IMG/VR virus record: IMGVR_UViG_3300035698_017111
Coordinates: 62,001-126,000 of that record
Length of the DNA stretch: 64,000 nucleotides
Strand: one strand, 5' to 3'
Source: a virus
Shown: piece after piece, positions 1 through 64,000 of the stretch
Numbering within the stretch: position 1 is the stretch's first letter
Layout of the letters: each line of letters opens with the position of its first letter
Translations under genes and position numbers: made by a program
Notes under the pieces: generated by a model
Seen by the model: only the letters and a program-made list of their open reading frames with translations
Database searches by the model: none
What the model was told of the DNA's origin: nothing

Positions 1-1209
1 CTTGAAAGATCTAAAAGAACAGCAATTGAACAGGGATTCAGGAATCTTGACTTCAAGGTTTTGATATCAACAACGACAACTGCATGGGGATGTAACACAC
101 CAGCCAGATATGTGATCCTGTGTCACACTGCATTTGGATACACTCCAATGCATCCAGCAAATATCCTTCAGGCAATCGGTCGAGCTGGAAGAGCTGGTTA
201 TGCTGATGAGGGTGATGCTCTGATTCTTGTACCGCAACATAAGGTCGAAGAAGAGAGAAGGAGAATATTTAGTGATTATAGAGTCAATTCAATTTTGAAT
301 GACATTAACACTCTTATGTTCCACATTCTTTCATATATTGCTCATGGTAAAATAACAAATGCCGATGAGCTATACGATTGGTACAACAAGTCTCTTGCTT
401 CTGTTCAAAAAAACAGTCTCACTAAAGCTTCATCACAAAGAATCCTAGACAATCTAGCCGCAAGAGGAATGATCAAGGGTGTTGGAGATGGTAAGTATGA
501 AGCAACTAAGGTTGGAGAGATTACTGCAAGATTCTATATGAGTCCATTAGATGTCTCGGATTGGTTTAAGAACTTCTCTAAGTTGGGGAACATTAACCCA
601 CAGCCACATGGCTCTGAATATGATAAAAAAGAAGTGAACCTATCGGTAGCTCGTGCTCTTTCAGAATGTTATTCTTGGGGGAAAACGTGGGCTGGTGAAG
701 AACAAAGATCGAATCCAAAATGTTACGTGTCCAACAGAGAGAAGGCATGCAATAGTGTCAAGACAGTGTCTAAGATGCTCTATCAGGATCCAAAATACGA
801 TCCACAGGTGAAGTTTACGGCAATCTTCTACAGTCTTCTTTCTGGATGGGATGTTGAATTACCGTTACGTTCTCATTACATGGGGGTCTATAGGGATATT
901 GAAAGAATCATTCAAACACTTAAGCAAACAGATCAATTATTTGGTAAGTTTCTTAAATCACAGAAAAAATGTGTTGGATATGGTTGGGAAAATGAATGGG
1001 ATAGTTTGGCTCTGAGGTTGAAGTACGGTGTTGAGATAGATCTTCTCGAACTTGTAAAGATTCCAGGGATTGGTAAAACATTTGCAGTAAACCTTCACCA
1101 AGAAGGTATTTCATCACGAAAAGCACTAATGAACCCTTCAAATGAGGTAATTGTGAAGAAAGTCCTTGGTCCAAAAAGATACGAAAAGATACTAGAAGAA
1201 ACAGAATAA
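1..1209 (+). CDS. Ski2/Hel308-type superfamily 2 helicase, C-terminal part (5' end outside window)
   Basis: The frame is open from the first base, so this is the last 402 residues of a larger protein. It begins in the second RecA-like domain: the segment LISTTTTAWGCNTPA corresponds to helicase motif V and QAIGRAGRAG to motif VI, in the form typical of Ski2-like helicases (Hel308, Brr2, Ski2). A winged-helix-like stretch follows, and near the C-terminus IPGIGKTFAVNL is a helix-hairpin-helix, as found in domain 4/5 of Hel308. Such enzymes unwind nucleic acid 3' to 5' with ATP; a role in phage replication or repair is inferred. The gene ends just before a terminator hairpin. The family assignment is firm; the exact subfamily is not. 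Confidence 0.85.
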   Translation, partial: LERSKRTAIEQGFRNLDFKVLISTTTTAWGCNTPARYVILCHTAFGYTPMHPANILQAIGRAGRAGYADEGDALILVPQHKVEEERRRIFSDYRVNSILNDINTLMFHILSYIAHGKITNADELYDWYNKSLASVQKNSLTKASSQRILDNLAARGMIKGVGDGKYEATKVGEITARFYMSPLDVSDWFKNFSKLGNINPQPHGSEYDKKEVNLSVARALSECYSWGKTWAGEEQRSNPKCYVSNREKACNSVKTVSKMLYQDPKYDPQVKFTAIFYSLLSGWDVELPLRSHYMGVYRDIERIIQTLKQTDQLFGKFLKSQKKCVGYGWENEWDSLALRLKYGVEIDLLELVKIPGIGKTFAVNLHQEGISSRKALMNPSNEVIVKKVLGPKRYEKILEETE

Positions 1210-1236
1210 AACCATATACATCTGAAATTATTAAAG

Positions 1237-1264
1237 TTAGCCATCCTTTGGGTGGCTAATTTTG
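1237..1264 (+). terminator. Rho-independent terminator after the helicase gene
   Basis: A 7-bp perfect stem (TTAGCCA at 1237-1243 with TGGCTAA at 1253-1259), extended by a few inner pairs, is followed by TTTT. It separates the helicase gene from the next rightward operon. Confidence 0.75.
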
Positions 1265-1344
1265 TTGCTGGTATCTTCTCTATATTAGAGGGATTCGGAA
1301 TGCCCCTGCGGAATATAAAAGAGTAAGTTGAAAAAGGTCTTATT

Positions 1345-2427
1345 ATGGATATGGACGGTAAAGAATACGTGGAATTGGATAAGAACCTGTGTGGTTCTCC
1401 CAGTGGCTCTATGGCTGCTTTTTTTGATATAAAAAAGAGAGATGGTAAGTTGTGGCTACCAAAAAATAAAGAAAAAGACTACAAGGATACCTGTGATGGA
1501 ATAGAAAAAGATCTTAAAGAAAGCACATCGTGTAATTGGTATCGTACTGCTAGTGAATTTGTTGGTTCAGATGCCAATTTTCCCAACAGTGGACACGTTT
1601 ACGATGCGAAAGGTCTTAATCAAGGACAACCATTAAGTCCCACAATGACAAGTCTTAGTTTGCCAGATATGGCTGAAGTCCCAAATAAAGAGAACAAATA
1701 TAGTGATGTTCCTAACTTTTGTCCATCTTGCAAATCGCCAATTGAAGATTTTGAAGTTCAAAAAGGCAGAAGAGATGATGATGGTAATCTTGTCTATAGG
1801 TGCAATAACTGTGGACATACTAATGATCAATATCATAGAACTGTAGAGAGAAGTAAATCAAGATCTCCAAAATCTAGAGTTAGAAAAAGAAGAAAAATAG
1901 CCTCTGTTAAAAGTGTTATTCATGAAGCTGCCACTCCAGCAACTCCTCAGCCTGGTGGTGGTTATGGTAACAATCCAGCAAACACTCCATATGGCCGTGT
2001 AGATTTATCGGAAGAACAGAGAGTTATTCCTTGGGAATTGATGCAGGATGGATTTGCTAATGAGTTTGACACAAATAAACAGAAAAACAATAAGAAATTT
2101 AAAGTTGTTAAAGTTAAAGGTAAAGATGGTAAGCCACAATTTATGCGGGTTAGGGTCATGAATCCTGCTGGCAATGGTGTTTCTCCAGCAAACACAACAA
2201 CTCAGAAGGGTAGGGTAAAGAAACAAAGAAGATACAATCCAGATGATGGTGGTCCTGGTAAGAGTAAAGGTGCTTGGCCACATAATAGAAATATTGGAAC
2301 CGAGGGTTGGTATCAAAGCCATTGGTCTCAAAACCAAGATGCTGATATGAGAAACCGTGTAACCACATGGCATGATTATGTGAATGATAGAGGAACTAAT
2401 TTCATGGGTATATCGAAACCGCTTTAA
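1345..2427 (+). CDS. Hypothetical zinc-ribbon protein with NWYR motif
   Basis: 360 residues, not recognised as a known family. Two CxxC pairs (CPSC near residue 126 and CNNC near 153) form a four-cysteine zinc ribbon. The half after the ribbon is basic and low in complexity, rich in Lys, Arg, Asn, Gly and Pro, which suggests nucleic-acid contact or a disordered tail. Residues 64-69 read NWYRTA, a motif shared with six other proteins of this window. The start follows an AAAGG-type ribosome site. First gene of a rightward operon of closely spaced genes; function unknown, with a virion or DNA-associated role only a guess. Confidence 0.7.
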   Translation: MDMDGKEYVELDKNLCGSPSGSMAAFFDIKKRDGKLWLPKNKEKDYKDTCDGIEKDLKESTSCNWYRTASEFVGSDANFPNSGHVYDAKGLNQGQPLSPTMTSLSLPDMAEVPNKENKYSDVPNFCPSCKSPIEDFEVQKGRRDDDGNLVYRCNNCGHTNDQYHRTVERSKSRSPKSRVRKRRKIASVKSVIHEAATPATPQPGGGYGNNPANTPYGRVDLSEEQRVIPWELMQDGFANEFDTNKQKNNKKFKVVKVKGKDGKPQFMRVRVMNPAGNGVSPANTTTQKGRVKKQRRYNPDDGGPGKSKGAWPHNRNIGTEGWYQSHWSQNQDADMRNRVTTWHDYVNDRGTNFMGISKPL

Positions 2428-2439
2428 AGAGGAATAATC

Positions 2440-2736
2440 ATGGCAACTTGGAAATATAGATTGACTAAAAATGCTGGAAATAAATTTCAAATTGGACAAG
2501 ATGGTAATATTGATCTTGGTGGTGAAGTTACAGACGATATGGCCAACAAGATAGTACAGAAACTAAACACAATGGGTGTTAAGTCTAATTTTGATTCAGC
2601 TACAAAGAAGATAAAAAGATCAGATGGGTTAAAGTTTGATCCAAATTCGCCAGCTCCATTTTATAATAAGTTACAAAGTTTTATAGACGAAATGTTGAGA
2701 GCTGTTGATTATTCACCACCAGTATTTACAGTGTAA
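2440..2736 (+). CDS. Hypothetical small protein
   Basis: 98 residues, preceded by AGAGGAATAATC before the ATG, 12 bases after the previous stop. The sequence is mixed alpha/beta without cysteines. The N-terminal half (YRLTKNAGNKFQIG) looks like short beta strands and the C-terminal half has a helix ending in EMLRAVDYS. No family recognised. Its place in the operon and the clear ribosome site support it being real. Confidence 0.7.
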   Translation: MATWKYRLTKNAGNKFQIGQDGNIDLGGEVTDDMANKIVQKLNTMGVKSNFDSATKKIKRSDGLKFDPNSPAPFYNKLQSFIDEMLRAVDYSPPVFTV

Positions 2737-2754
2737 TTAAAGGAGAAGAAGAAA

Positions 2755-3474
2755 ATGCCACTGCCAATTCAACCGATAAACGATCATCCTTCTCAGCATG
2801 CTGAGCCGAAACAGGATATCACAACACTTATCCCAATGATGCAGCCATTCCAAATCACGGATCTTTTTGAGAATTTATTTTCAAACAAATTTTCTCAAGA
2901 GAAAGAAATGTTAAAGAAGGTTTGGTTATCATCTACAAAAATTGATGACGATAAAATAGAAATCGCTGCAGATGTCGAGATAAAAGATCTCCAAGTTCTA
3001 ACAAGTAAGGGTCTCATTCAAGGGGAAAATGGAATTTTCGAATTTACAGAAGAAGGATCTAAGCTTCTAAGAGAATCTATTCTTAATGATGAGGAAAGTT
3101 CTTTCACAAAACAAGCATCTAAACAAATGATTGCAAATAGTAGTTATGATTTTGGTGATGATGTTCTTGTCAGGGTTAGTCATCCAGATAGATTTGGGAC
3201 AAGATATATTGTTCTTCCAAAGAAAACATTTGCCCACAAAACAGAACCAAAAGTTTTTGAGTCGTATAATGTTGCTACAAAGAGAGATGACGGGTCTCCG
3301 AAAACAATAGATGAGTACACGGAAAACGAGCTTGTACAGACCTTGCACTTGGCAAAGAGAATTGTAGACAACTCTCATAACATAATTATATCTGGCCATA
3401 AAATTGAACATGTTCCAGTACATAGAATCAAAACATTTTCAGAAATGATTATGAGGGAGTTAAATGCAAGATAA
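2755..3474 (+). CDS. Hypothetical protein, possible winged-helix segment
   Basis: 239 residues with GGAGAAG just upstream of the ATG. Residues about 70-105 (lysine-rich helix, LQVLTSKGLIQ, then FEFTEEGSKLL) have the layout of a winged helix-turn-helix, as in phage and archaeal regulators, but this is a weak resemblance. The C-terminal half contains a beta-rich stretch (DVLVRVSHPDRFGTRYIVLP). No catalytic motif seen. Located between two other unknown genes and the DUF192 gene in the same operon. Confidence 0.65.
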   Translation: MPLPIQPINDHPSQHAEPKQDITTLIPMMQPFQITDLFENLFSNKFSQEKEMLKKVWLSSTKIDDDKIEIAADVEIKDLQVLTSKGLIQGENGIFEFTEEGSKLLRESILNDEESSFTKQASKQMIANSSYDFGDDVLVRVSHPDRFGTRYIVLPKKTFAHKTEPKVFESYNVATKRDDGSPKTIDEYTENELVQTLHLAKRIVDNSHNIIISGHKIEHVPVHRIKTFSEMIMRELNAR

Positions 3475-3476
3475 AC

Positions 3477-3833
3477 ATGAAGAAACTCAGTGTTGTCTTA
3501 TTCGCAGATAGTGAAGATACGAGAAGACAGGGGTTAATGTTCCACAAACCTCTAAAAAAAGATGAGTGTGCTTTGTTCTTTTTCCCTCAAGCAGGAAAAC
3601 ATTCGTTTTGGAACAAAAATGTAGAATTCCCCATCTCCCTGATATTTTGTGATCAAGATGGTAAGATAGAAGATATTCAATATCTTGAAGCACAACAAAC
3701 TAAAGCTGTAGTGCCTAAATCAAATCGTGTAGTTTATGTTATTGAAGCACACAAAGATGTCCCAATTGAATTGGGATTGAAACAAAACATTGATATTCGT
3801 ATGGTGGGACGAGAGGTTATGTTCGATGGTTAG
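3477..3833 (+). CDS. DUF192-family protein
   Basis: 118 residues. The layout matches the DUF192 (COG1430) family: R-QGLMFHKPL near the N-terminus, a FFFPQ strand, the FWNKNVEFPISLIF block that corresponds to the family's fW-M-k-N-T-ipLD signature, and a late VYVIEA strand. The molecular function of the family is not settled; bacterial members are often secreted, but no signal peptide is visible here. The gene lies 2 bases after its neighbour, and its end overlaps the start of the next gene by 8 bases, so the genes are translationally coupled. Confidence 0.8.
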   Translation: MKKLSVVLFADSEDTRRQGLMFHKPLKKDECALFFFPQAGKHSFWNKNVEFPISLIFCDQDGKIEDIQYLEAQQTKAVVPKSNRVVYVIEAHKDVPIELGLKQNIDIRMVGREVMFDG

Positions 3834-4851
3834 TATCCCTATACAGATTCAGAAAGATCTTGATGATATCGATATCGTCGCCAAAGACCTTCAAATGAAG
3901 CTCTATGTGGTGGGTGGTTTTCCACGAGATATCGTTTCTGGAATTAGTCTTACTGATGAAACAGATTTGGATGTAACAGAAGCGAACGGCAATGCTTTCG
4001 ATCTGGCTTTTTTTGTTGCTGCAAAATATGGACTACCAGAACCAGAGATATACGAAAGCACAGGAACTGCCCTTGTGACAATGCCAAGTGGAAGACCTGT
4101 TGAATTCCATAATGCTGCTTGGAATGTCCCACACATTGTCGATCAACTTTATGTTCTTGGAATTGAACCAACTCCATTGAATAAAGATATCTATTCTCGT
4201 GATTTTACAATCAATACACTTTTGTTTGATCCAGAAGACAACGAAATTATTGATATTACTGGCCAAGCCAAGGCTGATATTCAGAATAAAATACTAAGAA
4301 CTCCTCTTGCACCAAGAAAAACCTTATCAATCAACCCAAAGATTATACTAAGGGGAATTCGGTTTACTGTTCAGATGGGCTTGACAATGGACCCAGAATA
4401 TGTTAGAGAGGTGTCTAATTTTGTCCCGTATTTGGTTCACTTTATGCAGATGCACCCAGACAGTAAGATGGTGAGAAGAACGGTTGAAAAGACACTTGGA
4501 ATTGACCCACACAGGGCAATGGAAGAGTATCGCAAATTAGGAATTCTCGAATACCTACCCAAGACCACCGAAATGGATGCTGCTCTTAAAAAGGATTTGT
4601 TTGGGACAAGCATAGTTCCTGTTGCGGCCAACTTTTCTCAGTACACAACTGCACAAACAACGATGATAGATTACTTGTTGGAACAGAGAGAAAAACACAA
4701 AGCCTACATGAGACGTAAAAGACGAGAAGAACAACAACAAAGAGAAAAGAAATTCGATGTTTTGGAGAAGGCAAGAAACGGATTCTTTACACAAGAAGAT
4801 CCTGTTCCAGAATTGACCAAAATAAAAGAGGACAGGAGTAAGAAAAAATGA
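3826..4851 (+). CDS. CCA-adding/poly(A) polymerase superfamily nucleotidyltransferase
   Basis: 341 residues from the ATG at 3826, which sits inside the end of the preceding gene; an upstream in-frame ATG at 3790 is less likely. The pol-beta-type head domain is clear: KLYVVGGFPRD (the GG-x-x-RD signature), then TDLDVT, whose two aspartates bind the catalytic metals, then SRDFTINTLLFDP and a RGIRF segment, as in class II tRNA nucleotidyltransferases and bacterial poly(A) polymerase. The reaction would be template-independent addition of nucleotides to RNA 3' ends. The C-terminal 100 residues are highly charged and helical (RRKRREEQQQREKK). A second member of this superfamily follows two genes later, so the two may differ in substrate. 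Confidence 0.85.
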   Translation: MVSIPIQIQKDLDDIDIVAKDLQMKLYVVGGFPRDIVSGISLTDETDLDVTEANGNAFDLAFFVAAKYGLPEPEIYESTGTALVTMPSGRPVEFHNAAWNVPHIVDQLYVLGIEPTPLNKDIYSRDFTINTLLFDPEDNEIIDITGQAKADIQNKILRTPLAPRKTLSINPKIILRGIRFTVQMGLTMDPEYVREVSNFVPYLVHFMQMHPDSKMVRRTVEKTLGIDPHRAMEEYRKLGILEYLPKTTEMDAALKKDLFGTSIVPVAANFSQYTTAQTTMIDYLLEQREKHKAYMRRKRREEQQQREKKFDVLEKARNGFFTQEDPVPELTKIKEDRSKKK

Positions 4852-5390
4852 CAGATAAAATAGACATAGTAGAATCTAATTTTGGCGTATTGGGACACAC
4901 AGCTGATATAGAAAAAAGACATCCTATCGTGCAAAGTGGCTTAGGAATACTTGATACTGGAAAATATGTGAAGGCACAAGATATTGGACTCATGGATGTG
5001 TCTCAAGATCAACAGCCAATTGCACCACCAACAAACGAAGCAGACAATCAGGGGATTTCGCCAGAAGAGATTAAATCAAAATCTTTGCAGATATATTACG
5101 AGACAACAGGACAGGATGACTCGTCACCATATGCTCGTGATTACGTTGATATGATGTACAACAATGCAGCAGAGGGGATGTCTGCAGAGGTTGAACAAAC
5201 ATACAATTATATGGAAAACATGTTGCAAGTCCTACAATCACCTGGTATGGTGTTAATAGAGGGAGAAGAACAGGTAATAGATGCAACAGAAACCATTATG
5301 CTAGTTCTCAATAACAATAGAAGTTTATATCAAGATATGGTCAATGCCATTGAACAAGCCAAAAGTGAGTTAGGTGCAATAGGAATTTAA
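4848..5390 (+). CDS. Hypothetical acidic protein
   Basis: 180 residues, start ATG overlapping the TGA stop of the nucleotidyltransferase gene (ATGA). Acidic and Gln/Asn-rich; the C-terminal 90 residues look helical, with YNYMENMLQVLQ and NNNRSLYQDMVNAIEQ. A linker around residues 60-75 is rich in Pro and Gln. No family or catalytic motif recognised. Its tight coupling on both sides suggests joint expression with the two nucleotidyltransferases. Confidence 0.7.
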   Translation: MTDKIDIVESNFGVLGHTADIEKRHPIVQSGLGILDTGKYVKAQDIGLMDVSQDQQPIAPPTNEADNQGISPEEIKSKSLQIYYETTGQDDSSPYARDYVDMMYNNAAEGMSAEVEQTYNYMENMLQVLQSPGMVLIEGEEQVIDATETIMLVLNNNRSLYQDMVNAIEQAKSELGAIGI

Positions 5391-6538
5391 TGATGCCATA
5401 TGAATGGCTCGTCAAACAAGATGAAAACGGAAACCCTTACAGATTTTGGCAACCAGAAGAACACTCTTCCTCTATGCCAACATCTGATGTAAATGACCTT
5501 GCTCAGGTTGAAAATGCGAAAGCCCTCCTAAGAAAATATTCAGAATACAACAATGAAGAAGATTGGATTGAGGATCAGCATGGCAATATGTTGACTCCAC
5601 AACAAATTTTTGGTGCTTGGCATCAAAGATACAAACCAGAGGAATTTGATCAACCAGCATCAGTTCTTATGGATGAACAAAGCAAACTTCTACAAGCGAA
5701 AATACCAACAGCTGGGAAAAGAAATTGGTATAGGAAAGCTCAGGTACAAATGCGATTAGAAATTCCAATATCAGATTGGCTTGTCTCTGTAATGCAAGAT
5801 CTTAAAAGACAAGGTATGACATCCCTGATAGTTGGTGGTGCTGTTCGAGACGCCATTGTCGGTTCTCCATCAAAAGACATAGATGTTGAAGTTTATGGTA
5901 CAAATTACGAGACTTTGTCAAACATTCTGAACAACTATGGGAAAGTTAATCTTGTTGGCAAGGCATTTGGTATAATTAAGATAAGTGATCCAGATGGAGA
6001 GGAGTATGATTTTTCAATTCCAAGAAGAGAAAGTAAGATGGGTAGGGAACATAAAGATTTCTCTGTGGAATTTGATGAAAAGATTACGCCAAAAGAAGCT
6101 GCATCTAGAAGAGACTTTACAATAAACTCTCTTGCATACGATCCTCTAACAAAAGAAATGCATGATTATTTTGGTGGAATGAATGATATCGAAAATGGAA
6201 TCCTTAAGGCAACCAGTCCAGCGTTTGCTGAAGATCCGCTTCGTGTTCTTCGTGGTATGCAGTTTGCCGCTAGGTTTGGATTTACAATAGAACCACAAAC
6301 TGCAGAAATGGCCAAGAGTCTTAAGGATGAACCTATTGTAATTGAAAGAGTATCAGAAGAATGGATGAAACTCTTTACAAAAGGTAAACATCCAGGTAAA
6401 GCCATACAGTATTTAATAGATACTGGTTGGATGGAAAACTATCCAGAACTCCAAGCTCTTGTCGGTTTGAGACAAGACTCTGAATGGCATCCAGAAGGAG
6501 CTATGGTGAGAAAAATAATAAAGAAAAAGAATGTTTAG
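5390..6538 (+). CDS. cca: tRNA CCA nucleotidyltransferase, N-terminal half of a split gene
   Basis: 382 residues, starting in a TAATGATG overlap with the preceding gene. The first 110 residues have no match I recognise and end in the NWYRKA motif (residues 112-117). The catalytic head follows: IVGGAVRD near residue 146, KDIDVEVYG with the two metal-binding aspartates, then RRDFTINSLAYDP and EDPLRVLRGMQFAARFGF, all hallmarks of bacterial Cca. The neck and body run to QDSEWHPEG at about residue 371, exactly where bacterial Cca continues into its HD domain. Here the frame instead runs into 11 unrelated residues and a stop, followed by a homing endonuclease gene. The missing HD part resumes in the gene at 7469. 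Whether the head works alone is unknown, though many CCA enzymes lack the HD domain. Confidence 0.85.
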   Translation: MMPYEWLVKQDENGNPYRFWQPEEHSSSMPTSDVNDLAQVENAKALLRKYSEYNNEEDWIEDQHGNMLTPQQIFGAWHQRYKPEEFDQPASVLMDEQSKLLQAKIPTAGKRNWYRKAQVQMRLEIPISDWLVSVMQDLKRQGMTSLIVGGAVRDAIVGSPSKDIDVEVYGTNYETLSNILNNYGKVNLVGKAFGIIKISDPDGEEYDFSIPRRESKMGREHKDFSVEFDEKITPKEAASRRDFTINSLAYDPLTKEMHDYFGGMNDIENGILKATSPAFAEDPLRVLRGMQFAARFGFTIEPQTAEMAKSLKDEPIVIERVSEEWMKLFTKGKHPGKAIQYLIDTGWMENYPELQALVGLRQDSEWHPEGAMVRKIIKKKNV

Positions 6539-6599
6539 TGAGAGGATAAACAGTACCTTCCTTAGAATATATAGTTAAGAGTATTCTTGGGAGATGAAA

Positions 6600-7496
6600 A
6601 TGCATAAATTTAATTGTTTAAATTGTGGAATAGAAAAATCATCAAAATGGAAAAAAACAAAGTTTTGCAGCGTGAAATGTTCGAATGTTTATAACGGAAG
6701 CAAAGGCAAGGTCGGGGGCAATACCTCTAGTTTAGACTGTATGGTAAAAAAATATGGAAAAACAAAAGGGAAGAAAAAATACGAAGAAAAATTAAAGAAA
6801 TTATCTAAAGCACATAAAGGTAGGGTTGGTTCGATGACGGGCAAAAAGCATCCTGATTCTACTAAAAATAAAATTGCCAAATCTCTTAAAGATTTTCATA
6901 GAAAAAATGGTCACAAAACATTTGATGAAACACACAATATATCAAAAGAAGAATTATCTAAAAAAATGAAAGGCATATTTTCCATAAATTGGTTTGTGAA
7001 TAAATATGGAAAAAAAAAGGGCAGAGAAAAATATCAAGAAAGATCAAACAAAATAAAAAAGACAACATTTTTCAAAACATATAACAGAATGGACAACAAA
7101 AATAATTATTCTAAAAAATCACAAGATTTATTTTGGACAATATATAGAAACCACAAAAACCACCTATCAAATAAAATGGTTTATTTTGCAGAACTAAATC
7201 ATGAATATGGATGTGAAACAAATAGGAATTTTGACTTTGTTGTAATTGATAATAAAAAGATAATAGAATTTAATGGAGATAAATTTCATGCAAACCCAAA
7301 TGTTTTTAAAGAGACAGATAAACCAAATCCATATCTTAAAAACACAACAGCACAGCAAATATGGGAATTTGATAGAAAAAAAATAGAGAAAGCACTATCT
7401 AATGGTTATGAAATTTTAATTGTTTGGGAAAGAGATTTCGATAAAAACCCAGAGGAAGAGATAAAAAAATGCCAGCATTTTCTCCTGAACAAATAA
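6600..7496 (+). CDS. Homing endonuclease, Vsr/PD-(D/E)XK-like with NUMOD-type repeats
   Basis: 298 residues from ATG 6600, which has GGGAG at the right distance; ATG 6594 is possible. The N-terminus holds a CxxC...CSVKC zinc finger. Two copies of a KYGKxKGxxKYxE motif and a segment KGRVGSMTGKKHPDSTK resemble the NUMOD DNA-binding modules of phage homing endonucleases. The C-terminal part (FDFVVIDNKKIIEFNGDKFH) has the D...E-x-N/D-G-x-x-H layout of Vsr-like or EDxHD nucleases such as I-Bth0305I. A+T content is higher than in neighbouring genes, suggesting recent arrival. The gene sits exactly between the two halves of a cca-type gene, so it is probably a free-standing homing element that split it. 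Confidence 0.8.
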   Translation: MHKFNCLNCGIEKSSKWKKTKFCSVKCSNVYNGSKGKVGGNTSSLDCMVKKYGKTKGKKKYEEKLKKLSKAHKGRVGSMTGKKHPDSTKNKIAKSLKDFHRKNGHKTFDETHNISKEELSKKMKGIFSINWFVNKYGKKKGREKYQERSNKIKKTTFFKTYNRMDNKNNYSKKSQDLFWTIYRNHKNHLSNKMVYFAELNHEYGCETNRNFDFVVIDNKKIIEFNGDKFHANPNVFKETDKPNPYLKNTTAQQIWEFDRKKIEKALSNGYEILIVWERDFDKNPEEEIKKCQHFLLNK

Positions 7497-9346
7497 AAGA
7501 AATGGGGAAACAATATGTTTTGGGTGAACCAGAACCATATGATCCATTTAATAAAGAACACAATGATCCAAATAAGTATTTAATACAATACGGAACTGTG
7601 GAGATTCATACAGCCCACACATTGGATGCTGCTGCTCAAATTGCAGACAGAGAGGGACTACAAGGAGACGATAGAGCTGTTTTAATCGCCTCTGCACTAG
7701 CACACGATCTTGGTAAAGCAGATGTTACTCAGGATGAGATGAAAGATGGTAAGATGAGAGTAACGTCCAAGGGACATGAGGGATTAAGTGTAGATCTTGC
7801 TAATAGTCTTTTGAAAAGAATGGGTATTAAGAAAGACATAGTGGACAGAGTATTACCTATTGTTGGCCATCATTTGTTACATTTACATTTTGACCCAGAT
7901 TCTAAAAACGGCAATGCTAGACAGATTGCAGAAAAACTATATCCAGCAAGTATTAAAGAATTAATATATCTTATTGAATCGGATCATTCTGGGAGACCGC
8001 CCATTGAGGGTGGATTGCCTGAATTGGCAGAACAGTTACAAGCTTCAGCTCAAGAACAAGGGGCATATGATGGTAGGGTTCCACCACTGATTCAAGGAAG
8101 AGATATTTTGCATCTTTTCCCAGAGGCTGGTCCTGCTATTGGACAAGTTCTGCAAGAAGTACGTAAAAAACAACTTCGAGGACAGGTTAGTACTCCAGAA
8201 GAAGCTATGTATGCGGCAGAAATGTCAGCACAAAAACTAATTCTTTTGGTTAATGGAAGGGATGTTTTAGATGTTCTTGGTGGGGTTGGTGGACCACATG
8301 TTGGTGAGATCTTGAATAATGCATGGGAAGCTCAGAAAAATGGTGTTTTTACCGATAGAGAAGGGGCTTTGACGTGGTTGCAAGAACAATATACTAGTGA
8401 ACCAGTGCCTCAAAATGAGGTTATAGACAATGTTCCAAACGACAATATGGAGAGATTCGAAGCAATGGAAAGTAATTTAAGATTCTCAGAACTCAATATG
8501 AATTACGTGACGAAAATATCCGACAACATGTCGGATAAAGCAATTGTTGCTGCGTCTCTTGTTGTTAGTGAATTCAAGAGTGGACAACCAGATTGGAGTC
8601 TTATTCAAAAATACATTAGTAGCAATTCAGATTTTAAATTAGAAGAAATGCAGTTGTTTTATGAATCTGATCCAAAATATGCAACTGAGACATATGAACA
8701 AATATTAGAAGAGTTTCTAAATGCTGATATAGAGGCATTTTTAGATAGTTATATGAAAACAGGACAGTCAACAACAACAGAATATGGAGACGTTCCATTC
8801 GGAGTACAAGAAGGTTCGTTACATGCAGAGGAACTGGCAGATGCCTTTGGTTCTGAAGCTGTAGCACAAGCAATGGAATTGATACAAATACACAGTCCAG
8901 AATCTCTCGATGGAATTACGTACATTGGTCTTGTTGATAAGGGAGATATGTTCGGGGTTACGGAAGATGAGTTAACGCAAAAACTCAGAGAACAAAGAGG
9001 AGAACCCATAGGGGATGCTGGTAGTAAGGAAGCATTTAGACTCAATGCAGAAATAATTAAGGGAAAGAAACAAGAGTTCGAAGCAGAGTCTAATGCACAA
9101 AAAGACAATCTATTACGATCATATCCTCCAGATGTTGTTGCACTATGGGAAGAAAGAAATGCAAGTGAAGTTCTTCCACTGATTATTGCGGAGGTTATAG
9201 TACACGAAGCAGAACACGCTCATGGTGCGGAAGGTGAAGGGCAACCCATTGCAGAAGAAAGACAATTTCTTCAAGAAGCTATAGTTCGATTAAATAAAAA
9301 AAGACAAGATGATGGTATTCCAGAATTACCAGTTGTTTTAAAGTGA
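7469..9346 (+). CDS. HD-domain protein (C-terminal half of split Cca) fused to a HEXXH-containing domain
   Basis: 625 residues. The start ATG lies inside the 3' end of the homing endonuclease gene and has GAGGAAGAG in front. After about 40 residues, TVEIHTAHTLDAAAQIA and ALAHDLGK (HD pair near residue 78) and VGHHLLHLH reproduce the HD phosphohydrolase domain that follows the WHPEG element in bacterial Cca, where it has phosphodiesterase and phosphatase activity on RNA ends. The middle is helical and unrecognised. Near residue 579, VIVHEAEHAHG is a HEXXH zinc-metallopeptidase-like motif followed by a glutamate-rich stretch; peptidase activity is inferred from the motif alone. The fusion of an HD domain with such a segment is unusual. 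Confidence 0.75.
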   Translation: MPAFSPEQIKEMGKQYVLGEPEPYDPFNKEHNDPNKYLIQYGTVEIHTAHTLDAAAQIADREGLQGDDRAVLIASALAHDLGKADVTQDEMKDGKMRVTSKGHEGLSVDLANSLLKRMGIKKDIVDRVLPIVGHHLLHLHFDPDSKNGNARQIAEKLYPASIKELIYLIESDHSGRPPIEGGLPELAEQLQASAQEQGAYDGRVPPLIQGRDILHLFPEAGPAIGQVLQEVRKKQLRGQVSTPEEAMYAAEMSAQKLILLVNGRDVLDVLGGVGGPHVGEILNNAWEAQKNGVFTDREGALTWLQEQYTSEPVPQNEVIDNVPNDNMERFEAMESNLRFSELNMNYVTKISDNMSDKAIVAASLVVSEFKSGQPDWSLIQKYISSNSDFKLEEMQLFYESDPKYATETYEQILEEFLNADIEAFLDSYMKTGQSTTTEYGDVPFGVQEGSLHAEELADAFGSEAVAQAMELIQIHSPESLDGITYIGLVDKGDMFGVTEDELTQKLREQRGEPIGDAGSKEAFRLNAEIIKGKKQEFEAESNAQKDNLLRSYPPDVVALWEERNASEVLPLIIAEVIVHEAEHAHGAEGEGQPIAEERQFLQEAIVRLNKKRQDDGIPELPVVLK

Positions 9347-9353
9347 GAGAATA

Positions 9354-9905
9354 ATGGCTAAATATTTTTTTGACACAGAATTTGCAGAAAATGGTCCACA
9401 TGAACCAATTTGGTTTCTGTCTATTGGTATGGTTACAGAAGATGAGGATGGGTCTATTCGTGAATACTATGCTGTAAATAAAAACTTTGATAAAAGTAAA
9501 GCTAATGAATTTGTTCTCAGTAATGTCATTCCTAAATTAAAACCTAAAAAGGAAGACATGAAGACAACTGACGAGATAGCAAGTGATATTATTGCGTTTG
9601 TTGGAGATGATTTGAATCCTATGTTTGTTGCTGATCATTGTAGTTATGATTGGGTTGTTATTTGTCAATTATTCGGCACAATGATGGATCTTCCAGATCA
9701 TTTTCCGAAGTTTTGTCTCGACGTACAGCAATTGAAGGAATCTCTTGGTAATCCAGAATTCCCTCAAAGCACAGAAGAAGTTCTTGATGAACATAATGCT
9801 CTTGCAGATGCACACGAATGTAAGGGTCGTTGGGAGTTTCTTCAGAAGTATAAGTTCGTAGGGAAGAATTTTAATCTAAAAGATTGGAAAAAACATAGGA
9901 AATAA
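9354..9905 (+). CDS. RNase AS/RNase T-like 3'-5' exonuclease (DEDDh)
   Basis: 183 residues. The N-terminus YFFDTEFAENG gives the Asp-x-Glu of exonuclease motif I; the following strand LSIGMVTEDEDGSIREYYAV is very like mycobacterial RNase AS (Rv2179c). Motif II lies in VADHCSYDW and motif III is HNALADAHE, with the general-base histidine and last aspartate. RNase AS degrades polyadenylate. Next to poly(A)/CCA-type nucleotidyltransferases this suggests a set of enzymes acting on RNA 3' tails; that link is inference. Assigned to the DEDDh superfamily with good confidence, to RNase AS with less. Confidence 0.8.
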   Translation: MAKYFFDTEFAENGPHEPIWFLSIGMVTEDEDGSIREYYAVNKNFDKSKANEFVLSNVIPKLKPKKEDMKTTDEIASDIIAFVGDDLNPMFVADHCSYDWVVICQLFGTMMDLPDHFPKFCLDVQQLKESLGNPEFPQSTEEVLDEHNALADAHECKGRWEFLQKYKFVGKNFNLKDWKKHRK

Positions 9906-9912
9906 ATCTGTT

Positions 9913-12111
9913 ATGAAGACTCAAGATATTGTAATGTTACCACCATTTACCGTTAACATGATGATGATGTCATTATCTGAAACGGTTAACTATGGGCATC
10001 AGATGCACAATATTCCTGGTGCATGGTTAAAATCAAAAGGAGAAGGAGTTGTCGTTGCTGTTCTTGATACTGGACTTCCAGTCCATAGAGATTTGGAAAA
10101 CCAAATATTAACTGCTGAAAATTTCACAAATTCTCCAATTCAAGATCTTGTTTCTGGACATGGTTGTGTCTCTCCAAACGATTATGTCTATACTTCAATG
10201 TGTGGTCTGCAAAAAATACAAGATGTTTTTGACAGATCCCCTGGAATTGTTCATTTTCAGCAAGACGGATCAGTTATAAAAGACTGTTCTAGGAATTCCA
10301 TCCATACATTCTCTCTTGATAAGAAGGGCAATACGGTTAAATCTAACATTATTGCAGTTCATAAAATACCATACAATGGAGATGTTTTTTGTATTAAAAC
10401 AAAACAGGGAAAATTGACACTGACTCCATGGCATCCAATATATATAAGGAAAACAAACCTTAAGTCATTCGTCAAAAAAAGAGCAGACGAATTACAAATT
10501 GGTGATTCTATAGCGTTACCAGAAAGCGGTCCAAGTTTTCATTCATATTTAAACATTCCATATAGAGAATACTACAAATGCCAATATTGTGGTTATAAAT
10601 CTTCTGGGTTCCGTAGAAAACAATGTAGAAAATGTAATAAATATAAATGGCATAATGGAAAAACAATTGATTGTATTAAACTTGACGAAGATCTTGCATT
10701 CCTAACTGGTCTTGTCGCATCTGATGGACATAGTATGAAAAGTTCTATGAGTATAGAGTTTTGCAATATGGATGAAAAATTAATAAATATATTTGAAGTT
10801 TTATGTAAAAAATTATTTAACAAAAAATGTAAAAGATATAAAGACAGTAGAAACAAAAAACTAATCAGAACCAGGATACATTCTAAAGATGTTCAAAATC
10901 TTTTTGTAAAATTAGGAATAAAAAAAGGAAATAAAACTCATAATCTTTTATTTCCAGAACTAATATCAAAATCTCCAAGATCTGTTTTTTGTTCATTTGT
11001 TGCAGCCTATGTAGAGGGCGACGGAAGTGTAGACAAAAAAGATAAAAGAATAAGGATAGTCTCTGGAAGCAAATCTTTTAGTGATCATCTTTCAATGAAC
11101 CTTAAATTTTTTGGTATTAAATCTTCAATATCTAAAAATAAAGCAAGCAAAAGAAATTTTGGATATGGCACATATAATTGTAAGGAGTCTTACACTATTA
11201 GATTAGTCTCTGATTATGAAATAGTAAAATATTTAAAGTTAAAAAAATCAAAAGAATCTCAAAGACAAATAATTCAATCTAATGTAATTTCCATTGAAAA
11301 GAAATCTTATAATGGGCACATGTTTGACTTTACTATAAAAGATTATGGAAATTATGTGGCAAATGGAATGATAGTCAGCAATACGCACGTCTCTGGAATC
11401 ATAGGTGCCGAAGAGAATAATGAAGGCGTCATAGGAATAGCTCCGAAAGCAAGACTCATAATAGCGAAAACGTTAAGTGACAGTGGTGGTGGAACAGATG
11501 AAAGCATAGCCAATGGTATCTTCTGGGCTATAGAAAAAGGTGCTGACATTATCAACATGTCTTTAGGGGCACCGGCGAAACATGAAAGTATGTTTGTTCA
11601 AACAAAACAGGCAGTACAAGCCGCAAATAGGGCTGGAATTATATTGGTCTGTGCCGCAGGAAATGAATCTGCAGCAAAAGTAGGTGTTCCTGCAAGATGG
11701 CCAGAATGTATTGCAGTCTCTGCGGTAAATTCAAAGAAAGATAGAGCAAGCTTCTCAAACAGAGGTGCTTCGTTGGACTTTGCTGCAGCTGGTGTGAATA
11801 TTCTTTCTACATTTAAGGACAATACTTATGCGGAATTGAGTGGAACCTCGATGGCATGTCCACAAATCGCAGGTATTGCAGCTTTGATTCTTTCTGAACA
11901 TAGAAATAGAATGGACAATACAAACACACCTGTCGATACACCGGAACAGTTAAGTGAACATTTACAGAAGATATCGTTAGACTTGGGTAAGGCTGGACAC
12001 GACACTAATTTTGGTTCTGGTTTGCCTGTGTATGGTAGAGCAAAATATTTTGTTCCCAATCCACCAAAAAAGAAACCTTGGTGGCTGAGATGGATACCGT
12101 TTTGGGGGTAG
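9913..12111 (+). CDS. Subtilisin-like serine protease (S8) interrupted by an intein
   Basis: 732 residues, of which 406 are an intein. The host protein has all three catalytic elements of the S8 family: VVAVLDTGL (Asp), GHG/THVSG (His) and LSGTSMACPQIAG (Ser), plus the oxyanion-hole segment CAAGNE. The intein splits the catalytic His block between HG and THV, so the protease cannot be active before splicing. After splicing the enzyme would be about 326 residues, somewhat short for a secreted subtilase; no signal peptide is visible, so it probably acts in the infected cell or the virion. The C-terminus ends in a short Trp-rich tail. No strong Shine-Dalgarno sequence precedes the chosen ATG. 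Confidence 0.9.
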   Translation: MKTQDIVMLPPFTVNMMMMSLSETVNYGHQMHNIPGAWLKSKGEGVVVAVLDTGLPVHRDLENQILTAENFTNSPIQDLVSGHGCVSPNDYVYTSMCGLQKIQDVFDRSPGIVHFQQDGSVIKDCSRNSIHTFSLDKKGNTVKSNIIAVHKIPYNGDVFCIKTKQGKLTLTPWHPIYIRKTNLKSFVKKRADELQIGDSIALPESGPSFHSYLNIPYREYYKCQYCGYKSSGFRRKQCRKCNKYKWHNGKTIDCIKLDEDLAFLTGLVASDGHSMKSSMSIEFCNMDEKLINIFEVLCKKLFNKKCKRYKDSRNKKLIRTRIHSKDVQNLFVKLGIKKGNKTHNLLFPELISKSPRSVFCSFVAAYVEGDGSVDKKDKRIRIVSGSKSFSDHLSMNLKFFGIKSSISKNKASKRNFGYGTYNCKESYTIRLVSDYEIVKYLKLKKSKESQRQIIQSNVISIEKKSYNGHMFDFTIKDYGNYVANGMIVSNTHVSGIIGAEENNEGVIGIAPKARLIIAKTLSDSGGGTDESIANGIFWAIEKGADIINMSLGAPAKHESMFVQTKQAVQAANRAGIILVCAAGNESAAKVGVPARWPECIAVSAVNSKKDRASFSNRGASLDFAAAGVNILSTFKDNTYAELSGTSMACPQIAGIAALILSEHRNRMDNTNTPVDTPEQLSEHLQKISLDLGKAGHDTNFGSGLPVYGRAKYFVPNPPKKKPWWLRWIPFWG
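10165..11382 (+). other. Intein with LAGLIDADG endonuclease inside the subtilisin gene
   Basis: 406 codons in frame. It starts at Cys1 (CVSPNDYVYTS, block A) directly after extein Gly, contains TPWHPIYI (block B with its Thr and His), and ends NGMIVSN (block G) before extein Thr+1. The residue before the terminal Asn is Ser instead of the usual His. Between the splicing blocks are two LAGLIDADG motifs (LTGLVASDG and VAAYVEGDG) and a zinc-finger-like CxxC...CxxC insertion near the first third. Thr as +1 nucleophile is normal for inteins. Confidence 0.88.
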
Positions 12112-12119
12112 TGTAAAGA

Positions 12120-12638
12120 ATGCAAAAACTCAAAAGAATTGTCAGGGCTGAAATACCAGCAGTTCTCATAGAAGACCTTGGCGTTTTTCTGAGACACAAG
12201 GGTGATAGTAGGGACCTGCTCGAAGCAAATGCAAAGAATCAAACTAGATTTACTGTGCAGCAAATTTGTAAATCTAACAGTTTGGATAATCTCGTTAAAA
12301 GAGGATTTCTCACACTCTGGGATGAAGATGGATTACAGGTCACTGGAGATGATGAAATAGAAAAGGCAACAAATGTTGCTACTTTGAGAGATGCTGGAGG
12401 TGGTTCTTCAGCTATATCAAAGAGAGTTATACAGGAGAGTTTCACGGCAGTGGGTGGAGAGGGAAGTTTTATCCTCACAAGCAGCCCACTTTACGAGAAT
12501 GGTGTTATTATGTTTGTGAATGGTAATAATCAAATTTATGGGACAGACTATACTGTGAGTGGAACAACGGTTACGTGGTCTGGTTTTACACTTGCATCTG
12601 GAGATCAACTCAACTTCTCATATGAAGTTCTCATATAA
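12120..12638 (+). CDS. Putative phage structural protein (tail or baseplate type)
   Basis: 172 residues, 8 bases after the protease gene. The N-terminal 85 residues are helical and charged. The C-terminal 70 residues form short beta strands typical of virion appendage domains: an ENGVIMFVNG segment, then a gap of Y-G-T-D-Y-T, VTWSGFTLASGDQL and a closing YEV strand. Similar modules occur in tail and fibre proteins, where they are thought to form beta sandwiches. The assignment as structural is inferred from this pattern, not from a named family. Confidence 0.6.
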   Translation: MQKLKRIVRAEIPAVLIEDLGVFLRHKGDSRDLLEANAKNQTRFTVQQICKSNSLDNLVKRGFLTLWDEDGLQVTGDDEIEKATNVATLRDAGGGSSAISKRVIQESFTAVGGEGSFILTSSPLYENGVIMFVNGNNQIYGTDYTVSGTTVTWSGFTLASGDQLNFSYEVLI

Positions 12639-12647
12639 GGATGAATA

Positions 12648-13436
12648 ATGGCTAAGGGACAAAACAATAGAAAGGGAATGATTTATTCCGCTACCAACAA
12701 GATAAATAACAAAAAATATATTGGACAAACTATCAGTACGCTATCTGTTAGAAGAAGTGGTCATAAAAGCAAGGGAAAGAGAGCTTGTCCTTATTTTGGT
12801 AGAGCAATAGAAAAATATGGAGTCAATGGTTTTGTATGGGAGATTATAGAAGATGATCTGCCTATTTCTGAATTAAATGAAAGAGAAATATATTATATTG
12901 CAAAACATAAAACAAGAAACAAAATTTATGGATACAATATCGATATTGGTGGCTTTGTTCATAAAGAATATTCGATAGAAGCAAAATTAAAAATACAAAA
13001 TACGCATAAGGGTAGAAAATTTTCAGAAAATCACAAAAAAAAGATAAGTGAAGCAAAAAAAGGAAAAGGTTTTTCTAAAGAACACATTAAAAACCTTTCT
13101 ATTTCTCATATTGGAAAAGTATCTGGAAAAAAAGGTATTAAGAATTCTGAAAAAACACGTAAAAAGATTAAGGAATCTGTAAGGTTTAAAAATTACCAGA
13201 AAGGACTCTCAAAAAACAACACTAGTGGATATAAGGGCGTTTGTTGGGACAAGAGATATGGAAAATGGCTATCGCAAACCACTGGCATGAATAAGAAAAT
13301 GGTTTTTATAGGTTATTTCGGAACTAAAGAAGAAGCTGCTATTTCTTATGATAAAAAAATAGTCGAAATGGTTGGTATCGAAAATTGTGTCACTAATTAT
13401 GATCTTGGGTTAATTGGATGTAAATGCTATGAGTGA
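12648..13436 (+). CDS. GIY-YIG homing endonuclease with NUMOD3 and AP2-like domains
   Basis: 262 residues. The N-terminal catalytic domain carries GMIYSATN...KKYIGQT, the GIY-YIG signature, with an arginine (SVRRSGH) and a glutamate (NEREIYYI) at the expected later positions. The middle has NUMOD3-type basic repeats (GRKFSENHKKKISEAKKGK). The C-terminus, SGYKGVCWDKRYGKWLSQ to GYFGTKEEAAISYD, is an AP2 DNA-binding domain, a combination well known in phage homing endonucleases. It is A+T-rich and lies between two operon genes, overlapping the next start by 8 bases. It does not obviously interrupt a gene. Confidence 0.9.
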   Translation: MAKGQNNRKGMIYSATNKINNKKYIGQTISTLSVRRSGHKSKGKRACPYFGRAIEKYGVNGFVWEIIEDDLPISELNEREIYYIAKHKTRNKIYGYNIDIGGFVHKEYSIEAKLKIQNTHKGRKFSENHKKKISEAKKGKGFSKEHIKNLSISHIGKVSGKKGIKNSEKTRKKIKESVRFKNYQKGLSKNNTSGYKGVCWDKRYGKWLSQTTGMNKKMVFIGYFGTKEEAAISYDKKIVEMVGIENCVTNYDLGLIGCKCYE

Positions 13437-15348
13437 TCAAAAAATAAATATAGAAAACAATACTGGCGTCATCAACATATACAATGGTACTGAAGACAAT
13501 GAAGTCTTTAAGAAAAGTATATCGATGAATTCTGTAGACAAATATTCAACTCCGCTTGAAGCTAATATAGAAATGTCTCCATGGGGATCAAATAAATATA
13601 AAGTTTCCTTTATGTTAAAGAACAGTCTTTTGGGACAAGTTATGCAGCAAAACAATTTGGTCTACGACACAGAGGACAAGGCGAGAAAAGCATACAAAGA
13701 TATAATTGAAGTCATGAATGGGTTCAAAGAAGACGCTGAGAAGAAATTAACACATAGTGCTATAATCGTTCCTGCTATTTGGAATCGAATGGCATCTTTC
13801 AAAGATGACCTACATAAACCAGAATCTGACGATCTTCTTATTAGACACGACATCTCTCATCTCCATAAAGATTTCCAAGGTGCGACTCCAATGGGTCTTC
13901 TCGTCCATCCTGTTGACGAACACTTTCCAGATCACTATGGAATCGTCAAGGATGCTGCCAAGAAACAAGGTATGATTAAAACATCTGAGAAGAAAGATAT
14001 GGATTCTGGATGGTATAGAGAATCAAAAATAAAGAAGATGCCAAGTGGTAAATGGCGAGTTACCGATGAGTCTGGTAAAAAGAATCTGGGTGAATCAGAT
14101 ACTGAAGCAGGTGCCAAGAAAAGACTTCATGAAGTTGAGTACTTCAAGAACAAATCTGCTGGCAAACAAGAACTCGACCTAATAGAAGAGCTTGATCGAA
14201 AAAGACTGGATGGTAACTTTAATGAAGATGATTTGGCCAAAATCGCATGTTGTTTGTCTATATTTCCCAACGATCCAAACGATGTGAGGGAGATAAAAAG
14301 AGAAGCTCTTTTGCGTATACATAGTTTGTTTAAAACTAAAGAAACAATTGATAATTGGGCTGCAAAAAACTCAGAAAGAATAGATAGTGCGATATCTGCC
14401 ATTGGACAAATCGGTATTGTAAGATCGGCCGCAACAATTAAAGAGATATCTGCAAACGACTACGATTTGTTTATTTTTGATGCCGACCAAACGATTTGGG
14501 ATGGTGAATGTGCAAAAGATATGGAACTTCCATTCTCTATGATTGAAGAAAACACAATACAAGACAGTGTGGGGCGTAAAATTCGTTTACGTGATGGTGT
14601 TAGGGAAACTCTTCAGGGACTAACTGATATGGAGAGAGACATTGGTCTTGTTAGCCATTCTGAAAAAAAAGGTGTTCAGTATCAAGAACAACCTGTTGTT
14701 CTTCTCCTAAGAGAATTCGGTATTCTTGAGTATTTCAACGAAATGGTAGTCGTTGCTGGAGATATTCCTAAAAGTATATTTATTCCAAGTGGTAGACGAA
14801 CCATTTTTATAGATGACGAATCTCATAATCTTTTTGATGTATCTGAAAATTCAGATGCAGATGCAGCAGATGTGAAAGACGTTAAGTTCTTTAAGGTAGA
14901 AGATCTCTTGGAAAGAGGTAAACAGGAATTGAAAGACTCTGGATACTCTTCTGCTGAAGAAGCATTGTCCGATGTCGTCAAACAACAAGATATTGTCTCT
15001 GCAGCCAAAAAGCCACCTAAGCCAAAGGGTAAGGGTAAGTATGAACTTGATCACAAGAAGCCAAAGTGGAAGGGTGGTACGGAAAACGAAAGCAATCTTC
15101 AGTGGATACCAAAATCAAAACATAAGAAAAAGACCCAAGAAGAAGGTTCGTTCCAAGAAGGTGGAAAAGATCGTCACAGAAAGCTGAAAAACAAGAAGAC
15201 AGATCAGGGTTATTCTCAATATCAGAGTGATGCTGGTAAAGCCAAGGTCAGTAAAGAAAGAAAAGAAATGGGTGAAGAGGCTTTTAGTCGTAAACAAAGA
15301 GAGAGAGCTAAGAAAAGATGGGCCAAAAATACATGGTATAGAAAATAG
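13429..15348 (+). CDS. Multidomain protein: HAD-type phosphatase fused to HNH nuclease, with two WYR motifs
   Basis: 639 residues from the ATG at 13429, inside the ATGAGTGA overlap with the endonuclease gene; the ATG at 13414 is less likely. Residues about 195-235 (GWYRES, then KWRVTDESGK and an EAGAKKRLHEVEYFK block) resemble a small repeat found in many phage proteins. Around residue 349, FDADQTIWDG is HAD motif I (DxDxT), VSHSE motif II and FIDDE the acidic motif, closest to magnesium-dependent phosphatase-1 types. Near residue 540, ELDHKKPKWKGGT and NLQWIPKSKHKKKT form an HNH nuclease. The protein ends in TWYRK. A nucleic-acid end-processing role is suggested by the fusion but not shown. 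Confidence 0.75.
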   Translation: MSDQKINIENNTGVINIYNGTEDNEVFKKSISMNSVDKYSTPLEANIEMSPWGSNKYKVSFMLKNSLLGQVMQQNNLVYDTEDKARKAYKDIIEVMNGFKEDAEKKLTHSAIIVPAIWNRMASFKDDLHKPESDDLLIRHDISHLHKDFQGATPMGLLVHPVDEHFPDHYGIVKDAAKKQGMIKTSEKKDMDSGWYRESKIKKMPSGKWRVTDESGKKNLGESDTEAGAKKRLHEVEYFKNKSAGKQELDLIEELDRKRLDGNFNEDDLAKIACCLSIFPNDPNDVREIKREALLRIHSLFKTKETIDNWAAKNSERIDSAISAIGQIGIVRSAATIKEISANDYDLFIFDADQTIWDGECAKDMELPFSMIEENTIQDSVGRKIRLRDGVRETLQGLTDMERDIGLVSHSEKKGVQYQEQPVVLLLREFGILEYFNEMVVVAGDIPKSIFIPSGRRTIFIDDESHNLFDVSENSDADAADVKDVKFFKVEDLLERGKQELKDSGYSSAEEALSDVVKQQDIVSAAKKPPKPKGKGKYELDHKKPKWKGGTENESNLQWIPKSKHKKKTQEEGSFQEGGKDRHRKLKNKKTDQGYSQYQSDAGKAKVSKERKEMGEEAFSRKQRERAKKRWAKNTWYRK

Positions 15349-15360
15349 ATAAGAAATAGC

Positions 15361-15389
15361 TTGAAATCGTCCCTCGGATGTCGTATTGT
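15361..15389 (+). promoter_or_regulatory. Probable sigma70-like promoter
   Basis: TTGAAA at 15361-15366 and TATTGT at 15384-15389 are 17 bases apart. The -10 box sits in a TCGTAT context that recurs at other gene starts in this window. It lies in the short gap before the gene at 15422. Confidence 0.5.
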
Positions 15390-15421
15390 GAAATATAATG
15401 TTCGAGGGAGATTTGTATCCA

Positions 15422-15880
15422 ATGAAATATCTAGTGCACGTCATTGATGAGGCATCCGTTCATCACAAGACAGAGGGTGGTGAGTATGAGATGGAAAGAG
15501 GGTTGGCTGAGAATGGTGAAGAATGCCAGGTTTCTCGGTCTGATTCTTTCTATTTCATAGACGTAGATGATGCTGTAGATGCCGTTGTATCTGTGGCTAA
15601 AATAGTAAGAGTTAAAGACTCAAATGGGGATCTTGTTTCTCTATCTACTGCATTTTCTCAAACAAAAAAAGAAGTTGAAAACGCTAGTCTTGACGAAGAC
15701 GACTTCACCGTTCTTCATGACCTACCATTGGATTATGCTGGGAACACTCATTCCAATCTACTCATTGCTTCTTGTCAAATTAAACGTCATAATGAAGAAG
15801 AAGAATGGCAAGAGCTTCATAGAGTCTATTTCTACGTAACTCAACAAGATAAAATAATGCAAATCACAGGCAAGGATTAG
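15422..15880 (+). CDS. Hypothetical acidic protein
   Basis: 152 residues from ATG 15422, which has GAGGGAG upstream (an ATG at 15398 lacks a ribosome site). The first third is rich in Glu and His; the rest alternates short strands (YFIDVDDAVDAVVSVAKIVRV, NLLIASCQIKRH, HRVYFYVTQQDKIMQI). No known family. First gene of the cluster behind the promoter at 15361. Confidence 0.65.
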   Translation: MKYLVHVIDEASVHHKTEGGEYEMERGLAENGEECQVSRSDSFYFIDVDDAVDAVVSVAKIVRVKDSNGDLVSLSTAFSQTKKEVENASLDEDDFTVLHDLPLDYAGNTHSNLLIASCQIKRHNEEEEWQELHRVYFYVTQQDKIMQITGKD

Positions 15881-15884
15881 ACCA

Positions 15885-16424
15885 ATGGGCAATCTTAAAA
15901 ATTTACGATGTTATTTTTCTCATCCAATTGAGAATCAGCAAGATCCAGGGCCAATTGCAAGAGATAGGGATCTGTTGGCCGACTTTCTAAAAAAGAAATC
16001 TTCATTTTTCATCGATCCAAGAAAGATATCACTTCATGGTATCTCTGAGGTAATCGATAAAGATCAAATCGTAAAAGAGAAAGACTTTAAAGAGCTTCGT
16101 AGGCAGATGAGGATTATTGTCAGAAAAGATCTCAGAAGTGTTGATATCTCTGACTTTATAGTTGCGTATTTACCCAAAGACATTAAGACAACGGGCTGCA
16201 TTCATGAGGTGATTCTATCTGATGACCAGAAGAAACCAACGTTTATTGTATGTCCAGAGGGAATAGAATACATTCCTTCATGGCTTTTTGGCCTTGTTCC
16301 TCTTGAATATATGTTTGACTCCATGGAGGATTTAATCGTATACTTGACTGAGATCGATAATGCCAATATCGAAACTTTAGAAGATGATAGATGGCAATTC
16401 ATCATAGCAACACTAATAGATTAA
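15885..16424 (+). CDS. Nucleoside 2-deoxyribosyltransferase-like protein
   Basis: 179 residues. The N-terminus RCYFSHPIE, the central DISDFIVAYLPKDI, GCIHEVILS and KKPTFIVCPEG follow the order seen in nucleoside 2-deoxyribosyltransferases (first strand, Asp-rich strand, then G-x-x-x-E at the ribosyl-binding site, then a strand after KKP). The family transfers deoxyribose between bases or hydrolyses nucleotides; phages often carry members for nucleotide salvage or modification. The enzyme activity is inferred from fold-level similarity. A second protein of this superfamily lies at 23171. Confidence 0.65.
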   Translation: MGNLKNLRCYFSHPIENQQDPGPIARDRDLLADFLKKKSSFFIDPRKISLHGISEVIDKDQIVKEKDFKELRRQMRIIVRKDLRSVDISDFIVAYLPKDIKTTGCIHEVILSDDQKKPTFIVCPEGIEYIPSWLFGLVPLEYMFDSMEDLIVYLTEIDNANIETLEDDRWQFIIATLID

Positions 16425-16435
16425 GGAGACGTGAA

Positions 16436-16627
16436 ATGGCAGTAGATCCCTTTGCAAGACTCGCAGAAATTTGTCGTGAAAAAGAAAAGAAGATGCACCC
16501 AGATCCAACGAACAACTTTTTGGAAAGAGAAGAATATGTAGAAAAAAAGGGCAAGGGACCAGAGTTTATCTACGTCCCAACAGAAGAGGGTGAAGAGATA
16601 TTTACAAAGATAGAGGAGGAGGAGTGA
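16436..16627 (+). CDS. Hypothetical small charged protein
   Basis: 63 residues from ATG 16436, preceded by AGGAGACGTGAA; a longer in-frame start at 16391 would overlap the previous gene. Highly charged, with a lysine-rich helix (EICREKEKKMH) and an acidic C-terminus. No family recognised. Confidence 0.65.
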   Translation: MAVDPFARLAEICREKEKKMHPDPTNNFLEREEYVEKKGKGPEFIYVPTEEGEEIFTKIEEEE

Positions 16628-16628
16628 A

Positions 16629-17141
16629 ATGAAGACTATTGCAAGGACACTCAGAGAAAGAAAGACTTGGTGTGAGAATCTTAGGATTTGTTCTCATAGA
16701 ATAAATATTAGTTCGGTAACAGATGATGAAGTCAAGCCAGATTTCAAAGTTACAGATTTGTTGAGTGAATTCAACGAAATGCAGATCGGTCTTAGAGAAG
16801 CCAAGACAAAGGTGGCTAAGAAGTCACAGGAGTTGATGGTTCAAATTCCCGAGGGTATCGATACCGTTGGTGAATCTGGAAGCGAAGTCACTCTTTATTT
16901 GGCTATCTTGATTCGAGATGACATGAAGGCTCGAAAATCTATTCTTATGCGTATGGCAGAAAAGACCATTGATCCAAGAGCAGTGCATGGTCACCTTCTA
17001 CATAGGGATGATGCTCCACCGCCAAAGAAAGTTAGGCATTTCGATTTCGATGCCGTGTTGTCGGAAATAGATAACCTACAAGACAAGATTGATATTCTGG
17101 ATTCTTCAATCCAGTATGTTGATAGTACATCGGAAGTCTAA
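16629..17141 (+). CDS. Helical protein, possibly DIP1984-like
   Basis: 170 residues, starting right after the previous TGA with GGAGGAG as ribosome site. The sequence is mostly helical: TIARTLRERKTWCENL, a middle AKTKVAKKSQELM, and VTLYLAILIRDDMKARKSILMRMAEK. This order resembles the DIP1984/septicolysin-like family of small coiled-coil proteins, but the match is weak. Last gene before a 270-base gap with a terminator. Confidence 0.6.
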   Translation: MKTIARTLRERKTWCENLRICSHRINISSVTDDEVKPDFKVTDLLSEFNEMQIGLREAKTKVAKKSQELMVQIPEGIDTVGESGSEVTLYLAILIRDDMKARKSILMRMAEKTIDPRAVHGHLLHRDDAPPPKKVRHFDFDAVLSEIDNLQDKIDILDSSIQYVDSTSEV

Positions 17142-17148
17142 GAATTCT

Positions 17149-17219
17149 GCATGCCTGCCGGTGCAGATAGGCTGATGGAAAACAAGAAAATAGGGCTTGA
17201 AACCCCTGTTCCTACATGC
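17149..17219 (+). ncRNA. Candidate structured RNA in the gap before 17415
   Basis: By hand a closed multi-branch fold can be drawn: GCATG (17149-17153) with CATGC (17215-17219), a hairpin CTGC-CGGT-GCAG (17155-17166), and AGGG (17192-17195) with CCCT (17204-17207). No known riboswitch class is recognised. The rest of the 17142-17371 gap shows only short repeats (two copies of CACATTGGG). Confidence 0.25.
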
Positions 17220-17371
17220 TTTAATGAAAATGGTTGATCTCGATCAATAGCTGATTGAGCCAATGACAAACACGCACAATGCACATTGGGAAAAATCAAC
17301 AGGCACATTGGGCAATTATGGTACTGGGTACTGTGGACTGGGTACTTTTATCTTGTTTGACATTAGCCGTT

Positions 17372-17403
17372 GAGAGAGGGCTTTCGTGGCCCTCTCTCTT
17401 TTT
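17372..17403 (+). terminator. Rho-independent terminator or attenuator before the gene at 17415
   Basis: A perfect 9-bp stem, GAGAGAGGG (17372-17380) with CCCTCTCTC (17390-17398), is followed by five T. It lies only 11 bases before the next start codon and just ahead of that gene's AGGAG site, so it may attenuate the downstream gene as well as end the upstream operon. Confidence 0.8.
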
Positions 17404-17414
17404 AGGAGACTATT

Positions 17415-17933
17415 ATGACGACTGTCGAGGAATTTTTTGACAACATAAGAGATTTGAATATCGGTGCTGCTGTAGATTGTTGGATTTCTCTCAGCGAAGA
17501 TGAAAAAAGTGCCATTAGGCAAGGAATGCTTGATCTTTGTGAAGACGATAGGGAAGGTTTTAGAATGCGGTTTAATCTTCTCAGCGAACACATATCCAAT
17601 GACATCTTTGCTCTTTGTTCACGACAAACAGACATTCCAGACATTCCTGATGTTTTGGATGGTTTTCAAGATGGCTTAAATAAAGTTTCTAAATTAATTG
17701 AAGAAAATCAAGAAGATATTGTTAATCTTATCATGAGCCTTCGTTGTTTGTCGAATTTATTGATAACACCTTTGCCGAAAGAAAACAAGAAAATGGATCC
17801 CGAATTATATGGGGTAATAGCAGACCTATTGTCTTCATATAGACGTGAATTAGAAGACAGAGGGATGCCTGCTTATTATGTTAAAGATTTAATAATAATA
17901 GAAGCTAGGAGGCTTAGTTCACGATATGAATGA
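17415..17933 (+). CDS. Hypothetical helical protein
   Basis: 172 residues with AGGAG 7 bases ahead of the ATG, directly behind a terminator hairpin. The protein is acidic and almost wholly helical, with repeated Leu/Ile heptads (VSKLIEENQEDIVNLIMSL). No catalytic motif seen. Its last 8 bases overlap the next gene. Confidence 0.7.
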   Translation: MTTVEEFFDNIRDLNIGAAVDCWISLSEDEKSAIRQGMLDLCEDDREGFRMRFNLLSEHISNDIFALCSRQTDIPDIPDVLDGFQDGLNKVSKLIEENQEDIVNLIMSLRCLSNLLITPLPKENKKMDPELYGVIADLLSSYRRELEDRGMPAYYVKDLIIIEARRLSSRYE

Positions 17934-18345
17934 AATTGATCCCATGTCTATGTCTACTGAAAGTTTGATAGATTTCTTCCTAGAGAAAAGTGATATCTCT
18001 ATAGAGGAGTTTTTATACCACGTTAATGATAAGAGAATGGTCTTCTACATAGAGGTGGTAAACTTCTTTCTATTAAACAACACCAATGATGATATGTGGT
18101 ATACGGTTGTCCATGAGGCAGAGCCAATAATTAAAGACATAGAAACGGATGAGGGGTCGAATTGGATCCTTCGAGAATTTATGATTGATTTGACACATTT
18201 GGTTGGTTACAGGGGAGAAGATTTGCAATTGCTCGTCTTCCCATTTGAGGATGAAGAAACCAATGAACTCTTCGGCTCTGCATTGAGAGACACAAAACCA
18301 GCACAATATTGGCATAATGGAGAGTTTGTTGGAGATAATCTTTAA
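17926..18345 (+). CDS. Hypothetical acidic protein
   Basis: 139 residues, overlapping the previous gene and converging with the leftward gene that follows (4-base overlap of the two stops). Acidic and helical, with hydrophobic segments such as VVNFFLLN but no clear membrane span. No family recognised. Coupled translation with 17415 suggests a common role. Confidence 0.65.
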   Translation: MNEIDPMSMSTESLIDFFLEKSDISIEEFLYHVNDKRMVFYIEVVNFFLLNNTNDDMWYTVVHEAEPIIKDIETDEGSNWILREFMIDLTHLVGYRGEDLQLLVFPFEDEETNELFGSALRDTKPAQYWHNGEFVGDNL

Positions 18346-18584
18346 TAAAGTATGGTCTGAATCTCTTCCTCCCAATTCGAACAATTAAAATGTTTTTCGC
18401 ACCTAAGACATTTGTGATCTCTGGATTCCCATTTATTTCTAAATAAAACAGCATATTTAACCATCCATTCAACAGCTGCTTCGTTATGGGTAAGTGTCCT
18501 TCCCATTTCGTTTTCTTTTTCAAGATAAGATGCGATCATGAATCTTTCGGTCTTTACGTATAATCTAAAGTCAATATATGTCAT
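18342..18584 (-). CDS. Hypothetical small protein with cysteine pair
   Basis: 80 residues read leftward; GGGAGGAATGTA precedes the ATG. CLRCEKHFNC near the C-terminus could bind a metal. Begins as a helical, charged segment. Divergent from the HNH gene at 18658, sharing about 70 bases of upstream DNA. Confidence 0.65.
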   Translation of the reverse strand: MTYIDFRLYVKTERFMIASYLEKENEMGRTLTHNEAAVEWMVKYAVLFRNKWESRDHKCLRCEKHFNCSNWEEEIQTILY

Positions 18585-18643
18585 TACATTCCTCCCACAC
18601 TAGTCTGTTCGATACAATATACAACAATACCTTTCTGGCTATG

Positions 18644-18650
18644 TCGTATA
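18644..18650 (+). promoter_or_regulatory. TCGTATA promoter-like motif before the HNH gene
   Basis: TCGTATAG ends 7 bases before the ATG at 18658, so if this is the -10 box the transcript would be nearly leaderless. No clear -35 box is seen at 17 bases. The same heptamer marks several other gene starts in the window. Confidence 0.35.
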
Positions 18651-18657
18651 GAAATAT

Positions 18658-19020
18658 ATGGCCAACAAAAGACAAAAGATTCCCAAACATGTTAAAGAGG
18701 AGGTCAGGCATAGACAGAAGTCTGGCTGTGTAACATGTATTGATCGTGGAATAATCTATCACCACGTTCATCCAGTATCTATGGGTGGGATGAATTCTCA
18801 TTACAACATAGTCCTCCTTTGCAAATCTTGCCATAACAAGATACATCTAGGTGACCTGCCTACCATCACTAGCGTACTGGAATACCTGTACTATCTCAAG
18901 CATAATTGCTTGCCAGATAGCCAAGAAGAAATCACGGAATTGGCAGAAACAATAAAGGTAGAACATGTCCCTATTTGGAATAGAGAAGAAGAGGACATTG
19001 ACAATGAACTGGTACGCTAA
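18658..19020 (+). CDS. HNH endonuclease
   Basis: 120 residues. CVTC, IIYHHVHPVSMGG, then NIVLLCKSCHNKIH give a zinc-bound HNH nuclease domain: the two CxxC pairs hold zinc, HH and the later N and H form the beta-beta-alpha metal active site. About 45 extra residues follow. It could be a free-standing homing endonuclease or a packaging/repair nuclease. No ribosome site precedes the ATG; the TCGTATA motif lies almost directly before it. The end overlaps the next gene by 17 bases. Confidence 0.8.
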   Translation: MANKRQKIPKHVKEEVRHRQKSGCVTCIDRGIIYHHVHPVSMGGMNSHYNIVLLCKSCHNKIHLGDLPTITSVLEYLYYLKHNCLPDSQEEITELAETIKVEHVPIWNREEEDIDNELVR

Positions 19021-19687
19021 AAAAATTGTAGATAAAGAAACACCCACAGACAATATCCCCGGTGGATTTGCTGATAATATGCCAGATGAGTCCTTTGACG
19101 AAGAACAAATTGCCAAGGGAATAAAGATAGAAATGGAACATGTTGATGATGTTGATCTAGCAAGAGAAATATCAAAGGACCATCTTAAAGAATTCCCTAA
19201 ATACTATAACGCTTTAGAAGAAATGGAAAAGAAACTAAAGAATGAAAAGAAAGCTTTTAATTTCAGAAGGATTGTTGCTCAAGAAGAATACGAGGGACAT
19301 TCTAGTGTTGTAGATAGTATGGAACTTGGTGGAGGGGACGGCCGTAAATTAGATCCTAAAACAAAGGTTCAAATAAATAATGAGTTAGATTCTAAATTCA
19401 TTCACTATCCTGGCACTAGTAAAACAATATTTTTCAAACAAATACCAATGGCAGATATCGAAAATATTATTGCCAAATACGGTGTGGTTCTTCTTCAAGA
19501 AGACAATACAAAATTGCAACTACTGTTTCTAAGTGGAGAAGATAGTTATGACTATTTTGATGCAGCATATGCCGACTCAAAGGATGGGGAGTCTGGATTC
19601 TATATCCCATTTGAGAACACAAGATTATATCTACATTGGACTCGTGTAGACAACGGAACATATTATATTAATGTTCGTCTTACCTAA
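19004..19687 (+). CDS. Hypothetical protein beginning with MNWYAKK motif
   Basis: 227 residues from ATG 19004, with AGAGGAC ahead of it inside the HNH gene. The very N-terminus is NWYAKK, a variant of the NWYR motif seen in six other proteins of the window. The first 80 residues are acidic and helical; the C-terminal half contains a beta-rich domain ending in FENTRLYLHWTRVDNGTYYI. No known family. Placing of the motif at residue 2 supports this start over a longer one at 18965. Confidence 0.7.
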   Translation: MNWYAKKIVDKETPTDNIPGGFADNMPDESFDEEQIAKGIKIEMEHVDDVDLAREISKDHLKEFPKYYNALEEMEKKLKNEKKAFNFRRIVAQEEYEGHSSVVDSMELGGGDGRKLDPKTKVQINNELDSKFIHYPGTSKTIFFKQIPMADIENIIAKYGVVLLQEDNTKLQLLFLSGEDSYDYFDAAYADSKDGESGFYIPFENTRLYLHWTRVDNGTYYINVRLT

Positions 19688-20152
19688 TTAACCCAAAAGA
19701 ACATAACAACCAGCACGTGGATGATTTGCGTAAATTTCTTCAATTTGCTGTGCTTTAATAATATGTGCTGGGTCAATTAATATTATTGGATTTTCATGTC
19801 TATGAAATGTACATCTTTCTACTTCTGATATTGGAATAATTCTCGATTTTTGATCTTCACTTATTTCAGATCTTTGATTTTCCATCATTCTAAATATGAG
19901 ATCTTTACAGTACATGTGTGTGGGGCCTATTAAATAACATTGTTTAAAATATGATAGTAACATAATGGCCAATGTTGTATTTCCCATTCTCCTTGGCAGT
20001 TTGGTTGCAATTGTCTTTAACTCCCTATCTGCACGAATAGGACCCAGATGTGCTATCTCTTTTGAAAGGTCACATTCTAAAATATACTCCACACATTCCA
20101 CTAAACCAGAAAATATACTAAACAATTTAGGATCTATTTTACCAAGTTCCAT
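19688..20152 (-). CDS. P-loop-like NTPase fragment with altered Walker A
   Basis: 154 residues, leftward; AAGGAGACG precedes the ATG. LPRRMGNTTLAIMLLSYF has the shape of a phage-type Walker A (R-x-x-GKTT) but with Asn where the catalytic Lys belongs, and IILIDPAH looks like a Walker B strand. The protein is shorter than a full ATPase. It may be a degenerate or regulatory relative of terminase/helicase-type ATPases. Converges with the gene at 19004. The altered lysine makes activity doubtful. Confidence 0.6.
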   Translation of the reverse strand: MELGKIDPKLFSIFSGLVECVEYILECDLSKEIAHLGPIRADRELKTIATKLPRRMGNTTLAIMLLSYFKQCYLIGPTHMYCKDLIFRMMENQRSEISEDQKSRIIPISEVERCTFHRHENPIILIDPAHIIKAQQIEEIYANHPRAGCYVLLG

Positions 20153-20282
20153 TTTTTCGTCTCCTTATACTGTTGTACTGTCATTAGTTTACATAGTACG
20201 ATTAGGATATACAAGTAAAATCGACAGCCAAGAAGGATTTTTTATGTTTTAAGCGGAATTTAGATTAAGTGAGGATAATACC

Positions 20283-20618
20283 ATGGCTTATGAAGACTAC
20301 AACCCACTAGAACAAGTTCTTGCTCAACAAAGAGACCAATATGCTGAAGAACTAAAAGCATTGAAAGGTCAACTACAGAACATAGGACTTTCAGAGATAC
20401 ATTACAAAATGGTAATAGAAGAATGTCAAAATGCTTTGAGCAAAATATTCAAAACAGCTTCTTCTGATTGTGATGAATACGATTTAAAAGATATTCGTGA
20501 AGAAATACAAAGAACTCTATCTGTTGTGAAAAGACAAGTGGAATTAGTGCAAGAAACAAAAGAAAAGGGATTTGATGCTGCATATGCATTTAATTTAAGA
20601 AGAACAAAAAAGGGTTAA
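20283..20618 (+). CDS. Hypothetical coiled-coil protein
   Basis: 111 residues with GTGAGGATAATACC ahead of the ATG. Long charged helices with heptad spacing (QQRDQYAEELKALKGQLQ; EEIQRTLSVVKRQVELVQE) predict a coiled coil. No family recognised. The stop overlaps the convergent gene's end by 4 bases. Confidence 0.65.
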   Translation: MAYEDYNPLEQVLAQQRDQYAEELKALKGQLQNIGLSEIHYKMVIEECQNALSKIFKTASSDCDEYDLKDIREEIQRTLSVVKRQVELVQETKEKGFDAAYAFNLRRTKKG

Positions 20619-20893
20619 AGGTCCCATTCTTTTTTACCCATAAAATCAATTGCCTCATCCTCTGAGTCAAACATAAAATCCTGACGTATCATTCCCTCAT
20701 CATCATATTCTGTTGTATAGAACGCAAACGATGTCTTAATCTTCCCATCTGTTTCATCTTCACGCATTTCGTATATAACCGAGACAATGGTTGTTCTAAC
20801 AAAAGAAATAATATCTAGATTCTCATTGTCATAATCTGGAATCCAAACTTCATCACCTATATCGTAAATGGGTTTTTCTCCAGATATCCGCAT
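20615..20893 (-). CDS. Hypothetical acidic protein
   Basis: 92 residues leftward from the ATG at 20893 (AGGGA 7 bases before it). The frame stays open to an ATG at 20965, which has no ribosome site. The protein has IGDEVWIPDYDNENLDIISF, an SH3-like strand order, and an acidic C-terminal half (FDSEDEAIDFMGKKEW). Unknown function. Lies downstream of the release factor gene on the same strand. Confidence 0.55.
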   Translation of the reverse strand: MRISGEKPIYDIGDEVWIPDYDNENLDIISFVRTTIVSVIYEMREDETDGKIKTSFAFYTTEYDDEGMIRQDFMFDSEDEAIDFMGKKEWDL

Positions 20894-21099
20894 AATGCAT
20901 TCCCTATTGATAAAAATTATAGGAGTGGTTGACTTCGGGTTTGTAACCTGACACCTAACGCTCATGGCGTGAGGACGTTCTGGCCTTGGGTATGATCCTC
21001 ACCAGATTTTTCAGCCCGTACTTCAGTTGTTACAATTTGAGGCTACCCTTTTCTCATACTCAGTACGATTAATTACGTACAGCAACCACTCCCATTTTC

Positions 21100-21808
21100 T
21101 TATACGACATTGTATATCTTGTCGAGATCTCCCCTAAGGAATTTCGCTAAAGAAAACTTACCTTCAGGACACTCAACACGATCTCTTCTATAGTTATAGT
21201 TTCTATTATAACCACCACGTTTTCCTTTATTTTGATTCTGAGAGTCATATTGTCCCTTGATGTCTGTGTGTTTTTTCTTCTCACTAATCACAGACATTTT
21301 CTTGGATAGTCGTTCAAAAGCTATCTCTTTGTTTTTTCTCTGATCACGAGTATCACAACATTCAACGGTTATTCCGTCGTATTGCAAACGAACACCAGAG
21401 AGAGTTTTATTTCTTTTCTGTCCACCACAACCAGAATCCTTATAGTACGTAACCCTAACCTTTGATTTATCAATAGTGTTCTCTTCGACTCTATTCTTTT
21501 CGACAAGAACGACATTGATCAAAGAAGTTTGGACCCGGCCACGAGTCTCCGTTGGAGGGACTCTCTGGACACGGTGAACTCCAGGCTCTCTTCAGAACCA
21601 GTCTCTACATCCAGGTCCAGTTAATTCTAATTCTGTTTGTTTTGCGGTTTGAGACACAACACGGGCTTTAATGTTATGTTTTGCAGCATGCTTCAGGTAA
21701 GCCTTGAGTAGGTCCTGAGCAAATAGGCGGGAATCCTGACCTCCCTCACCAGGCAAGATTCGAAGATAGAGGGGGCTAAAGACAACTCCTTTTCGTTTGT
21801 GTTTTCAT
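21100..21808 (-). CDS. RF1-type peptide chain release factor, expressed only by recoding (+1 frameshift at UAG and in-frame UGA)
   Basis: Leftward gene starting at ATG 21808 with AAGGAGAG in front. Ten codons (MKTQTKRSCL) are followed by UAG at 21778-21776. A +1 shift there opens a frame that is clearly a class I release factor: ILPGEGGQDSRLFAQDLLKAY, then GVHRVQRVPPTETRGRVQTS, then SGCGGQKRNKTLSGVRL, then TRDQRKNKEIAFERL. GGQ is the peptidyl-tRNA hydrolysis loop; PPT fits the PxT codon-reading motif of RF1 (UAA and UAG), not the SPF of RF2. At 21594-21592 a UGA interrupts this frame, in register with a normal residue of the family. The total is about 235 residues; the N-terminal domain 1 of bacterial RF1 (about 360 residues) is missing. 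If UGA is not read, only an N-terminal piece is made. A pseudogene or sequencing error is the main alternative, but the frameshift signal is well formed. Confidence 0.8.
21774..21793 (-). promoter_or_regulatory. RF2-like programmed +1 frameshift site, with UAG in place of UGA
   Basis: Read leftward: AAAAGGAGTTGTCTTTAGC. The E. coli prfB site is AGGGGGTATCTTTGAC; the two align without gaps as AGGrrr-UrU-CUU-stop-C, including the internal Shine-Dalgarno element three bases before the CUU slip codon. Here the stop is UAG, the codon read by RF1-type factors, matching the RF1-type motif of the protein encoded downstream. Confidence 0.8.
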
Positions 21809-21906
21809 AATTACTCTCCTTTTTAGTATTTCTCATATCAATACGATTTTCTTTATGCAAATACCTCGTTACATGATTTATCGTATACTACAGGATGGAG
21901 AACGAT

Positions 21907-22371
21907 ATGACAAGTGAAAAATGGGAACCACTGAAAGATTTAGGACTCGATACTAATCCATGCCAAGAATGTGGTGGACGATGCTGTAAAGAAGGAGTCC
22001 ATATAGAACAAGGGAAATTCGTTCCTGGTCTAACGGAGCAAAGCATTAGATGGGCAGAGTGTTGGGAAGGTGTTGAAACATATGTGTACTCTACTCAACT
22101 TGGAAAGCTTTGGGGAATCAAGATACCAAAACTACAATGTAAACATATTGGCCAAGACGGTGGTTGTTCAATACACGAGAACAAACCACCTGCCTGTAGG
22201 GAATACTTCGGCTTGAAGCCAACTGGACCAGATCCAGACTGTCTTTTGATTCGTGAACTATTACGACAAGACAAAGTCCCATACGAAGATTGGGTAAAAC
22301 AACTTTGGCCAAAAGGATTACCACTGACCAAATGGTTGAAAGAGTTAGGAATTGTTCTTATACCGAAATGA
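21907..22371 (+). CDS. YkgJ-family CxxCxxxCC metal-cluster protein
   Basis: 154 residues from ATG 21907 (GGAGAACGAT ahead; ATG 21895 also possible). CQECGGRCC near the N-terminus and later CKHI, CSIHENKPPACREY reproduce the cysteine pattern of the YkgJ/UPF0153 family, thought to bind zinc or an iron-sulfur cluster. Biochemical role unknown. A TCGTATA motif at 21881-21887 may be its promoter. Its end overlaps the convergent gene 22358-22534. Confidence 0.8.
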   Translation: MTSEKWEPLKDLGLDTNPCQECGGRCCKEGVHIEQGKFVPGLTEQSIRWAECWEGVETYVYSTQLGKLWGIKIPKLQCKHIGQDGGCSIHENKPPACREYFGLKPTGPDPDCLLIRELLRQDKVPYEDWVKQLWPKGLPLTKWLKELGIVLIPK

Positions 22372-22534
22372 TTTCAACTCTTTTGCCAATATCTACAAGA
22401 ATAACCTCTCCACCCTTATAGACATCTTTCTGTAGACTCACAACTGGTGTTATTCCCCAGTCCTGATCAAAACAGACGACTTCGGTTTCTTCATCTTCAT
22501 TTTGAAGCAATTCAATAAGTTGTTTAACTTTCAT
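22358..22534 (-). CDS. Hypothetical small protein
   Basis: 58 residues leftward from ATG 22534, with AGGAATAGACAA ahead. The layout (QLIELLQNEDEETEVV, then GGEVILVDIG) is like small phage proteins of unknown role whose first helix is followed by a hydrophobic strand. The frame stays open further upstream but that part lies in the next gene. Confidence 0.6.
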   Translation of the reverse strand: MKVKQLIELLQNEDEETEVVCFDQDWGITPVVSLQKDVYKGGEVILVDIGKRVEIISV

Positions 22535-22544
22535 TTGTCTATTC

Positions 22545-22889
22545 CTATTCCATGTATAGTAGAAGATATCCAGGATCTTCTGTTGTTTCTGATATTTCAG
22601 CTGCGTGAGAAAAAGCTGCGTAAAGCACATCGTGAAGTTGAACTGGAGAACCAGAGAGTCTCTCTTTGTAGTCTTCCAGTTTGTCTGGCATCCAAAACAG
22701 ATACTCAGAAGTTTCTGAATGAACAAACGTGGCATTTTGTTTCAGCCAATTTTCTATCTTGGCTTTGTCATCGGGTCCAAGGACATTAAACAATTCGCCA
22801 AGACTAAACTCATATAGATTTCTTGATCGAAATGTCATGACTCTTTCGTTCTCATCACCAGAATCAAGCGTTACAGATATTTCGTCCAT
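22545..22889 (-). CDS. Hypothetical acidic protein
   Basis: 114 residues leftward with AAGGTGG before the ATG. Acidic, mixed fold, with a helix DKAKIENWLKQN and a C-terminal helical stretch. No family seen. Its start lies inside the end of the upstream gene (26-base overlap), so the two are translated together. Confidence 0.65.
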   Translation of the reverse strand: MDEISVTLDSGDENERVMTFRSRNLYEFSLGELFNVLGPDDKAKIENWLKQNATFVHSETSEYLFWMPDKLEDYKERLSGSPVQLHDVLYAAFSHAAEISETTEDPGYLLLYME

Positions 22890-23100
22890 CTTTATCCACC
22901 TTTCTATTCCATTCTAAGTATATACCAGTCTCATATCGAAGAAACTTGAAAGGGAAGAAGACATACGAACATGGTGTGTATTGTTTCTTCTTTCTATCGC
23001 CACGACTAGTACCCACACACAGAACTGGAATCCAATAAATACACTTCTTGCATGTGCAATCACTTCTTTTCGGCCATATCATATCACCTGAAAATCTCAT
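22864..23100 (-). CDS. Hypothetical protein with CxxC metal-binding-like motif
   Basis: 78 residues leftward; GAGGGTTGACAA precedes the ATG. CTCKKCIYWIPVLCVG near residues 15-30 resembles a small zinc site. Basic overall, with aromatic segments (YVFFPFKFLRYE). First gene of the leftward group that starts from the palindromic promoter region at 23122-23139. Confidence 0.65.
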   Translation of the reverse strand: MRFSGDMIWPKRSDCTCKKCIYWIPVLCVGTSRGDRKKKQYTPCSYVFFPFKFLRYETGIYLEWNRKVDKDGRNICNA

Positions 23101-23121
23101 TTGTCAACCCTCTTACTCCAC

Positions 23122-23139
23122 TATACGACAAATCGTATA
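23122..23139. promoter_or_regulatory. Divergent promoter/operator palindrome TATACGA-CAAA-TCGTATA
   Basis: A perfect 7-bp inverted repeat with 4-base spacer lies between divergent genes (23100 leftward, 23171 rightward). Each arm reads TCGTATA toward its gene, the motif found at many gene starts here. It could be two back-to-back -10 boxes or a dimeric operator. Confidence 0.5.
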
Positions 23140-23170
23140 ATGACAATAAATATACACGAAAGGAAGAAAA

Positions 23171-23590
23171 ATGGTATTTAACCTGAAAGCAGAAAAGGGT
23201 AAGAAAGTATTCCTTGGTGGAACATGTAATGAATCTACCTGGAGAGATGATCTGATTCCAGATCTGGAAATCGATTTCTTTGACCCAGTTGTTGACGATT
23301 GGGATGACGCAGCATATAAGATAGAGTTGAAGGAAAGAGAAACATGTAATTTCTGCCTCTATGTTATTACGCCAAAAATGACTGGAGTCTATTCTATTGC
23401 TGAAGTTGTTGATGATTCGAACAAAAGACCAAAGAAGACCGTATTCTGTTTTCTGAAAAAAGATGGTGATAAAACGTTTGACAAAGGACAGGTCAAGTCG
23501 TTAGAGTCAGTACAGAAGATGGTTGTCGATAACGGTGGACAGTCTTTTGAGTCGTTGGAAGAAGTGGCCAAGCATCTAAACTCTCAGTAA
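23171..23590 (+). CDS. Nucleoside 2-deoxyribosyltransferase-like protein
   Basis: 139 residues; GAAAGGAAG precedes the ATG. KVFLGGTCNESTWRDDLIP, FFDPVVDDWDD, LYVITPKMTGVYSIAEVVDDS and the following KKTVFCFL strand match the order of the Nuc_deoxyri_tr2-type family: first strand with glycines and WR, the DPV-x-D-W block, and a strand with a glutamate near the ribosyl site. Probably acts on nucleosides or nucleotides; the substrate cannot be read from the sequence. Confidence 0.75.
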   Translation: MVFNLKAEKGKKVFLGGTCNESTWRDDLIPDLEIDFFDPVVDDWDDAAYKIELKERETCNFCLYVITPKMTGVYSIAEVVDDSNKRPKKTVFCFLKKDGDKTFDKGQVKSLESVQKMVVDNGGQSFESLEEVAKHLNSQ

Positions 23591-23610
23591 TTTTGGCCGA
23601 AAGATTTTTC

Positions 23611-23639
23611 TTGACTTGTAGTTCACTGTCGTATATAAA
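23611..23639 (+). promoter_or_regulatory. Sigma70-like promoter P1 of the tRNA region
   Basis: TTGACT (23611-23616), 17-base spacer, TATAAA (23634-23639), with TCGTATA overlapping the -10 region. A GGCC element lies 15 bases upstream of the -35 box. Confidence 0.65.
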
Positions 23640-23693
23640 GAACTGTAGATTGAGTGAAGGAAAAAAAGTTACGGCCAAAAGAGGAATTAGTAC

Positions 23694-23722
23694 TTGACTT
23701 GCCGTATAGAAAGTGTTACACT
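23694..23722 (+). promoter_or_regulatory. Sigma70-like promoter P2 of the tRNA region
   Basis: TTGACT (23694-23699), 17-base spacer, TACACT (23717-23722). GGCCAAAAG lies 21 bases ahead of the -35 box. Transcription would begin about ten bases before the structured segment at 23741. Confidence 0.6.
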
Positions 23723-23740
23723 CAATGAAGTAAAAGATTT

Positions 23741-23826
23741 AGCCAGAACTTGAAGCTGTTACAGCTTATGCAAAAAGCACTGCCCTCAATAAAGGGCGGT
23801 ACACAACAACTTCTAAGAACCTGGCT
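23741..23826 (+). ncRNA. Candidate structured leader RNA
   Basis: Between P2 and the first tRNA a multi-branch fold can be drawn by hand: AGCCAG (23741-23746) with CTGGCT (23821-23826), GAAG with CTTC inside it, a perfect hairpin AAGCTG-TTA-CAGCTT, and GCCCT with AGGGC. It is not a tRNA (no T-loop). It may be a leader, a small RNA, or a processing signal. The stretch 23827-23915 shows no gene. Confidence 0.35.
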
Positions 23827-23915
23827 TTAAAATTTATAGGAAGGGGCAGGAGATAGGGATGACAGGTAAAGGATAGAGTCCTCGGACTAAATTTTGACTG
23901 GAACGGATAGTCATT

Positions 23916-23989
23916 ACAGTGATAGCTCATTTTGGTAGAGCATCGGCCTTCAACGCCGGTTGTTATAGGTTCAATTCCTATTCACCCAA
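23916..23989 (+). tRNA. tRNA with anticodon UCA (opal-reading, tRNA-Trp-like), imperfect acceptor stem
   Basis: D stem GCTC/GAGC with GG in the loop, anticodon stem TCGGC/GCCGG with the 7-base loop CTTCAAC (anticodon TCA at 23950-23952), variable TTGTT, T stem ATAGG/CCTAT with loop TTCAATT. The body resembles bacterial tRNA-Trp (CCA changed to UCA). Only the inner four acceptor pairs form (GTGA/TCAC); the outer three (A-A, C-C, A-C) do not pair, and no CCA follows position 73. It could decode UGA, as suppressor tRNAs of other phages do, or be a tRNA-like RNA with another role such as Y RNA for the Ro60-like protein downstream. Confidence 0.7.
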
Positions 23990-24056
23990 ACAAACTGACT
24001 CTCAATAATCCAGTCTATTAATTTTAAATAAAATAAAGAAAGAGAGAAACAAGCAA

Positions 24057-24260
24057 ATGGCAGACAAAACACCGAGTCAATTAGTTGTGTACGAGGGTGA
24101 AGACGAAGTACTTGTTACTACACTTGAAAATGAACACATTCTAATTCAAGAATTTTTCGAAGAAGGTGAAAGAGACAAAGAAGATTATGGACGAACTGTT
24201 ACAAATTTCGAATCTGTTGTCCATATCGAAACTGGTCTGTTGCAAGTTAGCACATGTTAA
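24057..24260 (+). CDS. Hypothetical small acidic protein
   Basis: 67 residues between the two tRNA genes; AAAGAGAGAAAC lies ahead of the ATG. Acidic with beta-strand-like segments (LVVYEGEDEVLVTTLENEHILI). No family recognised. Its position inside the tRNA transcript suggests expression together with them. Confidence 0.55.
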   Translation: MADKTPSQLVVYEGEDEVLVTTLENEHILIQEFFEEGERDKEDYGRTVTNFESVVHIETGLLQVSTC

Positions 24261-24290
24261 AGGTTTTGCTAGGAACGGCACGTTGATACA

Positions 24291-24363
24291 GACAAAATAG
24301 CTCAGCTGGTAGAGCTGTTGGTATTCTAACCAATAGGCGTAGGTTCAATTCCTACTCTTGTCA
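24291..24363 (+). tRNA. tRNA-Arg (UCU) candidate with an 8-base anticodon loop
   Basis: Acceptor GACAAAA/TCTTGTC pairs except for one A-C mismatch. D stem GCTC/GAGC with GG in the loop, T stem GTAGG/CCTAC with TTCAATT. The anticodon stem GTTGG/CCAAT leaves an 8-base loop TATTCTAA; taking the U before and AA after, the anticodon is TCT (24325-24327), which reads AGA. The extra base makes the loop one longer than normal. Reading it as a 6-base loop with an added T-A pair is also possible. Discriminator A is followed by CC but no A. Confidence 0.75.
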
Positions 24364-24400
24364 CCTTTACTCAACTGGTAATCACCCTAGCAATTAAAAC

Positions 24401-24432
24401 AAGGCCCCTCAAACGAGGGGTCTTATTTTTTC
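24401..24432 (+). terminator. Rho-independent terminator after the tRNA region
   Basis: AAGGCCCCTC (24401-24410) pairs with GAGGGGTCTT (24415-24424), one G-U pair, loop AAAC, followed by ATTTTTTC. Confidence 0.85.
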
Positions 24433-24455
24433 TTTAAGTTTCTCAGCCAAAAGAC

Positions 24456-24484
24456 TTGACATTGACCACACAATATGTTTAGAT
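24456..24484 (+). promoter_or_regulatory. Sigma70-like promoter for the Ro60-like/ARPP operon
   Basis: TTGACA (24456-24461), 17-base spacer, TTAGAT (24479-24484), just behind the terminator and 39 bases before the ATG at 24523. Confidence 0.6.
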
Positions 24485-24522
24485 GAAATCTGTGGCAAGA
24501 CATAAAGGAAAGGAATACCACA

Positions 24523-26193
24523 ATGACTACAGCACTAGCACCAAAAACAAGTAAGATGGTTACTGATCTGACCGAGAGAGCTTCGATTCAGGTTCCAGAA
24601 AGCGTGGACACATGGTTGAAAACCGTGGATGTTGACACTGTCGCATCTATTGTGGATCGTTTCCTCGACGTTTGTACCACAGTCACTGGACGAGCCACCC
24701 ACTACAACTCCAAAGCCGATCAAGAAAGACTCATGGCAGGATTGCATACTGAGCTTTTCGACGTTGACCGTGGTATGTATGGTCTTCTAGTGTGCCTTGA
24801 GGGTGCAATGGATATCAGTAGACAAATGGCCATGTCCAGATTGCTTGATAATCCAAGAGAAGGTGAGGCTTTGCTTACAGTACATCAGGAAAATCAACTC
24901 ATCAGTCACCTTGCACTGAGCATGCCTCCACAAAGAATGTTGAAACTCTACAAGAAATTCGTAGAGCAAAAGGTCAACAACTCTCGTGCTCGTAAACTGA
25001 TCCTTCGAACGATTATTCAGCAACCAGTTGGAAGACTGGAGCATTGGGCGGTCATGTATCGTTCCAAGTTGGCTTCGGCAATCCGACATGCACTGGGACT
25101 CAAGTCCAGTTACGTTCTGGAGAAGACTCTTGAGAGGAAACTCTCCGGTAAGAGAATGTCTACAGACCAGAATAAAACTATTCGTAAACTTGTTGGTAAG
25201 TTTATGAAAGAGATCTACGATAACAATGATACCAAGAACAAAAAGTTGGAAATCATTGGCTTTATTCTCGGCATTGAAACCGGAATGGAATTGAAGAAAA
25301 CCAAGGCATATGTTGCTGTGAAGGAAGGAAATTTCGCAGCTGGTAAAGTTCTTCCTCTCGAAACAATGGAAGGTCTCAGAAGCGTTTACCACCCAAAGAA
25401 AACGGCCAAAGACATCCTTGAACTAACCAAGGATACTATGACCAAGGGTCAGAAGATGGTTCGACAGAGACAGGCCAAAGAAGTTGGTGTTAAGATTGAC
25501 CTAGATCCAAAGCAGTACGATCCTGTCAAACTTTACATCTACTGTTACGAGCAAGGTATCGATGGCCCAATCATGAAGGCTCTTGAAGAGAAGGCACAAA
25601 GTGCCGTTAAGAACCTCCCCCTTCGTTTTGGGAAGATTGGCATCCTGCTTGACAACTCAGCTTCGATGTTTGGCCACAAGACACAAGGAAACCGTCCAAT
25701 GGCAGTTGCCTTGTCGATTCGTGACTATCTGTCGGCAGCAGCCGATGAAGCAAATGTCGAACTCGTCAACAGACCTGCGAGATTGACAAAGAAGAGAAAA
25801 GCTCTTCCTCTTCCAGAGGGTGACACTTCTCTCGCACAAGCTCTCGTTCAAATGCTTAAAGAAAAGAACGAAGCTATCTTTGTTATCAGTGATGGTTATG
25901 AGAACGCTCCGGCCGGACGTTTTGCCGAAGTTCTCAAGTTGGCCAGACAGGTCGGTGTGAAGACACCAGTGTACCAGATCAGTCCTGTTGCAGCAGCAGA
26001 AGCATCAGGTATCAAACATCTGGCACCGGGGCTCGTTGAAGCTCTTCCAGTCTCGAACGCAAATAGCCTTGGAACAACATTGTTCAAGGCACTGTTGGTG
26101 GCACGTCCCAAAGAAGGACTTCGTGTTCTTATTGGAATGGGCATGAAACAGCTTGATAACATTAAGAAGATCGATTACGAAGGGAGAAAGTAA
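24523..26193 (+). CDS. Ro60-like (TROVE-vWA type) RNA-binding protein candidate
   Basis: 556 residues with AAAGGAAAGGAA ahead of the ATG. The first 360 residues are helical repeats rich in Arg and Lys. The C-terminal third is a von Willebrand factor A domain with an intact MIDAS metal site: LLDNSASM (DxSxS near residue 377), EGDTSLAQAL (the Thr) and VISDGYENAP (the Asp). Helical repeats followed by vWA is the plan of Ro60/Rsr proteins, which bind Y RNAs and misfolded RNAs and in bacteria are linked to Rtc RNA repair. The TROVE identity is inferred from layout; the vWA domain is firm. Codon use is more G+C-rich than in neighbouring genes, which may mean high expression. Two tRNA-like genes lie just upstream. 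Confidence 0.65.
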   Translation: MTTALAPKTSKMVTDLTERASIQVPESVDTWLKTVDVDTVASIVDRFLDVCTTVTGRATHYNSKADQERLMAGLHTELFDVDRGMYGLLVCLEGAMDISRQMAMSRLLDNPREGEALLTVHQENQLISHLALSMPPQRMLKLYKKFVEQKVNNSRARKLILRTIIQQPVGRLEHWAVMYRSKLASAIRHALGLKSSYVLEKTLERKLSGKRMSTDQNKTIRKLVGKFMKEIYDNNDTKNKKLEIIGFILGIETGMELKKTKAYVAVKEGNFAAGKVLPLETMEGLRSVYHPKKTAKDILELTKDTMTKGQKMVRQRQAKEVGVKIDLDPKQYDPVKLYIYCYEQGIDGPIMKALEEKAQSAVKNLPLRFGKIGILLDNSASMFGHKTQGNRPMAVALSIRDYLSAAADEANVELVNRPARLTKKRKALPLPEGDTSLAQALVQMLKEKNEAIFVISDGYENAPAGRFAEVLKLARQVGVKTPVYQISPVAAAEASGIKHLAPGLVEALPVSNANSLGTTLFKALLVARPKEGLRVLIGMGMKQLDNIKKIDYEGRK

Positions 26194-26195
26194 AA

Positions 26196-27257
26196 ATGGC
26201 TAAGACGACTACCAGCATCAGAGAGGTCCTGAGAGGGACCAAAACGGGTCGTATGCAGTCTGTGGGTAGAATGCAAGTCATTCCACTCATACTGGATATG
26301 CCCGAGGACAACAGGTTTACCTCACCAGAAATTCTCTGGATTAAGAACCGTGATTACGGTAGCATTAATCTAGACAACAGAGGTGATGTGACAACGATTG
26401 CACCAGTGGGTGCTACGTATCTCACCAAACAGTCAGCACAGGATCATGCCATCATGAATGCTGAGCTTGTTAAGGCAAAATCTGGAGTTGAAGTAGATAC
26501 GGCAGCTTGTGTCCAGTCAAGCCAAGGTGGAACTATTCGTAACGAGCAAACCGAACTCTTGATTCTGCCATATGCCCTTCGAGAAGCTTCGATTGGTATG
26601 AGAAAGACCAAGAGATACAATAAACTATGGGATGATATCGGCAAGTTCAACAAACTCGCTAAATGTGGATCTGGTAGCGAGCATCTCGAATACTTCGTAA
26701 AAACGCATGAGTCCACAATGGATGATTTCGTTGCACAGTTCGAGATCGTTCCTGGACAGGTCGGAGCAATTGTTCTGATTGATGGTGAAGTCTACGGAGT
26801 TGAAAGAGCACCTAACTGTCAGTACTGGGAAGGTGTCTGGTCTCCACTGATTCGTATGTGTTACGGATCGCAGGCTATCATCGCAGATCTTGAAGACAAG
26901 GCAAAGAAGGGTCCACGTACCAGTAACGCAATGCTAAATCCCCTTCCTTCTGATGTTGAGGATCTCGATGATATCGAGGAAGCCCTCAAGGAAGCAGACG
27001 AACAGTATTCTGAAGCTTCTATGGATGTTGTTCGCAACCTTCTGGACGATGAGTTCAAGAGAGAGGATGTCGCAAGACAATCTTTCCTCACTGACGAAAA
27101 GGAGACTGTGAATCTCGACAGAGTGACCGTAAGCAACGACCAGTTCGTTGGACAGGTCTTCCAAGACGGTCCTCAGGTTTGTTACGCATCAATGGTGACG
27201 AAGAAAGGCTGGAAGAAACATGCCAGCTGGAGAGCGGCACCGGCGTTTGATGCCTGA
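26196..27257 (+). CDS. ARPP-1-like protein
   Basis: 353 residues, 2 bases after the vWA gene. The N-terminal half has a MQSVGRMQVIPLI opening, a VTTIAPVGATYLTKQSAQDHAI block and a later Gly-rich CVQSSQGG stretch; the second half contains QVGAIVLIDGEVYGVERAPN and a WSPLIRMCYGSQAI helix. This order is like the ARPP-1 domain, which was named for its presence in predicted RNA-repair gene clusters. No catalytic mechanism is established. Together with the Ro60-like protein it forms a two-gene operon closed by a strong terminator; the stop is TGA directly followed by TAG. Confidence 0.6.
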   Translation: MAKTTTSIREVLRGTKTGRMQSVGRMQVIPLILDMPEDNRFTSPEILWIKNRDYGSINLDNRGDVTTIAPVGATYLTKQSAQDHAIMNAELVKAKSGVEVDTAACVQSSQGGTIRNEQTELLILPYALREASIGMRKTKRYNKLWDDIGKFNKLAKCGSGSEHLEYFVKTHESTMDDFVAQFEIVPGQVGAIVLIDGEVYGVERAPNCQYWEGVWSPLIRMCYGSQAIIADLEDKAKKGPRTSNAMLNPLPSDVEDLDDIEEALKEADEQYSEASMDVVRNLLDDEFKREDVARQSFLTDEKETVNLDRVTVSNDQFVGQVFQDGPQVCYASMVTKKGWKKHASWRAAPAFDA

Positions 27258-27274
27258 TAGACTTCCAAGCACGT

Positions 27275-27310
27275 AAAAACCCCGGCCAGTAATGACCGGG
27301 GTTTTCTTTT
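27275..27310. terminator. Bidirectional terminator between converging operons
   Basis: AAAACCCCGG pairs with CCGGGGTTTT around a 10-base loop, with T runs on both strands. It serves the rightward ARPP operon and the leftward genes that end at 27330. Confidence 0.9.
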
Positions 27311-27329
27311 GCTTTATATAAATCTTCTA

Positions 27330-27695
27330 TTAATTACTACTTTTAGCTCTATCGTCTTTCATGATTTCAACTTCATCAAGTTTTCCATCACGAATTACTG
27401 CTTTTAACTCCACATAACCATCACCAAACCAAAGCTCACCAGACCAATTTGTGGTTTCTGTTCTTTCATTTGTTCGTTTAAATCGACCTGCTAAATCGGT
27501 TAAATCATTCACTCCACATAGGCTTTCATCCCACTCGTAATTACACGTATTGAAAACAAGATCACCATCTTGTGTGATCTCAACTTCGTGTAGAATGTTT
27601 TCCCACGGGCCATCTTTTGTTTGCCACTGCGAATCCGTAGGGACATCGTCTGGCAAATAGTCTTCATGAATAACAAAATTATTGTACATTCCCAT
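27330..27695 (-). CDS. Hypothetical protein
   Basis: 121 residues leftward, AGGAAAG ahead of the ATG. Beta-rich, with Trp-containing strands (WENILHEVEITQDGDLVFNT; WSGELWFGDGYVELKAVI). Last gene of a leftward group before a bidirectional terminator. No family recognised. Confidence 0.65.
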   Translation of the reverse strand: MGMYNNFVIHEDYLPDDVPTDSQWQTKDGPWENILHEVEITQDGDLVFNTCNYEWDESLCGVNDLTDLAGRFKRTNERTETTNWSGELWFGDGYVELKAVIRDGKLDEVEIMKDDRAKSSN

Positions 27696-27707
27696 TTTAT
27701 TTCTTTC

Positions 27708-27881
27708 CTATTCTGTTTTTTCCATCAGAACATCACCATCAACAAAGAAGTCGAGAGTATCACCATCGACACCCTCTGGCCTAATGTAGAAAGTGACATT
27801 CCCATCAGCATCAACATGATGTCGAACAACATGATCTATTGTCTTTTGTTTTTTAAAATACTCTTCAAGCGTCATTCTCAT
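27708..27881 (-). CDS. Hypothetical small protein
   Basis: 57 residues leftward from ATG 27881, which stands 9 bases after AGGAGG (an earlier ATG at 27890 touches the ribosome site). Acidic, with strands TFYIRPEGVDGDTLDFFVDG. The start overlaps the end of the DUF5662 gene. Confidence 0.6.
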   Translation of the reverse strand: MRMTLEEYFKKQKTIDHVVRHHVDADGNVTFYIRPEGVDGDTLDFFVDGDVLMEKTE

Positions 27882-28422
27882 CTTTATCATCCTCCTCTTT
27901 TATTGTTCCACAAACATGAATATCTTTACTCCAAATAGATCCACAAATAATTTCATTTTTTCGTAGAAACGAAACAGTATTCCTCATTATTTCTTTAAGC
28001 TCATCTCCATAACCAAATCTTCCTTGATTATGTTCAAGACTCTTCTGAATATCCCCATCAGCATGTCTTTCGGTAGCAGCCAACCAATCACAAATCATCT
28101 CAATTAAATCAACAAGATTCATTTCTTTAATACCATTTTTGAAATGTTCTGGATGATGTCTATTGTGGGCATAGTGATGATCTAACGCCACTTGCATTTC
28201 TTTAAGATATTGCTTGTATTCGTCAGAACCATACGTTGTCTCCTTTAAAAGCGGAGTGTATTTGACAAATGTTGGGAATTCATCTTCCTTCAATTTTGTC
28301 TTGTCGTGTTCTATTGCCTTTAACCGCATCTCCATAAGAAGAATGTTGAGGAAATCCCTGACACGTTCTATATGTTGTTCTGTTTGTTGTCTTATTTCTT
28401 GTTCGTTAACATTATCAGACAT
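27865..28422 (-). CDS. DUF5662-family protein
   Basis: 185 residues leftward from ATG 28422 with AGAGGATTGATA ahead. HIERVRDFLN, RLKAIEHDKTKLKEDE, HHYAHNRHHPEHF, LVDLIEMICDWLAA and the closing IMRNTVSF helix match the DUF5662 family. The conserved His and Asp residues suggest a metal-binding HD-like fold, but no activity is known. Directly downstream of the radical SAM gene (2-base gap). Confidence 0.8.
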   Translation of the reverse strand: MSDNVNEQEIRQQTEQHIERVRDFLNILLMEMRLKAIEHDKTKLKEDEFPTFVKYTPLLKETTYGSDEYKQYLKEMQVALDHHYAHNRHHPEHFKNGIKEMNLVDLIEMICDWLAATERHADGDIQKSLEHNQGRFGYGDELKEIMRNTVSFLRKNEIICGSIWSKDIHVCGTIKEEDDKDENDA

Positions 28423-28424
28423 TA

Positions 28425-29189
28425 TCAATCCTCTCTCAACTTTTCCATTGTAGCGAAATACTCACGAATACAATTTCCACAATGACGACAAGCTGTTGTT
28501 CCCTTCTCGCCTTCTACCTTACCACAGGAGTAAACCCAACGATTGTACTTGAACTCAGACATAACTTCTTCCCATGCTTCTGTTGTTATGGCCCAGTAGC
28601 TATTTGTGGTTCTTTTTCTGAAAACATAGTTCTCGACATGGCTCGGAGAATCATCGCCATCACCCTGTGGTATAGCATCATCACAATAATAAGCCATAAA
28701 GGTGAGAATGACGGGTACTTCTCTTTCTGAATAATGTGCTATTGCTGTTCTAACCAAATCAATATTCCATGTATTTGTCCTTATTCGAACAAACATTAGA
28801 TTATCAGGAATAATATCCAGAAGACAAACAGATTCATCGGTGTATTCGCCTGGGTTTATTGTAAGAACAACTGGACCATCAAACTCATCAAGCCCGGTTG
28901 GAATAGCAGTATTGTAAAACTTCATATCGTAGAACTGACACGAGTCCATAACAAGCTTCTTGTCCACGTTAGAATCATTACCATCGTTCACTCGAACAAT
29001 GCGACCCTCTGCGTTATACTTGTCTGGCATATTTGGCAGATTGTCTTTCAATGGCTCAAGATATGAACGGCCAGATTGAAAAAAACAATCAGGACATTCG
29101 TTGGGACATGTACCAGTTTGCGGTATTGCGGCCAGTATTCCACTGTCTTTTGTTTTTGGGTTAATTTTGTAACCCGCAGATGCTTCCAT
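28425..29189 (-). CDS. Radical SAM-type protein
   Basis: 254 residues leftward; AAAAGGAGAAATACT before the ATG. TGTCPNECPDCFFQSG near residue 27-42 is a CxxxCxxC cluster motif as in radical SAM enzymes, which bind a 4Fe-4S cluster and S-adenosylmethionine. Later VVLTINPGEYTD and PVILTFMAYY look like core strands, and the C-terminal ACRHCGNC may bind a second cluster or zinc. The substrate is unknown. Coupled to the DUF5662 gene. Confidence 0.7.
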   Translation of the reverse strand: MEASAGYKINPKTKDSGILAAIPQTGTCPNECPDCFFQSGRSYLEPLKDNLPNMPDKYNAEGRIVRVNDGNDSNVDKKLVMDSCQFYDMKFYNTAIPTGLDEFDGPVVLTINPGEYTDESVCLLDIIPDNLMFVRIRTNTWNIDLVRTAIAHYSEREVPVILTFMAYYCDDAIPQGDGDDSPSHVENYVFRKRTTNSYWAITTEAWEEVMSEFKYNRWVYSCGKVEGEKGTTACRHCGNCIREYFATMEKLRED

Positions 29190-29211
29190 AGTATTTCTCC
29201 TTTTATGTTAC

Positions 29212-29218
29212 TATACGA
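29212..29218 (-). promoter_or_regulatory. TCGTATA promoter-like motif for the radical SAM operon
   Basis: On the minus strand TCGTATAG lies 23-29 bases upstream of the ATG at 29189. A -35 box is not clear. Confidence 0.4.
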
Positions 29219-29262
29219 CATTATACCCAGTAACTTAAGAAAAAACCTTCATAATAGCATAA

Positions 29263-29293
29263 GAAAAGGGTGATGATCCGAAGACCATCACCC
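29263..29293 (-). terminator. Rho-independent terminator of the virion gene operon
   Basis: Read leftward, GGGTGATGG and a TCTTCGGA tip pair with CATCACCC, followed by TTTTC. It ends transcription after the major capsid gene. Confidence 0.85.
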
Positions 29294-29322
29294 CATAGAT
29301 GACTATAAACACTGGGTTTAGA

Positions 29323-30189
29323 TTACGATGTTGCTGTAACGTTAACCTTAGCGATTGCATAATCATTAATAACAATAATTCCTAATTCCTCATATATAAC
29401 CCACCCTAATCTAAGCTCTCTTGGGTTATCTGCGGGAAGGACGGTGATGTCCTGACGGACTGGGATTGCACCGACATACTCGGCTGGTGCAAGGAGATAC
29501 ACGCTACCAGGTGTGACCCTGTGCGAAACGTGGATATCTGCAGTCCAGATGTGTCCGAATAGACCACTCATAAGAACGTCACGTCTTGTTGCTTCGTCGA
29601 ACACATCACGTCCGAAAAGACGGACATCAGCATACTGCTGAGGATGCATAACGATTTTTGCAACGGTCAAGTCATGCGACTCGATTAGAGAGAAAGCATA
29701 ATTCAGTGATGCGACCTGAAGGTCACCCGACTGGGTGATTGTCTGATTTGTTCTAACTGCGGCGTTAATATCAGTAAGAATTTCAGTATCTTCCAGTTTT
29801 TGAATAGCTTCCTTTGCCTTCATTTGTGCCCTATCAACGATATAAAAACGACGGGCCTTGATCTCACTCAAACGGATCTGAGGATTGACAGCGATTTCAA
29901 ACGTGGGAACCAAGACTTCCTCACCTTCGGTGATTCTATCTGGGACTGCACCACGACGAGAGATAACGTATGCAACACTTGCAACGTCTTTCTCGTAGCG
30001 GGCGAGTGCCCCTTGGGGCAACTCGTCAACCATCAAAAGCTTACGTCCAATTGCCTGGTATTCCAATGCACGTTTGATTGGTTCTACCATGGCTTGAGCG
30101 AGAGCAACACGACCTTCCGGCGTCTCCAACGCTTGGGCGATGACAGCCTCACGCTGTTCATCAGTATAGTTGGATTTTAACATAGCCAT
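29323..30189 (-). CDS. Major capsid protein (HK97-type fold)
   Basis: 288 residues from ATG 30189, 9 bases after AAGGAG; nearby ATG 30195 and an earlier open frame exist. The N-terminal helix region (REAVIAQALETPEGRVALAQAM, of which EPIKRALEYQAIGRKLL follows) and the VDELPQGALARYEKDV block are typical of major capsid proteins of large myophages. The C-terminal half has IVMHPQQYADVRLFG and YLLAPAEYVGAIPVRQDI, P-domain-like strands. It would assemble on the scaffold protein and portal encoded upstream. Codon use is more G+C-rich than in neighbouring small genes, as expected for a highly expressed protein. Confidence 0.8.
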   Translation of the reverse strand: MAMLKSNYTDEQREAVIAQALETPEGRVALAQAMVEPIKRALEYQAIGRKLLMVDELPQGALARYEKDVASVAYVISRRGAVPDRITEGEEVLVPTFEIAVNPQIRLSEIKARRFYIVDRAQMKAKEAIQKLEDTEILTDINAAVRTNQTITQSGDLQVASLNYAFSLIESHDLTVAKIVMHPQQYADVRLFGRDVFDEATRRDVLMSGLFGHIWTADIHVSHRVTPGSVYLLAPAEYVGAIPVRQDITVLPADNPRELRLGWVIYEELGIIVINDYAIAKVNVTATS

Positions 30190-30266
30190 TGTCATAAGCT
30201 CCTTTTGTGTAAAATGTGAAAGTTTTTTTATACAGACCTTTCTATGATCTGTTTCAATCAACAAAC

Positions 30267-30836
30267 TTAGACCGTAAGTTTGATTTTAACCCACGTTCTC
30301 GGAGTATCATCCGATGCGAGGTTAGATGTAAGGGGTTCGTACTCTCCGGGGATTCCACCGTCGAGAGCAGCTGCAGCGGTAACACAAACAGCAACAGTAA
30401 CTGTGCTTGTAGATGTGTGTGTCAACTTACCAGCGGTTGCACCAGAGCTATTCTCTGTGTAGAGAACGGTACCTGGAGTTGTGGTAGCACCAGTCGAGAT
30501 AACACCAGAAATGGTAGAACCAGCTGGTGTCTGAAGTGCACTATCATCAACGTCAACGAAAAATTCGCCGCCACTGTGATAGATGGTCATCATGCCGCTT
30601 GCACGAGTATCGTTACCAGAGTCACTGACACGGTTCACCCACTCATATGCTTCACTTGCACGATTTCTATCGCCAGCAAGACCGATACATGCGATGTCGG
30701 ATCCATATGCTCTAACAGCTTGACCATCAGAGTTAAGACCAACAGCCATACCCGACTCGAAGTCGTTAGTGTTTGTCGTAATCGTTGCACTAATGGGAAC
30801 CATAGATGAAACGACGTGGTAGACAGGAATAATCAT
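30267..30836 (-). CDS. Head decoration/capsid-stabilising protein candidate
   Basis: 189 residues from ATG 30836, with AAGGAGGAAG ahead. Beta-rich, Ser/Thr/Gly/Ala-rich, with no Lys-rich segments: ATITTNTNDFESGMAVGL, then GEFFVDVDDSALQ, then GTVLYTENSSGAT. It sits directly before the major capsid gene, the usual place of small decoration or capsid-fibre proteins. No named family recognised; function is by position and composition. Confidence 0.6.
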   Translation of the reverse strand: MIIPVYHVVSSMVPISATITTNTNDFESGMAVGLNSDGQAVRAYGSDIACIGLAGDRNRASEAYEWVNRVSDSGNDTRASGMMTIYHSGGEFFVDVDDSALQTPAGSTISGVISTGATTTPGTVLYTENSSGATAGKLTHTSTSTVTVAVCVTAAAALDGGIPGEYEPLTSNLASDDTPRTWVKIKLTV

Positions 30837-30866
30837 TTTCTTCTTCCTCCTTGGGAATTCCACACC

Positions 30867-32234
30867 TTAGTCTTTTTGATGTGGTACATAGTTTTCATAT
30901 TCAGCCATCTTCTTACCTAGGGTTGTTGAACCCATAAGAATTGCTTTCATATCATCTTCGCCAGTTTGACCAATTCCATCTTGCGGGATAACAATTGCTG
31001 TTGCGAGACCGGAGTCTCCCCTATTAACTTCAGCTGTAACCTGCTTTCTGGTTTCGGCCGCTTGTTGCTTAATGACATCAAGTTCTTCAACGGCAGTTTC
31101 AATGGCGTCAATATTCATTTTTCTAACGGTATCTTCAACCTTCTGGTTGAATGTTTCCGCAGATGCGTATTTTGCGGGGTTGAGGTCTCTCAGGCTAAGT
31201 GCATAAGCATTTGCAGCCTTCTGACGCTCTGTGCGGATTTTGTAACGGCTATTTTCTACTTTAAGTTGCGAAATTTCCTCTTTTGCTTCTTTCAACTGTC
31301 TGTCCAGTTGACTAATTCGTAGATTGCTGTCCTTGGCGGCTTCTTTGTCGTCGTCGTCTTTGTCGTCGTCTTTACCTTTTTCAAGCCATGGGGGAAGTTT
31401 CTTCTTCCCTTTGTCGTCGTCTTTGTCGTCGTCGTCTTTGTCTTTTTCAAGCCATGGGGGAAGTTTCTTCTTCCCTTTGTCGGACTTCTCGTCTTTTGCG
31501 TCTTTGGATTCGTCTTTTGAGTCTTCTTTATCTTCATCACCTTCGTCTTCTTCTTCTTTAGCTATCGTAAGTTTCTGATACATTTCGGCTTCGGGACGGA
31601 CCTCAATATTGTGGTCGGCGTCTGCTGCATGATTTTCTTTTGTTCCAGCACCAGCTGGCTTCTCAGAAGGGGTGAATTCTTGTACATAGGTATCTGGTTT
31701 GTTAGAAGTAGCTTTATCACCTTCTTCAGCTTCAAACGAAGTCGAATCGGAGCCCTTCAATCCAGAATTACCTTTTGATCTTGGAACTACGTCAGTATGG
31801 GAGTCTTCTCCACCTTTACCTCTGTCATAAGTTCCATCACGAACCTCTTTTGGGTTTTTAACATCGTCTCTTCCAACATCGATTTCTGGTTTCGACTTTT
31901 TCTCATCTCTTGGAACTTTGAGATCAGGATCTGATCTGTCGCCAGAATCGGTGGGTTCGGTTTGTTTGCTGTCGGAGGTCTGAGCAGTTTTAACTTCAGC
32001 AACTGTTTTCCTATAAGTTTTAACATCATCACCCTCACCATAACGACCATAAACATGACCTGTTTTAGGATCGTACTTGACTGCAGTAAGAGTCAGTCCG
32101 TTTTTCTCTTCAGGAAGCATGGAAGTAAAATGATCCGATACTTCTGATGCAGTTGCTTTACGGACTTTGCCTTCGCCCAAGTGGACGATAACCGTACCAT
32201 TAGTAAACATGGCAGTTTTAATCTTATCAGACAT
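30867..32234 (-). CDS. Scaffold-like protein with acidic/basic repeats
   Basis: 455 residues leftward; AGAGGAGAAAAGC precedes the ATG. The middle is extremely charged, with two copies of KGKKKLPPWLEK followed by Asp/Lys runs. A coiled coil (QLDRQLKEAKEEISQLKVEN) lies after it. Position just upstream of the capsid genes, helical content and charge fit a scaffolding or prohead core protein. Residues about 80-210 are clearly related to the C-terminal part of the giant protein encoded next door (shared HTDVVPR, PDSYVQEF/PDTYVQEF and KPEIDV blocks). Confidence 0.65.
   Translation of the reverse strand: MSDKIKTAMFTNGTVIVHLGEGKVRKATASEVSDHFTSMLPEEKNGLTLTAVKYDPKTGHVYGRYGEGDDVKTYRKTVAEVKTAQTSDSKQTEPTDSGDRSDPDLKVPRDEKKSKPEIDVGRDDVKNPKEVRDGTYDRGKGGEDSHTDVVPRSKGNSGLKGSDSTSFEAEEGDKATSNKPDTYVQEFTPSEKPAGAGTKENHAADADHNIEVRPEAEMYQKLTIAKEEEDEGDEDKEDSKDESKDAKDEKSDKGKKKLPPWLEKDKDDDDKDDDKGKKKLPPWLEKGKDDDKDDDDKEAAKDSNLRISQLDRQLKEAKEEISQLKVENSRYKIRTERQKAANAYALSLRDLNPAKYASAETFNQKVEDTVRKMNIDAIETAVEELDVIKQQAAETRKQVTAEVNRGDSGLATAIVIPQDGIGQTGEDDMKAILMGSTTLGKKMAEYENYVPHQKD
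31342..31482 (-). repeat. Tandem repeat in the scaffold-like gene
   Basis: Two near-identical units (around 31381-31415 and 31446-31480) encode KGKKKLPPWLEK, each flanked by GTC/GTCGTC-type triplet runs that encode Asp and Lys. Confidence 0.75.
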
Positions 32235-32335
32235 GTGCTTTTCTCCTCTTAATTTGAGTTACTCGAAGTCTGTATTGTAGTTATTCGTTAACTTCTTTTT
32301 AATTACCTTTATTTTTTTAACTTTATTTCACTTTT

Positions 32336-35300
32336 TTACTCTGCTTCAACTGTAGCCTCTGGTTGAGTTTCTGTTTCTGTCTTAACTTCTTCTTCCATAG
32401 AATTTTCTTCCATTGGAAGTCGATACATCTCACCAGATTCAAGGTCCATGACGAACACGAAATCGTCTTCAATCATGCCTTCAAGATTTGATTCTTCAAC
32501 ACCCTTGGACTGTGCGACTTTCTTAATTGCGTTAGCTACAGCTGCTCCAAGGTGGTTGTCTTCTGACGAAACTGGAGTTGGGGCAATCTGGTTGTCGTCC
32601 TGGAATTCTTGGACATAACTATCGGGGTTACCAGAAGTTTGTTTATCTCCAGATTCTTCATCAAACGATACAGACTCTCCACCAATGCCATCACCAGAAC
32701 CATCACGAGGAACTACGTCAGTATGAAGATCTTTTCCACCTGGTCCAAGATCGTATGCTTCTTCTCTAACCTTGGTAGGACTATCTACATCAGGACGTTT
32801 AACATCTATTTCTGGTTTTGCTTTTTCTTCCTTGCGAGGAACGTCAAGTTTATCACCAGTAGGTTCTTCTTTTTCTGCCTGCTCACTATCAACTGGTTCT
32901 GTCTGACCAACCTCGGAAGTCTGAGCTTTTACAACCTTCTTGTCTTTGCTTGCCGTTTTGTCATCTTTGTCATCTTTGTCGTCTTTTTTACACTTTGGAT
33001 CACATTCACATGGACACTTTTTACAGGTCTTGCATGGTTTTCCACGACCTGTTCCAGGACCATCACCATCTGGTCCTGTGCCGTCTCTGTTTCGTGCGAC
33101 CTTCATCCATTCGTTGGTAGAAGCTTCCTTGGGGGTTTCTTCCTGAGGGGTAGGTTCTTGAACCTCAACACCTCTTTCAGTTCCCTGAACGACATCTTCT
33201 TCGGCAAGAGTGCTTCCGGCTGCTGTGCCGTGCATTTCTTTTGCTTCATTTTCACTATCGTTCGTATCAAGATCCACTTCGCCATCGTCTACAATGCCTT
33301 GATCCTCATCACGAGGAACATCTGCTTCTGTGTCGAGAGGCATACTAATTGCCTGTGCGACTGCAGAAAGATCCAAGTTCATTCCGGCACTCTGTGTCTG
33401 CGAACCAACCTGACCACCTCTAAGGAGTTCGGTTGTATTCTTCGACACATTATGGATATCTTCTTCTGTCATCGGTTCGGTATCTGTTTCTAATTCATCT
33501 TCTTCAACTTCCATCTCAAGACCATCACTAAAGAGGCTGTTCATGATTCCAACTTCTTCTGCCTCTGGTTCTGGTGCTTCGTCGATAATGACATCTTCTT
33601 CAACGTCTTCGCCTGGACCTTCGTCCTCTAACATTGGAGGCTCTTCGTCGGTTTCAAAAGTCTCAGTAATTTCAAGGATTTCTTCTGGGTCTCCATCTTC
33701 AGAACCTTCTCCACCAGCGACTGGCAGTTCTACTTCAACTTCGTTACCTTCAGTATCAGTAATTGAAAGTTCAATCTTCTCGATGCTATCGGAGTTAAAC
33801 GAACCAGATCCCTCACCCAACTCTTCACCTAATTCATCAACAGGCTCATCGTCAAAGATCTCTTCAAGTCCGTCATCATCTCCGAAGTCAACTGCATCTT
33901 CTTCTGTCTCGTCAATATCTTCCTCAAAATCAACACTATCGACTTCTTCTTTGTCTGTATCTTCGAAGTTTTCTTCACCGAACTGTGCTGTTTTTCTCAA
34001 GTCTTTAATCGAGGCACAGATTTCAATTGCGTCTTCATCGGCATATCCAGTGGCAACCTGATCTGACATGCAGTCAAGCCAAGGATTGTCACCAAGAACA
34101 GCTGCGATCTTCTGAATTTGTTCTCTATGTGAAAGAATCTTATGAAGAGCGTCTTTCACTTCGTCACAGTTATCACATCCTGCGTTCACTGCATAACCAC
34201 CAACGGAATTTACTTTCTCTGAGATGCTAAGGTTAGGTTCAACGGTTAAAATAACTTTCATCTTATCTTCTTCACGAGAAGCACTCACGTGGGTTTGGCA
34301 ACCACAACTCACACAGGCTCCGAAACTGTCCTTAAATGCGACCTTTTGACTACCACACTGTGGACAAATTGTTCCGATTGGCGAAAGAGCGATCTTAGAA
34401 ATCTCATCACTATCGTTTTCTGGATCAAATATTGCTTTTGTATCGGTAACAAGTTCTGCACCGCGAATAAGTCTATCTGCTGGAAGTTCCATGGAGAACT
34501 GCAACGATGCTGTTTTAATCCAATCGTTTGCTCCACCAACTGCTCCAGGTGCACCCATCTGATCTGCACCACCGGGAGCTGCCGGAGCGGGCATACCAGC
34601 TGGTTGTGCGTTAATCATTTCATTTGTTTCGTCTACTGCATCTGGCTCCATCTCTTCTTCTTCACCACCGGGCTCGCCACCTGCTATTCCTGCGTCACCG
34701 ATAACTTCAGGATTCAGGATATCGAGATTAACTGCGACAGAGTATTCAAGACCACAAGAGTTACACTTATAATCTCCACCCATTGCGTCAACATCATCTG
34801 ATGCACAGAGAGGACAAATAGAACCAAATGGTTTTGCTGCATACTCATCCATATCTCCATCTTCTGGTCCAAGTTCATCAAGACCTTCTGGAGCTGGGGC
34901 ACCAAGAGACTCGACACCAGCACCTGGAGCAGGCATTCCACCCATATCAGGTGCTCCCTGAGGAGCTGGCATTGTAGTACCGGCTGGGCTTTGTGCCAAA
35001 CGTTCTAATTTCTCTTTAGTACCTGCGGCGAGTTCTGTTCCAACTGGCTCTTCCATGGCAGGAGCTTGATCAACCATCTTATTTCCTGGTTGTGGTGCTT
35101 CTTGCATGTTATTTCTTGAGTCGTATGACTGAGGTGTATGTTCTTTTTCAACAGTCGATGTAAACGTTGCTGTTGCTTTGACATTACCAACCTGATCAAT
35201 TTCGATGTTATTTAACGAAACATCTTCTTTACCCTTAAGGATGCTTCCAGAAAGCCAATTTCTAATAGCTGCTCTTCCTTCAGGAGTATTTGCCTGATCG

Positions 35301-37933
35301 GAACTATTTAAACCGGCTTCGGATAACTGAAACATAATAGTTGTTTCGTTGCTCTGCACGTCTGAGATATTTGCTGCATGAATTTTTTTCCATGCATCTC
35401 TGATGGAAGCTTCTCTTGATTCCTCAACGGTTTCATCTTTAACCTGATTCTTGGCGATGTTTTTAAGTTCTTCAATCTTCTCATCGGCAAGCTTCGAAAC
35501 TTCGTCGGACAATGCCTGTGGGTCTTCGTACATGACCTTGATTGTCTCTTCAAGAAGTGGGCTAATTGACTCTACATCATCAATTTGTTCCGAGATAGCC
35601 TTTTCGGCAATGTCGGAAACGTCATTAATAGTAAGTTGAGCTTTCTTAGAAATGCTCTCTTTCGGAGACTGTATTCCGGCGACCTTGATCGGAGCAGCAC
35701 TGAGAGTTTTCGGAGAAATTCTTTCACTAACGACAACATTGGAGAGACCAGTAAGTATTGCTTGTATGACAGTATCGGCAGCAGATGCGTTATGTGGGGA
35801 AGCGTCGGAAGCGATTGGACTGTCTGTACCTTGACGATGTCCTTCGAGCTGTCCTTCGCCAACTTCATCTGCGGCTTTGCCGAGACGATCTTTGCCTTCA
35901 AACTGTTCTTCAGTAATAGGCAATTTATCACCGTCACGAGCTTCTTCATCCCATCTATCTGCAGTTCCACCGTTTTCAGCAAGCTGACGTTCACCGACTT
36001 CTTTTGGTGTAGCTTGATCTGATTCGTCACGGTCTGAACCGAAGTTTGTTGGGCGAGAAGTGTCGAGCTGGGTTTCTGTGACTTCAAGGTTTTCTTTAAT
36101 ACCGTCAGGTCTTACCCTGCTGAAATCACCCTTACCAGTTTCTGGAGTCTGTTTGATGTCTTCCAACTGTTTTTCAGTTGTGACACCAACTTGGCCAGTG
36201 GCCAAAGACTCATCATTCTTTCTTTCGAAGTTCCCACTCAGTCCCTCAAGTTGACTCTCTCCGACTTCGTCAACAGGAGGTGCATTGGTTAGGAGGGCTT
36301 CTTGTGTAATTTTTTGGTCTTTTGCACTCATTTTAATCTCTCCATTTTCAAAATATTTGTTTGACAACTGTTCGATTAATCTTCCAGCCATAACTTGCGG
36401 ATTTACTTTCATCAAAGAAACAAGCTCATCTCCCAGTTGTTCTGCAGTAAGAATTGCAACTTCTTTTCCACTAACAGATCCCTTAATCCCCTTGTTGGGG
36501 TCAAGAGTCACAGAGTAAGGGCCATCCACGATAATCATTGGTTCTTCCTCTGAAGCTTGCTTCTCCAAAATGTCAGCAAATTTTCCACTAATCTGGTTGC
36601 TTGCAACCATTCTTGCTTTTTCTTTGGAAGTAGGCATATTATCGGTTCTCCTTGAACACTCTGTTTTAAGGGCAGTAATCCCTCTAACTAAGTTATTTAA
36701 TTCTGACTTCAATGTACTTAATCCCTCTATGTAATTAGCTGTTTTGATATTTCTTTCACTCGACATAGTCGGTGTAAGAGGGGGTGCTGCACCTGGGGCA
36801 GCGGGAGCGGGTGCTGCGGGAGCTTGTGCTGCGGGAGCTGCAGGAGCCGCCGGAGCTGAATCTTCTGGAGTTGCTTCTGGCATTCCTAATCCTCCACCAG
36901 CATCTCCACCACCTTGCTCTGGAGTGGCATTTTCTTCTCCACCTTGATTGGCAAATCCTGCTTCCACCAGGTCGAGGATCAGGTTCTGTAGATCCGAAAG
37001 CAGGCCACCAATCTCTTCTAAGAACTCAAAGTCAACATCTTTTGAGCCCAATATTTGTTCAGCAACTTCTCTAAGTAGATCAAGGGACCTGTTGAGTTTG
37101 TCAACATCTTCTCCTCTTGCGGTTCTACTAATAGAAGCAACTTTCTTCAATCCGACTAAACTATCATTACCTTCCCTCAGAACACTGGTAAGTTTATCAA
37201 GTAGTTCAGGTCCAGTAAATACATTTTGAACGGTACAGTTTTCACATGCACCGTCTGTTACAGCACTGAGTTCAATAAACTTAATGCCATAATTTGATTC
37301 ATAGACCTTCTTACCCTTAATTGTTTTACCTTTATGACTTCGAACGTGTGAGCAGTAGTCAGCTTCAGTGGATGCTCTATTCTTACAAACAGAACAAACA
37401 CTTTCTTTTACCGCACAACCCATGGAAACGTCATTAATGTATCCTTGACGTATACCTCTTGCTAATTCTGGATACGCTTTAGCGTCAACCATTGTGTCGG
37501 TATAGATACAATGGTTATCTAAATCGTAGAATGCAGAAACGATTTTTCCCTTGGCTTGTTCAATGTCATCATTTTTATGGTTGGTAAAGAAGGCACAATT
37601 GACAAAAGTCTCAAAAGCCTTCAGACCAGTCTCTTCACAAACTGATAAAAGTTCTTCTTCTGAGAAATAATCACCATTATCATTCGCACCATGAAACATT
37701 TCACCAGTGGCATCTGATCCACCAGCATCAATGGCACGGGCACGAAAAATAATCCATTCTTCTGGATTCCTGTCCTCTAGTTCGGAAACTAGATTAAGTG
37801 AATTAGAAGCATGGAGAAGGTTTTCACTGATATCATGCTTAATGAATGCCATTCTCTTAGGCCCATGAAGCAATATGTCCCGATCAATTGTAGATGAGGC
37901 AATAATTCTAAGATTGGCTGTCTTATAAATCAT
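32336..37933 (-). CDS. Giant prohead-protease/core-like protein
   Basis: 1865 residues. The first 250 residues are like the prohead maturation protease/core proteins of large phages: FRARAIDAGG, FFTNHKNDDIEQAKGKIVSAFYD, ARGIRQGYINDVSMGC, then a cysteine cluster (CSVCKN, DYCSHVRSHKGK, ACENC). The middle contains at least five spaced copies of a V-G/T-E-x-QL motif and three CxxC zinc-ribbon-like segments (CPLCAS...CNSCG near residue 1040; CPQCGS...CVSCG near 1190; CKTCKKCPCEC near 1640). Long acidic stretches fill the rest. The C-terminal 200 residues are paralogous to the scaffold-like protein. Probably an internal head protein that carries a protease-like domain; which part is catalytic is not clear. 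Only a weak ribosome site precedes the ATG. Confidence 0.6.
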   Translation of the reverse strand: MIYKTANLRIIASSTIDRDILLHGPKRMAFIKHDISENLLHASNSLNLVSELEDRNPEEWIIFRARAIDAGGSDATGEMFHGANDNGDYFSEEELLSVCEETGLKAFETFVNCAFFTNHKNDDIEQAKGKIVSAFYDLDNHCIYTDTMVDAKAYPELARGIRQGYINDVSMGCAVKESVCSVCKNRASTEADYCSHVRSHKGKTIKGKKVYESNYGIKFIELSAVTDGACENCTVQNVFTGPELLDKLTSVLREGNDSLVGLKKVASISRTARGEDVDKLNRSLDLLREVAEQILGSKDVDFEFLEEIGGLLSDLQNLILDLVEAGFANQGGEENATPEQGGGDAGGGLGMPEATPEDSAPAAPAAPAAQAPAAPAPAAPGAAPPLTPTMSSERNIKTANYIEGLSTLKSELNNLVRGITALKTECSRRTDNMPTSKEKARMVASNQISGKFADILEKQASEEEPMIIVDGPYSVTLDPNKGIKGSVSGKEVAILTAEQLGDELVSLMKVNPQVMAGRLIEQLSNKYFENGEIKMSAKDQKITQEALLTNAPPVDEVGESQLEGLSGNFERKNDESLATGQVGVTTEKQLEDIKQTPETGKGDFSRVRPDGIKENLEVTETQLDTSRPTNFGSDRDESDQATPKEVGERQLAENGGTADRWDEEARDGDKLPITEEQFEGKDRLGKAADEVGEGQLEGHRQGTDSPIASDASPHNASAADTVIQAILTGLSNVVVSERISPKTLSAAPIKVAGIQSPKESISKKAQLTINDVSDIAEKAISEQIDDVESISPLLEETIKVMYEDPQALSDEVSKLADEKIEELKNIAKNQVKDETVEESREASIRDAWKKIHAANISDVQSNETTIMFQLSEAGLNSSDQANTPEGRAAIRNWLSGSILKGKEDVSLNNIEIDQVGNVKATATFTSTVEKEHTPQSYDSRNNMQEAPQPGNKMVDQAPAMEEPVGTELAAGTKEKLERLAQSPAGTTMPAPQGAPDMGGMPAPGAGVESLGAPAPEGLDELGPEDGDMDEYAAKPFGSICPLCASDDVDAMGGDYKCNSCGLEYSVAVNLDILNPEVIGDAGIAGGEPGGEEEEMEPDAVDETNEMINAQPAGMPAPAAPGGADQMGAPGAVGGANDWIKTASLQFSMELPADRLIRGAELVTDTKAIFDPENDSDEISKIALSPIGTICPQCGSQKVAFKDSFGACVSCGCQTHVSASREEDKMKVILTVEPNLSISEKVNSVGGYAVNAGCDNCDEVKDALHKILSHREQIQKIAAVLGDNPWLDCMSDQVATGYADEDAIEICASIKDLRKTAQFGEENFEDTDKEEVDSVDFEEDIDETEEDAVDFGDDDGLEEIFDDEPVDELGEELGEGSGSFNSDSIEKIELSITDTEGNEVEVELPVAGGEGSEDGDPEEILEITETFETDEEPPMLEDEGPGEDVEEDVIIDEAPEPEAEEVGIMNSLFSDGLEMEVEEDELETDTEPMTEEDIHNVSKNTTELLRGGQVGSQTQSAGMNLDLSAVAQAISMPLDTEADVPRDEDQGIVDDGEVDLDTNDSENEAKEMHGTAAGSTLAEEDVVQGTERGVEVQEPTPQEETPKEASTNEWMKVARNRDGTGPDGDGPGTGRGKPCKTCKKCPCECDPKCKKDDKDDKDDKTASKDKKVVKAQTSEVGQTEPVDSEQAEKEEPTGDKLDVPRKEEKAKPEIDVKRPDVDSPTKVREEAYDLGPGGKDLHTDVVPRDGSGDGIGGESVSFDEESGDKQTSGNPDSYVQEFQDDNQIAPTPVSSEDNHLGAAVANAIKKVAQSKGVEESNLEGMIEDDFVFVMDLESGEMYRLPMEENSMEEEVKTETETQPEATVEAE

Positions 37934-37945
37934 ATGTGATTCTCG

Positions 37946-38083
37946 CTATTGTATTTCAGCAGCAGTCGTAAAGTCAGTTACGAGGGCAGAGGCATGCTCT
38001 GTTCCTAATAACTGCTTTAGATACTGATGAAGCTTCACCCTATCCCCATCAGATAATTCTGAAATTTTGACGAATCCACCCAT
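37946..38083 (-). CDS. Small protein, paralog of 38099-38269
   Basis: 45 residues leftward; TAGGAGAACCCATCA precedes the ATG. The opening FVKISELSDGDRVKLHQY and the ending SALVTDF match the neighbouring 56-residue protein nearly position by position, so the two arose by tandem duplication. Both lie between the giant head protein and the gene at 38434, suggesting a virion-associated role. Confidence 0.65.
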   Translation of the reverse strand: MGGFVKISELSDGDRVKLHQYLKQLLGTEHASALVTDFTTAAEIQ

Positions 38084-38098
38084 TGATGGGTTCTCCTA

Positions 38099-38269
38099 TT
38101 AAGCCTTTGTTTCTTTCGAGGAGGCCTCAACATCGATAGCTTTTCCATCTGGTTTGAAGTCAGTCGTAAGGGCACCTGCGAATTCACTGCCCCACAATTC
38201 ACCCCAATACTTACGGAGTTTTGTTCTGTCTTTTCCAGAAAGCTCAGATACTTTAACAAACTGTTCCAT
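38099..38269 (-). CDS. Small protein, paralog of 37946-38083
   Basis: 56 residues leftward; TTAAGGAGAATCACA precedes the ATG. FVKVSELSGKDRTKLRKYW and GALTTDF are shared with its neighbour; it has an extra charged tail. A second small gene of the same family follows 15 bases later. Function unknown. Confidence 0.65.
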   Translation of the reverse strand: MEQFVKVSELSGKDRTKLRKYWGELWGSEFAGALTTDFKPDGKAIDVEASSKETKA

Positions 38270-38433
38270 TGTGATTCTCCTTAATCGGATTATTGAAGAT
38301 AGAAAACCAATGTTCCTGATACTTCTTTGTCAAGAACACTGAGATAACCCTTTCTCTATTCAATTTACGGAAAACTAAATCGTTTTCCCTTTATTATTTT
38401 TGATTATCTGCATTTTTTTTAGTATTAATTTTA

Positions 38434-38823
38434 TTAGAACGATTCAAACTTCCTATACAACCAAACATTCACACTCGTTGCACCAGATGCTAATTTAATT
38501 CTAATCCATGGATATGGTAAATTGGTTGCATACGAATCTGTAGAACCACTAAGGGTCATTGAATCTATTTCATGCCACAAGCCAGATTGCGGAGAGGCAC
38601 TTGCTTCAACAGTTACGTCTCCTGTTCCATCTGCCATTACAACAAATCCACTAGATCTCATTGTTCTAAAAGGTCCACCATATGTGTCAACAGAAGCATT
38701 GGCATCTGCGAATACTTGCAGTTCAGGTGCATCTTTTTTAGCATGGACATCTGTCCAATTGCCAAATCTGGGATCTGTAGTGGGATTTATATCTCCCCTG
38801 GGTCCTGGTTGTCCACTAGCCAT
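38434..38823 (-). CDS. Hypothetical beta-rich protein, virion-type
   Basis: 129 residues leftward; GAGGAGATATTAGA precedes the ATG. It opens with a short collagen-like GQPGPRGD, then strands typical of small virion proteins (SSGFVVMADGTGDVTVEASA; PWIRIKLASGATSVNVWLY). The place between portal and prohead genes and the Gly-x-Pro start suggest a minor structural protein. The 164-base gap on its other side holds no gene. Confidence 0.55.
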   Translation of the reverse strand: MASGQPGPRGDINPTTDPRFGNWTDVHAKKDAPELQVFADANASVDTYGGPFRTMRSSGFVVMADGTGDVTVEASASPQSGLWHEIDSMTLSGSTDSYATNLPYPWIRIKLASGATSVNVWLYRKFESF

Positions 38824-38910
38824 TCTAATATCTCCTCAGTAAGATCCGTTCTTATGCGTATAAGGTTCACTAATAACTTCGTGTTTCCCTTTATTTATTG
38901 CAATATATTT

Positions 38911-41900
38911 TTACATTGTTTGATCTGTAGATTTTGCTTTGACGACTTGTATTATTTTTGCAACTACATCATTGATATTGAAATTAATTTCATCTTCAGT
39001 GAACCTTAATACTTCCCAACCGAATCCTGCTAATCTAGAGTCTCTATCGGTATCTTTTTCTATGTCCTCTGGCATTGAATGAAATCTTTTACCATCGGAT
39101 TCAACAATAACCTTTTGTATAGGAAAAAAACCATCAACTGTTACCTTTGCCATATGTACTGGTTCTGGTTTTTGTTGTGCTTGAAAGTCTATAGGTAAGT
39201 TGCCAGTTTTCTGTGCTTCTTCAATACCGGAATATAGTTTTTGCTCAATAGACGTGAGACGAAACATTCCAGTACGAGGACCAACTACCCATTCATTGTC
39301 AAGGTTTTCACCTGCTTGTTGCGGCGGCTGCTTAGGTTCCATAGGTGGTTTCATTTTGCGTTTATTCGGACGCCTAACAGAAGGCTCCATCTCTACAGCC
39401 TGTTCGTAACTTTTCATTTGAGTGTCGTGTGCCATAGAAGCACCTGATGGAGCTCCACCGCCTGCGGCACCACCACCACCCGACATAGATGGTGCAAGAG
39501 AATCACCTGGTAAACCAGGACCAGATTGTCCACCTGGCAAATTACCACTATTTTCATCCTGAGGCATACCACCACTGCCAAGACCGCTACTACCGCCACC
39601 ACCAAAACCTGATCCCATACCGCCTGGACCATCCTGACCACCTTGCATTTGTGGGGCAATGCCGAGTTGTTGTTGATAAGCTTGTTCGAGACGAACTCTT
39701 TCAGTTTCTATATCGTAATCAATATTCATTTTTTCACAGAGGAACTGTGTTGAGACAACACCCTTGTCCCAAAGTTGAATGTAGGTATTGTTCTTTTGTG
39801 TCTCATCTCTAAGGTTAAGGTCATTCCACTTAATCTCTGGATAATCAAGTATTTTCTTGCCACTTTTTGATTCGGTATAAAAACCACGCATCCTTGCTTC
39901 TGTTTTGTATACTTTGTCTGTGATCCAAAATGCCAATAGACCCTGAATCATAACCAATCGTTTAATTGTTGCCTCAATACCAATAGCAGCTTGAGAATAA
40001 CTAGGTCCAGTACCACTTAAGAGAGCTTCATTCACACCAAGACCCTTAATGAGTGCTTTATCAATTAATTCATATTCTTTAGTTAACTGAAGAACCTTAC
40101 CAGCGGCTCCAACCCATTGAAAATCAAAAGCATGGTGTGTCACAAGTGTAAGGTTTGGATCATTAGCAGTAACTGCTAATTGTCTCTGGGTATCACCAAT
40201 ATCATTCGGTCCAGCAGGACGTTGATCGTTACCAATCTTACAAACCTTAACTGGTAGAATATGTCTCTCTGCCACAATCCACTGTGCCTGTCTTAATTTA
40301 TCTTGATATGCGAGGACTGGGAACAGAGGAGCAATTAAACTACGACCATAAGCCTGATATGGGATTTCATCATGCTTTAAGTGAGTAATGGCATTTGAAC
40401 TAAGTGGAATTGGTTGTTGTGCTAGAATTAATCTTCTAAGATTCTCTGGAATCTGTGCATAGATTTCTGCTGGCTGTTTGTTCCAAACGATCTGCTTCAG
40501 TGTATCGTCTGGAATAAGAGATATAATGGGTTCGGTAGGAATGAGTGGATTCATTTTAACATCAATCCAATCAGGATTCATAACAGAGACACTGGCTATT
40601 TGTGAATCTTCGTGATTACATGGTTCTCCATTCTTTTTCTTTCCAAAACCACCACATTCTTCACAGGAAATAGACACGAACGGAAATGCGTCTCCCATGC
40701 AGAAATACTCAAATGCAATAAGGGGCAACCATTTCTCTAATCTAAGTCTTTTCTTTAAGTTGTCAAAATGTTCTTTCCTAATAGGATCACCAATTACATT
40801 TTCAAAACCTGCAAATGGGAATTGTGAATAAAATCTAAGAGATGAGGCAATGGTTGGATCGTTTTGTGCGAAAAACCTACAATTAGAAACCTTAAATCCA
40901 GAACATAAATAACTTCTTTCTGGATCAATCTGTAGATCATACCCAACACCAGTATAAAGATATTTCTCAATCTTTTCTATTGGTTGTGCGAAATATTCAT
41001 TCCCGTCTTCGTCTTTGGTAAAAAATCTGAGAACACGATCATGACCGTCATATTCGAAATCTTCAGGTATCTTGTTAGACTTCATGTACGGTCTGATCTT
41101 ATGAACCTCTGAGGCGGGAACAAAAATACGATAGACCCAAGTTCCGATCCTACCCATAGAATCTTCAAATCGCTCATATCTATTCAGAGTGCAAGAGATG
41201 CCACACATCAATAACATGAAATATAACTGATCCGCCATATCTTTACTGGAGTTATTAGCAACAAGTTTGTTCTGTGTCTTTGTGAAACTACCATCACCAT
41301 CAAAGTATCCACCAAGTACGTGAAGCATTTGTTCACGGTTAAGATGCGTGATTTCCTCGGTAAATTTCTTGTTAGAAAGTTTACCTACAATAAATCGTTT
41401 ATAATCAGAAAAATATCCCTTAATAAATTTTGCTATTCTAGTGCATGATTTTCCATGTTTATATTTATTGTAATTGGGTATTAGATTTTCAACAACTGGC
41501 AAAAATAAATTTAATTCATCATTGTTGATGTTTAGATATATGGCGTCGTCATAAACAGTTCCATCGGCTATGCAAAGCCCAACAGACCATAAAAAATCAT
41601 CTGTCGCAGTCAAAAACACAGAGTTGTATCCGTATTTTTCTTCTTTAAATTTTGGGATAGGAGTTAATAGAAAATCTTTAAGTACGGCTTCATCGGCACG
41701 GATTCTTTTTATTGGCCAGTTTTCAGATTGAATAAAATCTTTTTTAGGATACGGACCTTTCTTGCCTTCTCGATATAATTTATCACCATATCTTTTTACT
41801 GCATTTTTAAGAGGCTTAGATTCAATGCAAAAAAGATTATGTTCTTCGGATATTTCTAGTTCATGATAATACCCAGAACATTTAATCTTAACAAACGTTT

Positions 41901-42408
41901 TGTCTTCACATTTTCTTTCGGATATATGTACTGGATTCCTCCAGTTACCTTCACCAGAAACGATAGAACAAGATTTAATGTTTTCATACAAAAAACCACC
42001 AGTTACCGTGTCTTCTACTGTGGATTCTGGAACGAACTCGAAGTCTTTAACTTCAACGTAAGACATGTCAGAACATAATAACCCAGATGTGGACATCAAG
42101 ACCCATTGATAAACTTCCCTTCGCTTGGTAGGTATTTGCCAGTTAACAGGAGTATGGATTGGTGAATAAAACGATGGGGATGTGTACATAACCCTTGATG
42201 CGGCTAAACCTGCACCTGCTGCAGATGCAGTTTCATACGATTGGGCTTCTCTAATAACTGAAGGTTGATCTCCAGTTAGTATTCTTGAAGAAGATGCACT
42301 CTCGACAGTACCAGTTTTCATCAAATCACCAGATTCACTGATGATCTGTTCAGCTGTTCTTCCCGTCTTGGAGAACACTTTATCGACATTGCTAAATATG
42401 TATGTCAT
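38911..42408 (-). CDS. Portal protein with intein and C-terminal DUF559-like nuclease domain
   Basis: 1165 residues, of which 398 are an intein. The host protein reads WVLMSTSGLL/CRFFAQNDPTIASSLRFY, then FPFAGF and a long portal core (VAERHILPVKVCKIG, LLSGTGPSYSQAAIGIEA, ITDKVYKTEARMRGF), as in portal proteins of large myophages. A Gly/Pro/Gln-rich linker follows at about residues 970-1050. The last 100 residues, LTSIEQKLYSGIEEA, KVTVDGFFPIQKVIVESDGKRFH and LAGFGWEVLRFTEDEI, carry the D...E-x-D-G...H and closing lRf pattern of DUF559 (Vsr-like PD-(D/E)XK) nucleases. A portal fused to such a nuclease is unusual. A TCGTATA motif lies 36-42 bases upstream. Confidence 0.85.
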   Translation of the reverse strand: MTYIFSNVDKVFSKTGRTAEQIISESGDLMKTGTVESASSSRILTGDQPSVIREAQSYETASAAGAGLAASRVMYTSPSFYSPIHTPVNWQIPTKRREVYQWVLMSTSGLLCSDMSYVEVKDFEFVPESTVEDTVTGGFLYENIKSCSIVSGEGNWRNPVHISERKCEDKTFVKIKCSGYYHELEISEEHNLFCIESKPLKNAVKRYGDKLYREGKKGPYPKKDFIQSENWPIKRIRADEAVLKDFLLTPIPKFKEEKYGYNSVFLTATDDFLWSVGLCIADGTVYDDAIYLNINNDELNLFLPVVENLIPNYNKYKHGKSCTRIAKFIKGYFSDYKRFIVGKLSNKKFTEEITHLNREQMLHVLGGYFDGDGSFTKTQNKLVANNSSKDMADQLYFMLLMCGISCTLNRYERFEDSMGRIGTWVYRIFVPASEVHKIRPYMKSNKIPEDFEYDGHDRVLRFFTKDEDGNEYFAQPIEKIEKYLYTGVGYDLQIDPERSYLCSGFKVSNCRFFAQNDPTIASSLRFYSQFPFAGFENVIGDPIRKEHFDNLKKRLRLEKWLPLIAFEYFCMGDAFPFVSISCEECGGFGKKKNGEPCNHEDSQIASVSVMNPDWIDVKMNPLIPTEPIISLIPDDTLKQIVWNKQPAEIYAQIPENLRRLILAQQPIPLSSNAITHLKHDEIPYQAYGRSLIAPLFPVLAYQDKLRQAQWIVAERHILPVKVCKIGNDQRPAGPNDIGDTQRQLAVTANDPNLTLVTHHAFDFQWVGAAGKVLQLTKEYELIDKALIKGLGVNEALLSGTGPSYSQAAIGIEATIKRLVMIQGLLAFWITDKVYKTEARMRGFYTESKSGKKILDYPEIKWNDLNLRDETQKNNTYIQLWDKGVVSTQFLCEKMNIDYDIETERVRLEQAYQQQLGIAPQMQGGQDGPGGMGSGFGGGGSSGLGSGGMPQDENSGNLPGGQSGPGLPGDSLAPSMSGGGGAAGGGAPSGASMAHDTQMKSYEQAVEMEPSVRRPNKRKMKPPMEPKQPPQQAGENLDNEWVVGPRTGMFRLTSIEQKLYSGIEEAQKTGNLPIDFQAQQKPEPVHMAKVTVDGFFPIQKVIVESDGKRFHSMPEDIEKDTDRDSRLAGFGWEVLRFTEDEINFNINDVVAKIIQVVKAKSTDQTM
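40882..42075 (-). other. Intein with LAGLIDADG endonuclease inside the portal gene
   Basis: 398 codons in frame. Cys1 opens the intein (CSDMSYVEVKDFEF), VSN closes it, and extein +1 is Cys. Two LAGLIDADG motifs, VGLCIADGTV and GGYFDGDGSF, are about 120 residues apart. As in the subtilisin intein, the residue before the terminal Asn is Ser, not His. The insertion lies in a conserved portal segment (LL/CRFFAQNDP). Confidence 0.85.
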
Positions 42409-42443
42409 ATTAAACTTTCCTCTTTGTATTTTCTAAACATACT

Positions 42444-42450
42444 TATACGA
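42444..42450 (-). promoter_or_regulatory. TCGTATA promoter-like motif before the portal gene
   Basis: Minus-strand TCGTATA (42450-42444), 36-42 bases upstream of the portal start codon at 42408 and directly after the stop at 42451. Confidence 0.4.
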
Positions 42451-42647
42451 TTATACTTTTTCTTTTTTCCAAAGAGGTTCCTCTGCATTAAAATTATTGC
42501 CCTCAATATGGTAAACGTTACCACACTTAGGGCAATAAAGAAGTCGATTTTCCTTACCACTATTTCGAAGTTTTATCTCGCTTCCTTTATGCTTTGGGTT
42601 GGGACAGAGTGGAGTAGCGGTTTTCCCTGCACTAACGCTTTTTTTTT
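42451..42647 (-). other. -1 frame zinc-ribbon extension after the A9 run
   Basis: Open frame entered from the gene above by a -1 shift on nine A. It encodes Ser/Lys-rich linker residues and a CPN-x-KH...CPKCG zinc ribbon, then an acidic end and TAA at 42451-42453. With eight A the frame would stop after three codons; with ten it would be read directly. Confidence 0.55.
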
Positions 42648-44228
42648 ACCCAAAGCTGCTTCTAGGATACCCTTTGAAACATAAGTGTTGTCTTCGAGTT
42701 CTGCTGCCCTAGACATACTATCCATAGCTGCCCGTGTAACAAACGTATTGTTTTCAGAAGCTGTTGGTAAAGGACTTTGAACCTGATCTGGACTAACTGG
42801 ATTAACCGCAGGTGCCACATTGTAATCACTTGGATTTCCCAAAACTTCCTCTAGTTGTCCTGTGTTTGTTCTCAGATATGTGGTTAAAGCAGCGAGAACA
42901 ATACTTTTTGCGTGTTCTGTGGCAGTACCAGCCTGCAAGCCTTCAAGTATAGATGTAACACCCTCTTGTAGTTTAAGGGTGTTGTCCATTTGTTCATCGT
43001 TTAATTGAGCTTTTTGAAGAATAGTTTTGGCCATTGCAACTGTAATATTAAATTCCTTATTATCAGCGACAATAGTTTCGTATCCATCTTGAAACATATG
43101 TCTTGACTCTAATTGTTTCTCGTAATTAGCTTCATCTGGGAATTTTGGAGCATGTTCTCTTTCACTCTCATTGAGATTCATTGTTTTTTCAGTGTTGCTA
43201 CCAACCATTTTCCCACCAGAGTTCTCAATATGATCCGTTTCCCAACCGTCGTAATATTTGTCAACCTGCTCTTCTTTCCATTCCTTCATTTCAGGCATGA
43301 CATCTTCGGGCTTTGGCGAACTTCTATATTCTTTCCTCTCGACGCTATCAAAAGAACGGTCCTTATTTTCGACCTGTGAGTTACCACCACCTTCGCCGCC
43401 TTCGTCACCCTCGATATTCTGTTTACCTTCGTCAAAAATCATATTCTTCTCAGAGTCTTCTTTTCTTTTCTGACCCCAAGGTGATTTCTTGAACTCTCTG
43501 GCTTCCTTTACGAAAGGATTGGACGACGCTTCGGTTACCTTTTTTGTTTTGGTAAATGGATTTTCCATAGTTTTCATTCCCTTTTTGTTGAGCTCAATCT
43601 TCATTTGAATCATTGATTGTATTATTTTTGTCGTTTTTTTTGCAATGTCTGTAATAGACGTATCCACCATGTCTTCTTTCATGATAGAATGGAACACTGC
43701 ATTTATTAATTTTAAGGACATCTCTACTGGTATTTCAAACAAATTACGATCAGGATAACCAGTTTTGAGCCTTGATTGCTCAAGCATTTTAACGACATTT
43801 GAGAGGTAGTTTACGGCATCATCAAGATAATTTAAATGTTCACTATTGTCTAGTGCAAGACGTATTCTTCTCTCTAATTCACCACGAACATGTTCCGAAT
43901 CAACACTATCTCTCGGATTGGTCGTAGTTATTCTCTCTTCAGGCTTCATTCTCCGTTGCTTATGCTTATTCCTTGTTTGTGGAATCTTTGGGTCGTTCTT
44001 AAACTCTGGTTTATCTGATGCAGAGGGATCTCCAACAGATCGACGTGCTACAGTAGACAGGTCTACCTGTTGGGCATTCCAAGCTTCTGGTGTTGACTGT
44101 CTGCCACAACTTGAGCATTGATAAAACGTAGTTGTAGAACCACCACTATGCTGTTGTGTGTAGTCCGTAGAACCACAATTAGGACATTTTACAGATTCTG
44201 GTTTCTTTTTTTTGTTCATGTTTGGCAT
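42573..44228 (-). CDS. Zinc-ribbon virion-type protein, likely extended by a -1 frameshift
   Basis: 551 residues in the zero frame. The N-terminus has CPNCGSTDY and CSSCGRQS, a zinc ribbon. The middle is charged with helical segments, and the C-terminal third is helical and acidic. The zero frame ends after the run AAAAAAAAA (42647-42639 read leftward) with a 20-residue tail. In the -1 frame the run is followed by about 60 codons, including LCPNPKHKGSE and LLYCPKCGNVYHIEG, a second well-formed zinc ribbon that ends at 42451. Programmed slippage or a miscounted homopolymer would both join them. Lies between the 1305-residue protein and the portal gene. Confidence 0.65.
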   Translation of the reverse strand: MPNMNKKKKPESVKCPNCGSTDYTQQHSGGSTTTFYQCSSCGRQSTPEAWNAQQVDLSTVARRSVGDPSASDKPEFKNDPKIPQTRNKHKQRRMKPEERITTTNPRDSVDSEHVRGELERRIRLALDNSEHLNYLDDAVNYLSNVVKMLEQSRLKTGYPDRNLFEIPVEMSLKLINAVFHSIMKEDMVDTSITDIAKKTTKIIQSMIQMKIELNKKGMKTMENPFTKTKKVTEASSNPFVKEAREFKKSPWGQKRKEDSEKNMIFDEGKQNIEGDEGGEGGGNSQVENKDRSFDSVERKEYRSSPKPEDVMPEMKEWKEEQVDKYYDGWETDHIENSGGKMVGSNTEKTMNLNESEREHAPKFPDEANYEKQLESRHMFQDGYETIVADNKEFNITVAMAKTILQKAQLNDEQMDNTLKLQEGVTSILEGLQAGTATEHAKSIVLAALTTYLRTNTGQLEEVLGNPSDYNVAPAVNPVSPDQVQSPLPTASENNTFVTRAAMDSMSRAAELEDNTYVSKGILEAALGKKKALVQGKPLLHSVPTQSIKEAR

Positions 44229-44242
44229 ATATATTTTAACCC

Positions 44243-47200
44243 CTACGGCCTTAGATTCATTTTATCTAACAGTTTTTCCTCTTTACCCGTAATTAATATA
44301 ACATCAAATGGACTATTTTTAACAAAATCATAAACACCAGAAATGGATCCAAACTTCGAAAACGGCAACATCATTACAGATGGCAAGGTCGTTTCTTGTA
44401 ATCTATTTCTCGTGTTTGTTTTGGCAATGGCATTGTGTTCACAGGCAGCGATGTCTTGTGCCGTATATATCATAACAGCGGTGTATTGATCGTCCATTTT
44501 GTCGGGCTGAGTCTCCTGAGCCTGTCTGTACCAGTTCTCTGTATCTGCTTTCTTCTTTTTAGGTTGTATATTCTTCCTAAGTTCCTCTTCTGTTCTCTTT
44601 TGCTTACCTTGTGCAGACCTGAGAGTTGTGCCCATATCTATATCAGACCAAACAATCCCTAATGGTGCCCATGCATGAGAAGCCAAACTTTCTTCCTTAA
44701 TTGAAAATGACCAAATGTTTGTTGCATCATTACCAGCTGGCAATCTTCCCTGCATGGCAAGGATTCTATTATATGCCAAAGACGTTAGAGCAACTTGATC
44801 TTTACGTTCTTTGGCAGCAGATGCGTATAGGGATGCGGCTCCAAGTATGTGACGACCCTTCTGTGTGTGAAAACTTCTATCATTTTCAGATTGTAATTCC
44901 AACATAACTTCAGCAGCTGAATCAGATACATTGAGAAATGTTACAAAATCCTCAACTGCAACTGGATAGTACGATGTTGCCTGTGTGGGATCTCTAAAGT
45001 TCTCTGCCACCATGTCATCTGGTATTGTCGGCATTGAGAACCCTTTTTCTGGTGCAAATGTATCAAGATCCTCATCGTCATAGACATAATCAAAGAAACC
45101 AGGTGATATATTTGTTCCCTTTGAAAGAGTCATGTATAAAGATGTTTTCATATCTTCTTCGCTTCTTTTACGAGAAGATGTATTGGCTTTCATACGCATT
45201 AGCAGATCTTGTTTGATCCCCAATAGTACTGGAACAGGATCTGTCAAACCAAGAGATCCACCAGTTTGTTCAAGGATTAGATCAACAGTAGCTAATTCTC
45301 TTTGAAATGCTCCTTCGTGATTTGGTAAATACGGAGCAATCCTTTCGTCAAGTTGTTTGTCTTTAGAAACAGAAACAAATGTATCAAGGAAGCTAGTGAA
45401 TGCACCAGCTTTAGCTTCTGACAATGCAGCACCTGGCGGTCTTGGTTGTTTGTAGAGTTGCAGCATTACTTTTCTTAATTGTTCTTTCATCTCTGGTTCT
45501 GATGCTTCGTAGAAGATAAACTCTTCTTCTTCTGTTGAGTCTATGGTAAATTTCAACGACTCTTCATGCCACTTAGCTTTCTCTTTATCTGTGGCTTTCT
45601 GCTTAGGTGGTTTGGTGATACCTGGAGTTCTAACTGCTTTTGATCTAAGAATTTCATAGGCTTTTTGTTTTGCCTCTTCAAATCCTTCTTGTGTCTTTAG
45701 GACATCAAATGGGACATCACCCATTGCTTCTACGGCAATATCTCTCAACATCTCACCAGCAGATTGTCTCTTGTTTTTTGCATGGAATCTACAATACATA
45801 CTTGGATTGTTGATATGTGTAAATCCATTGTTAATCATTTCTTCATCAAAAGCTAAACCAGTAAATGGTGCCACTGTTTCTTTAGAGAGATAAGGTCCTA
45901 TGTTCCAGTTGGTATCGTCATTGAAGAACTTGGCATTAAATGCTTTGTTTGGAAGATCCATTATCAATTTATTATATTCTCTGGCTGCGACCAATGCAAC
46001 AGATCTTTCATCTGTCATATCTGGTCTTTCTATTTGTGCTAGTTTTTTTAAGTGCGAAAACAATCTAACTGACATTGCTTCTAATTGAACCATGTCTTCT
46101 TTGAATACAGTACCTCTTTTCTTTTTAGGTGGGAAAAGATCTGTTTCGGCAAAAGAATAAGTTGTATACGGAAACAATGCACTCATCCATTCATGGATAT
46201 CTCCCTGTACAATCACAGGGTCTTCTCCCATCGAAGCTGCATTTATTACAATTCTTTCAATTAAGTTTTCAAGATTTTGTGCATAAGTTTCATGACAAGA
46301 AACTTGTATTTCCTGGCCATCCATACCTTCCACAACAACAGGCTTGCCACCAACCTCAAGGGGAATTTCAAGACTGTAGTATTCTGCTATTGGATTCTGT
46401 GTAACATCTTCTCCCAACAACAAATTCTCTACAAAATTACAAGATCGTCCATCGCATGCCACATCACGCATTCTCTGTGCTTTAGGAGAAAGAAATCTTT
46501 TTTCGTTTTCTGGAATTGGATCATTTTTATCTCTTTCATGATGCTTAAAGATCCAGTTGTTAACGTCTGGACTCCACTGTATCCAATCTCCCTCACTGGC
46601 CCTACTTGAAGGCTTAGCACCTCTAAACCTCCCACACGTTAAACAGAACTGTTTGACACCACCCTGATGTGGATCTCCCTTTTCCTTCCTAAGTTTATCA
46701 AATGCCATCAATTCAGTTTGAAGTTGATAAACAGATGCTCTTTCACTAACCTGTGTCAAGTATCTAAGTTTTTCTGGAGGGAAATATGTTTCTAAAATAC
46801 CTTTCAACGAATCTTCATCACCTTGGAATGCAGATCGAAGGTTATTTACAGCCGATTGGATAGCAGATGTTTGCTCTCCCTTTTCTATAGAGGTTGTCTC
46901 TTCTGCCACAAACAAAGATGGATCATTTAATGCAGATGAAATTGGGAGATCACCAGATAGTCTATCGTAATGCTGACCATAACAAAGAGATGCAAGATTC
47001 ATTACAGCATTGTAAACTTCTGTTGTAATTGGATTGTCACTAGATTCTATTTGATTTGCGATATTCCAACGATAATAGTATCCGACGATATCACCACCGA
47101 TATCATAGTAGAACTCAATGGTTTTCATATCTTCTTTAAGTGCTGGATCTACAGCAAGAATCTCGGCAACAGTCTCACTCGTTGCAGACTGTAATGCCAT

Positions 47201-48160
47201 TAACCTAATGTCTGGAGAATCTCCATGTTCTTGACGATATTTTGTAATAATTGAGTTCTCTAATTTTCTTTTAGTTCTCTCAACAAGAGGGACACCACCT
47301 TCGCCTTCTTTGAAATGAGAATCCATTTCCTTATGGTATCTGTCCATCATCTCAAAGGCTTGATCTTTAGCTGCAGTAGGATCACCTCCCTTTGCGATTT
47401 GTTCTTGTGTCCATTGATCGAATTCGCCACCAAACAACTCGACAACATTATCCAAGAAGTCTGTTCGTACAAGTGGAACTACCGTGTCGTTTCCTGTTTC
47501 GTCTTTACCAACAGTAAGTGGAACGGTAAAAACACCATGTCTTTGTCCGTATTCTTCATTTCCGGCCTGAAGGGATTCAAGAGATGATGTTTCTTCTGGA
47601 AGATCATAAACCTGTGGTTCATATCCTATTTCAACATTAAGGATTCCAATAGCAAGTTGACTAAGAATATCTCGATACACACCATCGTCTTGCAATTTAA
47701 GTTGAAAAGATTTTAATGCTTCTGAATATTGTTCACCTATAGTTGCCACGAAGTTTGGGTGTGTTATCAATCCGTTAATAGTGCTCTTAAGTTCCTGAGC
47801 AATCTTGATGAACGTAGGTGTGCCATCTGGATCAATCCTTCTATCCTCAACGGCAACCTGATATTGTTTGATCTTTTCTTTATATGCAGCAAGACCTTCA
47901 CTTTTAGTCAAAGCATTAACCAACCTCTGGATGATCTCTTGATCACCCAAAGGTAGTTGTTCTATTTGTTGTGGTTCTTGAAGTGGGGCTTCAGGCGGTA
48001 AAGCTGGTGGAGCTTCTGTGGGAGGTTGCTCCACGACAGGTTCACCAACATCCTGAGCTTCTCTCAAGATGTTCTGTATTAGATCGAATTGATTAAAGAG
48101 ATATTCTTTGTCTCTTCGACTAAGAGAACATACTTTCTCTAAAACATTTGTTCTATCCAT
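44243..48160 (-). CDS. Very large virion-type protein with NWYRQA motif near C-terminus
   Basis: 1305 residues from ATG 48160 with GGAGAAAG in front. The first 90 residues contain a Pro/Glu/Gln-rich linker (EAPPALPPEAPLQEP). The rest is largely helical, with cysteine pairs CLTCGRF and CDGRSC near residues 485-560. Near residue 1209, ENWYRQAQ stands before a final 95-residue unit (QYTAVMIYTAQDIAACEHN ... LPSVMMLPFSKFGS), as if a processing or attachment element were inserted. No named family recognised. Expressed between the other large virion-type genes. Confidence 0.65.
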   Translation of the reverse strand: MDRTNVLEKVCSLSRRDKEYLFNQFDLIQNILREAQDVGEPVVEQPPTEAPPALPPEAPLQEPQQIEQLPLGDQEIIQRLVNALTKSEGLAAYKEKIKQYQVAVEDRRIDPDGTPTFIKIAQELKSTINGLITHPNFVATIGEQYSEALKSFQLKLQDDGVYRDILSQLAIGILNVEIGYEPQVYDLPEETSSLESLQAGNEEYGQRHGVFTVPLTVGKDETGNDTVVPLVRTDFLDNVVELFGGEFDQWTQEQIAKGGDPTAAKDQAFEMMDRYHKEMDSHFKEGEGGVPLVERTKRKLENSIITKYRQEHGDSPDIRLMALQSATSETVAEILAVDPALKEDMKTIEFYYDIGGDIVGYYYRWNIANQIESSDNPITTEVYNAVMNLASLCYGQHYDRLSGDLPISSALNDPSLFVAEETTSIEKGEQTSAIQSAVNNLRSAFQGDEDSLKGILETYFPPEKLRYLTQVSERASVYQLQTELMAFDKLRKEKGDPHQGGVKQFCLTCGRFRGAKPSSRASEGDWIQWSPDVNNWIFKHHERDKNDPIPENEKRFLSPKAQRMRDVACDGRSCNFVENLLLGEDVTQNPIAEYYSLEIPLEVGGKPVVVEGMDGQEIQVSCHETYAQNLENLIERIVINAASMGEDPVIVQGDIHEWMSALFPYTTYSFAETDLFPPKKKRGTVFKEDMVQLEAMSVRLFSHLKKLAQIERPDMTDERSVALVAAREYNKLIMDLPNKAFNAKFFNDDTNWNIGPYLSKETVAPFTGLAFDEEMINNGFTHINNPSMYCRFHAKNKRQSAGEMLRDIAVEAMGDVPFDVLKTQEGFEEAKQKAYEILRSKAVRTPGITKPPKQKATDKEKAKWHEESLKFTIDSTEEEEFIFYEASEPEMKEQLRKVMLQLYKQPRPPGAALSEAKAGAFTSFLDTFVSVSKDKQLDERIAPYLPNHEGAFQRELATVDLILEQTGGSLGLTDPVPVLLGIKQDLLMRMKANTSSRKRSEEDMKTSLYMTLSKGTNISPGFFDYVYDDEDLDTFAPEKGFSMPTIPDDMVAENFRDPTQATSYYPVAVEDFVTFLNVSDSAAEVMLELQSENDRSFHTQKGRHILGAASLYASAAKERKDQVALTSLAYNRILAMQGRLPAGNDATNIWSFSIKEESLASHAWAPLGIVWSDIDMGTTLRSAQGKQKRTEEELRKNIQPKKKKADTENWYRQAQETQPDKMDDQYTAVMIYTAQDIAACEHNAIAKTNTRNRLQETTLPSVMMLPFSKFGSISGVYDFVKNSPFDVILITGKEEKLLDKMNLRP

Positions 48161-48172
48161 CAACTTTCTCCG

Positions 48173-49189
48173 CTAGTATTTTCGGCTTTTCGCATTCCCT
48201 GCCGTTTCCCACGATCTGTCGTCTTCTCTTTTCTTACGAGGAGCATTTAGTTTAGAAGTGTCTCTCTGAATACTCTCTTCCTTACCAGCTTCCTTAGGAT
48301 CTACTGGAACAGCAAAGATTCCATTAAGATCTAATTTAGAATCCTTAGGATCTACTTCTGTGAAATCAGCAGCCATTTTAGGAATGTCTTTTTCAGCCTC
48401 ATGTTTCTTATCAAGAGTTTCTGCAATGGAATCACCAGCCTTGTCTTCCCATTTTCTTTCGTCTTGAAAATCCTTATCCCACTTATCCGAAAGAACCTTA
48501 TCGAGATTTTGTTTAATATCAGCAGCTTCTTTACCAGCTTGAGCACTTGCCTTGGCTTTTGCTTGTTGTGCTTCGACTTCTGGAATCTTAACCTTTGGAA
48601 GTTCTGGAGCTTTAAATGAACTTCTATTGGGGGTGAAACCCATCTCACTAGGCGAAACGTCTTCTGTTGTTTTAGCCTTACTCTCCGTTTCCCAATCTCT
48701 GTCTTTCTCTGTCTTCTGTTCTTGTGCCTTTCTACGATCTCGTCCAGCCTGAATGGCATGATCTGTAAATTCAGAGTTCTCTGCTTCTTCAACTCTTGTT
48801 GGATCAAAAATACTGTTCAATGCCGACATCATTGGATCACTACCACCATAGGCATTTTCTCCATCAGATCTAGATGGTCTGATTGATTTCGAATCCATAG
48901 GTTTGGCTTCTGCTTTAGTTGGGGCTTTGACTTGTTCCCAATCTTCTTTAATATCAGCAGAACTCAAACTATTTAGATTCTGTGGCGTTACTTCCTTGAC
49001 TCTATTTCTAACGGGCTCATCACTCTTAACTGGATCACCACCATCTTTATCTGGAACATTTGGAATGCTCTTGGCAAAGATGTCACTAATGTCACCAAGA
49101 CTTTTAATATTCTTGGTTCCTTCGGCAGCTTTGAGATTTTCAGTTATAATATCTCCTGCCATGATGTGGGTCTGTCTTTTTTCATCCAT
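48173..49189 (-). CDS. Hydrophilic virion-type protein
   Basis: 338 residues from ATG 49189 (AAAGGAATAGAATC ahead). Low complexity, rich in Lys, Asp, Glu, Ala and Pro, with two copies of a D-R-D/S-W-E-T motif (near residue 170 and at the C-terminus) and coiled-coil-like helices (KVKIPEVEAQQAKAKASAQ). No family recognised. The composition suggests a disordered internal or scaffold-associated protein. Confidence 0.6.
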   Translation of the reverse strand: MDEKRQTHIMAGDIITENLKAAEGTKNIKSLGDISDIFAKSIPNVPDKDGGDPVKSDEPVRNRVKEVTPQNLNSLSSADIKEDWEQVKAPTKAEAKPMDSKSIRPSRSDGENAYGGSDPMMSALNSIFDPTRVEEAENSEFTDHAIQAGRDRRKAQEQKTEKDRDWETESKAKTTEDVSPSEMGFTPNRSSFKAPELPKVKIPEVEAQQAKAKASAQAGKEAADIKQNLDKVLSDKWDKDFQDERKWEDKAGDSIAETLDKKHEAEKDIPKMAADFTEVDPKDSKLDLNGIFAVPVDPKEAGKEESIQRDTSKLNAPRKKREDDRSWETAGNAKSRKY

Positions 49190-49233
49190 GATTCTATTCC
49201 TTTCTTTTAGAATTTGCAAGAGGACATCATGTC

Positions 49234-49716
49234 CTATTTGCTTGTGTATGGTAAACAACGCTTAAAGGGGCTTGCCTTTGCGTTGAATGCATCCGGGAAC
49301 TTTGTGTTCTTCTTGGGCTTAGTCTCTTCCTTGCTTGGTTTCTTCTTCATGCTATTTTGTTGTTCGCTTTCATTATCATCAGTAACCATGTCCTTGGCAT
49401 ATGGTTGTGGAAAAACATTCTTCCAATAATTCATAAGTTTGTTTCTATCGCTATTGTCCAATGCCATGATTTTTCTATAAATCTCAACATTCAATTCCGA
49501 TTCTTTCATTGTCGATGCAGTTTTTCGAAGAGACTGTGCCTCTCCTTCAAGAACAATCGTTTGATAAAAACCACATTTACCCCTAATATCCCCTTGAAAC
49601 TCAAGAGTACTCTTCCTAAGATGATTGTTGTATGGGCATTCTGCAACAGCAAATAGTCCACAACTCATACATATCGAACCTACTGTCACTGTGTTCGGGT
49701 TTTCTATTAAAGGCAT
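49234..49716 (-). CDS. Hypothetical cysteine-containing protein
   Basis: 160 residues leftward; GAGGAAAGCAAA precedes the ATG. The N-terminal 50 residues have four cysteines (CMSCGLF, CPYN, KCGFY) that look like a metal or disulfide site. The C-terminal half is basic (MKKKPSKEETKPKKN). Its start lies inside the end of the next upstream gene. Confidence 0.6.
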   Translation of the reverse strand: MPLIENPNTVTVGSICMSCGLFAVAECPYNNHLRKSTLEFQGDIRGKCGFYQTIVLEGEAQSLRKTASTMKESELNVEIYRKIMALDNSDRNKLMNYWKNVFPQPYAKDMVTDDNESEQQNSMKKKPSKEETKPKKNTKFPDAFNAKASPFKRCLPYTSK

Positions 49717-52589
49717 TTTGCTTTCCTCAAGTTAAATGATTTACTTTCAGATTCTTTTCTATACCAATTAGAATTGGCTACCTGATTTTGTTCACCCTGC
49801 ACGTAAACTTTTTTAGTAATGGTCTCAACATCTGTTTTCACACCAGTGGCAGGAATGTGTCTACTTCTGATACCAGAACCTTTCTTGGCCATAACCTTAA
49901 TATCTAAATACGGGTTACGGTAAATGCTAATAAAAACATCCTGACCATCTTCCACTGTTCTGTCACTAGACATTTTCTTGATGTCTTTATCGAAAAACCA
50001 AGATCTGTTTTTTTGATATGAATTAACTACTGTTGTTCTATTTCTATCTCTTGGGTCTTGTCTCAATACCTGCCATGTCTCTGAAAAATTAGCAGAGTTT
50101 ACTGTTTGTCCAGAATATACAGCAGATGTTAGGATCTTTTTATCACCAACAGGAAGACCGTCAACTCCAAGTTTATTTCCCTCTTCATCTTCATTAACCT
50201 CTACTATTTCTTCTCCTGATTTGAGAAGTTTACTAACCTCAACAGACGACAATGGATCTCTCTTGTTTATCATGCTACCGGCTTTATCGTTCACCGTAAG
50301 ACCAATACGACCATGAAGGATAGAAAGACCTTCAATAACGTCTTCCATACCTTCGGATGTAAGGGTTGGTTTAATAATACTTATAAAAGAATCCAACTCC
50401 TTAAGGAGAGAACTGAGAAGTTCCGATCTACTTTCTACTTGAGGTTCCACTACAGGTTCTATGGTCTCTTCTTGTGCTGTTTTAATATTGTTTTCTGAAA
50501 CTTCAGCAAAACTCACATCCATGTCATGAACATCTTCAGGTGCTTCTGGTTGTGGTGCTTGTGGAGCTTCTTGCTCTTCTGGGAAAAGCCTCTGTACGAT
50601 ACTCTTCACTCTTGTTTCAATCTCTCGTAAAGATTGAGACTCTTCTATACTTGGATTCATGCCATACTTCTTATATGGTTTTGCTTGACTAAGACCGAAC
50701 CCCTCCTTGAATAATCCCTGCAGTATGCCAACCAGCTCGTCTGCCATTTGGATTTGTTCTTCTGGAGAATCTGGTATCATTGCGATATAAGAATCTATTG
50801 CATCTGATTTTTCTTGATCTACACCAAGATTTGCTTTGATTTGCTGCACATATGCCGGGTTCTTAAGGTTTTGTACATATTGTCCAACACCCTGCATATA
50901 ATTGTCTATTGTCAACAAGTCTCTTTCATTCAGATCACCCAATTCACTTTCGAACTTAGACCAATCTGTCCAGAAACCATTTTTATTTTGTCCGGTTGGA
51001 AAACCTTGTTCGTCTACATTGAGTAGAATCTTATCTGGATCATTCCACATTGCTTCATTTAATCTATCTTGTTTTGTTTTAAGTAGATATTGAAGTTGAT
51101 TAACTGATCTGTCATGTTCAAGTCTAATGTTTTCAACTTCTGGGCTAACATCAGGATATCCTGTGTCTTTTGCGGCCGACATCGATCTTTGTGACAGAGT
51201 ATTCATTGTCTCAAGGATACTTGGAACATATCTAGAAACAACCCACCACGGGTCTTTGTCCAATCTAGCTTCTGCTTCGGCCAATTCATTACCGACATAA
51301 CTACCAAATCTTTTCTTATCCAAACCAACAAGATCGTGAATCCTATTTAAAAATTCTGCAACGACTCTTGGGTCTGAATTTCCCTGAAGGAGAGAAACCC
51401 TTGACAGTCTTTGTAGATCCTGAACAGTTTCTTGTTCTTCTGGAGTCCTAACTTTAAGTTGTTGTGCTATATCGTTTTGTTGAAACCTATGTAAGAGTTT
51501 AGTAACTGCTGGTTCTTCATTTGGGTTAGATGTATTAACGGTAGAGACACCCTCTTCGTTTGTTTTAGAAATACTTCTTCTCAAAGACATGAAAAGATCA
51601 AATGCATTTGATCCAAGTCTCTGTGCAAGCGAAGTTGGATCAAACTTTTCATCAAAAAGAGAACCATGTGCTGCCTCTACAAAGTCTTTTATTAACTGAT
51701 CTGGATCTTGTTTCTGTTTTTCTGGATTCCCACCAACAATAGAAGCGAGAAGCGTTTCTTTAGTTAGTCCATATCTCTCTAAAAATTCTTGTTGTAATCC
51801 TTCTTCTTCACCAATAAGATTTGACCAGTCTGGATCCCACTTTGCTTCATTCCAATCTGGTAATTCTTTACCAATTTCTGGAAACTCACCCAAATCTGGA
51901 ACCACAGGTGCTGGCGGGGTACTGAGAATTGATTGCAGATTATCCTGAAGGGAAACAAAGTCTTGTTCATCCAAGAATCCTGTTGGGAGAAGTCCAAGAT
52001 TAATAGTTTGTGCCGTTTGTGTGATCGTATCCCAATCAACACCAATCAAGCTACCAAACGCAACATCTAACTGTTCACCAAATCTGTCTGCTTCTGACTT
52101 ATCAAGTTCTCCATCTTTTATTTTTCTTTGTGTTATAGATCTTGCTATTCCCTCAACAGAAGAACTAATGTCAACCAATCCCATTGCTTTTGGTGTTCCA
52201 TTAGCTAGGACTCTAAATGTGAGTAGTTCATCTTGTGTAAATGGAATAGCCATACCGGACGTATTTTGTGGTTGCTCTATTGGCATTTCTGCTGGAATAG
52301 TTTCATTCATATCGACATTTTCTTGTCCAGTTTCGCTTACTTCTGGTTGAACACCAAGATATTGTGTCGATTTAATATTCATAATGCTCAAACATGCTTC
52401 TGTTGCTGTTTTTAACTGATCCAGCGAGAAATACATGTTTTTAATAAAAGCAGAATAGTCTTTTGCCCTTTCGGGTGACGTGAATGGACTATCGCCAGTA
52501 AGGTTTTGTTCAAAAGTTTTTTGATCATAGATCGATAGTTTTTCTATCCCGATTTCAGGAGAGGACACTTTTCGAATTGGAATTGCCAT
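49707..52589 (-). CDS. Very large virion-type protein with NWYRKE motif at C-terminus
   Basis: 960 residues from ATG 52589, which follows GGAGGTTCTCTA; the frame stays open 65 codons further but that part has no ribosome site. Helical, acidic, rich in Gln and Pro-linked segments such as EAPQAPQPEAPE. The C-terminal 22 residues begin with NSNWYRKES. No catalytic motif seen. Probably an internal or baseplate protein by size and position next to the head module. Confidence 0.6.
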   Translation of the reverse strand: MAIPIRKVSSPEIGIEKLSIYDQKTFEQNLTGDSPFTSPERAKDYSAFIKNMYFSLDQLKTATEACLSIMNIKSTQYLGVQPEVSETGQENVDMNETIPAEMPIEQPQNTSGMAIPFTQDELLTFRVLANGTPKAMGLVDISSSVEGIARSITQRKIKDGELDKSEADRFGEQLDVAFGSLIGVDWDTITQTAQTINLGLLPTGFLDEQDFVSLQDNLQSILSTPPAPVVPDLGEFPEIGKELPDWNEAKWDPDWSNLIGEEEGLQQEFLERYGLTKETLLASIVGGNPEKQKQDPDQLIKDFVEAAHGSLFDEKFDPTSLAQRLGSNAFDLFMSLRRSISKTNEEGVSTVNTSNPNEEPAVTKLLHRFQQNDIAQQLKVRTPEEQETVQDLQRLSRVSLLQGNSDPRVVAEFLNRIHDLVGLDKKRFGSYVGNELAEAEARLDKDPWWVVSRYVPSILETMNTLSQRSMSAAKDTGYPDVSPEVENIRLEHDRSVNQLQYLLKTKQDRLNEAMWNDPDKILLNVDEQGFPTGQNKNGFWTDWSKFESELGDLNERDLLTIDNYMQGVGQYVQNLKNPAYVQQIKANLGVDQEKSDAIDSYIAMIPDSPEEQIQMADELVGILQGLFKEGFGLSQAKPYKKYGMNPSIEESQSLREIETRVKSIVQRLFPEEQEAPQAPQPEAPEDVHDMDVSFAEVSENNIKTAQEETIEPVVEPQVESRSELLSSLLKELDSFISIIKPTLTSEGMEDVIEGLSILHGRIGLTVNDKAGSMINKRDPLSSVEVSKLLKSGEEIVEVNEDEEGNKLGVDGLPVGDKKILTSAVYSGQTVNSANFSETWQVLRQDPRDRNRTTVVNSYQKNRSWFFDKDIKKMSSDRTVEDGQDVFISIYRNPYLDIKVMAKKGSGIRSRHIPATGVKTDVETITKKVYVQGEQNQVANSNWYRKESESKSFNLRKAKCL

Positions 52590-52689
52590 TAGAGAACCTC
52601 CAGGATGCGTGGAAATACAGCCCACCTTCTTAAAAATATTCCATATCAGACACACGAATCCCTCTATTATTTTATCCAAAATAAGGACG

Positions 52690-53259
52690 TTAGTGTATGT
52701 CATAAAAAAAATCACGTAAATACTCAATTGCTCTTTTATGTCTTTTTCTGACACCTTCATGAGAAATATTAACGACCTTACCAATTTCTCGCCAAGTTTT
52801 CTCCTCAGAATACCTTAAATCAAAGATAATCCTATCTTTATCTTCAAGAGAATCCAACATAGAAGAACAATCCACTCTATCTTCCATAACATTGCTTTCT
52901 ACTGGAAGTCTCATCTCAGACAAACAAATCTTTGGCATATTCTTCTTTATTGCGGATATTATTTTAAATTTAATGTACTTTCGACAATACGAATTGAACC
53001 TATTCCCATAGTTTATGTCGAATTTATCAATACACTCAAGGAGTCCAATGACTCCATCGTGTACTAAATCGTCAACAATATTCTGCTGTAGGGATAGGTA
53101 GGGTTTTGTTATGGCTAAAACAAGTTTCAGGTGTGATTTTATTATTTTATCTCTAGCATGGAGATCGTTATTCTTTATGCCAATAAAGAGAATTTTTTCT
53201 TCTTCTTCCTCAAGATTAGGATATGAGTAGAAGTATTGAAAGGACTGGAAATCACTCAT
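52690..53259 (-). CDS. Sigma-70 family RNA polymerase sigma factor
   Basis: 189 residues leftward. Region 2 is seen in KSHLKLVLAITKPY, DDLVHDGVIGLLECIDKFD and the FNSYCRKYIKFKIISAI helix, which bind core polymerase and the -10 element. Region 4 is LEDKDRIIFDLRYSEE, TWREIGKVVNISHEGVRKRH, a helix-turn-helix for the -35 element. Its start ATG follows the IF-3 gene's TAG directly, so the two are coupled. It may direct polymerase to phage late promoters; which motif it reads is not known. Confidence 0.9.
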   Translation of the reverse strand: MSDFQSFQYFYSYPNLEEEEEKILFIGIKNNDLHARDKIIKSHLKLVLAITKPYLSLQQNIVDDLVHDGVIGLLECIDKFDINYGNRFNSYCRKYIKFKIISAIKKNMPKICLSEMRLPVESNVMEDRVDCSSMLDSLEDKDRIIFDLRYSEEKTWREIGKVVNISHEGVRKRHKRAIEYLRDFFYDIH

Positions 53260-53754
53260 CTAGTGCGTCTTGGGACATATTGTGAATGAAAGAAGCATAC
53301 TTCCCACATCCGGTTGACCCACTCCTTGAAATGGAGTTTGAATCGTCCCGAGAATTTCTTCCAATTTATTATTCAACAATATAGTTGCTGTGTTTCGTTT
53401 CTTTCTAATCGATATCTTAACCTTATGGTCTGTACTGAGGAATTTATCGATTTGTTTTACTTTGGTCTCAAGATCGTGTACACTTGTTTGTACAGTGAAC
53501 CGTGATTCTTTCAATTTAACGACTTTGTGATTGCTCTTCTTTGCGTTCTTCTTTTTTTGATATGCTTGCTTTGAATAGTCCATTAAACGACAAACAGGTA
53601 CATCATCTTCTGTCATTTGTACTAAATCAAGATTTTTCTCGGAACTTATCGACCTAGCTTGTTCTGTTGGGATTTTACCTAGATTAACACCCTCAGAATC
53701 AATGAGGAGTACTTTGTCGGCATTAATTTCACCGTTAATACGTTTCTTAGTCAT
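53260..53754 (-). CDS. infC: Translation initiation factor IF-3
   Basis: 164 residues, close to the 180 of E. coli IF-3. The N-domain opening RINGEINADKVLLIDSEG and NLDLVQM-x-x-D-VPVCRLMDYSKQAY match IF-3 closely, including the VCR-x-MDY signature. The linker is lysine-rich, and the C-domain follows with FTVQTSVHDLETKVKQIDKFL and HKVKISIRKKRNTA, the segment that binds 30S subunits. IF-3 keeps subunits apart and checks the start codon. A phage copy could bias initiation toward phage mRNAs. It is coupled to the sigma factor gene downstream. Confidence 0.9.
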   Translation of the reverse strand: MTKKRINGEINADKVLLIDSEGVNLGKIPTEQARSISSEKNLDLVQMTEDDVPVCRLMDYSKQAYQKKKNAKKSNHKVVKLKESRFTVQTSVHDLETKVKQIDKFLSTDHKVKISIRKKRNTATILLNNKLEEILGTIQTPFQGVGQPDVGSMLLSFTICPKTH

Positions 53755-53795
53755 ATCTGTTCTGAAACAACCTCCGTTAAAAAATTGAACTCAAG

Positions 53796-54236
53796 TTACT
53801 TTACTTTTTTAGGGCGGCCAGGACCTCTTTTAGCCACTGGTTTATTTTGAGATACAATAGAGGATACTCGTTTCTCTTCGGCCACCCTCGTCTGTTCTTC
53901 ATCAAAATCATGATCTGCATCTAATTCAAGATTGTTGAATGGTTGATTCCTGAAGCCATCTTCAGTCCTTAACCTTACTTCCATAAAAGAAATAAAATGA
54001 TCAATGCTACAGAAATCCAACTGTTTCTTCTCGGAAATAAAACCCTTTTGTTCTTTTAAAAAGGCTTCTTTCTTTCTAATTCCACGGATTTCATCAAGCT
54101 GTGTTTGCATTTCGAGATCGTTTAACGTTTCGCACACAAGACCATTGGGTAACCGAACGGTCTTTCCACGACTATCGTCATCTTCGTTGAAAAATGAATT
54201 GCAATGATCACATTTATAACCCTTTACGACACTCAT
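53796..54236 (-). CDS. Hypothetical protein with CxxC motif and AT-hook-like tail
   Basis: 146 residues from ATG 54236, with AAGGAGAGAGAGCAG ahead (ATG 54257 and 54269 possible). CDHCNSFFNEDD begins a zinc-ribbon-like segment that may include CSIDHF later on. The C-terminal KRGPGRPKKVK is an AT-hook, which binds the minor groove of A+T-rich DNA. First gene of the leftward virion operon, next to IF-3 and sigma factor; a DNA-binding regulatory role is inferred. Confidence 0.6.
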   Translation of the reverse strand: MSVVKGYKCDHCNSFFNEDDDSRGKTVRLPNGLVCETLNDLEMQTQLDEIRGIRKKEAFLKEQKGFISEKKQLDFCSIDHFISFMEVRLRTEDGFRNQPFNNLELDADHDFDEEQTRVAEEKRVSSIVSQNKPVAKRGPGRPKKVK

Positions 54237-54290
54237 CTGCTCTCTCTCCTTGGGGTTCATCCTAGACATATGTAAAATCCTTTAACCAAC

Positions 54291-54297
54291 CATACGA
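54291..54297 (-). promoter_or_regulatory. TCGTATG promoter-like motif before the virion operon
   Basis: Minus-strand TATCGTATGG, about 55 bases upstream of ATG 54236. The -35 region is not clear. Confidence 0.35.
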
Positions 54298-54335
54298 TAA
54301 AAACAAAGTCCACACAAGCGATAAATGTATAAAAT

Positions 54336-54677
54336 TTAGAAATCGTCAATAATTACGATTGAACGGCCATTTACAAGCAATGCAGTGTCTTCTACATGTC
54401 GGCCAGCTTTACTGAACCAATATCCCTTTGGTCTGTAACATTCAGAACAGAATGAATTTTGGTTGTAATCTAGAATTCGTTCCTGTAATGATGTGGCAAT
54501 ATTTTTGGCCAAAACGCTTATGTCGAATTCATCGACAATCTCTTCTGCAAGTGCTGATGAATCAAGGTCCTTTTTCTTGGGAGCGGCTTCTATTATCCTC
54601 TCTATATCCATGTCATTTGAGATATGACTTTCTATCTCCGACTCAATGAACTTACTCAAAGCAACGATATCTGACAT
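54336..54677 (-). CDS. Hypothetical protein
   Basis: 113 residues from ATG 54677, preceded by AAGGGGAGTGTGAAT. Acidic N-terminal two thirds with helical spacing, then a CSECYRPKGYWF cysteine pair and a strand ending in SIVIIDDF. No family recognised. Divergent from the thioredoxin gene. Confidence 0.65.
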   Translation of the reverse strand: MSDIVALSKFIESEIESHISNDMDIERIIEAAPKKKDLDSSALAEEIVDEFDISVLAKNIATSLQERILDYNQNSFCSECYRPKGYWFSKAGRHVEDTALLVNGRSIVIIDDF

Positions 54678-54729
54678 ATTCACACTCCCCTTATTCTTTT
54701 GGCTATCATACGATATTTCCATTTTGGCC

Positions 54730-54756
54730 TTGACGCTGGTTGTTTTGTCGTATAAT
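54730..54756 (+). promoter_or_regulatory. Promoter for the thioredoxin-RtcB operon
   Basis: TTGACG (54730-54735) and TATAAT (54751-54756), with a short 15-base spacer; TCGTATA overlaps the -10 box. A second TCGTATG faces left at 54707-54713, so the region is divergent. Confidence 0.6.
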
Positions 54757-54782
54757 CTACCATTAGAAAAGGGAGATTGTCT

Positions 54783-55097
54783 ATGTCAATTGAAATTGAT
54801 TCTGATGAGTTTTACGAGAAGACAGAAGAAGATGGACTTGTGATGGTTGACTGTTATACTGAATACTGTGGACCATGTAAGCAAGTCAAAAAGATTCTGC
54901 CAGAGATTGAAGAAGCCGTCGATGGATTAACAATATTGACTATTGATATTCAAGAAAACGTAAGTGTTGCACAGGAACATAATGTAATGTCTGTCCCGAC
55001 GTTTTTGATCTTCCAAGATGGTGATCTGGTTGATCGTTTTTCGACACCTCAAGACAAAGAAGGCATTGTAGAGAGACTTAATTCTTTAGTGGAGTGA
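54783..55097 (+). CDS. Thioredoxin
   Basis: 104 residues from ATG 54783 with AGGGAG 8 bases ahead. MVDCYTEYCGPCKQVKKILP carries the CGPC active site, VAQEHNVMSVPTFLIFQDG the conserved cis-Pro loop. The fold length matches bacterial thioredoxin. Phage thioredoxins act in nucleotide reduction or as polymerase partners; which applies here is not visible. Overlaps the ribosome site of the RtcB gene. Confidence 0.9.
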   Translation: MSIEIDSDEFYEKTEEDGLVMVDCYTEYCGPCKQVKKILPEIEEAVDGLTILTIDIQENVSVAQEHNVMSVPTFLIFQDGDLVDRFSTPQDKEGIVERLNSLVE

Positions 55098-55102
55098 TTG
55101 AA

Positions 55103-56251
55103 ATGTCATACAAAATACTGCAGAACATACCTGTCTGGGGCGTTGGCTTAGACGAAAACGCAATGGTACAGATACAGAGATGCCTTATCAATGGTAAGCA
55201 TGCTGCTCTAATGGCTGACCATCACCAAGGATATAGCATGCCAATCGGTGGTGTCGTTGCTTACGAGGGACTTGTATCTCCAAGCGGTGTGGGTTACGAC
55301 ATTGCTTGCGGCAACAAGGCCGTTAAGCTAGAGATGAATGCCAAGTATGCAAGAGAAAACATAAAGGCACTCACTGATTCTATTTTCAATGGCATCCCAA
55401 TGGGCAAGGGTATCTGTAACTCAAAGGTTATCGACCATGAAGTCTTCGATAATGATTTGTGGAACGAAAAACCATGCTCAGACTCACTAAAAGTAGCAAG
55501 AGAACAACTCGGCTCTCTTGGTGCTGGAAATCACTATATCGATATCTTTGTCGATGAGGAAGAATCCGTGTGGGTTGGAGTCCATTGTGGATCAAGAAAG
55601 TTTGGACACAATATTGCGACTTTCTTTTTGAGAGCTACCGGAGCAAAAGATGGTATCCATGCTTCTCCATGTCTCTTGAAAGAAGATTCCTATTTTGGGA
55701 AGATGTATATTGACTGCATGAACCTTGCGGGTGAATATGCATATGCTTCTCGTAATTGGATGTGCGATGAGATATCGAAAATTCTTGGTTCGAAAATCAC
55801 AGAAGAGGTTCACAATCACCATAACTTTGCTTGGAAGGAAAAGTTATCGGAAAAAGAATACTGGGTTGTCCGTAAGGGATCTACTCCAGCACGTCCTGGA
55901 CAGAAGTGTTTTATCGGTGGTTCTATGGGCGATATATCCGTAATTGTTGAAGGAACGGAATGCGAAGAAGCAAGACTATCAATGTATTCTGCTCCACACG
56001 GTGCTGGACGTGTCATGGGGAGAATGGAAGCACTCGGTAAGATCGCCAAGGATGGCACTGTAAAAAGAGAGCCAAAGGTCACTCAGGAAATGATGGATTC
56101 TTGGCTTAAAGATAAAAACGTATATCTACGTGGTGGGGGACGAGACGAATCGCCACATGCATACCGTCGTCTTCCAGAGGTTATCGAACAACATGATTAC
56201 CTTAAAACTCTACACACGCTAACCCCAATTGGGGTTTGTATGGCCCCTTAA
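55103..56251 (+). CDS. rtcB: RtcB-type RNA ligase
   Basis: 382 residues from ATG 55103 (GGAG overlaps the preceding stop). DHHQGYSMPIGGV, then SGVGYDIACGNKAV with the metal-binding Cys, GAGNHYIDIFVDEE, VHCGSRKFGHN, VRKGSTPARPGQ and GGSMGDISVI, and the APHGAGRVMGR segment whose His takes up GMP, all match RtcB. The family joins 2',3'-cyclic phosphate or 3'-phosphate RNA ends to 5'-OH ends, as in tRNA repair after anticodon nuclease cleavage. Shorter than E. coli RtcB (408 residues). Follows thioredoxin and is closed by a strong terminator after a 14-codon open frame (56265-56309) with AGGAGGGTGAAGAG. Confidence 0.9.
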   Translation: MSYKILQNIPVWGVGLDENAMVQIQRCLINGKHAALMADHHQGYSMPIGGVVAYEGLVSPSGVGYDIACGNKAVKLEMNAKYARENIKALTDSIFNGIPMGKGICNSKVIDHEVFDNDLWNEKPCSDSLKVAREQLGSLGAGNHYIDIFVDEEESVWVGVHCGSRKFGHNIATFFLRATGAKDGIHASPCLLKEDSYFGKMYIDCMNLAGEYAYASRNWMCDEISKILGSKITEEVHNHHNFAWKEKLSEKEYWVVRKGSTPARPGQKCFIGGSMGDISVIVEGTECEEARLSMYSAPHGAGRVMGRMEALGKIAKDGTVKREPKVTQEMMDSWLKDKNVYLRGGGRDESPHAYRRLPEVIEQHDYLKTLHTLTPIGVCMAP

Positions 56252-56418
56252 GGAGGGTGAAGAGATGATGATTGAGCTTGACTTTATGGTGGCCAATATG
56301 GCATCATAAACATGGTCGGTGTTGATCGTTTCCTGAGAAATTATATCGCATCGGCAAATGGCCTGAGGATTAACTATCCCCATTCTCAGTGGTATCGGGA
56401 CGGGAATCGGACGGCACG

Positions 56419-56483
56419 ACCCCGAAGGACAATGCTAAGGACTGCAGAAACCTAGCATTAGTCCAGAGGGGGGTATTTTTTTA
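56419..56483 (+). terminator. Strong rho-independent terminator after RtcB
   Basis: ACCCC, GGAC and AATGCTA (56419-56437) pair in order with TAGCATT, GTCC and GGGGT (56453-56474), and T7 follows. The rest of the 56252-56598 gap holds a 14-codon open frame near the RtcB end and the promoter at 56552. Confidence 0.8.
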
Positions 56484-56551
56484 TTAAAAGTATACACAAG
56501 TGTCATTTAGATACATATTGATCATATAAAATGCTTTGGCCAAAGATTAGA

Positions 56552-56580
56552 TTGACACACACTCTCAACAATGATATACG
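56552..56580 (+). promoter_or_regulatory. Sigma70-like promoter of the 56.6-59.5 kb operon
   Basis: TTGACA (56552-56557), 17-base spacer, TATACG (56575-56580), with TTTGGCCAAAG 14 bases ahead of the -35 box. Confidence 0.6.
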
Positions 56581-56598
56581 TATCTAAAGGAGATAGGC

Positions 56599-56793
56599 AT
56601 GTTGTATTTTCTTTGTGTATATTTGATAGGAATATCTGCTATAATATTCATATTGTCCATGGGCATATGGAGCTTCAAATGTTCTAGAAAAAGAGAAAAT
56701 AGATCCAAACAATTAATGGTTATGGGATTGAGAAAATTAAACAAAAAAACTAGACATAGGTTGCCAAAAAATCTCCACAAGAAAGATAAGTAA
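56599..56793 (+). CDS. Small membrane protein
   Basis: 64 residues, AAAGGAGATAGGC before the ATG. Residues 2-24 form one hydrophobic span (FLCVYLIGISAIIFILSM), followed by a very basic tail. Single-span inner-membrane protein with cytoplasmic C-terminus by the positive-inside rule. No family recognised. Confidence 0.65.
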   Translation: MLYFLCVYLIGISAIIFILSMGIWSFKCSRKRENRSKQLMVMGLRKLNKKTRHRLPKNLHKKDK

Positions 56794-56794
56794 C

Positions 56795-57151
56795 ATGACA
56801 ATCTGTACGATAGATTATGGTCTCCCGTATCTGAGTTATTTCCCGACCTACGATTCTTTAATTGTTGGATTGAGGGCAATGGAAGCTTGGATCATTTCAC
56901 AAAACAAATCAAATCTGAAGAGAGTTTTGCCAAGTGGTAAGTCTGTCAAGACACGGATCTGCTACAAAAAGATAGTGACTGTTGGTGATTGTTCTATGCA
57001 TTCGGCAGGTTGGTATCTGTTGTGGCTAAAGGGTGAAAAACCAAAAAAATCAAAAGTCATGGATATGTTTCATGATGTTGTGGAAGAAAACAAAGATGAG
57101 AACGTTAGGAAAGCTGCAAATAGTGTCAAGAAAAAGGAGATTGAATTATAA
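56795..57151 (+). CDS. Hypothetical protein
   Basis: 118 residues, ATG just after the previous TAA. Mixed fold with YPTYD-like aromatic segments (PYLSYFPTYDSLIVGL) and a lysine-rich C-terminal helix (KKPKKSK...ANSVKKKEIEL). No motif recognised. Confidence 0.6.
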   Translation: MTICTIDYGLPYLSYFPTYDSLIVGLRAMEAWIISQNKSNLKRVLPSGKSVKTRICYKKIVTVGDCSMHSAGWYLLWLKGEKPKKSKVMDMFHDVVEENKDENVRKAANSVKKKEIEL

Positions 57152-57396
57152 TGGATACCAAACATAAAAAAGTATTCTGTCGTTATTGTAAGTTCTGTTC
57201 TTGTCTGACAGTACGTGGTATCCCAATGGGTACTCCAAAATGCAAAGAAAATGGTGAGAAATGGGTTGTGGAAAAAGAAACCTATTACAGTCCTGAATCA
57301 GTTGAACAAGAAAATTATCGTAAATGTAGTGAGGTTAACAAAAACAATGATTGTGTATTGTTCAAAAGATCGTTAATAAAAATGTTTTTTGATTGA
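57151..57396 (+). CDS. Cysteine-rich small protein
   Basis: 81 residues, start overlapping the previous stop (TAATG). CRYCKFCSCL and later KCKENG, KCSEV, NNDCVLF give seven or eight cysteines, suggesting zinc or iron-sulfur binding. Such small Cys-rich proteins are common in phage early operons. No named family. Confidence 0.65.
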   Translation: MDTKHKKVFCRYCKFCSCLTVRGIPMGTPKCKENGEKWVVEKETYYSPESVEQENYRKCSEVNKNNDCVLFKRSLIKMFFD

Positions 57397-57412
57397 TCAG
57401 AGAGAATAAACA

Positions 57413-58135
57413 ATGGATGAGAAACGAGTATACGTTGATAACATTAGCTCATTTATAGAACTTGACGAAACAGAACAACCTGAAGGAACATCTGTATTGT
57501 CATTTTCTGGTGCTGAAGAATTAATAAAAGAGCTAGTGGGTAAGGTAAAAAAAGCAGAGGATGATATTTCTTTCAATAGAGATGAAATCCTTGACCTCTG
57601 TAAAGAAAACGATGGGCTGAAGGAAGACATTAACGACAGGGACGAGAAGAATACACATTTGTTGGAAGAAAATAGAAAACTGAGATCAAACACAAACTTG
57701 AAGGAAGAAATAAAAGTCTTGACAGCTGAGAGAGATAGGTATTTAATGTTGTGTGGCAGTACCGAGACACCTGCGGATGGATTTTTCAAGGCTCTTGATT
57801 TAATAAGAGAACTCTCTGTATTTCTGGAAAAAGCAACAGACAATAAAGTAGTCCGAAGCAATGTTCGTTTCGGCCGAATGGAACCAAGAGATTATTTTTA
57901 CATTGCAGACACACTTGAAAAACAACACAAATGTGATTTGGTGGATATTGACTTCTTGGAAGCAGAGAAAGCCGGTCTGGAAGACGAACTTGAGGATTTG
58001 TATTGCAAGTCGAGTGATCGTAAGTTTAAAATAAAATCACAGGGAAATGAAATAGAAGATTTAGTGGATGATTTGGCTGAACGTAACTTGAGGATAGTGC
58101 ATTTAGAAAAAAAAATTAGGAAAAAGAAAGAGTAA
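57413..58135 (+). CDS. Coiled-coil protein
   Basis: 240 residues with AGAGAGAATAAACA ahead of the ATG. Long heptad-type helices, NRDEILDLCKENDGLKED, DEKNTHLLEENRKL, then AEKAGLEDELEDLY, with acidic charge. No catalytic motif. Probably a scaffold or adaptor. Just before a nucleotidyltransferase-like gene. Confidence 0.65.
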   Translation: MDEKRVYVDNISSFIELDETEQPEGTSVLSFSGAEELIKELVGKVKKAEDDISFNRDEILDLCKENDGLKEDINDRDEKNTHLLEENRKLRSNTNLKEEIKVLTAERDRYLMLCGSTETPADGFFKALDLIRELSVFLEKATDNKVVRSNVRFGRMEPRDYFYIADTLEKQHKCDLVDIDFLEAEKAGLEDELEDLYCKSSDRKFKIKSQGNEIEDLVDDLAERNLRIVHLEKKIRKKKE

Positions 58136-58139
58136 GACC

Positions 58140-59162
58140 ATGGGTGGTAGAGCGTTCATAAACAAAGACACGGGAGAGAATCCTGCTGTAAGAATACCGA
58201 CGAAAGATATTAGCAATCTATCTTGTCAGGTAAATTCTCTGTTTGCTCCTCAATTAGACAGTATTGAATTGGTTACAGCAAAAGAACTTTTGCCTAAAGA
58301 AGATCATGGCGATCTGGATTTCATATGCTTGGATCTCGGTAACCGAAGAGAAAAGGTTCGGGATTTTTGCGAAAGAGCAGGATTCCCATCAACAGCTAAT
58401 GGACCTATGGAGCATATTCTTTTTCCATTCAACGGCACGAATCACCAAGTGGACCTTATCTTTTGTGGTGATGTACGCAAATACGAAGCCATGAGATACT
58501 TCTACTCACGGCCAGTGGTTTTCAATGCTGTGGTAGGACATCTTGCAAGATCCATCGGTTACAAATTCTCTACCGAAGGTCTGCTGCTACACGTTACAGA
58601 CAAGAGAAAACAAAACTACTTTCATCTTCTCACCAGAAACTTCGATGAGGCAACGATCTTGCTTGGGTTGAAAAATATCTCTGACGAGGAATTGTTTTCT
58701 TCGCCAGAAACATTTGCATCTTGGATTATATCTTCTCCAAGATTCGATACTGATCTATTTGTATCTCGACACAATAGACATTCTCATAGAGATGCTCAGT
58801 CAACAGATTTCTGCCAAAGAGTTTATGAAATCATAGAGAACTCTCATGTGGAATCAGAGCTTCCACCATCTACAATTGATTTCACACAGCCAGAATTCAA
58901 TCTTGGCGAGTCTCTTGAGTTTGAAAGACGAGTTCTTGGTGAGCAAATATATCAAGACACCTTGTCCGAATGTGAGAGAAGATCAAAAGTGGCCGAACCA
59001 ATCGTCAGTGGAGACATGCTGATTGAAATGGGTTTGAAACCAGGCCCAATATTCAAAGAAATCATTCAAGATGTTTCAACAAAGTTTGACAAAGAAACAC
59101 CTGTGGATGAAATAGTAGAACATATCAGAAAAACTTATTTCGAGGAGGAAGAAAATGTTTAA
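58140..59162 (+). CDS. Nucleotidyltransferase-superfamily protein (third in window)
   Basis: 340 residues. MGGRAF opens the protein and KEDHGDLDFICLD carries a GDLDF pair of acidic residues where pol-beta-fold nucleotidyltransferases bind metal; HQVDLIFCGD would supply the third. The C-terminal part, MGLKPGPIFKEIIQDV and VDEIVEHIRKTYFEE, is like the last helices of CCA-adding enzymes. It lacks the classic GG-x-x-RD form, so the substrate is uncertain. The end overlaps the next gene by 8 bases. Confidence 0.65.
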   Translation: MGGRAFINKDTGENPAVRIPTKDISNLSCQVNSLFAPQLDSIELVTAKELLPKEDHGDLDFICLDLGNRREKVRDFCERAGFPSTANGPMEHILFPFNGTNHQVDLIFCGDVRKYEAMRYFYSRPVVFNAVVGHLARSIGYKFSTEGLLLHVTDKRKQNYFHLLTRNFDEATILLGLKNISDEELFSSPETFASWIISSPRFDTDLFVSRHNRHSHRDAQSTDFCQRVYEIIENSHVESELPPSTIDFTQPEFNLGESLEFERRVLGEQIYQDTLSECERRSKVAEPIVSGDMLIEMGLKPGPIFKEIIQDVSTKFDKETPVDEIVEHIRKTYFEEEENV

Positions 59163-59511
59163 ATCTAAACTTCAAAAGAAAATTGACGGACACGGCACAA
59201 ATCATCGACTATTGACACATAAAGCGATGTTGAATCTCGTCAATCAAATTATGTCGAAAATAACAGCAAAGGGAATTGCTATTGACAAAGTCCAGAAGCT
59301 TTCTGGTTTGTCTAAGAAAAAAGTGGCTGATATTCTTGATTGCAAAGAAACAACGACTATTGCTGATATCGGCAAAGTTGCTGCTTCTATTGGACAAACT
59401 ATTGAAATCAATATATCGGACGTTGTGGACGACGACGACCTCGGACTGTTGAAAGATGTTGAAAAGATAGAAGCGGACGGTTGCGAAGAAGAGTCTGTAG
59501 ACTCTGTCTAG
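59155..59511 (+). CDS. Helix-turn-helix (XRE-like) protein
   Basis: 118 residues, translation-coupled to the nucleotidyltransferase-like gene. Residues about 40-80 (KGIAIDKVQKLSGLSKKKVADIL, then TIADIGKVAASIGQTIEI) follow the two-helix plan of Cro/CI-type or antitoxin-type HTH domains. The acidic tail is unusual. Either a regulator of this operon or the antitoxin-like partner of the nucleotidyltransferase; both are guesses. Convergent with the gene at 59508. Confidence 0.7.
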   Translation: MFKSKLQKKIDGHGTNHRLLTHKAMLNLVNQIMSKITAKGIAIDKVQKLSGLSKKKVADILDCKETTTIADIGKVAASIGQTIEINISDVVDDDDLGLLKDVEKIEADGCEEESVDSV

Positions 59512-59900
59512 CGTTCTTCAACGTCCTCCGGTTCTCGTGGGATGTGGGTTGGAATTTCATACGAATCGCTTCGAATTCCATATGTAGCAATAACTCCTTT
59601 TCCATTCCATTCTGTAACATCTTGAAAGGAGAAAACCAGTTCAATTGGCTCATACACACCACCAATGCCATAATTGAACTCAGCAATACCCACTGGGTCT
59701 TCTGGAAAAAACTCAGATGAAACTTTTGCTGGAACGAATACATCGATTAATTGTGCATCTATATTAATCCAACCTGAATGATCTGATGGAGAAAACTCCA
59801 CTTTATTGGCCAATGCATCCCCAATACCATTTATTTCATCAGGATCAAGTGCTGCCATGGGTCTTGTGGGTTCGTTAGATGTCCTGTACCAATTTTCCAT
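59508..59900 (-). CDS. Hypothetical protein beginning with MENWYRTS motif
   Basis: 130 residues from ATG 59900 with GGAGGACAATGCA ahead; an earlier start at 59942 is less likely. The N-terminus is ENWYRTS, the motif found in six other proteins here. The rest is beta-rich and acidic (EFSPSDHSGWINIDAQLIDVFV; GVYEPIELVFSFQDV) and ends in a Pro/Glu tail. Only gene on this strand in the stretch; convergent with the HTH gene. Confidence 0.65.
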   Translation of the reverse strand: MENWYRTSNEPTRPMAALDPDEINGIGDALANKVEFSPSDHSGWINIDAQLIDVFVPAKVSSEFFPEDPVGIAEFNYGIGGVYEPIELVFSFQDVTEWNGKGVIATYGIRSDSYEIPTHIPREPEDVEER

Positions 59901-59991
59901 TGCATTGTCCTCCAGATTGGTATAACAATGTATTCCAGACATACCCGATAAAGACCTCGAAAAAAAAGATACTCATTCTTCTGGCCAGAGC

Positions 59992-60020
59992 TTGACAAAT
60001 AAGAAATACTAATGTATGGT
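59992..60020 (+). promoter_or_regulatory. Sigma70-like promoter for the SPFH operon
   Basis: TTGACA (59992-59997), 17-base spacer, TATGGT (60015-60020); CTGGCCAGAG lies 9 bases ahead of the -35 box. Confidence 0.65.
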
Positions 60021-60064
60021 GTAACAGTAATTTGGAAGAACACCACAATAAAAGGAGACATACA

Positions 60065-60343
60065 GTGTTTGCACAATGGATGATTACGTTATTTATTATC
60101 ACAGTACTCTTGGTACTGTTCTGGAAATTTGCGGCCAAGAGACTCCTCACATGGGGAGGTATTATGTCTAATCCTAAAGAGCAAAAGAATGCTTTAGAAA
60201 GGAAAATACAGGGTCTCAAAGCCAATCAAGATCGATTGAAGGAAGTTCACAAAGAAGTTGATGTAACTGTAGAACTTCAAAGTGTACAGAAAGAACTGAA
60301 AAAAGAAGAACTCAAATTGGCTAAAATCGATGCAAAGAGCTAA
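60065..60343 (+). CDS. Membrane-anchored coiled-coil protein
   Basis: 92 residues from GTG 60065, which has AAAGGAGACATACA at the right spacing. Residues 5-24 are one hydrophobic span (MITLFIITVLLVLFWKFAA), followed by a basic stretch and a coiled coil (LKANQDRLKEVHKEVDV; VQKELKKEELKLAK). It stands just before the SPFH protein and may act with it at the membrane. Confidence 0.65.
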   Translation: MFAQWMITLFIITVLLVLFWKFAAKRLLTWGGIMSNPKEQKNALERKIQGLKANQDRLKEVHKEVDVTVELQSVQKELKKEELKLAKIDAKS

Positions 60344-60376
60344 TTTGTCGCAGTAAAAACAAAAGGAGAAGTAATT

Positions 60377-61690
60377 ATGAGTAAGAGAGATATCTCGATA
60401 GTCGTTATTCTAGCAACACTGATCATTGGTGGAATTATCGTCGTTTTGTGTGGTAGTAACATCGTAGAAACAGTGTCTGCTGGTACGTACAAGATCAAGC
60501 AGGCTGCAGTTTCTGGAACAATGACGGCTCACATGCAGCCCGGTATGTTCAAGCAGATGTTCGGTGACATCACCGAATGGCCCAATCAGGAAACCTTCTA
60601 CTTTACGTCCACGGCGGACGAAGGTGACAACTACGACCAGAGCATGGAAGTTCGTTTTGCCGATGGTTCGAAATGTCAGGTTTCTGGTTCTCTCCGTATT
60701 ATCTTTCCGCAAAGTGAAGACGCTGCCATCGCCTTGGTGAAACAGCACGGTTTTCAAACCCCCAAAGCTGTTATGTTCGAAGCCGTTAAGAAACACGTTC
60801 GTGCCTCTCTCAGGCTTACCGCTAACCTTATGTCCGCTCGTGAGTCCTACAGTGAGAAACGTCCGAACTACCTTGAATGGGCAGAGGACATGATCTGTGG
60901 TGGTCTGTACAAAACCAGCGAAAGAACAATTGAAATTATCGATCCAATTACCGATAAGAAAATCGAGAAGGTTATTAAGGAAGTCAAGGAAGATGAAAAC
61001 GGCAATCCTATCCGTATCGCAGAGAGCCCCTTTACTGCATTGGGTATTGATATCTCGAACTTTGAGATCAACGTCTTCAAGTATGATCCAAAGGTTGAAG
61101 CTCAGATCCAGCAGCAGCAAGAGGCTTTGATGGCGGTTGCGACCGCTAAGGCAAATGCCCAACGTGCCCAACAGGAAGAGAAGACGAAAGAGGCTGAGGG
61201 TAAGGCACTGGTCATGACTGCTCAGTACGAAAAAGAGCAGGAGAAGGTGAGGGCGACGGTTGAAGCAGAAATGTTGGCTGAAGTTGCCGTTATCGAGGCA
61301 CAGAAGCTTGTTGATGTTGCCAATAAATCTAAGGAACAGGCAACCATTGAGGGTGAGAAACGTCTCGTCGTTGCCGATCTCGATAGACAGTCTGCCGAGC
61401 AGGTTAAGCTTGAACAGATCGCTCTTGGTGAGGGTGAAGCAGAACGCAAGAAACTCGTCATGGCTGCCGATGGTGCCCTTGAGAAGAAACTTAATGCATT
61501 GGTTACAATTGCTGGACTTAACGCAGATGCCTATGCAAAACGTCAAGTTCCCGCTATTGTTATTGGTGGAGCTGATGGCACTGATACCGATCAGCAAACC
61601 AATGGTTTCCAAACGGCATTGATGGTTAAGATGCTTGGAGATCTTGATCTCGAACTGATCAAGAAAGCTCAAGCACCTGCAACGAAGTAA
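60377..61690 (+). CDS. SPFH/band-7 (stomatin/flotillin-like) membrane protein
   Basis: 437 residues; AAAGGAGAAG ahead of the ATG. Residues 8-26 form a transmembrane span (VVILATLIIGGIIVVL), followed by a band-7 domain (VETVSAGTYKIKQAA, then AHMQPGMF, DGSKCQVSGSLRIIFP) and a long Ala/Glu/Gln-rich coiled coil typical of flotillins (EEKTKEAEGKALVMTAQYEK). Such proteins form membrane scaffolds. Codon use is G+C-rich relative to its neighbours, as in highly expressed genes. A phage-encoded band-7 protein may shape the membrane or protect the infected cell; role unknown. Followed by a strong terminator. Confidence 0.85.
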   Translation: MSKRDISIVVILATLIIGGIIVVLCGSNIVETVSAGTYKIKQAAVSGTMTAHMQPGMFKQMFGDITEWPNQETFYFTSTADEGDNYDQSMEVRFADGSKCQVSGSLRIIFPQSEDAAIALVKQHGFQTPKAVMFEAVKKHVRASLRLTANLMSARESYSEKRPNYLEWAEDMICGGLYKTSERTIEIIDPITDKKIEKVIKEVKEDENGNPIRIAESPFTALGIDISNFEINVFKYDPKVEAQIQQQQEALMAVATAKANAQRAQQEEKTKEAEGKALVMTAQYEKEQEKVRATVEAEMLAEVAVIEAQKLVDVANKSKEQATIEGEKRLVVADLDRQSAEQVKLEQIALGEGEAERKKLVMAADGALEKKLNALVTIAGLNADAYAKRQVPAIVIGGADGTDTDQQTNGFQTALMVKMLGDLDLELIKKAQAPATK

Positions 61691-61716
61691 TCTTCATCGC
61701 AGATCAATTGCTTATA

Positions 61717-61755
61717 GTGGCTGTGTCCTTCGGGACACGGCCACTTTTCTTTATC
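61717..61755 (+). terminator. Rho-independent terminator after the SPFH gene
   Basis: GTGGCTGTGTCC-TTCG-GGACACGGCCAC followed by TTTTCTTT; a strong UUCG-capped hairpin. Confidence 0.9.
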
Positions 61756-61777
61756 GTATCATAGATCGGAGACATTG

Positions 61778-61828
61778 ATGGCTGTGAAAAAAGTTTGGGA
61801 TAGAAGCTTCACAGAGGATTCCGCTTGA
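61778..61828 (+). CDS. Possible 16-residue peptide ahead of tmRNA
   Basis: ATG 61778 follows GATCGGAGACATTG; the frame MAVKKVWDRSFTEDSA ends with TGA inside the tmRNA -35 box. Short, so it may be chance, but the ribosome site is good. Confidence 0.25.
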   Translation: MAVKKVWDRSFTEDSA

Positions 61829-61854
61829 CAACATCAGAAACATAGAGTTATGAT
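61825..61854 (+). promoter_or_regulatory. tmRNA promoter
   Basis: TTGACA (61825-61830), 18-base spacer, TATGAT (61849-61854); start of transcription predicted within 2-3 bases of the mature tmRNA 5' end. Confidence 0.75.
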
Positions 61855-61863
61855 AGACAATAT

Positions 61864-62262
61864 GGGCTCGTACTGGTTTCGACGGGAAGCAGAACGGGAA
61901 AAGCTGCAAGCCGAGCATGTCAGATCCATCTCGATAAACTGGTCTGTCAACAATAGCTGACGAAGCTATGCCAATCGCTGCCTAAGAGAACCTTAAGCAG
62001 TCGCCCTCTCTAAGTTCCGTCTGTAACGAAGAAAAGGGCGTCATCAAACAGACTCGTTCAGAGGTCTACTCCTGGGGTATCTGAACTAAAAAGCACAGGA
62101 CCGCAATAACCGAATGGTAACGACAAAACGTCAGACGGCTGACGGTCGAATGAGTTGTTACAGCCATGGGGAGCGGTTACTGAAAGTGTAGCAGCCTAAG
62201 CTTGTAGACGCTTTTTCTAGACTCTTTTCGGACGGGGGTTTCGATACCCCCCGAGTCCACCA
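61864..62262 (+). ncRNA. ssrA: Transfer-messenger RNA (tmRNA)
   Basis: About 399 bases. The ends form the tRNA-like domain: GGGCTCG at the start pairs with CGAGTCC near the end, the T arm GGGGG-TTTCGAT-ACCCC lies before it, and CCA is encoded. TGGTTTCGACGGG near the 5' end is a near-universal tmRNA element. The tag frame after UAG reads GAC GAA GCT ATG CCA ATC GCT GCC TAA (61959-61985), so stalled proteins would end in (A)DEAMPIAA; starting at GCT 61956 would add an Ala. The tag stop lies in a CTGCCTAAG/CTTAAGCAG hairpin as in proteobacterial tmRNAs. Function: ribosome rescue, with the tag marking proteins for proteolysis. No smpB gene is visible in the window. Confidence 0.93.
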
Positions 62263-62294
62263 AAAACAAAGAGACAAAAATTCTTGGCCACACC

Positions 62295-62323
62295 TTGACA
62301 GAGCGTATCTAACATGATATTAT
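62295..62323 (+). promoter_or_regulatory. Promoter of the phosphoribosyltransferase gene (near-leaderless)
   Basis: TTGACA (62295-62300), 17-base spacer, TATTAT (62318-62323), TTGGCCA 9 bases ahead of the -35 box. Transcription would start at or next to the ATG at 62330. Confidence 0.65.
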
Positions 62324-62329
62324 GTTAGA

Positions 62330-62752
62330 ATGATGACAGACGACACTATCTCACAATCACATATATCTAAAAAACATCTAAGATTCTCTTTGACTTGGAA
62401 TGATTACCTCAAGATGATCGATCAACTCGTGGAGAAGATTCCTGCAGGAAGATACTCTGCGATTTGTAACGTGCCTCGTGGTGGAAATATTCCAGCCACA
62501 ATTATTTCCTATAAGCTCAACATCTCTCTTATTCAAGCTGGGAAACATCTTCCAGATAAAGAAAAGAAATATCTGATCGTTGACGACCTTACAGACACGG
62601 GTAAGACGTTAGATGAATTTCCTAAATCAGACTGCATAGAAACAGCAGTTGTTTTCTGGAAAGAAGAGTCAACTCATAGTCCAAATTTCTTTGTGAGACG
62701 AATACCACAAAAGGTTTGGGTCGTCTTTCCGTATGAAAAGTCTGGCCAATAA
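62330..62752 (+). CDS. Phosphoribosyltransferase-family protein
   Basis: 140 residues. KKYLIVDDLTDTGKTL is the PRPP-binding loop of type I phosphoribosyltransferases, and NVPRGGNIPATIISYKL the first-strand region. The hood that fixes base specificity is short, so the substrate is not clear; nucleobase salvage is usual. No ribosome site in front; the promoter suggests a leaderless mRNA. The second ATG (62333) is equally possible as start. In the same frame, 33 further codons (62756-62854) follow the TAA. Confidence 0.75.
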   Translation: MMTDDTISQSHISKKHLRFSLTWNDYLKMIDQLVEKIPAGRYSAICNVPRGGNIPATIISYKLNISLIQAGKHLPDKEKKYLIVDDLTDTGKTLDEFPKSDCIETAVVFWKEESTHSPNFFVRRIPQKVWVVFPYEKSGQ

Positions 62753-62856
62753 TCTTTGGCTGAAGAAGCTAAAGAATTAGCAGAAGAAATCAAGGGAGAA
62801 GCAAAAAAGATTAGTGTTGAGTTTGGAATCAAAACAACCAAGAAGGAGAGTGAATA

Positions 62857-63306
62857 ATGAAATACGTAGCCATGTTATTGATCAGCATGCTCTTGGTCGC
62901 ATGTGCTGGAACTGGAGCCGGTCTTAAGGTCTATGAGGTAATACAACAGGATGGAAACCCAACACCTGTTTTGATTAAGAGTGGATTTTACAAATCTAGA
63001 AACGATGTCTCTCTTACCCTTATGTTTGATCCAAGATCAAATTTTGCAATGGTAGACTTTAGAAGCTTGTCTTCACCAGTCATAAGAGCTAAAGGTGATG
63101 CGTACTCTGATGTATTGGGTGCAAGTGGAAATGCTCTTTCCGTATTCCTCAAGGGATATCTTGCATTCCAAAGTGGTGGAATGGCGGCACTTGAAGCAGA
63201 GGAAGCAAAGCTTATTGATCTGGAAGACAACGATAAAGACACTACACATACTCTAAGATTACAGTCCATGCAGGGGATGTCTCTACCAGACATCAAGAAA
63301 GACTAG
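62857..63306 (+). CDS. Lipoprotein
   Basis: 149 residues; AAGGAGAGTGAATA before the ATG. MKYVAMLLISMLLVACAG has a charged start, hydrophobic core and lipobox (L-V-A-C), so the protein is probably lipid-modified at Cys16. The mature part is mixed fold (VSLTLMFDPRSNFAMVDF; LRLQSMQGMSLPDI) with no known family. Lipoproteins of phages include spanins and superinfection-exclusion factors; neither is shown. Suggests an envelope role and a bacterial host able to process lipoproteins. Confidence 0.75.
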   Translation: MKYVAMLLISMLLVACAGTGAGLKVYEVIQQDGNPTPVLIKSGFYKSRNDVSLTLMFDPRSNFAMVDFRSLSSPVIRAKGDAYSDVLGASGNALSVFLKGYLAFQSGGMAALEAEEAKLIDLEDNDKDTTHTLRLQSMQGMSLPDIKKD

Positions 63307-63309
63307 AAG

Positions 63310-63663
63310 ATGTCGATACTGTCAACAATATTATGGATCGTGGGAATGCTTCTCATAGTAGCATCTCTTGTAATAAATGCTCTTGATCTTAAAAAAAGAA
63401 ACCTACAGCAGCCATTCAACGATCCATATTTTCCAAAAAAGAACATGCCACCCAATGTCAATGGTTGGAGATGTCTTTATGTGTCATGTATGTTCTTGTC
63501 TTCTCATTCTCTTATGAAAATTTTGATTAACGATAATGTTGTCTTATCCTGGATAATGTTGTGTGCATATAGTTCTGGATTTGTAGTATTTTTTCTTATT
63601 GCTTCGTTTCTAAATAAAGAAAATAAAACCATAGTCAAGAAAGATGAAGGTGAAGAGTCATGA
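63310..63663 (+). CDS. Membrane protein
   Basis: 117 residues, 3 bases after the lipoprotein gene. Three hydrophobic spans: ILWIVGMLLIVASLVI, a weaker CLYVSCMFLSS, and MLCAYSSGFVVFFLIASF. C-terminal tail charged. No family recognised. Confidence 0.7.
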   Translation: MSILSTILWIVGMLLIVASLVINALDLKKRNLQQPFNDPYFPKKNMPPNVNGWRCLYVSCMFLSSHSLMKILINDNVVLSWIMLCAYSSGFVVFFLIASFLNKENKTIVKKDEGEES

Positions 63664-63899
63664 TAATATTACTCACATTAACAGCAATATGTTTCATTTG
63701 TACTATATTTTCATTGCTTAACGCACGTCTTGTCAATACACTGATATTCGGATTTCTAACAGTTGCAGGAATAGCCACAACATTTCTTTGTGCCATTGGG
63801 AAGATTGTATTTATGATCTTCAGCCTAAAAGCATTTGTCGGAATCATCTTGTTGGTAGCTGTTGTTGTAGTTGTGCGAAAGACAGTATTCAATAGATGA
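63660..63899 (+). CDS. Membrane protein
   Basis: 79 residues; start overlaps the previous TGA (ATGA). Three hydrophobic spans (LLTLTAICFICTIFSLL; LIFGFLTVAGIATTFL; FVGIILLVAVVVVV) with short basic ends. Together with the two genes before it this makes an envelope-protein cluster. No family recognised. Confidence 0.65.
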   Translation: MIILLTLTAICFICTIFSLLNARLVNTLIFGFLTVAGIATTFLCAIGKIVFMIFSLKAFVGIILLVAVVVVVRKTVFNR

Positions 63900-63900
63900 T

Positions 63901-64000
63901 TTAGTCTTTTGTTTCTTCGTCTTCATCAGAATCCAATTCTTTCTTTACGTCTTCCAATGGAATGAGATCCGCATCGCCATTCTCAACATCTTCTACCATT
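63901..64000 (-). CDS. Partial acidic protein at the right edge
   Basis: Leftward open frame ending in TAA at 63901-63903; 32 residues from an ATG at 63999, rich in Asp and Glu, ending LDSDEDEETKD. It may continue beyond the window. Too little is visible to assign a function. Confidence 0.4.
   Translation of the reverse strand, partial: MVEDVENGDADLIPLEDVKKELDSDEDEETKD

What the first reader, a model, noticed from the sequence alone, without database searches (positions are those of the whole stretch)
5390..9346. A cca-type gene split by a homing endonuclease exactly at the WHPEG/HD junction
The first half ends in QDSEWHPEG and the second resumes TVEIHTAHT; joined they give the classic Cca border. 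Between them are 11 foreign codons, a stop, a complete Vsr-like homing endonuclease gene, and 40 codons with a new ribosome site and ATG inside the endonuclease gene. Both halves keep their key residues, so they may work as two separate proteins. The second half has also gained a HEXXH-containing C-terminal region.
Basis: partly seen in the sequence, partly recalled or inferred. Interest (0 to 1): 0.7.

Follow-up and report, generated by a model that had tools for sequence, protein, structure and literature searches.

The report
Phage tRNA-repair gene split by endonuclease
In this uncultured phage, a selfish DNA-cutting gene has landed inside the gene for a tRNA-end-repair (CCA-type) enzyme, cutting it into two protein-coding pieces at a loop between domains; this is a known kind of event in a new host gene, and related phages show that the same gene has been invaded or split at several other points.

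Summary
Window 5390-6538 encodes the head and neck of a CCA-type nucleotidyltransferase, ending QDSEWHPEG plus 12 extra codons. A complete endonuclease gene follows (6594/6600-7496). Then comes 7469-9346: a 42-codon lead-in, the HD domain and a long C-terminal region.

IMG/VR relatives give the uninterrupted allele: 41 distinct loci carry both parts in one reading frame at this point. One of them, L033, has the window's full domain layout. L030, the closest relative, is intact here but is split elsewhere by an unrelated HNH endonuclease gene.

No group I intron was found at settings that do detect the T4 td intron. The 54 extra residues are too few for an intein. The C half has its own start with a typical ribosome site. 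Most relatives of this endonuclease sit between split-intein halves; this one does not.

Best reading: an EDxHD (Vsr-like) homing endonuclease gene inserted without an intron or intein, giving a gene in pieces like nrdA/mobE of phage Aeh1. The two proteins probably reassemble; that step is inferred. The HEXXH region was not gained at the split: both close relatives have it. The same site takes an in-frame 160-245-residue domain in four other phages.

The parts
5390..6538 (+). N half of the split cca-type gene: about 120-residue leader, nucleotidyltransferase head, neck, ending WHPEG then AMVRKIIKKKNV and TAG
   Evidence: PolyA_pol 4e-24, PolyA_pol_RNAbd 2e-7, PHROG 2244 tRNA nucleotidyltransferase 2e-57
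6497..6509 (+). left copy of an imperfect 13-bp direct repeat at the insertion edge (GGAGCTATGGTGA)
   Evidence: 10 of 13 identical to 7592-7604; about 0.005 by chance in a fixed register, judged after the fact
6594..7496 (+). EDxHD/Vsr-like homing endonuclease gene with a NUMOD3-like motif; likely start ATG 6600
   Evidence: NUMOD3 7e-4 (just under cut-off), PHROG 22677 8e-25, invariant IEFNGDKFHANP block shared with 6 relatives
7469..7594 (+). 42-codon lead-in of the C half with its own ATG and ribosome site, beginning inside the endonuclease gene; no homologue found
7592..7604 (+). right copy of the imperfect direct repeat (GGAACTGTGGAGA), start of the resumed host reading frame
7595..8402 (+). 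HD domain and class II tail-like part of the cca-type gene
   Evidence: HD 7e-8; continuous with the N half in relatives; invariant ligands
8403..9346 (+). long C-terminal region ending in a HExxHA motif, shared with L030 and L033 (ancestral, function unknown)
3790..4851 (+). second, shorter nucleotidyltransferase-head gene upstream, without HD domain; conserved next to cca in L030 (62%) and L033 (55%)
4848..5390 (+). small gene of unknown function between the two nucleotidyltransferase genes, overlapping both

Best explanation
A free-standing homing endonuclease gene of the EDxHD (Vsr-like) family was inserted into the coding sequence of a phage CCA-type tRNA nucleotidyltransferase, in the loop between the neck and the HD domain. 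It brought neither a self-splicing intron nor an intein, so the host gene became two genes: a head-neck protein that stops 12 codons into the insert, and an HD-tail-HEXXH protein that starts from a new ATG inside the 3' end of the endonuclease gene. Shown here: the anatomy, the intact allele in relatives, the absence of intron or intein signatures, and intact reading frames and motifs on both sides. Inferred: both pieces are translated from one transcript and reassemble non-covalently into a working enzyme, as in split NrdA of phage Aeh1, and the endonuclease spreads by cutting uninterrupted cca alleles.
For: Uninterrupted alleles: 41 distinct IMG/VR loci have the WHPEG-type motif and the HD motif 30-44 residues apart in one ORF, including L033 with the same head, HD and HEXXH layout; L030, the nearest relative by the upstream gene, is intact at this site. 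Insertion by this kind of element is recurrent in the gene: L030 is split about 75 residues upstream by an HNH endonuclease ORF with new gene ends. No intron: Rfam at E up to 10 finds nothing in 6480-7640, while the same setting finds the T4 td group I intron at E 1.3e-4. No intein: only 12 + 42 residues lie outside the endonuclease and none of the intein blocks is seen. Separate translation: C-half start has a Shine-Dalgarno energy equal to the median of the phage's genes. Endonuclease family: tblastn relatives include Vsr-annotated phage proteins and 'fractured gene' endonucleases. The site is a loop between helices 302-306 and 322-339 in a confident model of intact L016 (mean pLDDT 82.8). 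Precedent: PMC2988022 and PMC7344957 describe nrdA/mobE, T4 mobA and the unspliced CB7_245 case.
Against: No second phage with the same split was found, so maintenance by selection cannot be measured and decay of the enzyme cannot be excluded. Reassembly is not shown. The Rfam gathering threshold missed the T4 introns, so only the permissive search is informative, and a very divergent intron could escape it. The window comes from a metagenome assembly; the junctions were not checked against reads.
Confidence: 0.8

Rival explanations
1. The insert is a group I (or group II) intron carrying the endonuclease gene, and the mRNA is spliced to give one CCA enzyme.
For: The joined halves match the continuous protein exactly, and most phage genes interrupted by endonucleases in CB7 proved to be spliced introns (PMC7344957).
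Against: No intron family at E up to 10 in 6480-7640, with a working positive control. Only about 90 + 100 bases lie outside the endonuclease ORF. None of the four junctions that restore WHPEG-T (before, within or after the shared GGA) puts a U before the 5' site, which group I introns need. The right flank is an open frame with its own start.
Confidence: 0.08
2. The gene is dead: the insertion ended the enzyme's function and the halves are decaying, with the upstream second nucleotidyltransferase (3790-4851) covering the need.
For: No reassembly has been shown; the upstream paralogue is intact and somewhat more conserved (62% and 55% in L030 and L033) than the split gene.
Against: 382 and 625 codons remain open with head and HD motifs intact, and the C half has a typical ribosome site.
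Confidence: 0.15
3. A split intein or an eroded intein joins the two proteins.
For: The endonuclease belongs to the family that mostly sits between split-intein halves (48 of 61 relatives by motif, about 50 by eye).
Against: 12 + 42 non-endonuclease residues cannot hold an intein (known ones need about 130, general knowledge); no C/S first block, no HN end: the flank ends QYG before T.
Confidence: 0.02
4. Ribosomes hop from GGA before the insert to GGA after it, as in T4 gene 60.
For: GGA stands at both edges, as take-off and landing codons do in gene 60 (general knowledge).
Against: The gap is about 1.1 kb with a whole gene in it; no stop follows the first GGA; GGA is simply the conserved Gly codon.
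Confidence: 0.01

Closest known systems
nrdA split by mobE in Aeromonas phage Aeh1 (genes-in-pieces ribonucleotide reductase)
   Same: An endonuclease gene sits inside a conserved phage enzyme gene with no splicing element; two polypeptides result.
   Different: Host gene is cca-type, not nrdA; the endonuclease is EDxHD/Vsr-like, not HNH; reassembly is proven for Aeh1 (PMC2988022) and only inferred here; the break here falls at a domain border.
Fractured genes with split inteins and a Vsr-like endonuclease (Dassa et al. 2009; known from memory and from citations in PMC10448857)
   Same: Same endonuclease family, lying between the two halves of a host gene; relatives L124, L126, L127 and L128 show this arrangement.
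   Different: No intein parts flank the endonuclease here, so nothing can ligate the halves.
HNH endonuclease CB7_245 in the nicotinamide phosphoribosyltransferase gene of Pectobacterium phage CB7
   Same: Endonuclease-interrupted enzyme gene whose transcript was not spliced by RT-PCR (PMC7344957).
   Different: HNH endonuclease, different host gene, transcript tested there.
T4 topoisomerase gene 39/60 split by mobA
   Same: Endonuclease insertion splits a conserved gene into separate subunits (PMC2988022).
   Different: HNH endonuclease; gene 60 also has a ribosomal hop.

Membership tests
EDxHD (Vsr-like) homing endonuclease | Vsr-like catalytic block with conserved acidic/His residues | tested here: met
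   IEFNGDKFHANP with D, E, D, H, K and E invariant in 7 relatives; Vsr-annotated phage proteins match
EDxHD (Vsr-like) homing endonuclease | NUMOD-type DNA-binding modules before the nuclease domain | tested here: inconclusive
   NUMOD3 E 7e-4, 20.0 bits against a cut-off of 20.4
EDxHD (Vsr-like) homing endonuclease | Cuts the intact allele and homes into it | not testable with these tools
   needs protein and an uninterrupted target
Fractured gene with split intein | Intein N and C parts at the two gene ends | tested here: not met
   only 12 and 42 residues, no intein blocks; relatives do show them
Intron-borne endonuclease | Self-splicing intron core around the ORF | tested here: not met
   negative, positive control
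Gene in pieces by endonuclease insertion | Relatives carry the gene uninterrupted at the same point | tested here: met
Gene in pieces by endonuclease insertion | Two separately translated pieces | tested here: inconclusive
   stop codon, new ATG and ribosome site present; no expression data
Gene in pieces by endonuclease insertion | Pieces assemble into an active enzyme | not testable with these tools
   biochemistry needed
Class II CCA-type nucleotidyltransferase with HD domain | Head with GGxxRD, DxD, RRDxxxN, EDxxR; neck; HD with H...HD...D | tested here: met
   Foldseek of intact relative L016 to CCA enzymes, best E 9.6e-16

The most novel reading that the evidence does not exclude
The break-end sequences added at endonuclease splits are docking devices that let the halves find each other without an intein. 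In the window the N tail is basic (AMVRKIIKKKNV) and the C lead-in is net acidic. In L030's independent split, each new end carries one CxxCG zinc knuckle, which together would make a zinc ribbon across the break. If true, phages rescue endonuclease-split enzymes by evolving split mini-domains.
Probability: 0.15. Interest if true: 0.65.

Novelty: new member of a known kind. Interest (0 to 1): 0.42.

Why it matters
I found no earlier report of a tRNA nucleotidyltransferase gene split by an endonuclease in the papers searched. It adds an intein-free case for an endonuclease family that otherwise mostly travels with split inteins. Because one phage gene family here shows an intact form, an intein, an in-frame domain insertion at the same loop and two independent endonuclease splits, it is a good set for asking how phage enzymes survive being cut in two.

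Tried and rejected
Group I/II intron: rejected with the positive control; note that the gathering-threshold search missed the T4 td and nrdB introns, so that mode proves nothing. Intein: rejected on length and missing blocks. Ribosomal hop: rejected. Homologue of the 42-residue lead-in: none at useful E-values in all loci held; its last residues (YLIQYG) resemble the ends of the in-frame insert domains of L013, L015, L019 and L035, but too briefly to claim descent. AlphaFold of the C half with three sequences was useless (pLDDT 46). tblastn of the C half in 50,697 phage records gave nothing. The HEXXH region has no Pfam or PHROG match and only two relatives. The in-frame insert domain has no Pfam match and no relative in the genome collection. 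Relatives of L030's HNH endonuclease, sought to test the zinc-knuckle idea, were not found.

Full report
What is there. The window is part of a 146.8-kb uncultured phage record. ORF 5390-6538 has a leader, a nucleotidyltransferase head (PolyA_pol, E 4e-24) and a neck domain (PolyA_pol_RNAbd, 2e-7), and ends QDSEWHPEG-AMVRKIIKKKNV. ORF 6594-7496 encodes a complete endonuclease; the better start is ATG 6600, with GGGAG six bases upstream. ORF 7469-9346 overlaps it by 28 bases and carries 42 lead-in residues, the HD domain (7e-8), a tail-like match and a long C-terminal region ending in HExxHA.

The intact allele. A first scan of IMG/VR gave 11 relatives and a second, profile-based one gave 70 loci. 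In 41 distinct loci the WHPEG-type motif and the HD motif lie 30-44 residues apart in one frame. L033 has the full layout in one ORF: head, WHPEG, HD and HExxHA. L030 is the closest relative (upstream gene 62% identical; C half 38% over 614 residues) and reads ETWHPEGVVIRHTILAM without a break. No locus found shares the window's split.

HEXXH is ancestral. L030, L033 and the window align over the C-terminal region with AEVIxHExxHAxG conserved. Its function is unknown: no Pfam or PHROG match, and only these three phages were found to have it in IMG/VR.

Not an intron, not an intein. A permissive Rfam search of 6480-7640 found nothing at E up to 10. The same search on a T4 stretch of equal length found the td group I intron at 27 bits, E 1.3e-4, although the gathering threshold missed it. 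The junctions that restore the protein share GGA on both sides and never put a U before the 5' site. Outside the endonuclease the insert codes for only 54 residues, which is too few for an intein, and none of the intein blocks is present.

The endonuclease. Its phage matches include Vsr-annotated proteins, and it matches phrog_22677. Among 61 relatives from a profile scan, 48 have intein sequence next to the gene by motif, and two more by eye; L124, L126, L127 and L128 lie inside split-intein IMPDH/GMP-reductase-like, ribonucleotide-reductase-like and DnaB-like genes (assignments by my reading of the sequences). This is the 'fractured genes' family of Dassa and others (cited in PMC10448857; the paper itself is not held). 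The window copy is the only one in its record and has no intein parts. Three relatives without intein parts (L134-L136) lie just upstream of an HD-domain gene.

How it most likely works. The break falls in a loop: in the AlphaFold model of intact L016 (mean pLDDT 82.8) WHPEG ends at residue 320, between helices 302-306 and 322-339, just before the HD domain, and Foldseek matches the model to CCA-adding enzymes. The C half has its own ATG with a Shine-Dalgarno energy of -6.0 kcal/mol, equal to the median of the phage's genes and better than about 93% of all ATGs. Both halves keep their motifs. The simplest reading is two proteins from one transcript that associate, as in split NrdA of Aeh1 (PMC2988022), where activity was shown. 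Reassembly here is inferred. In class II CCA enzymes the tail contacts the tRNA (general knowledge), so the N half alone is unlikely to be fully active. An imperfect 13-bp direct repeat (10 of 13) flanks the insert; it may be a trace of the insertion but was noticed after the fact.

A gene under repeated attack. L030's cca is split about 75 residues upstream by an HNH endonuclease ORF. L011 and L013 carry an intein at RRDFTxN/SLAYD. L013, L015, L019 and L035 have an in-frame domain of 160-245 residues exactly at WHPEG, and three of these domains are homologous (E 1e-5 to 1e-25) with no Pfam match. In L066 the head and HD halves are separate genes with small unrelated ORFs between them, and L107 and L110 have an HD-half ORF without the head in the same frame.

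Verdict. A sound observation of a known kind of event, in a host gene for which I found no earlier report, with one twist: the endonuclease family normally comes with split inteins and here does not. The wider family context is more interesting than the single split.

Noticed in passing
L030 6609-6660 and about 7590-7650: In L030's independent endonuclease split of cca, the N half ends LSIEKCKKCGEKQIHTKE and the C half begins MNNLKCDKCGSKDVEVI: one CxxCG zinc knuckle on each new end, as if a zinc ribbon could bridge the break.
   Followed up: partly
L013 8391-8858, L015 6814-7344, L019 6796-7479, L035 6712-7446: An unknown 160-245 residue domain is inserted in frame exactly after WHPEG in four phage CCA-type enzymes; three copies are clearly homologous, no Pfam match and no relative in the genome collection.
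   Followed up: partly
window 3790-4851: A second, shorter nucleotidyltransferase-head gene just upstream of cca, conserved with it in L030 and L033 and lacking the EDxxR motif (NPKIILR at that place).
   Followed up: partly
window 9913-12111: Subtilase gene interrupted in frame by a LAGLIDADG intein, two genes downstream of the split cca.
   Followed up: partly
window 12648-13436: GIY-YIG endonuclease with an AP2 domain, free-standing.
   Followed up: no
window 38911-42408 (- strand): Portal-like protein carrying an intein with LAGLIDADG motif and a C-terminal DUF559 (restriction-like) domain fused to the host protein.
   Followed up: no
window 23917-23988 and 61864-62262: A tRNA with anticodon TCA (possible UGA reader) and a tmRNA with tag DEAMPIAA encoded by the phage.
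   Followed up: no
L134-L136 (same loci as L121-L123): Close relatives of the window endonuclease lie immediately upstream of an HD-domain gene, as the window one does, though the HD proteins differ.
   Followed up: no
L066 394-3071, L107 6607-7446, L110 7836-8618: In L066 the cca head and HD halves are separate genes with no obvious endonuclease between them; L107 and L110 have an HD-half gene whose head was not found nearby.
   Followed up: partly
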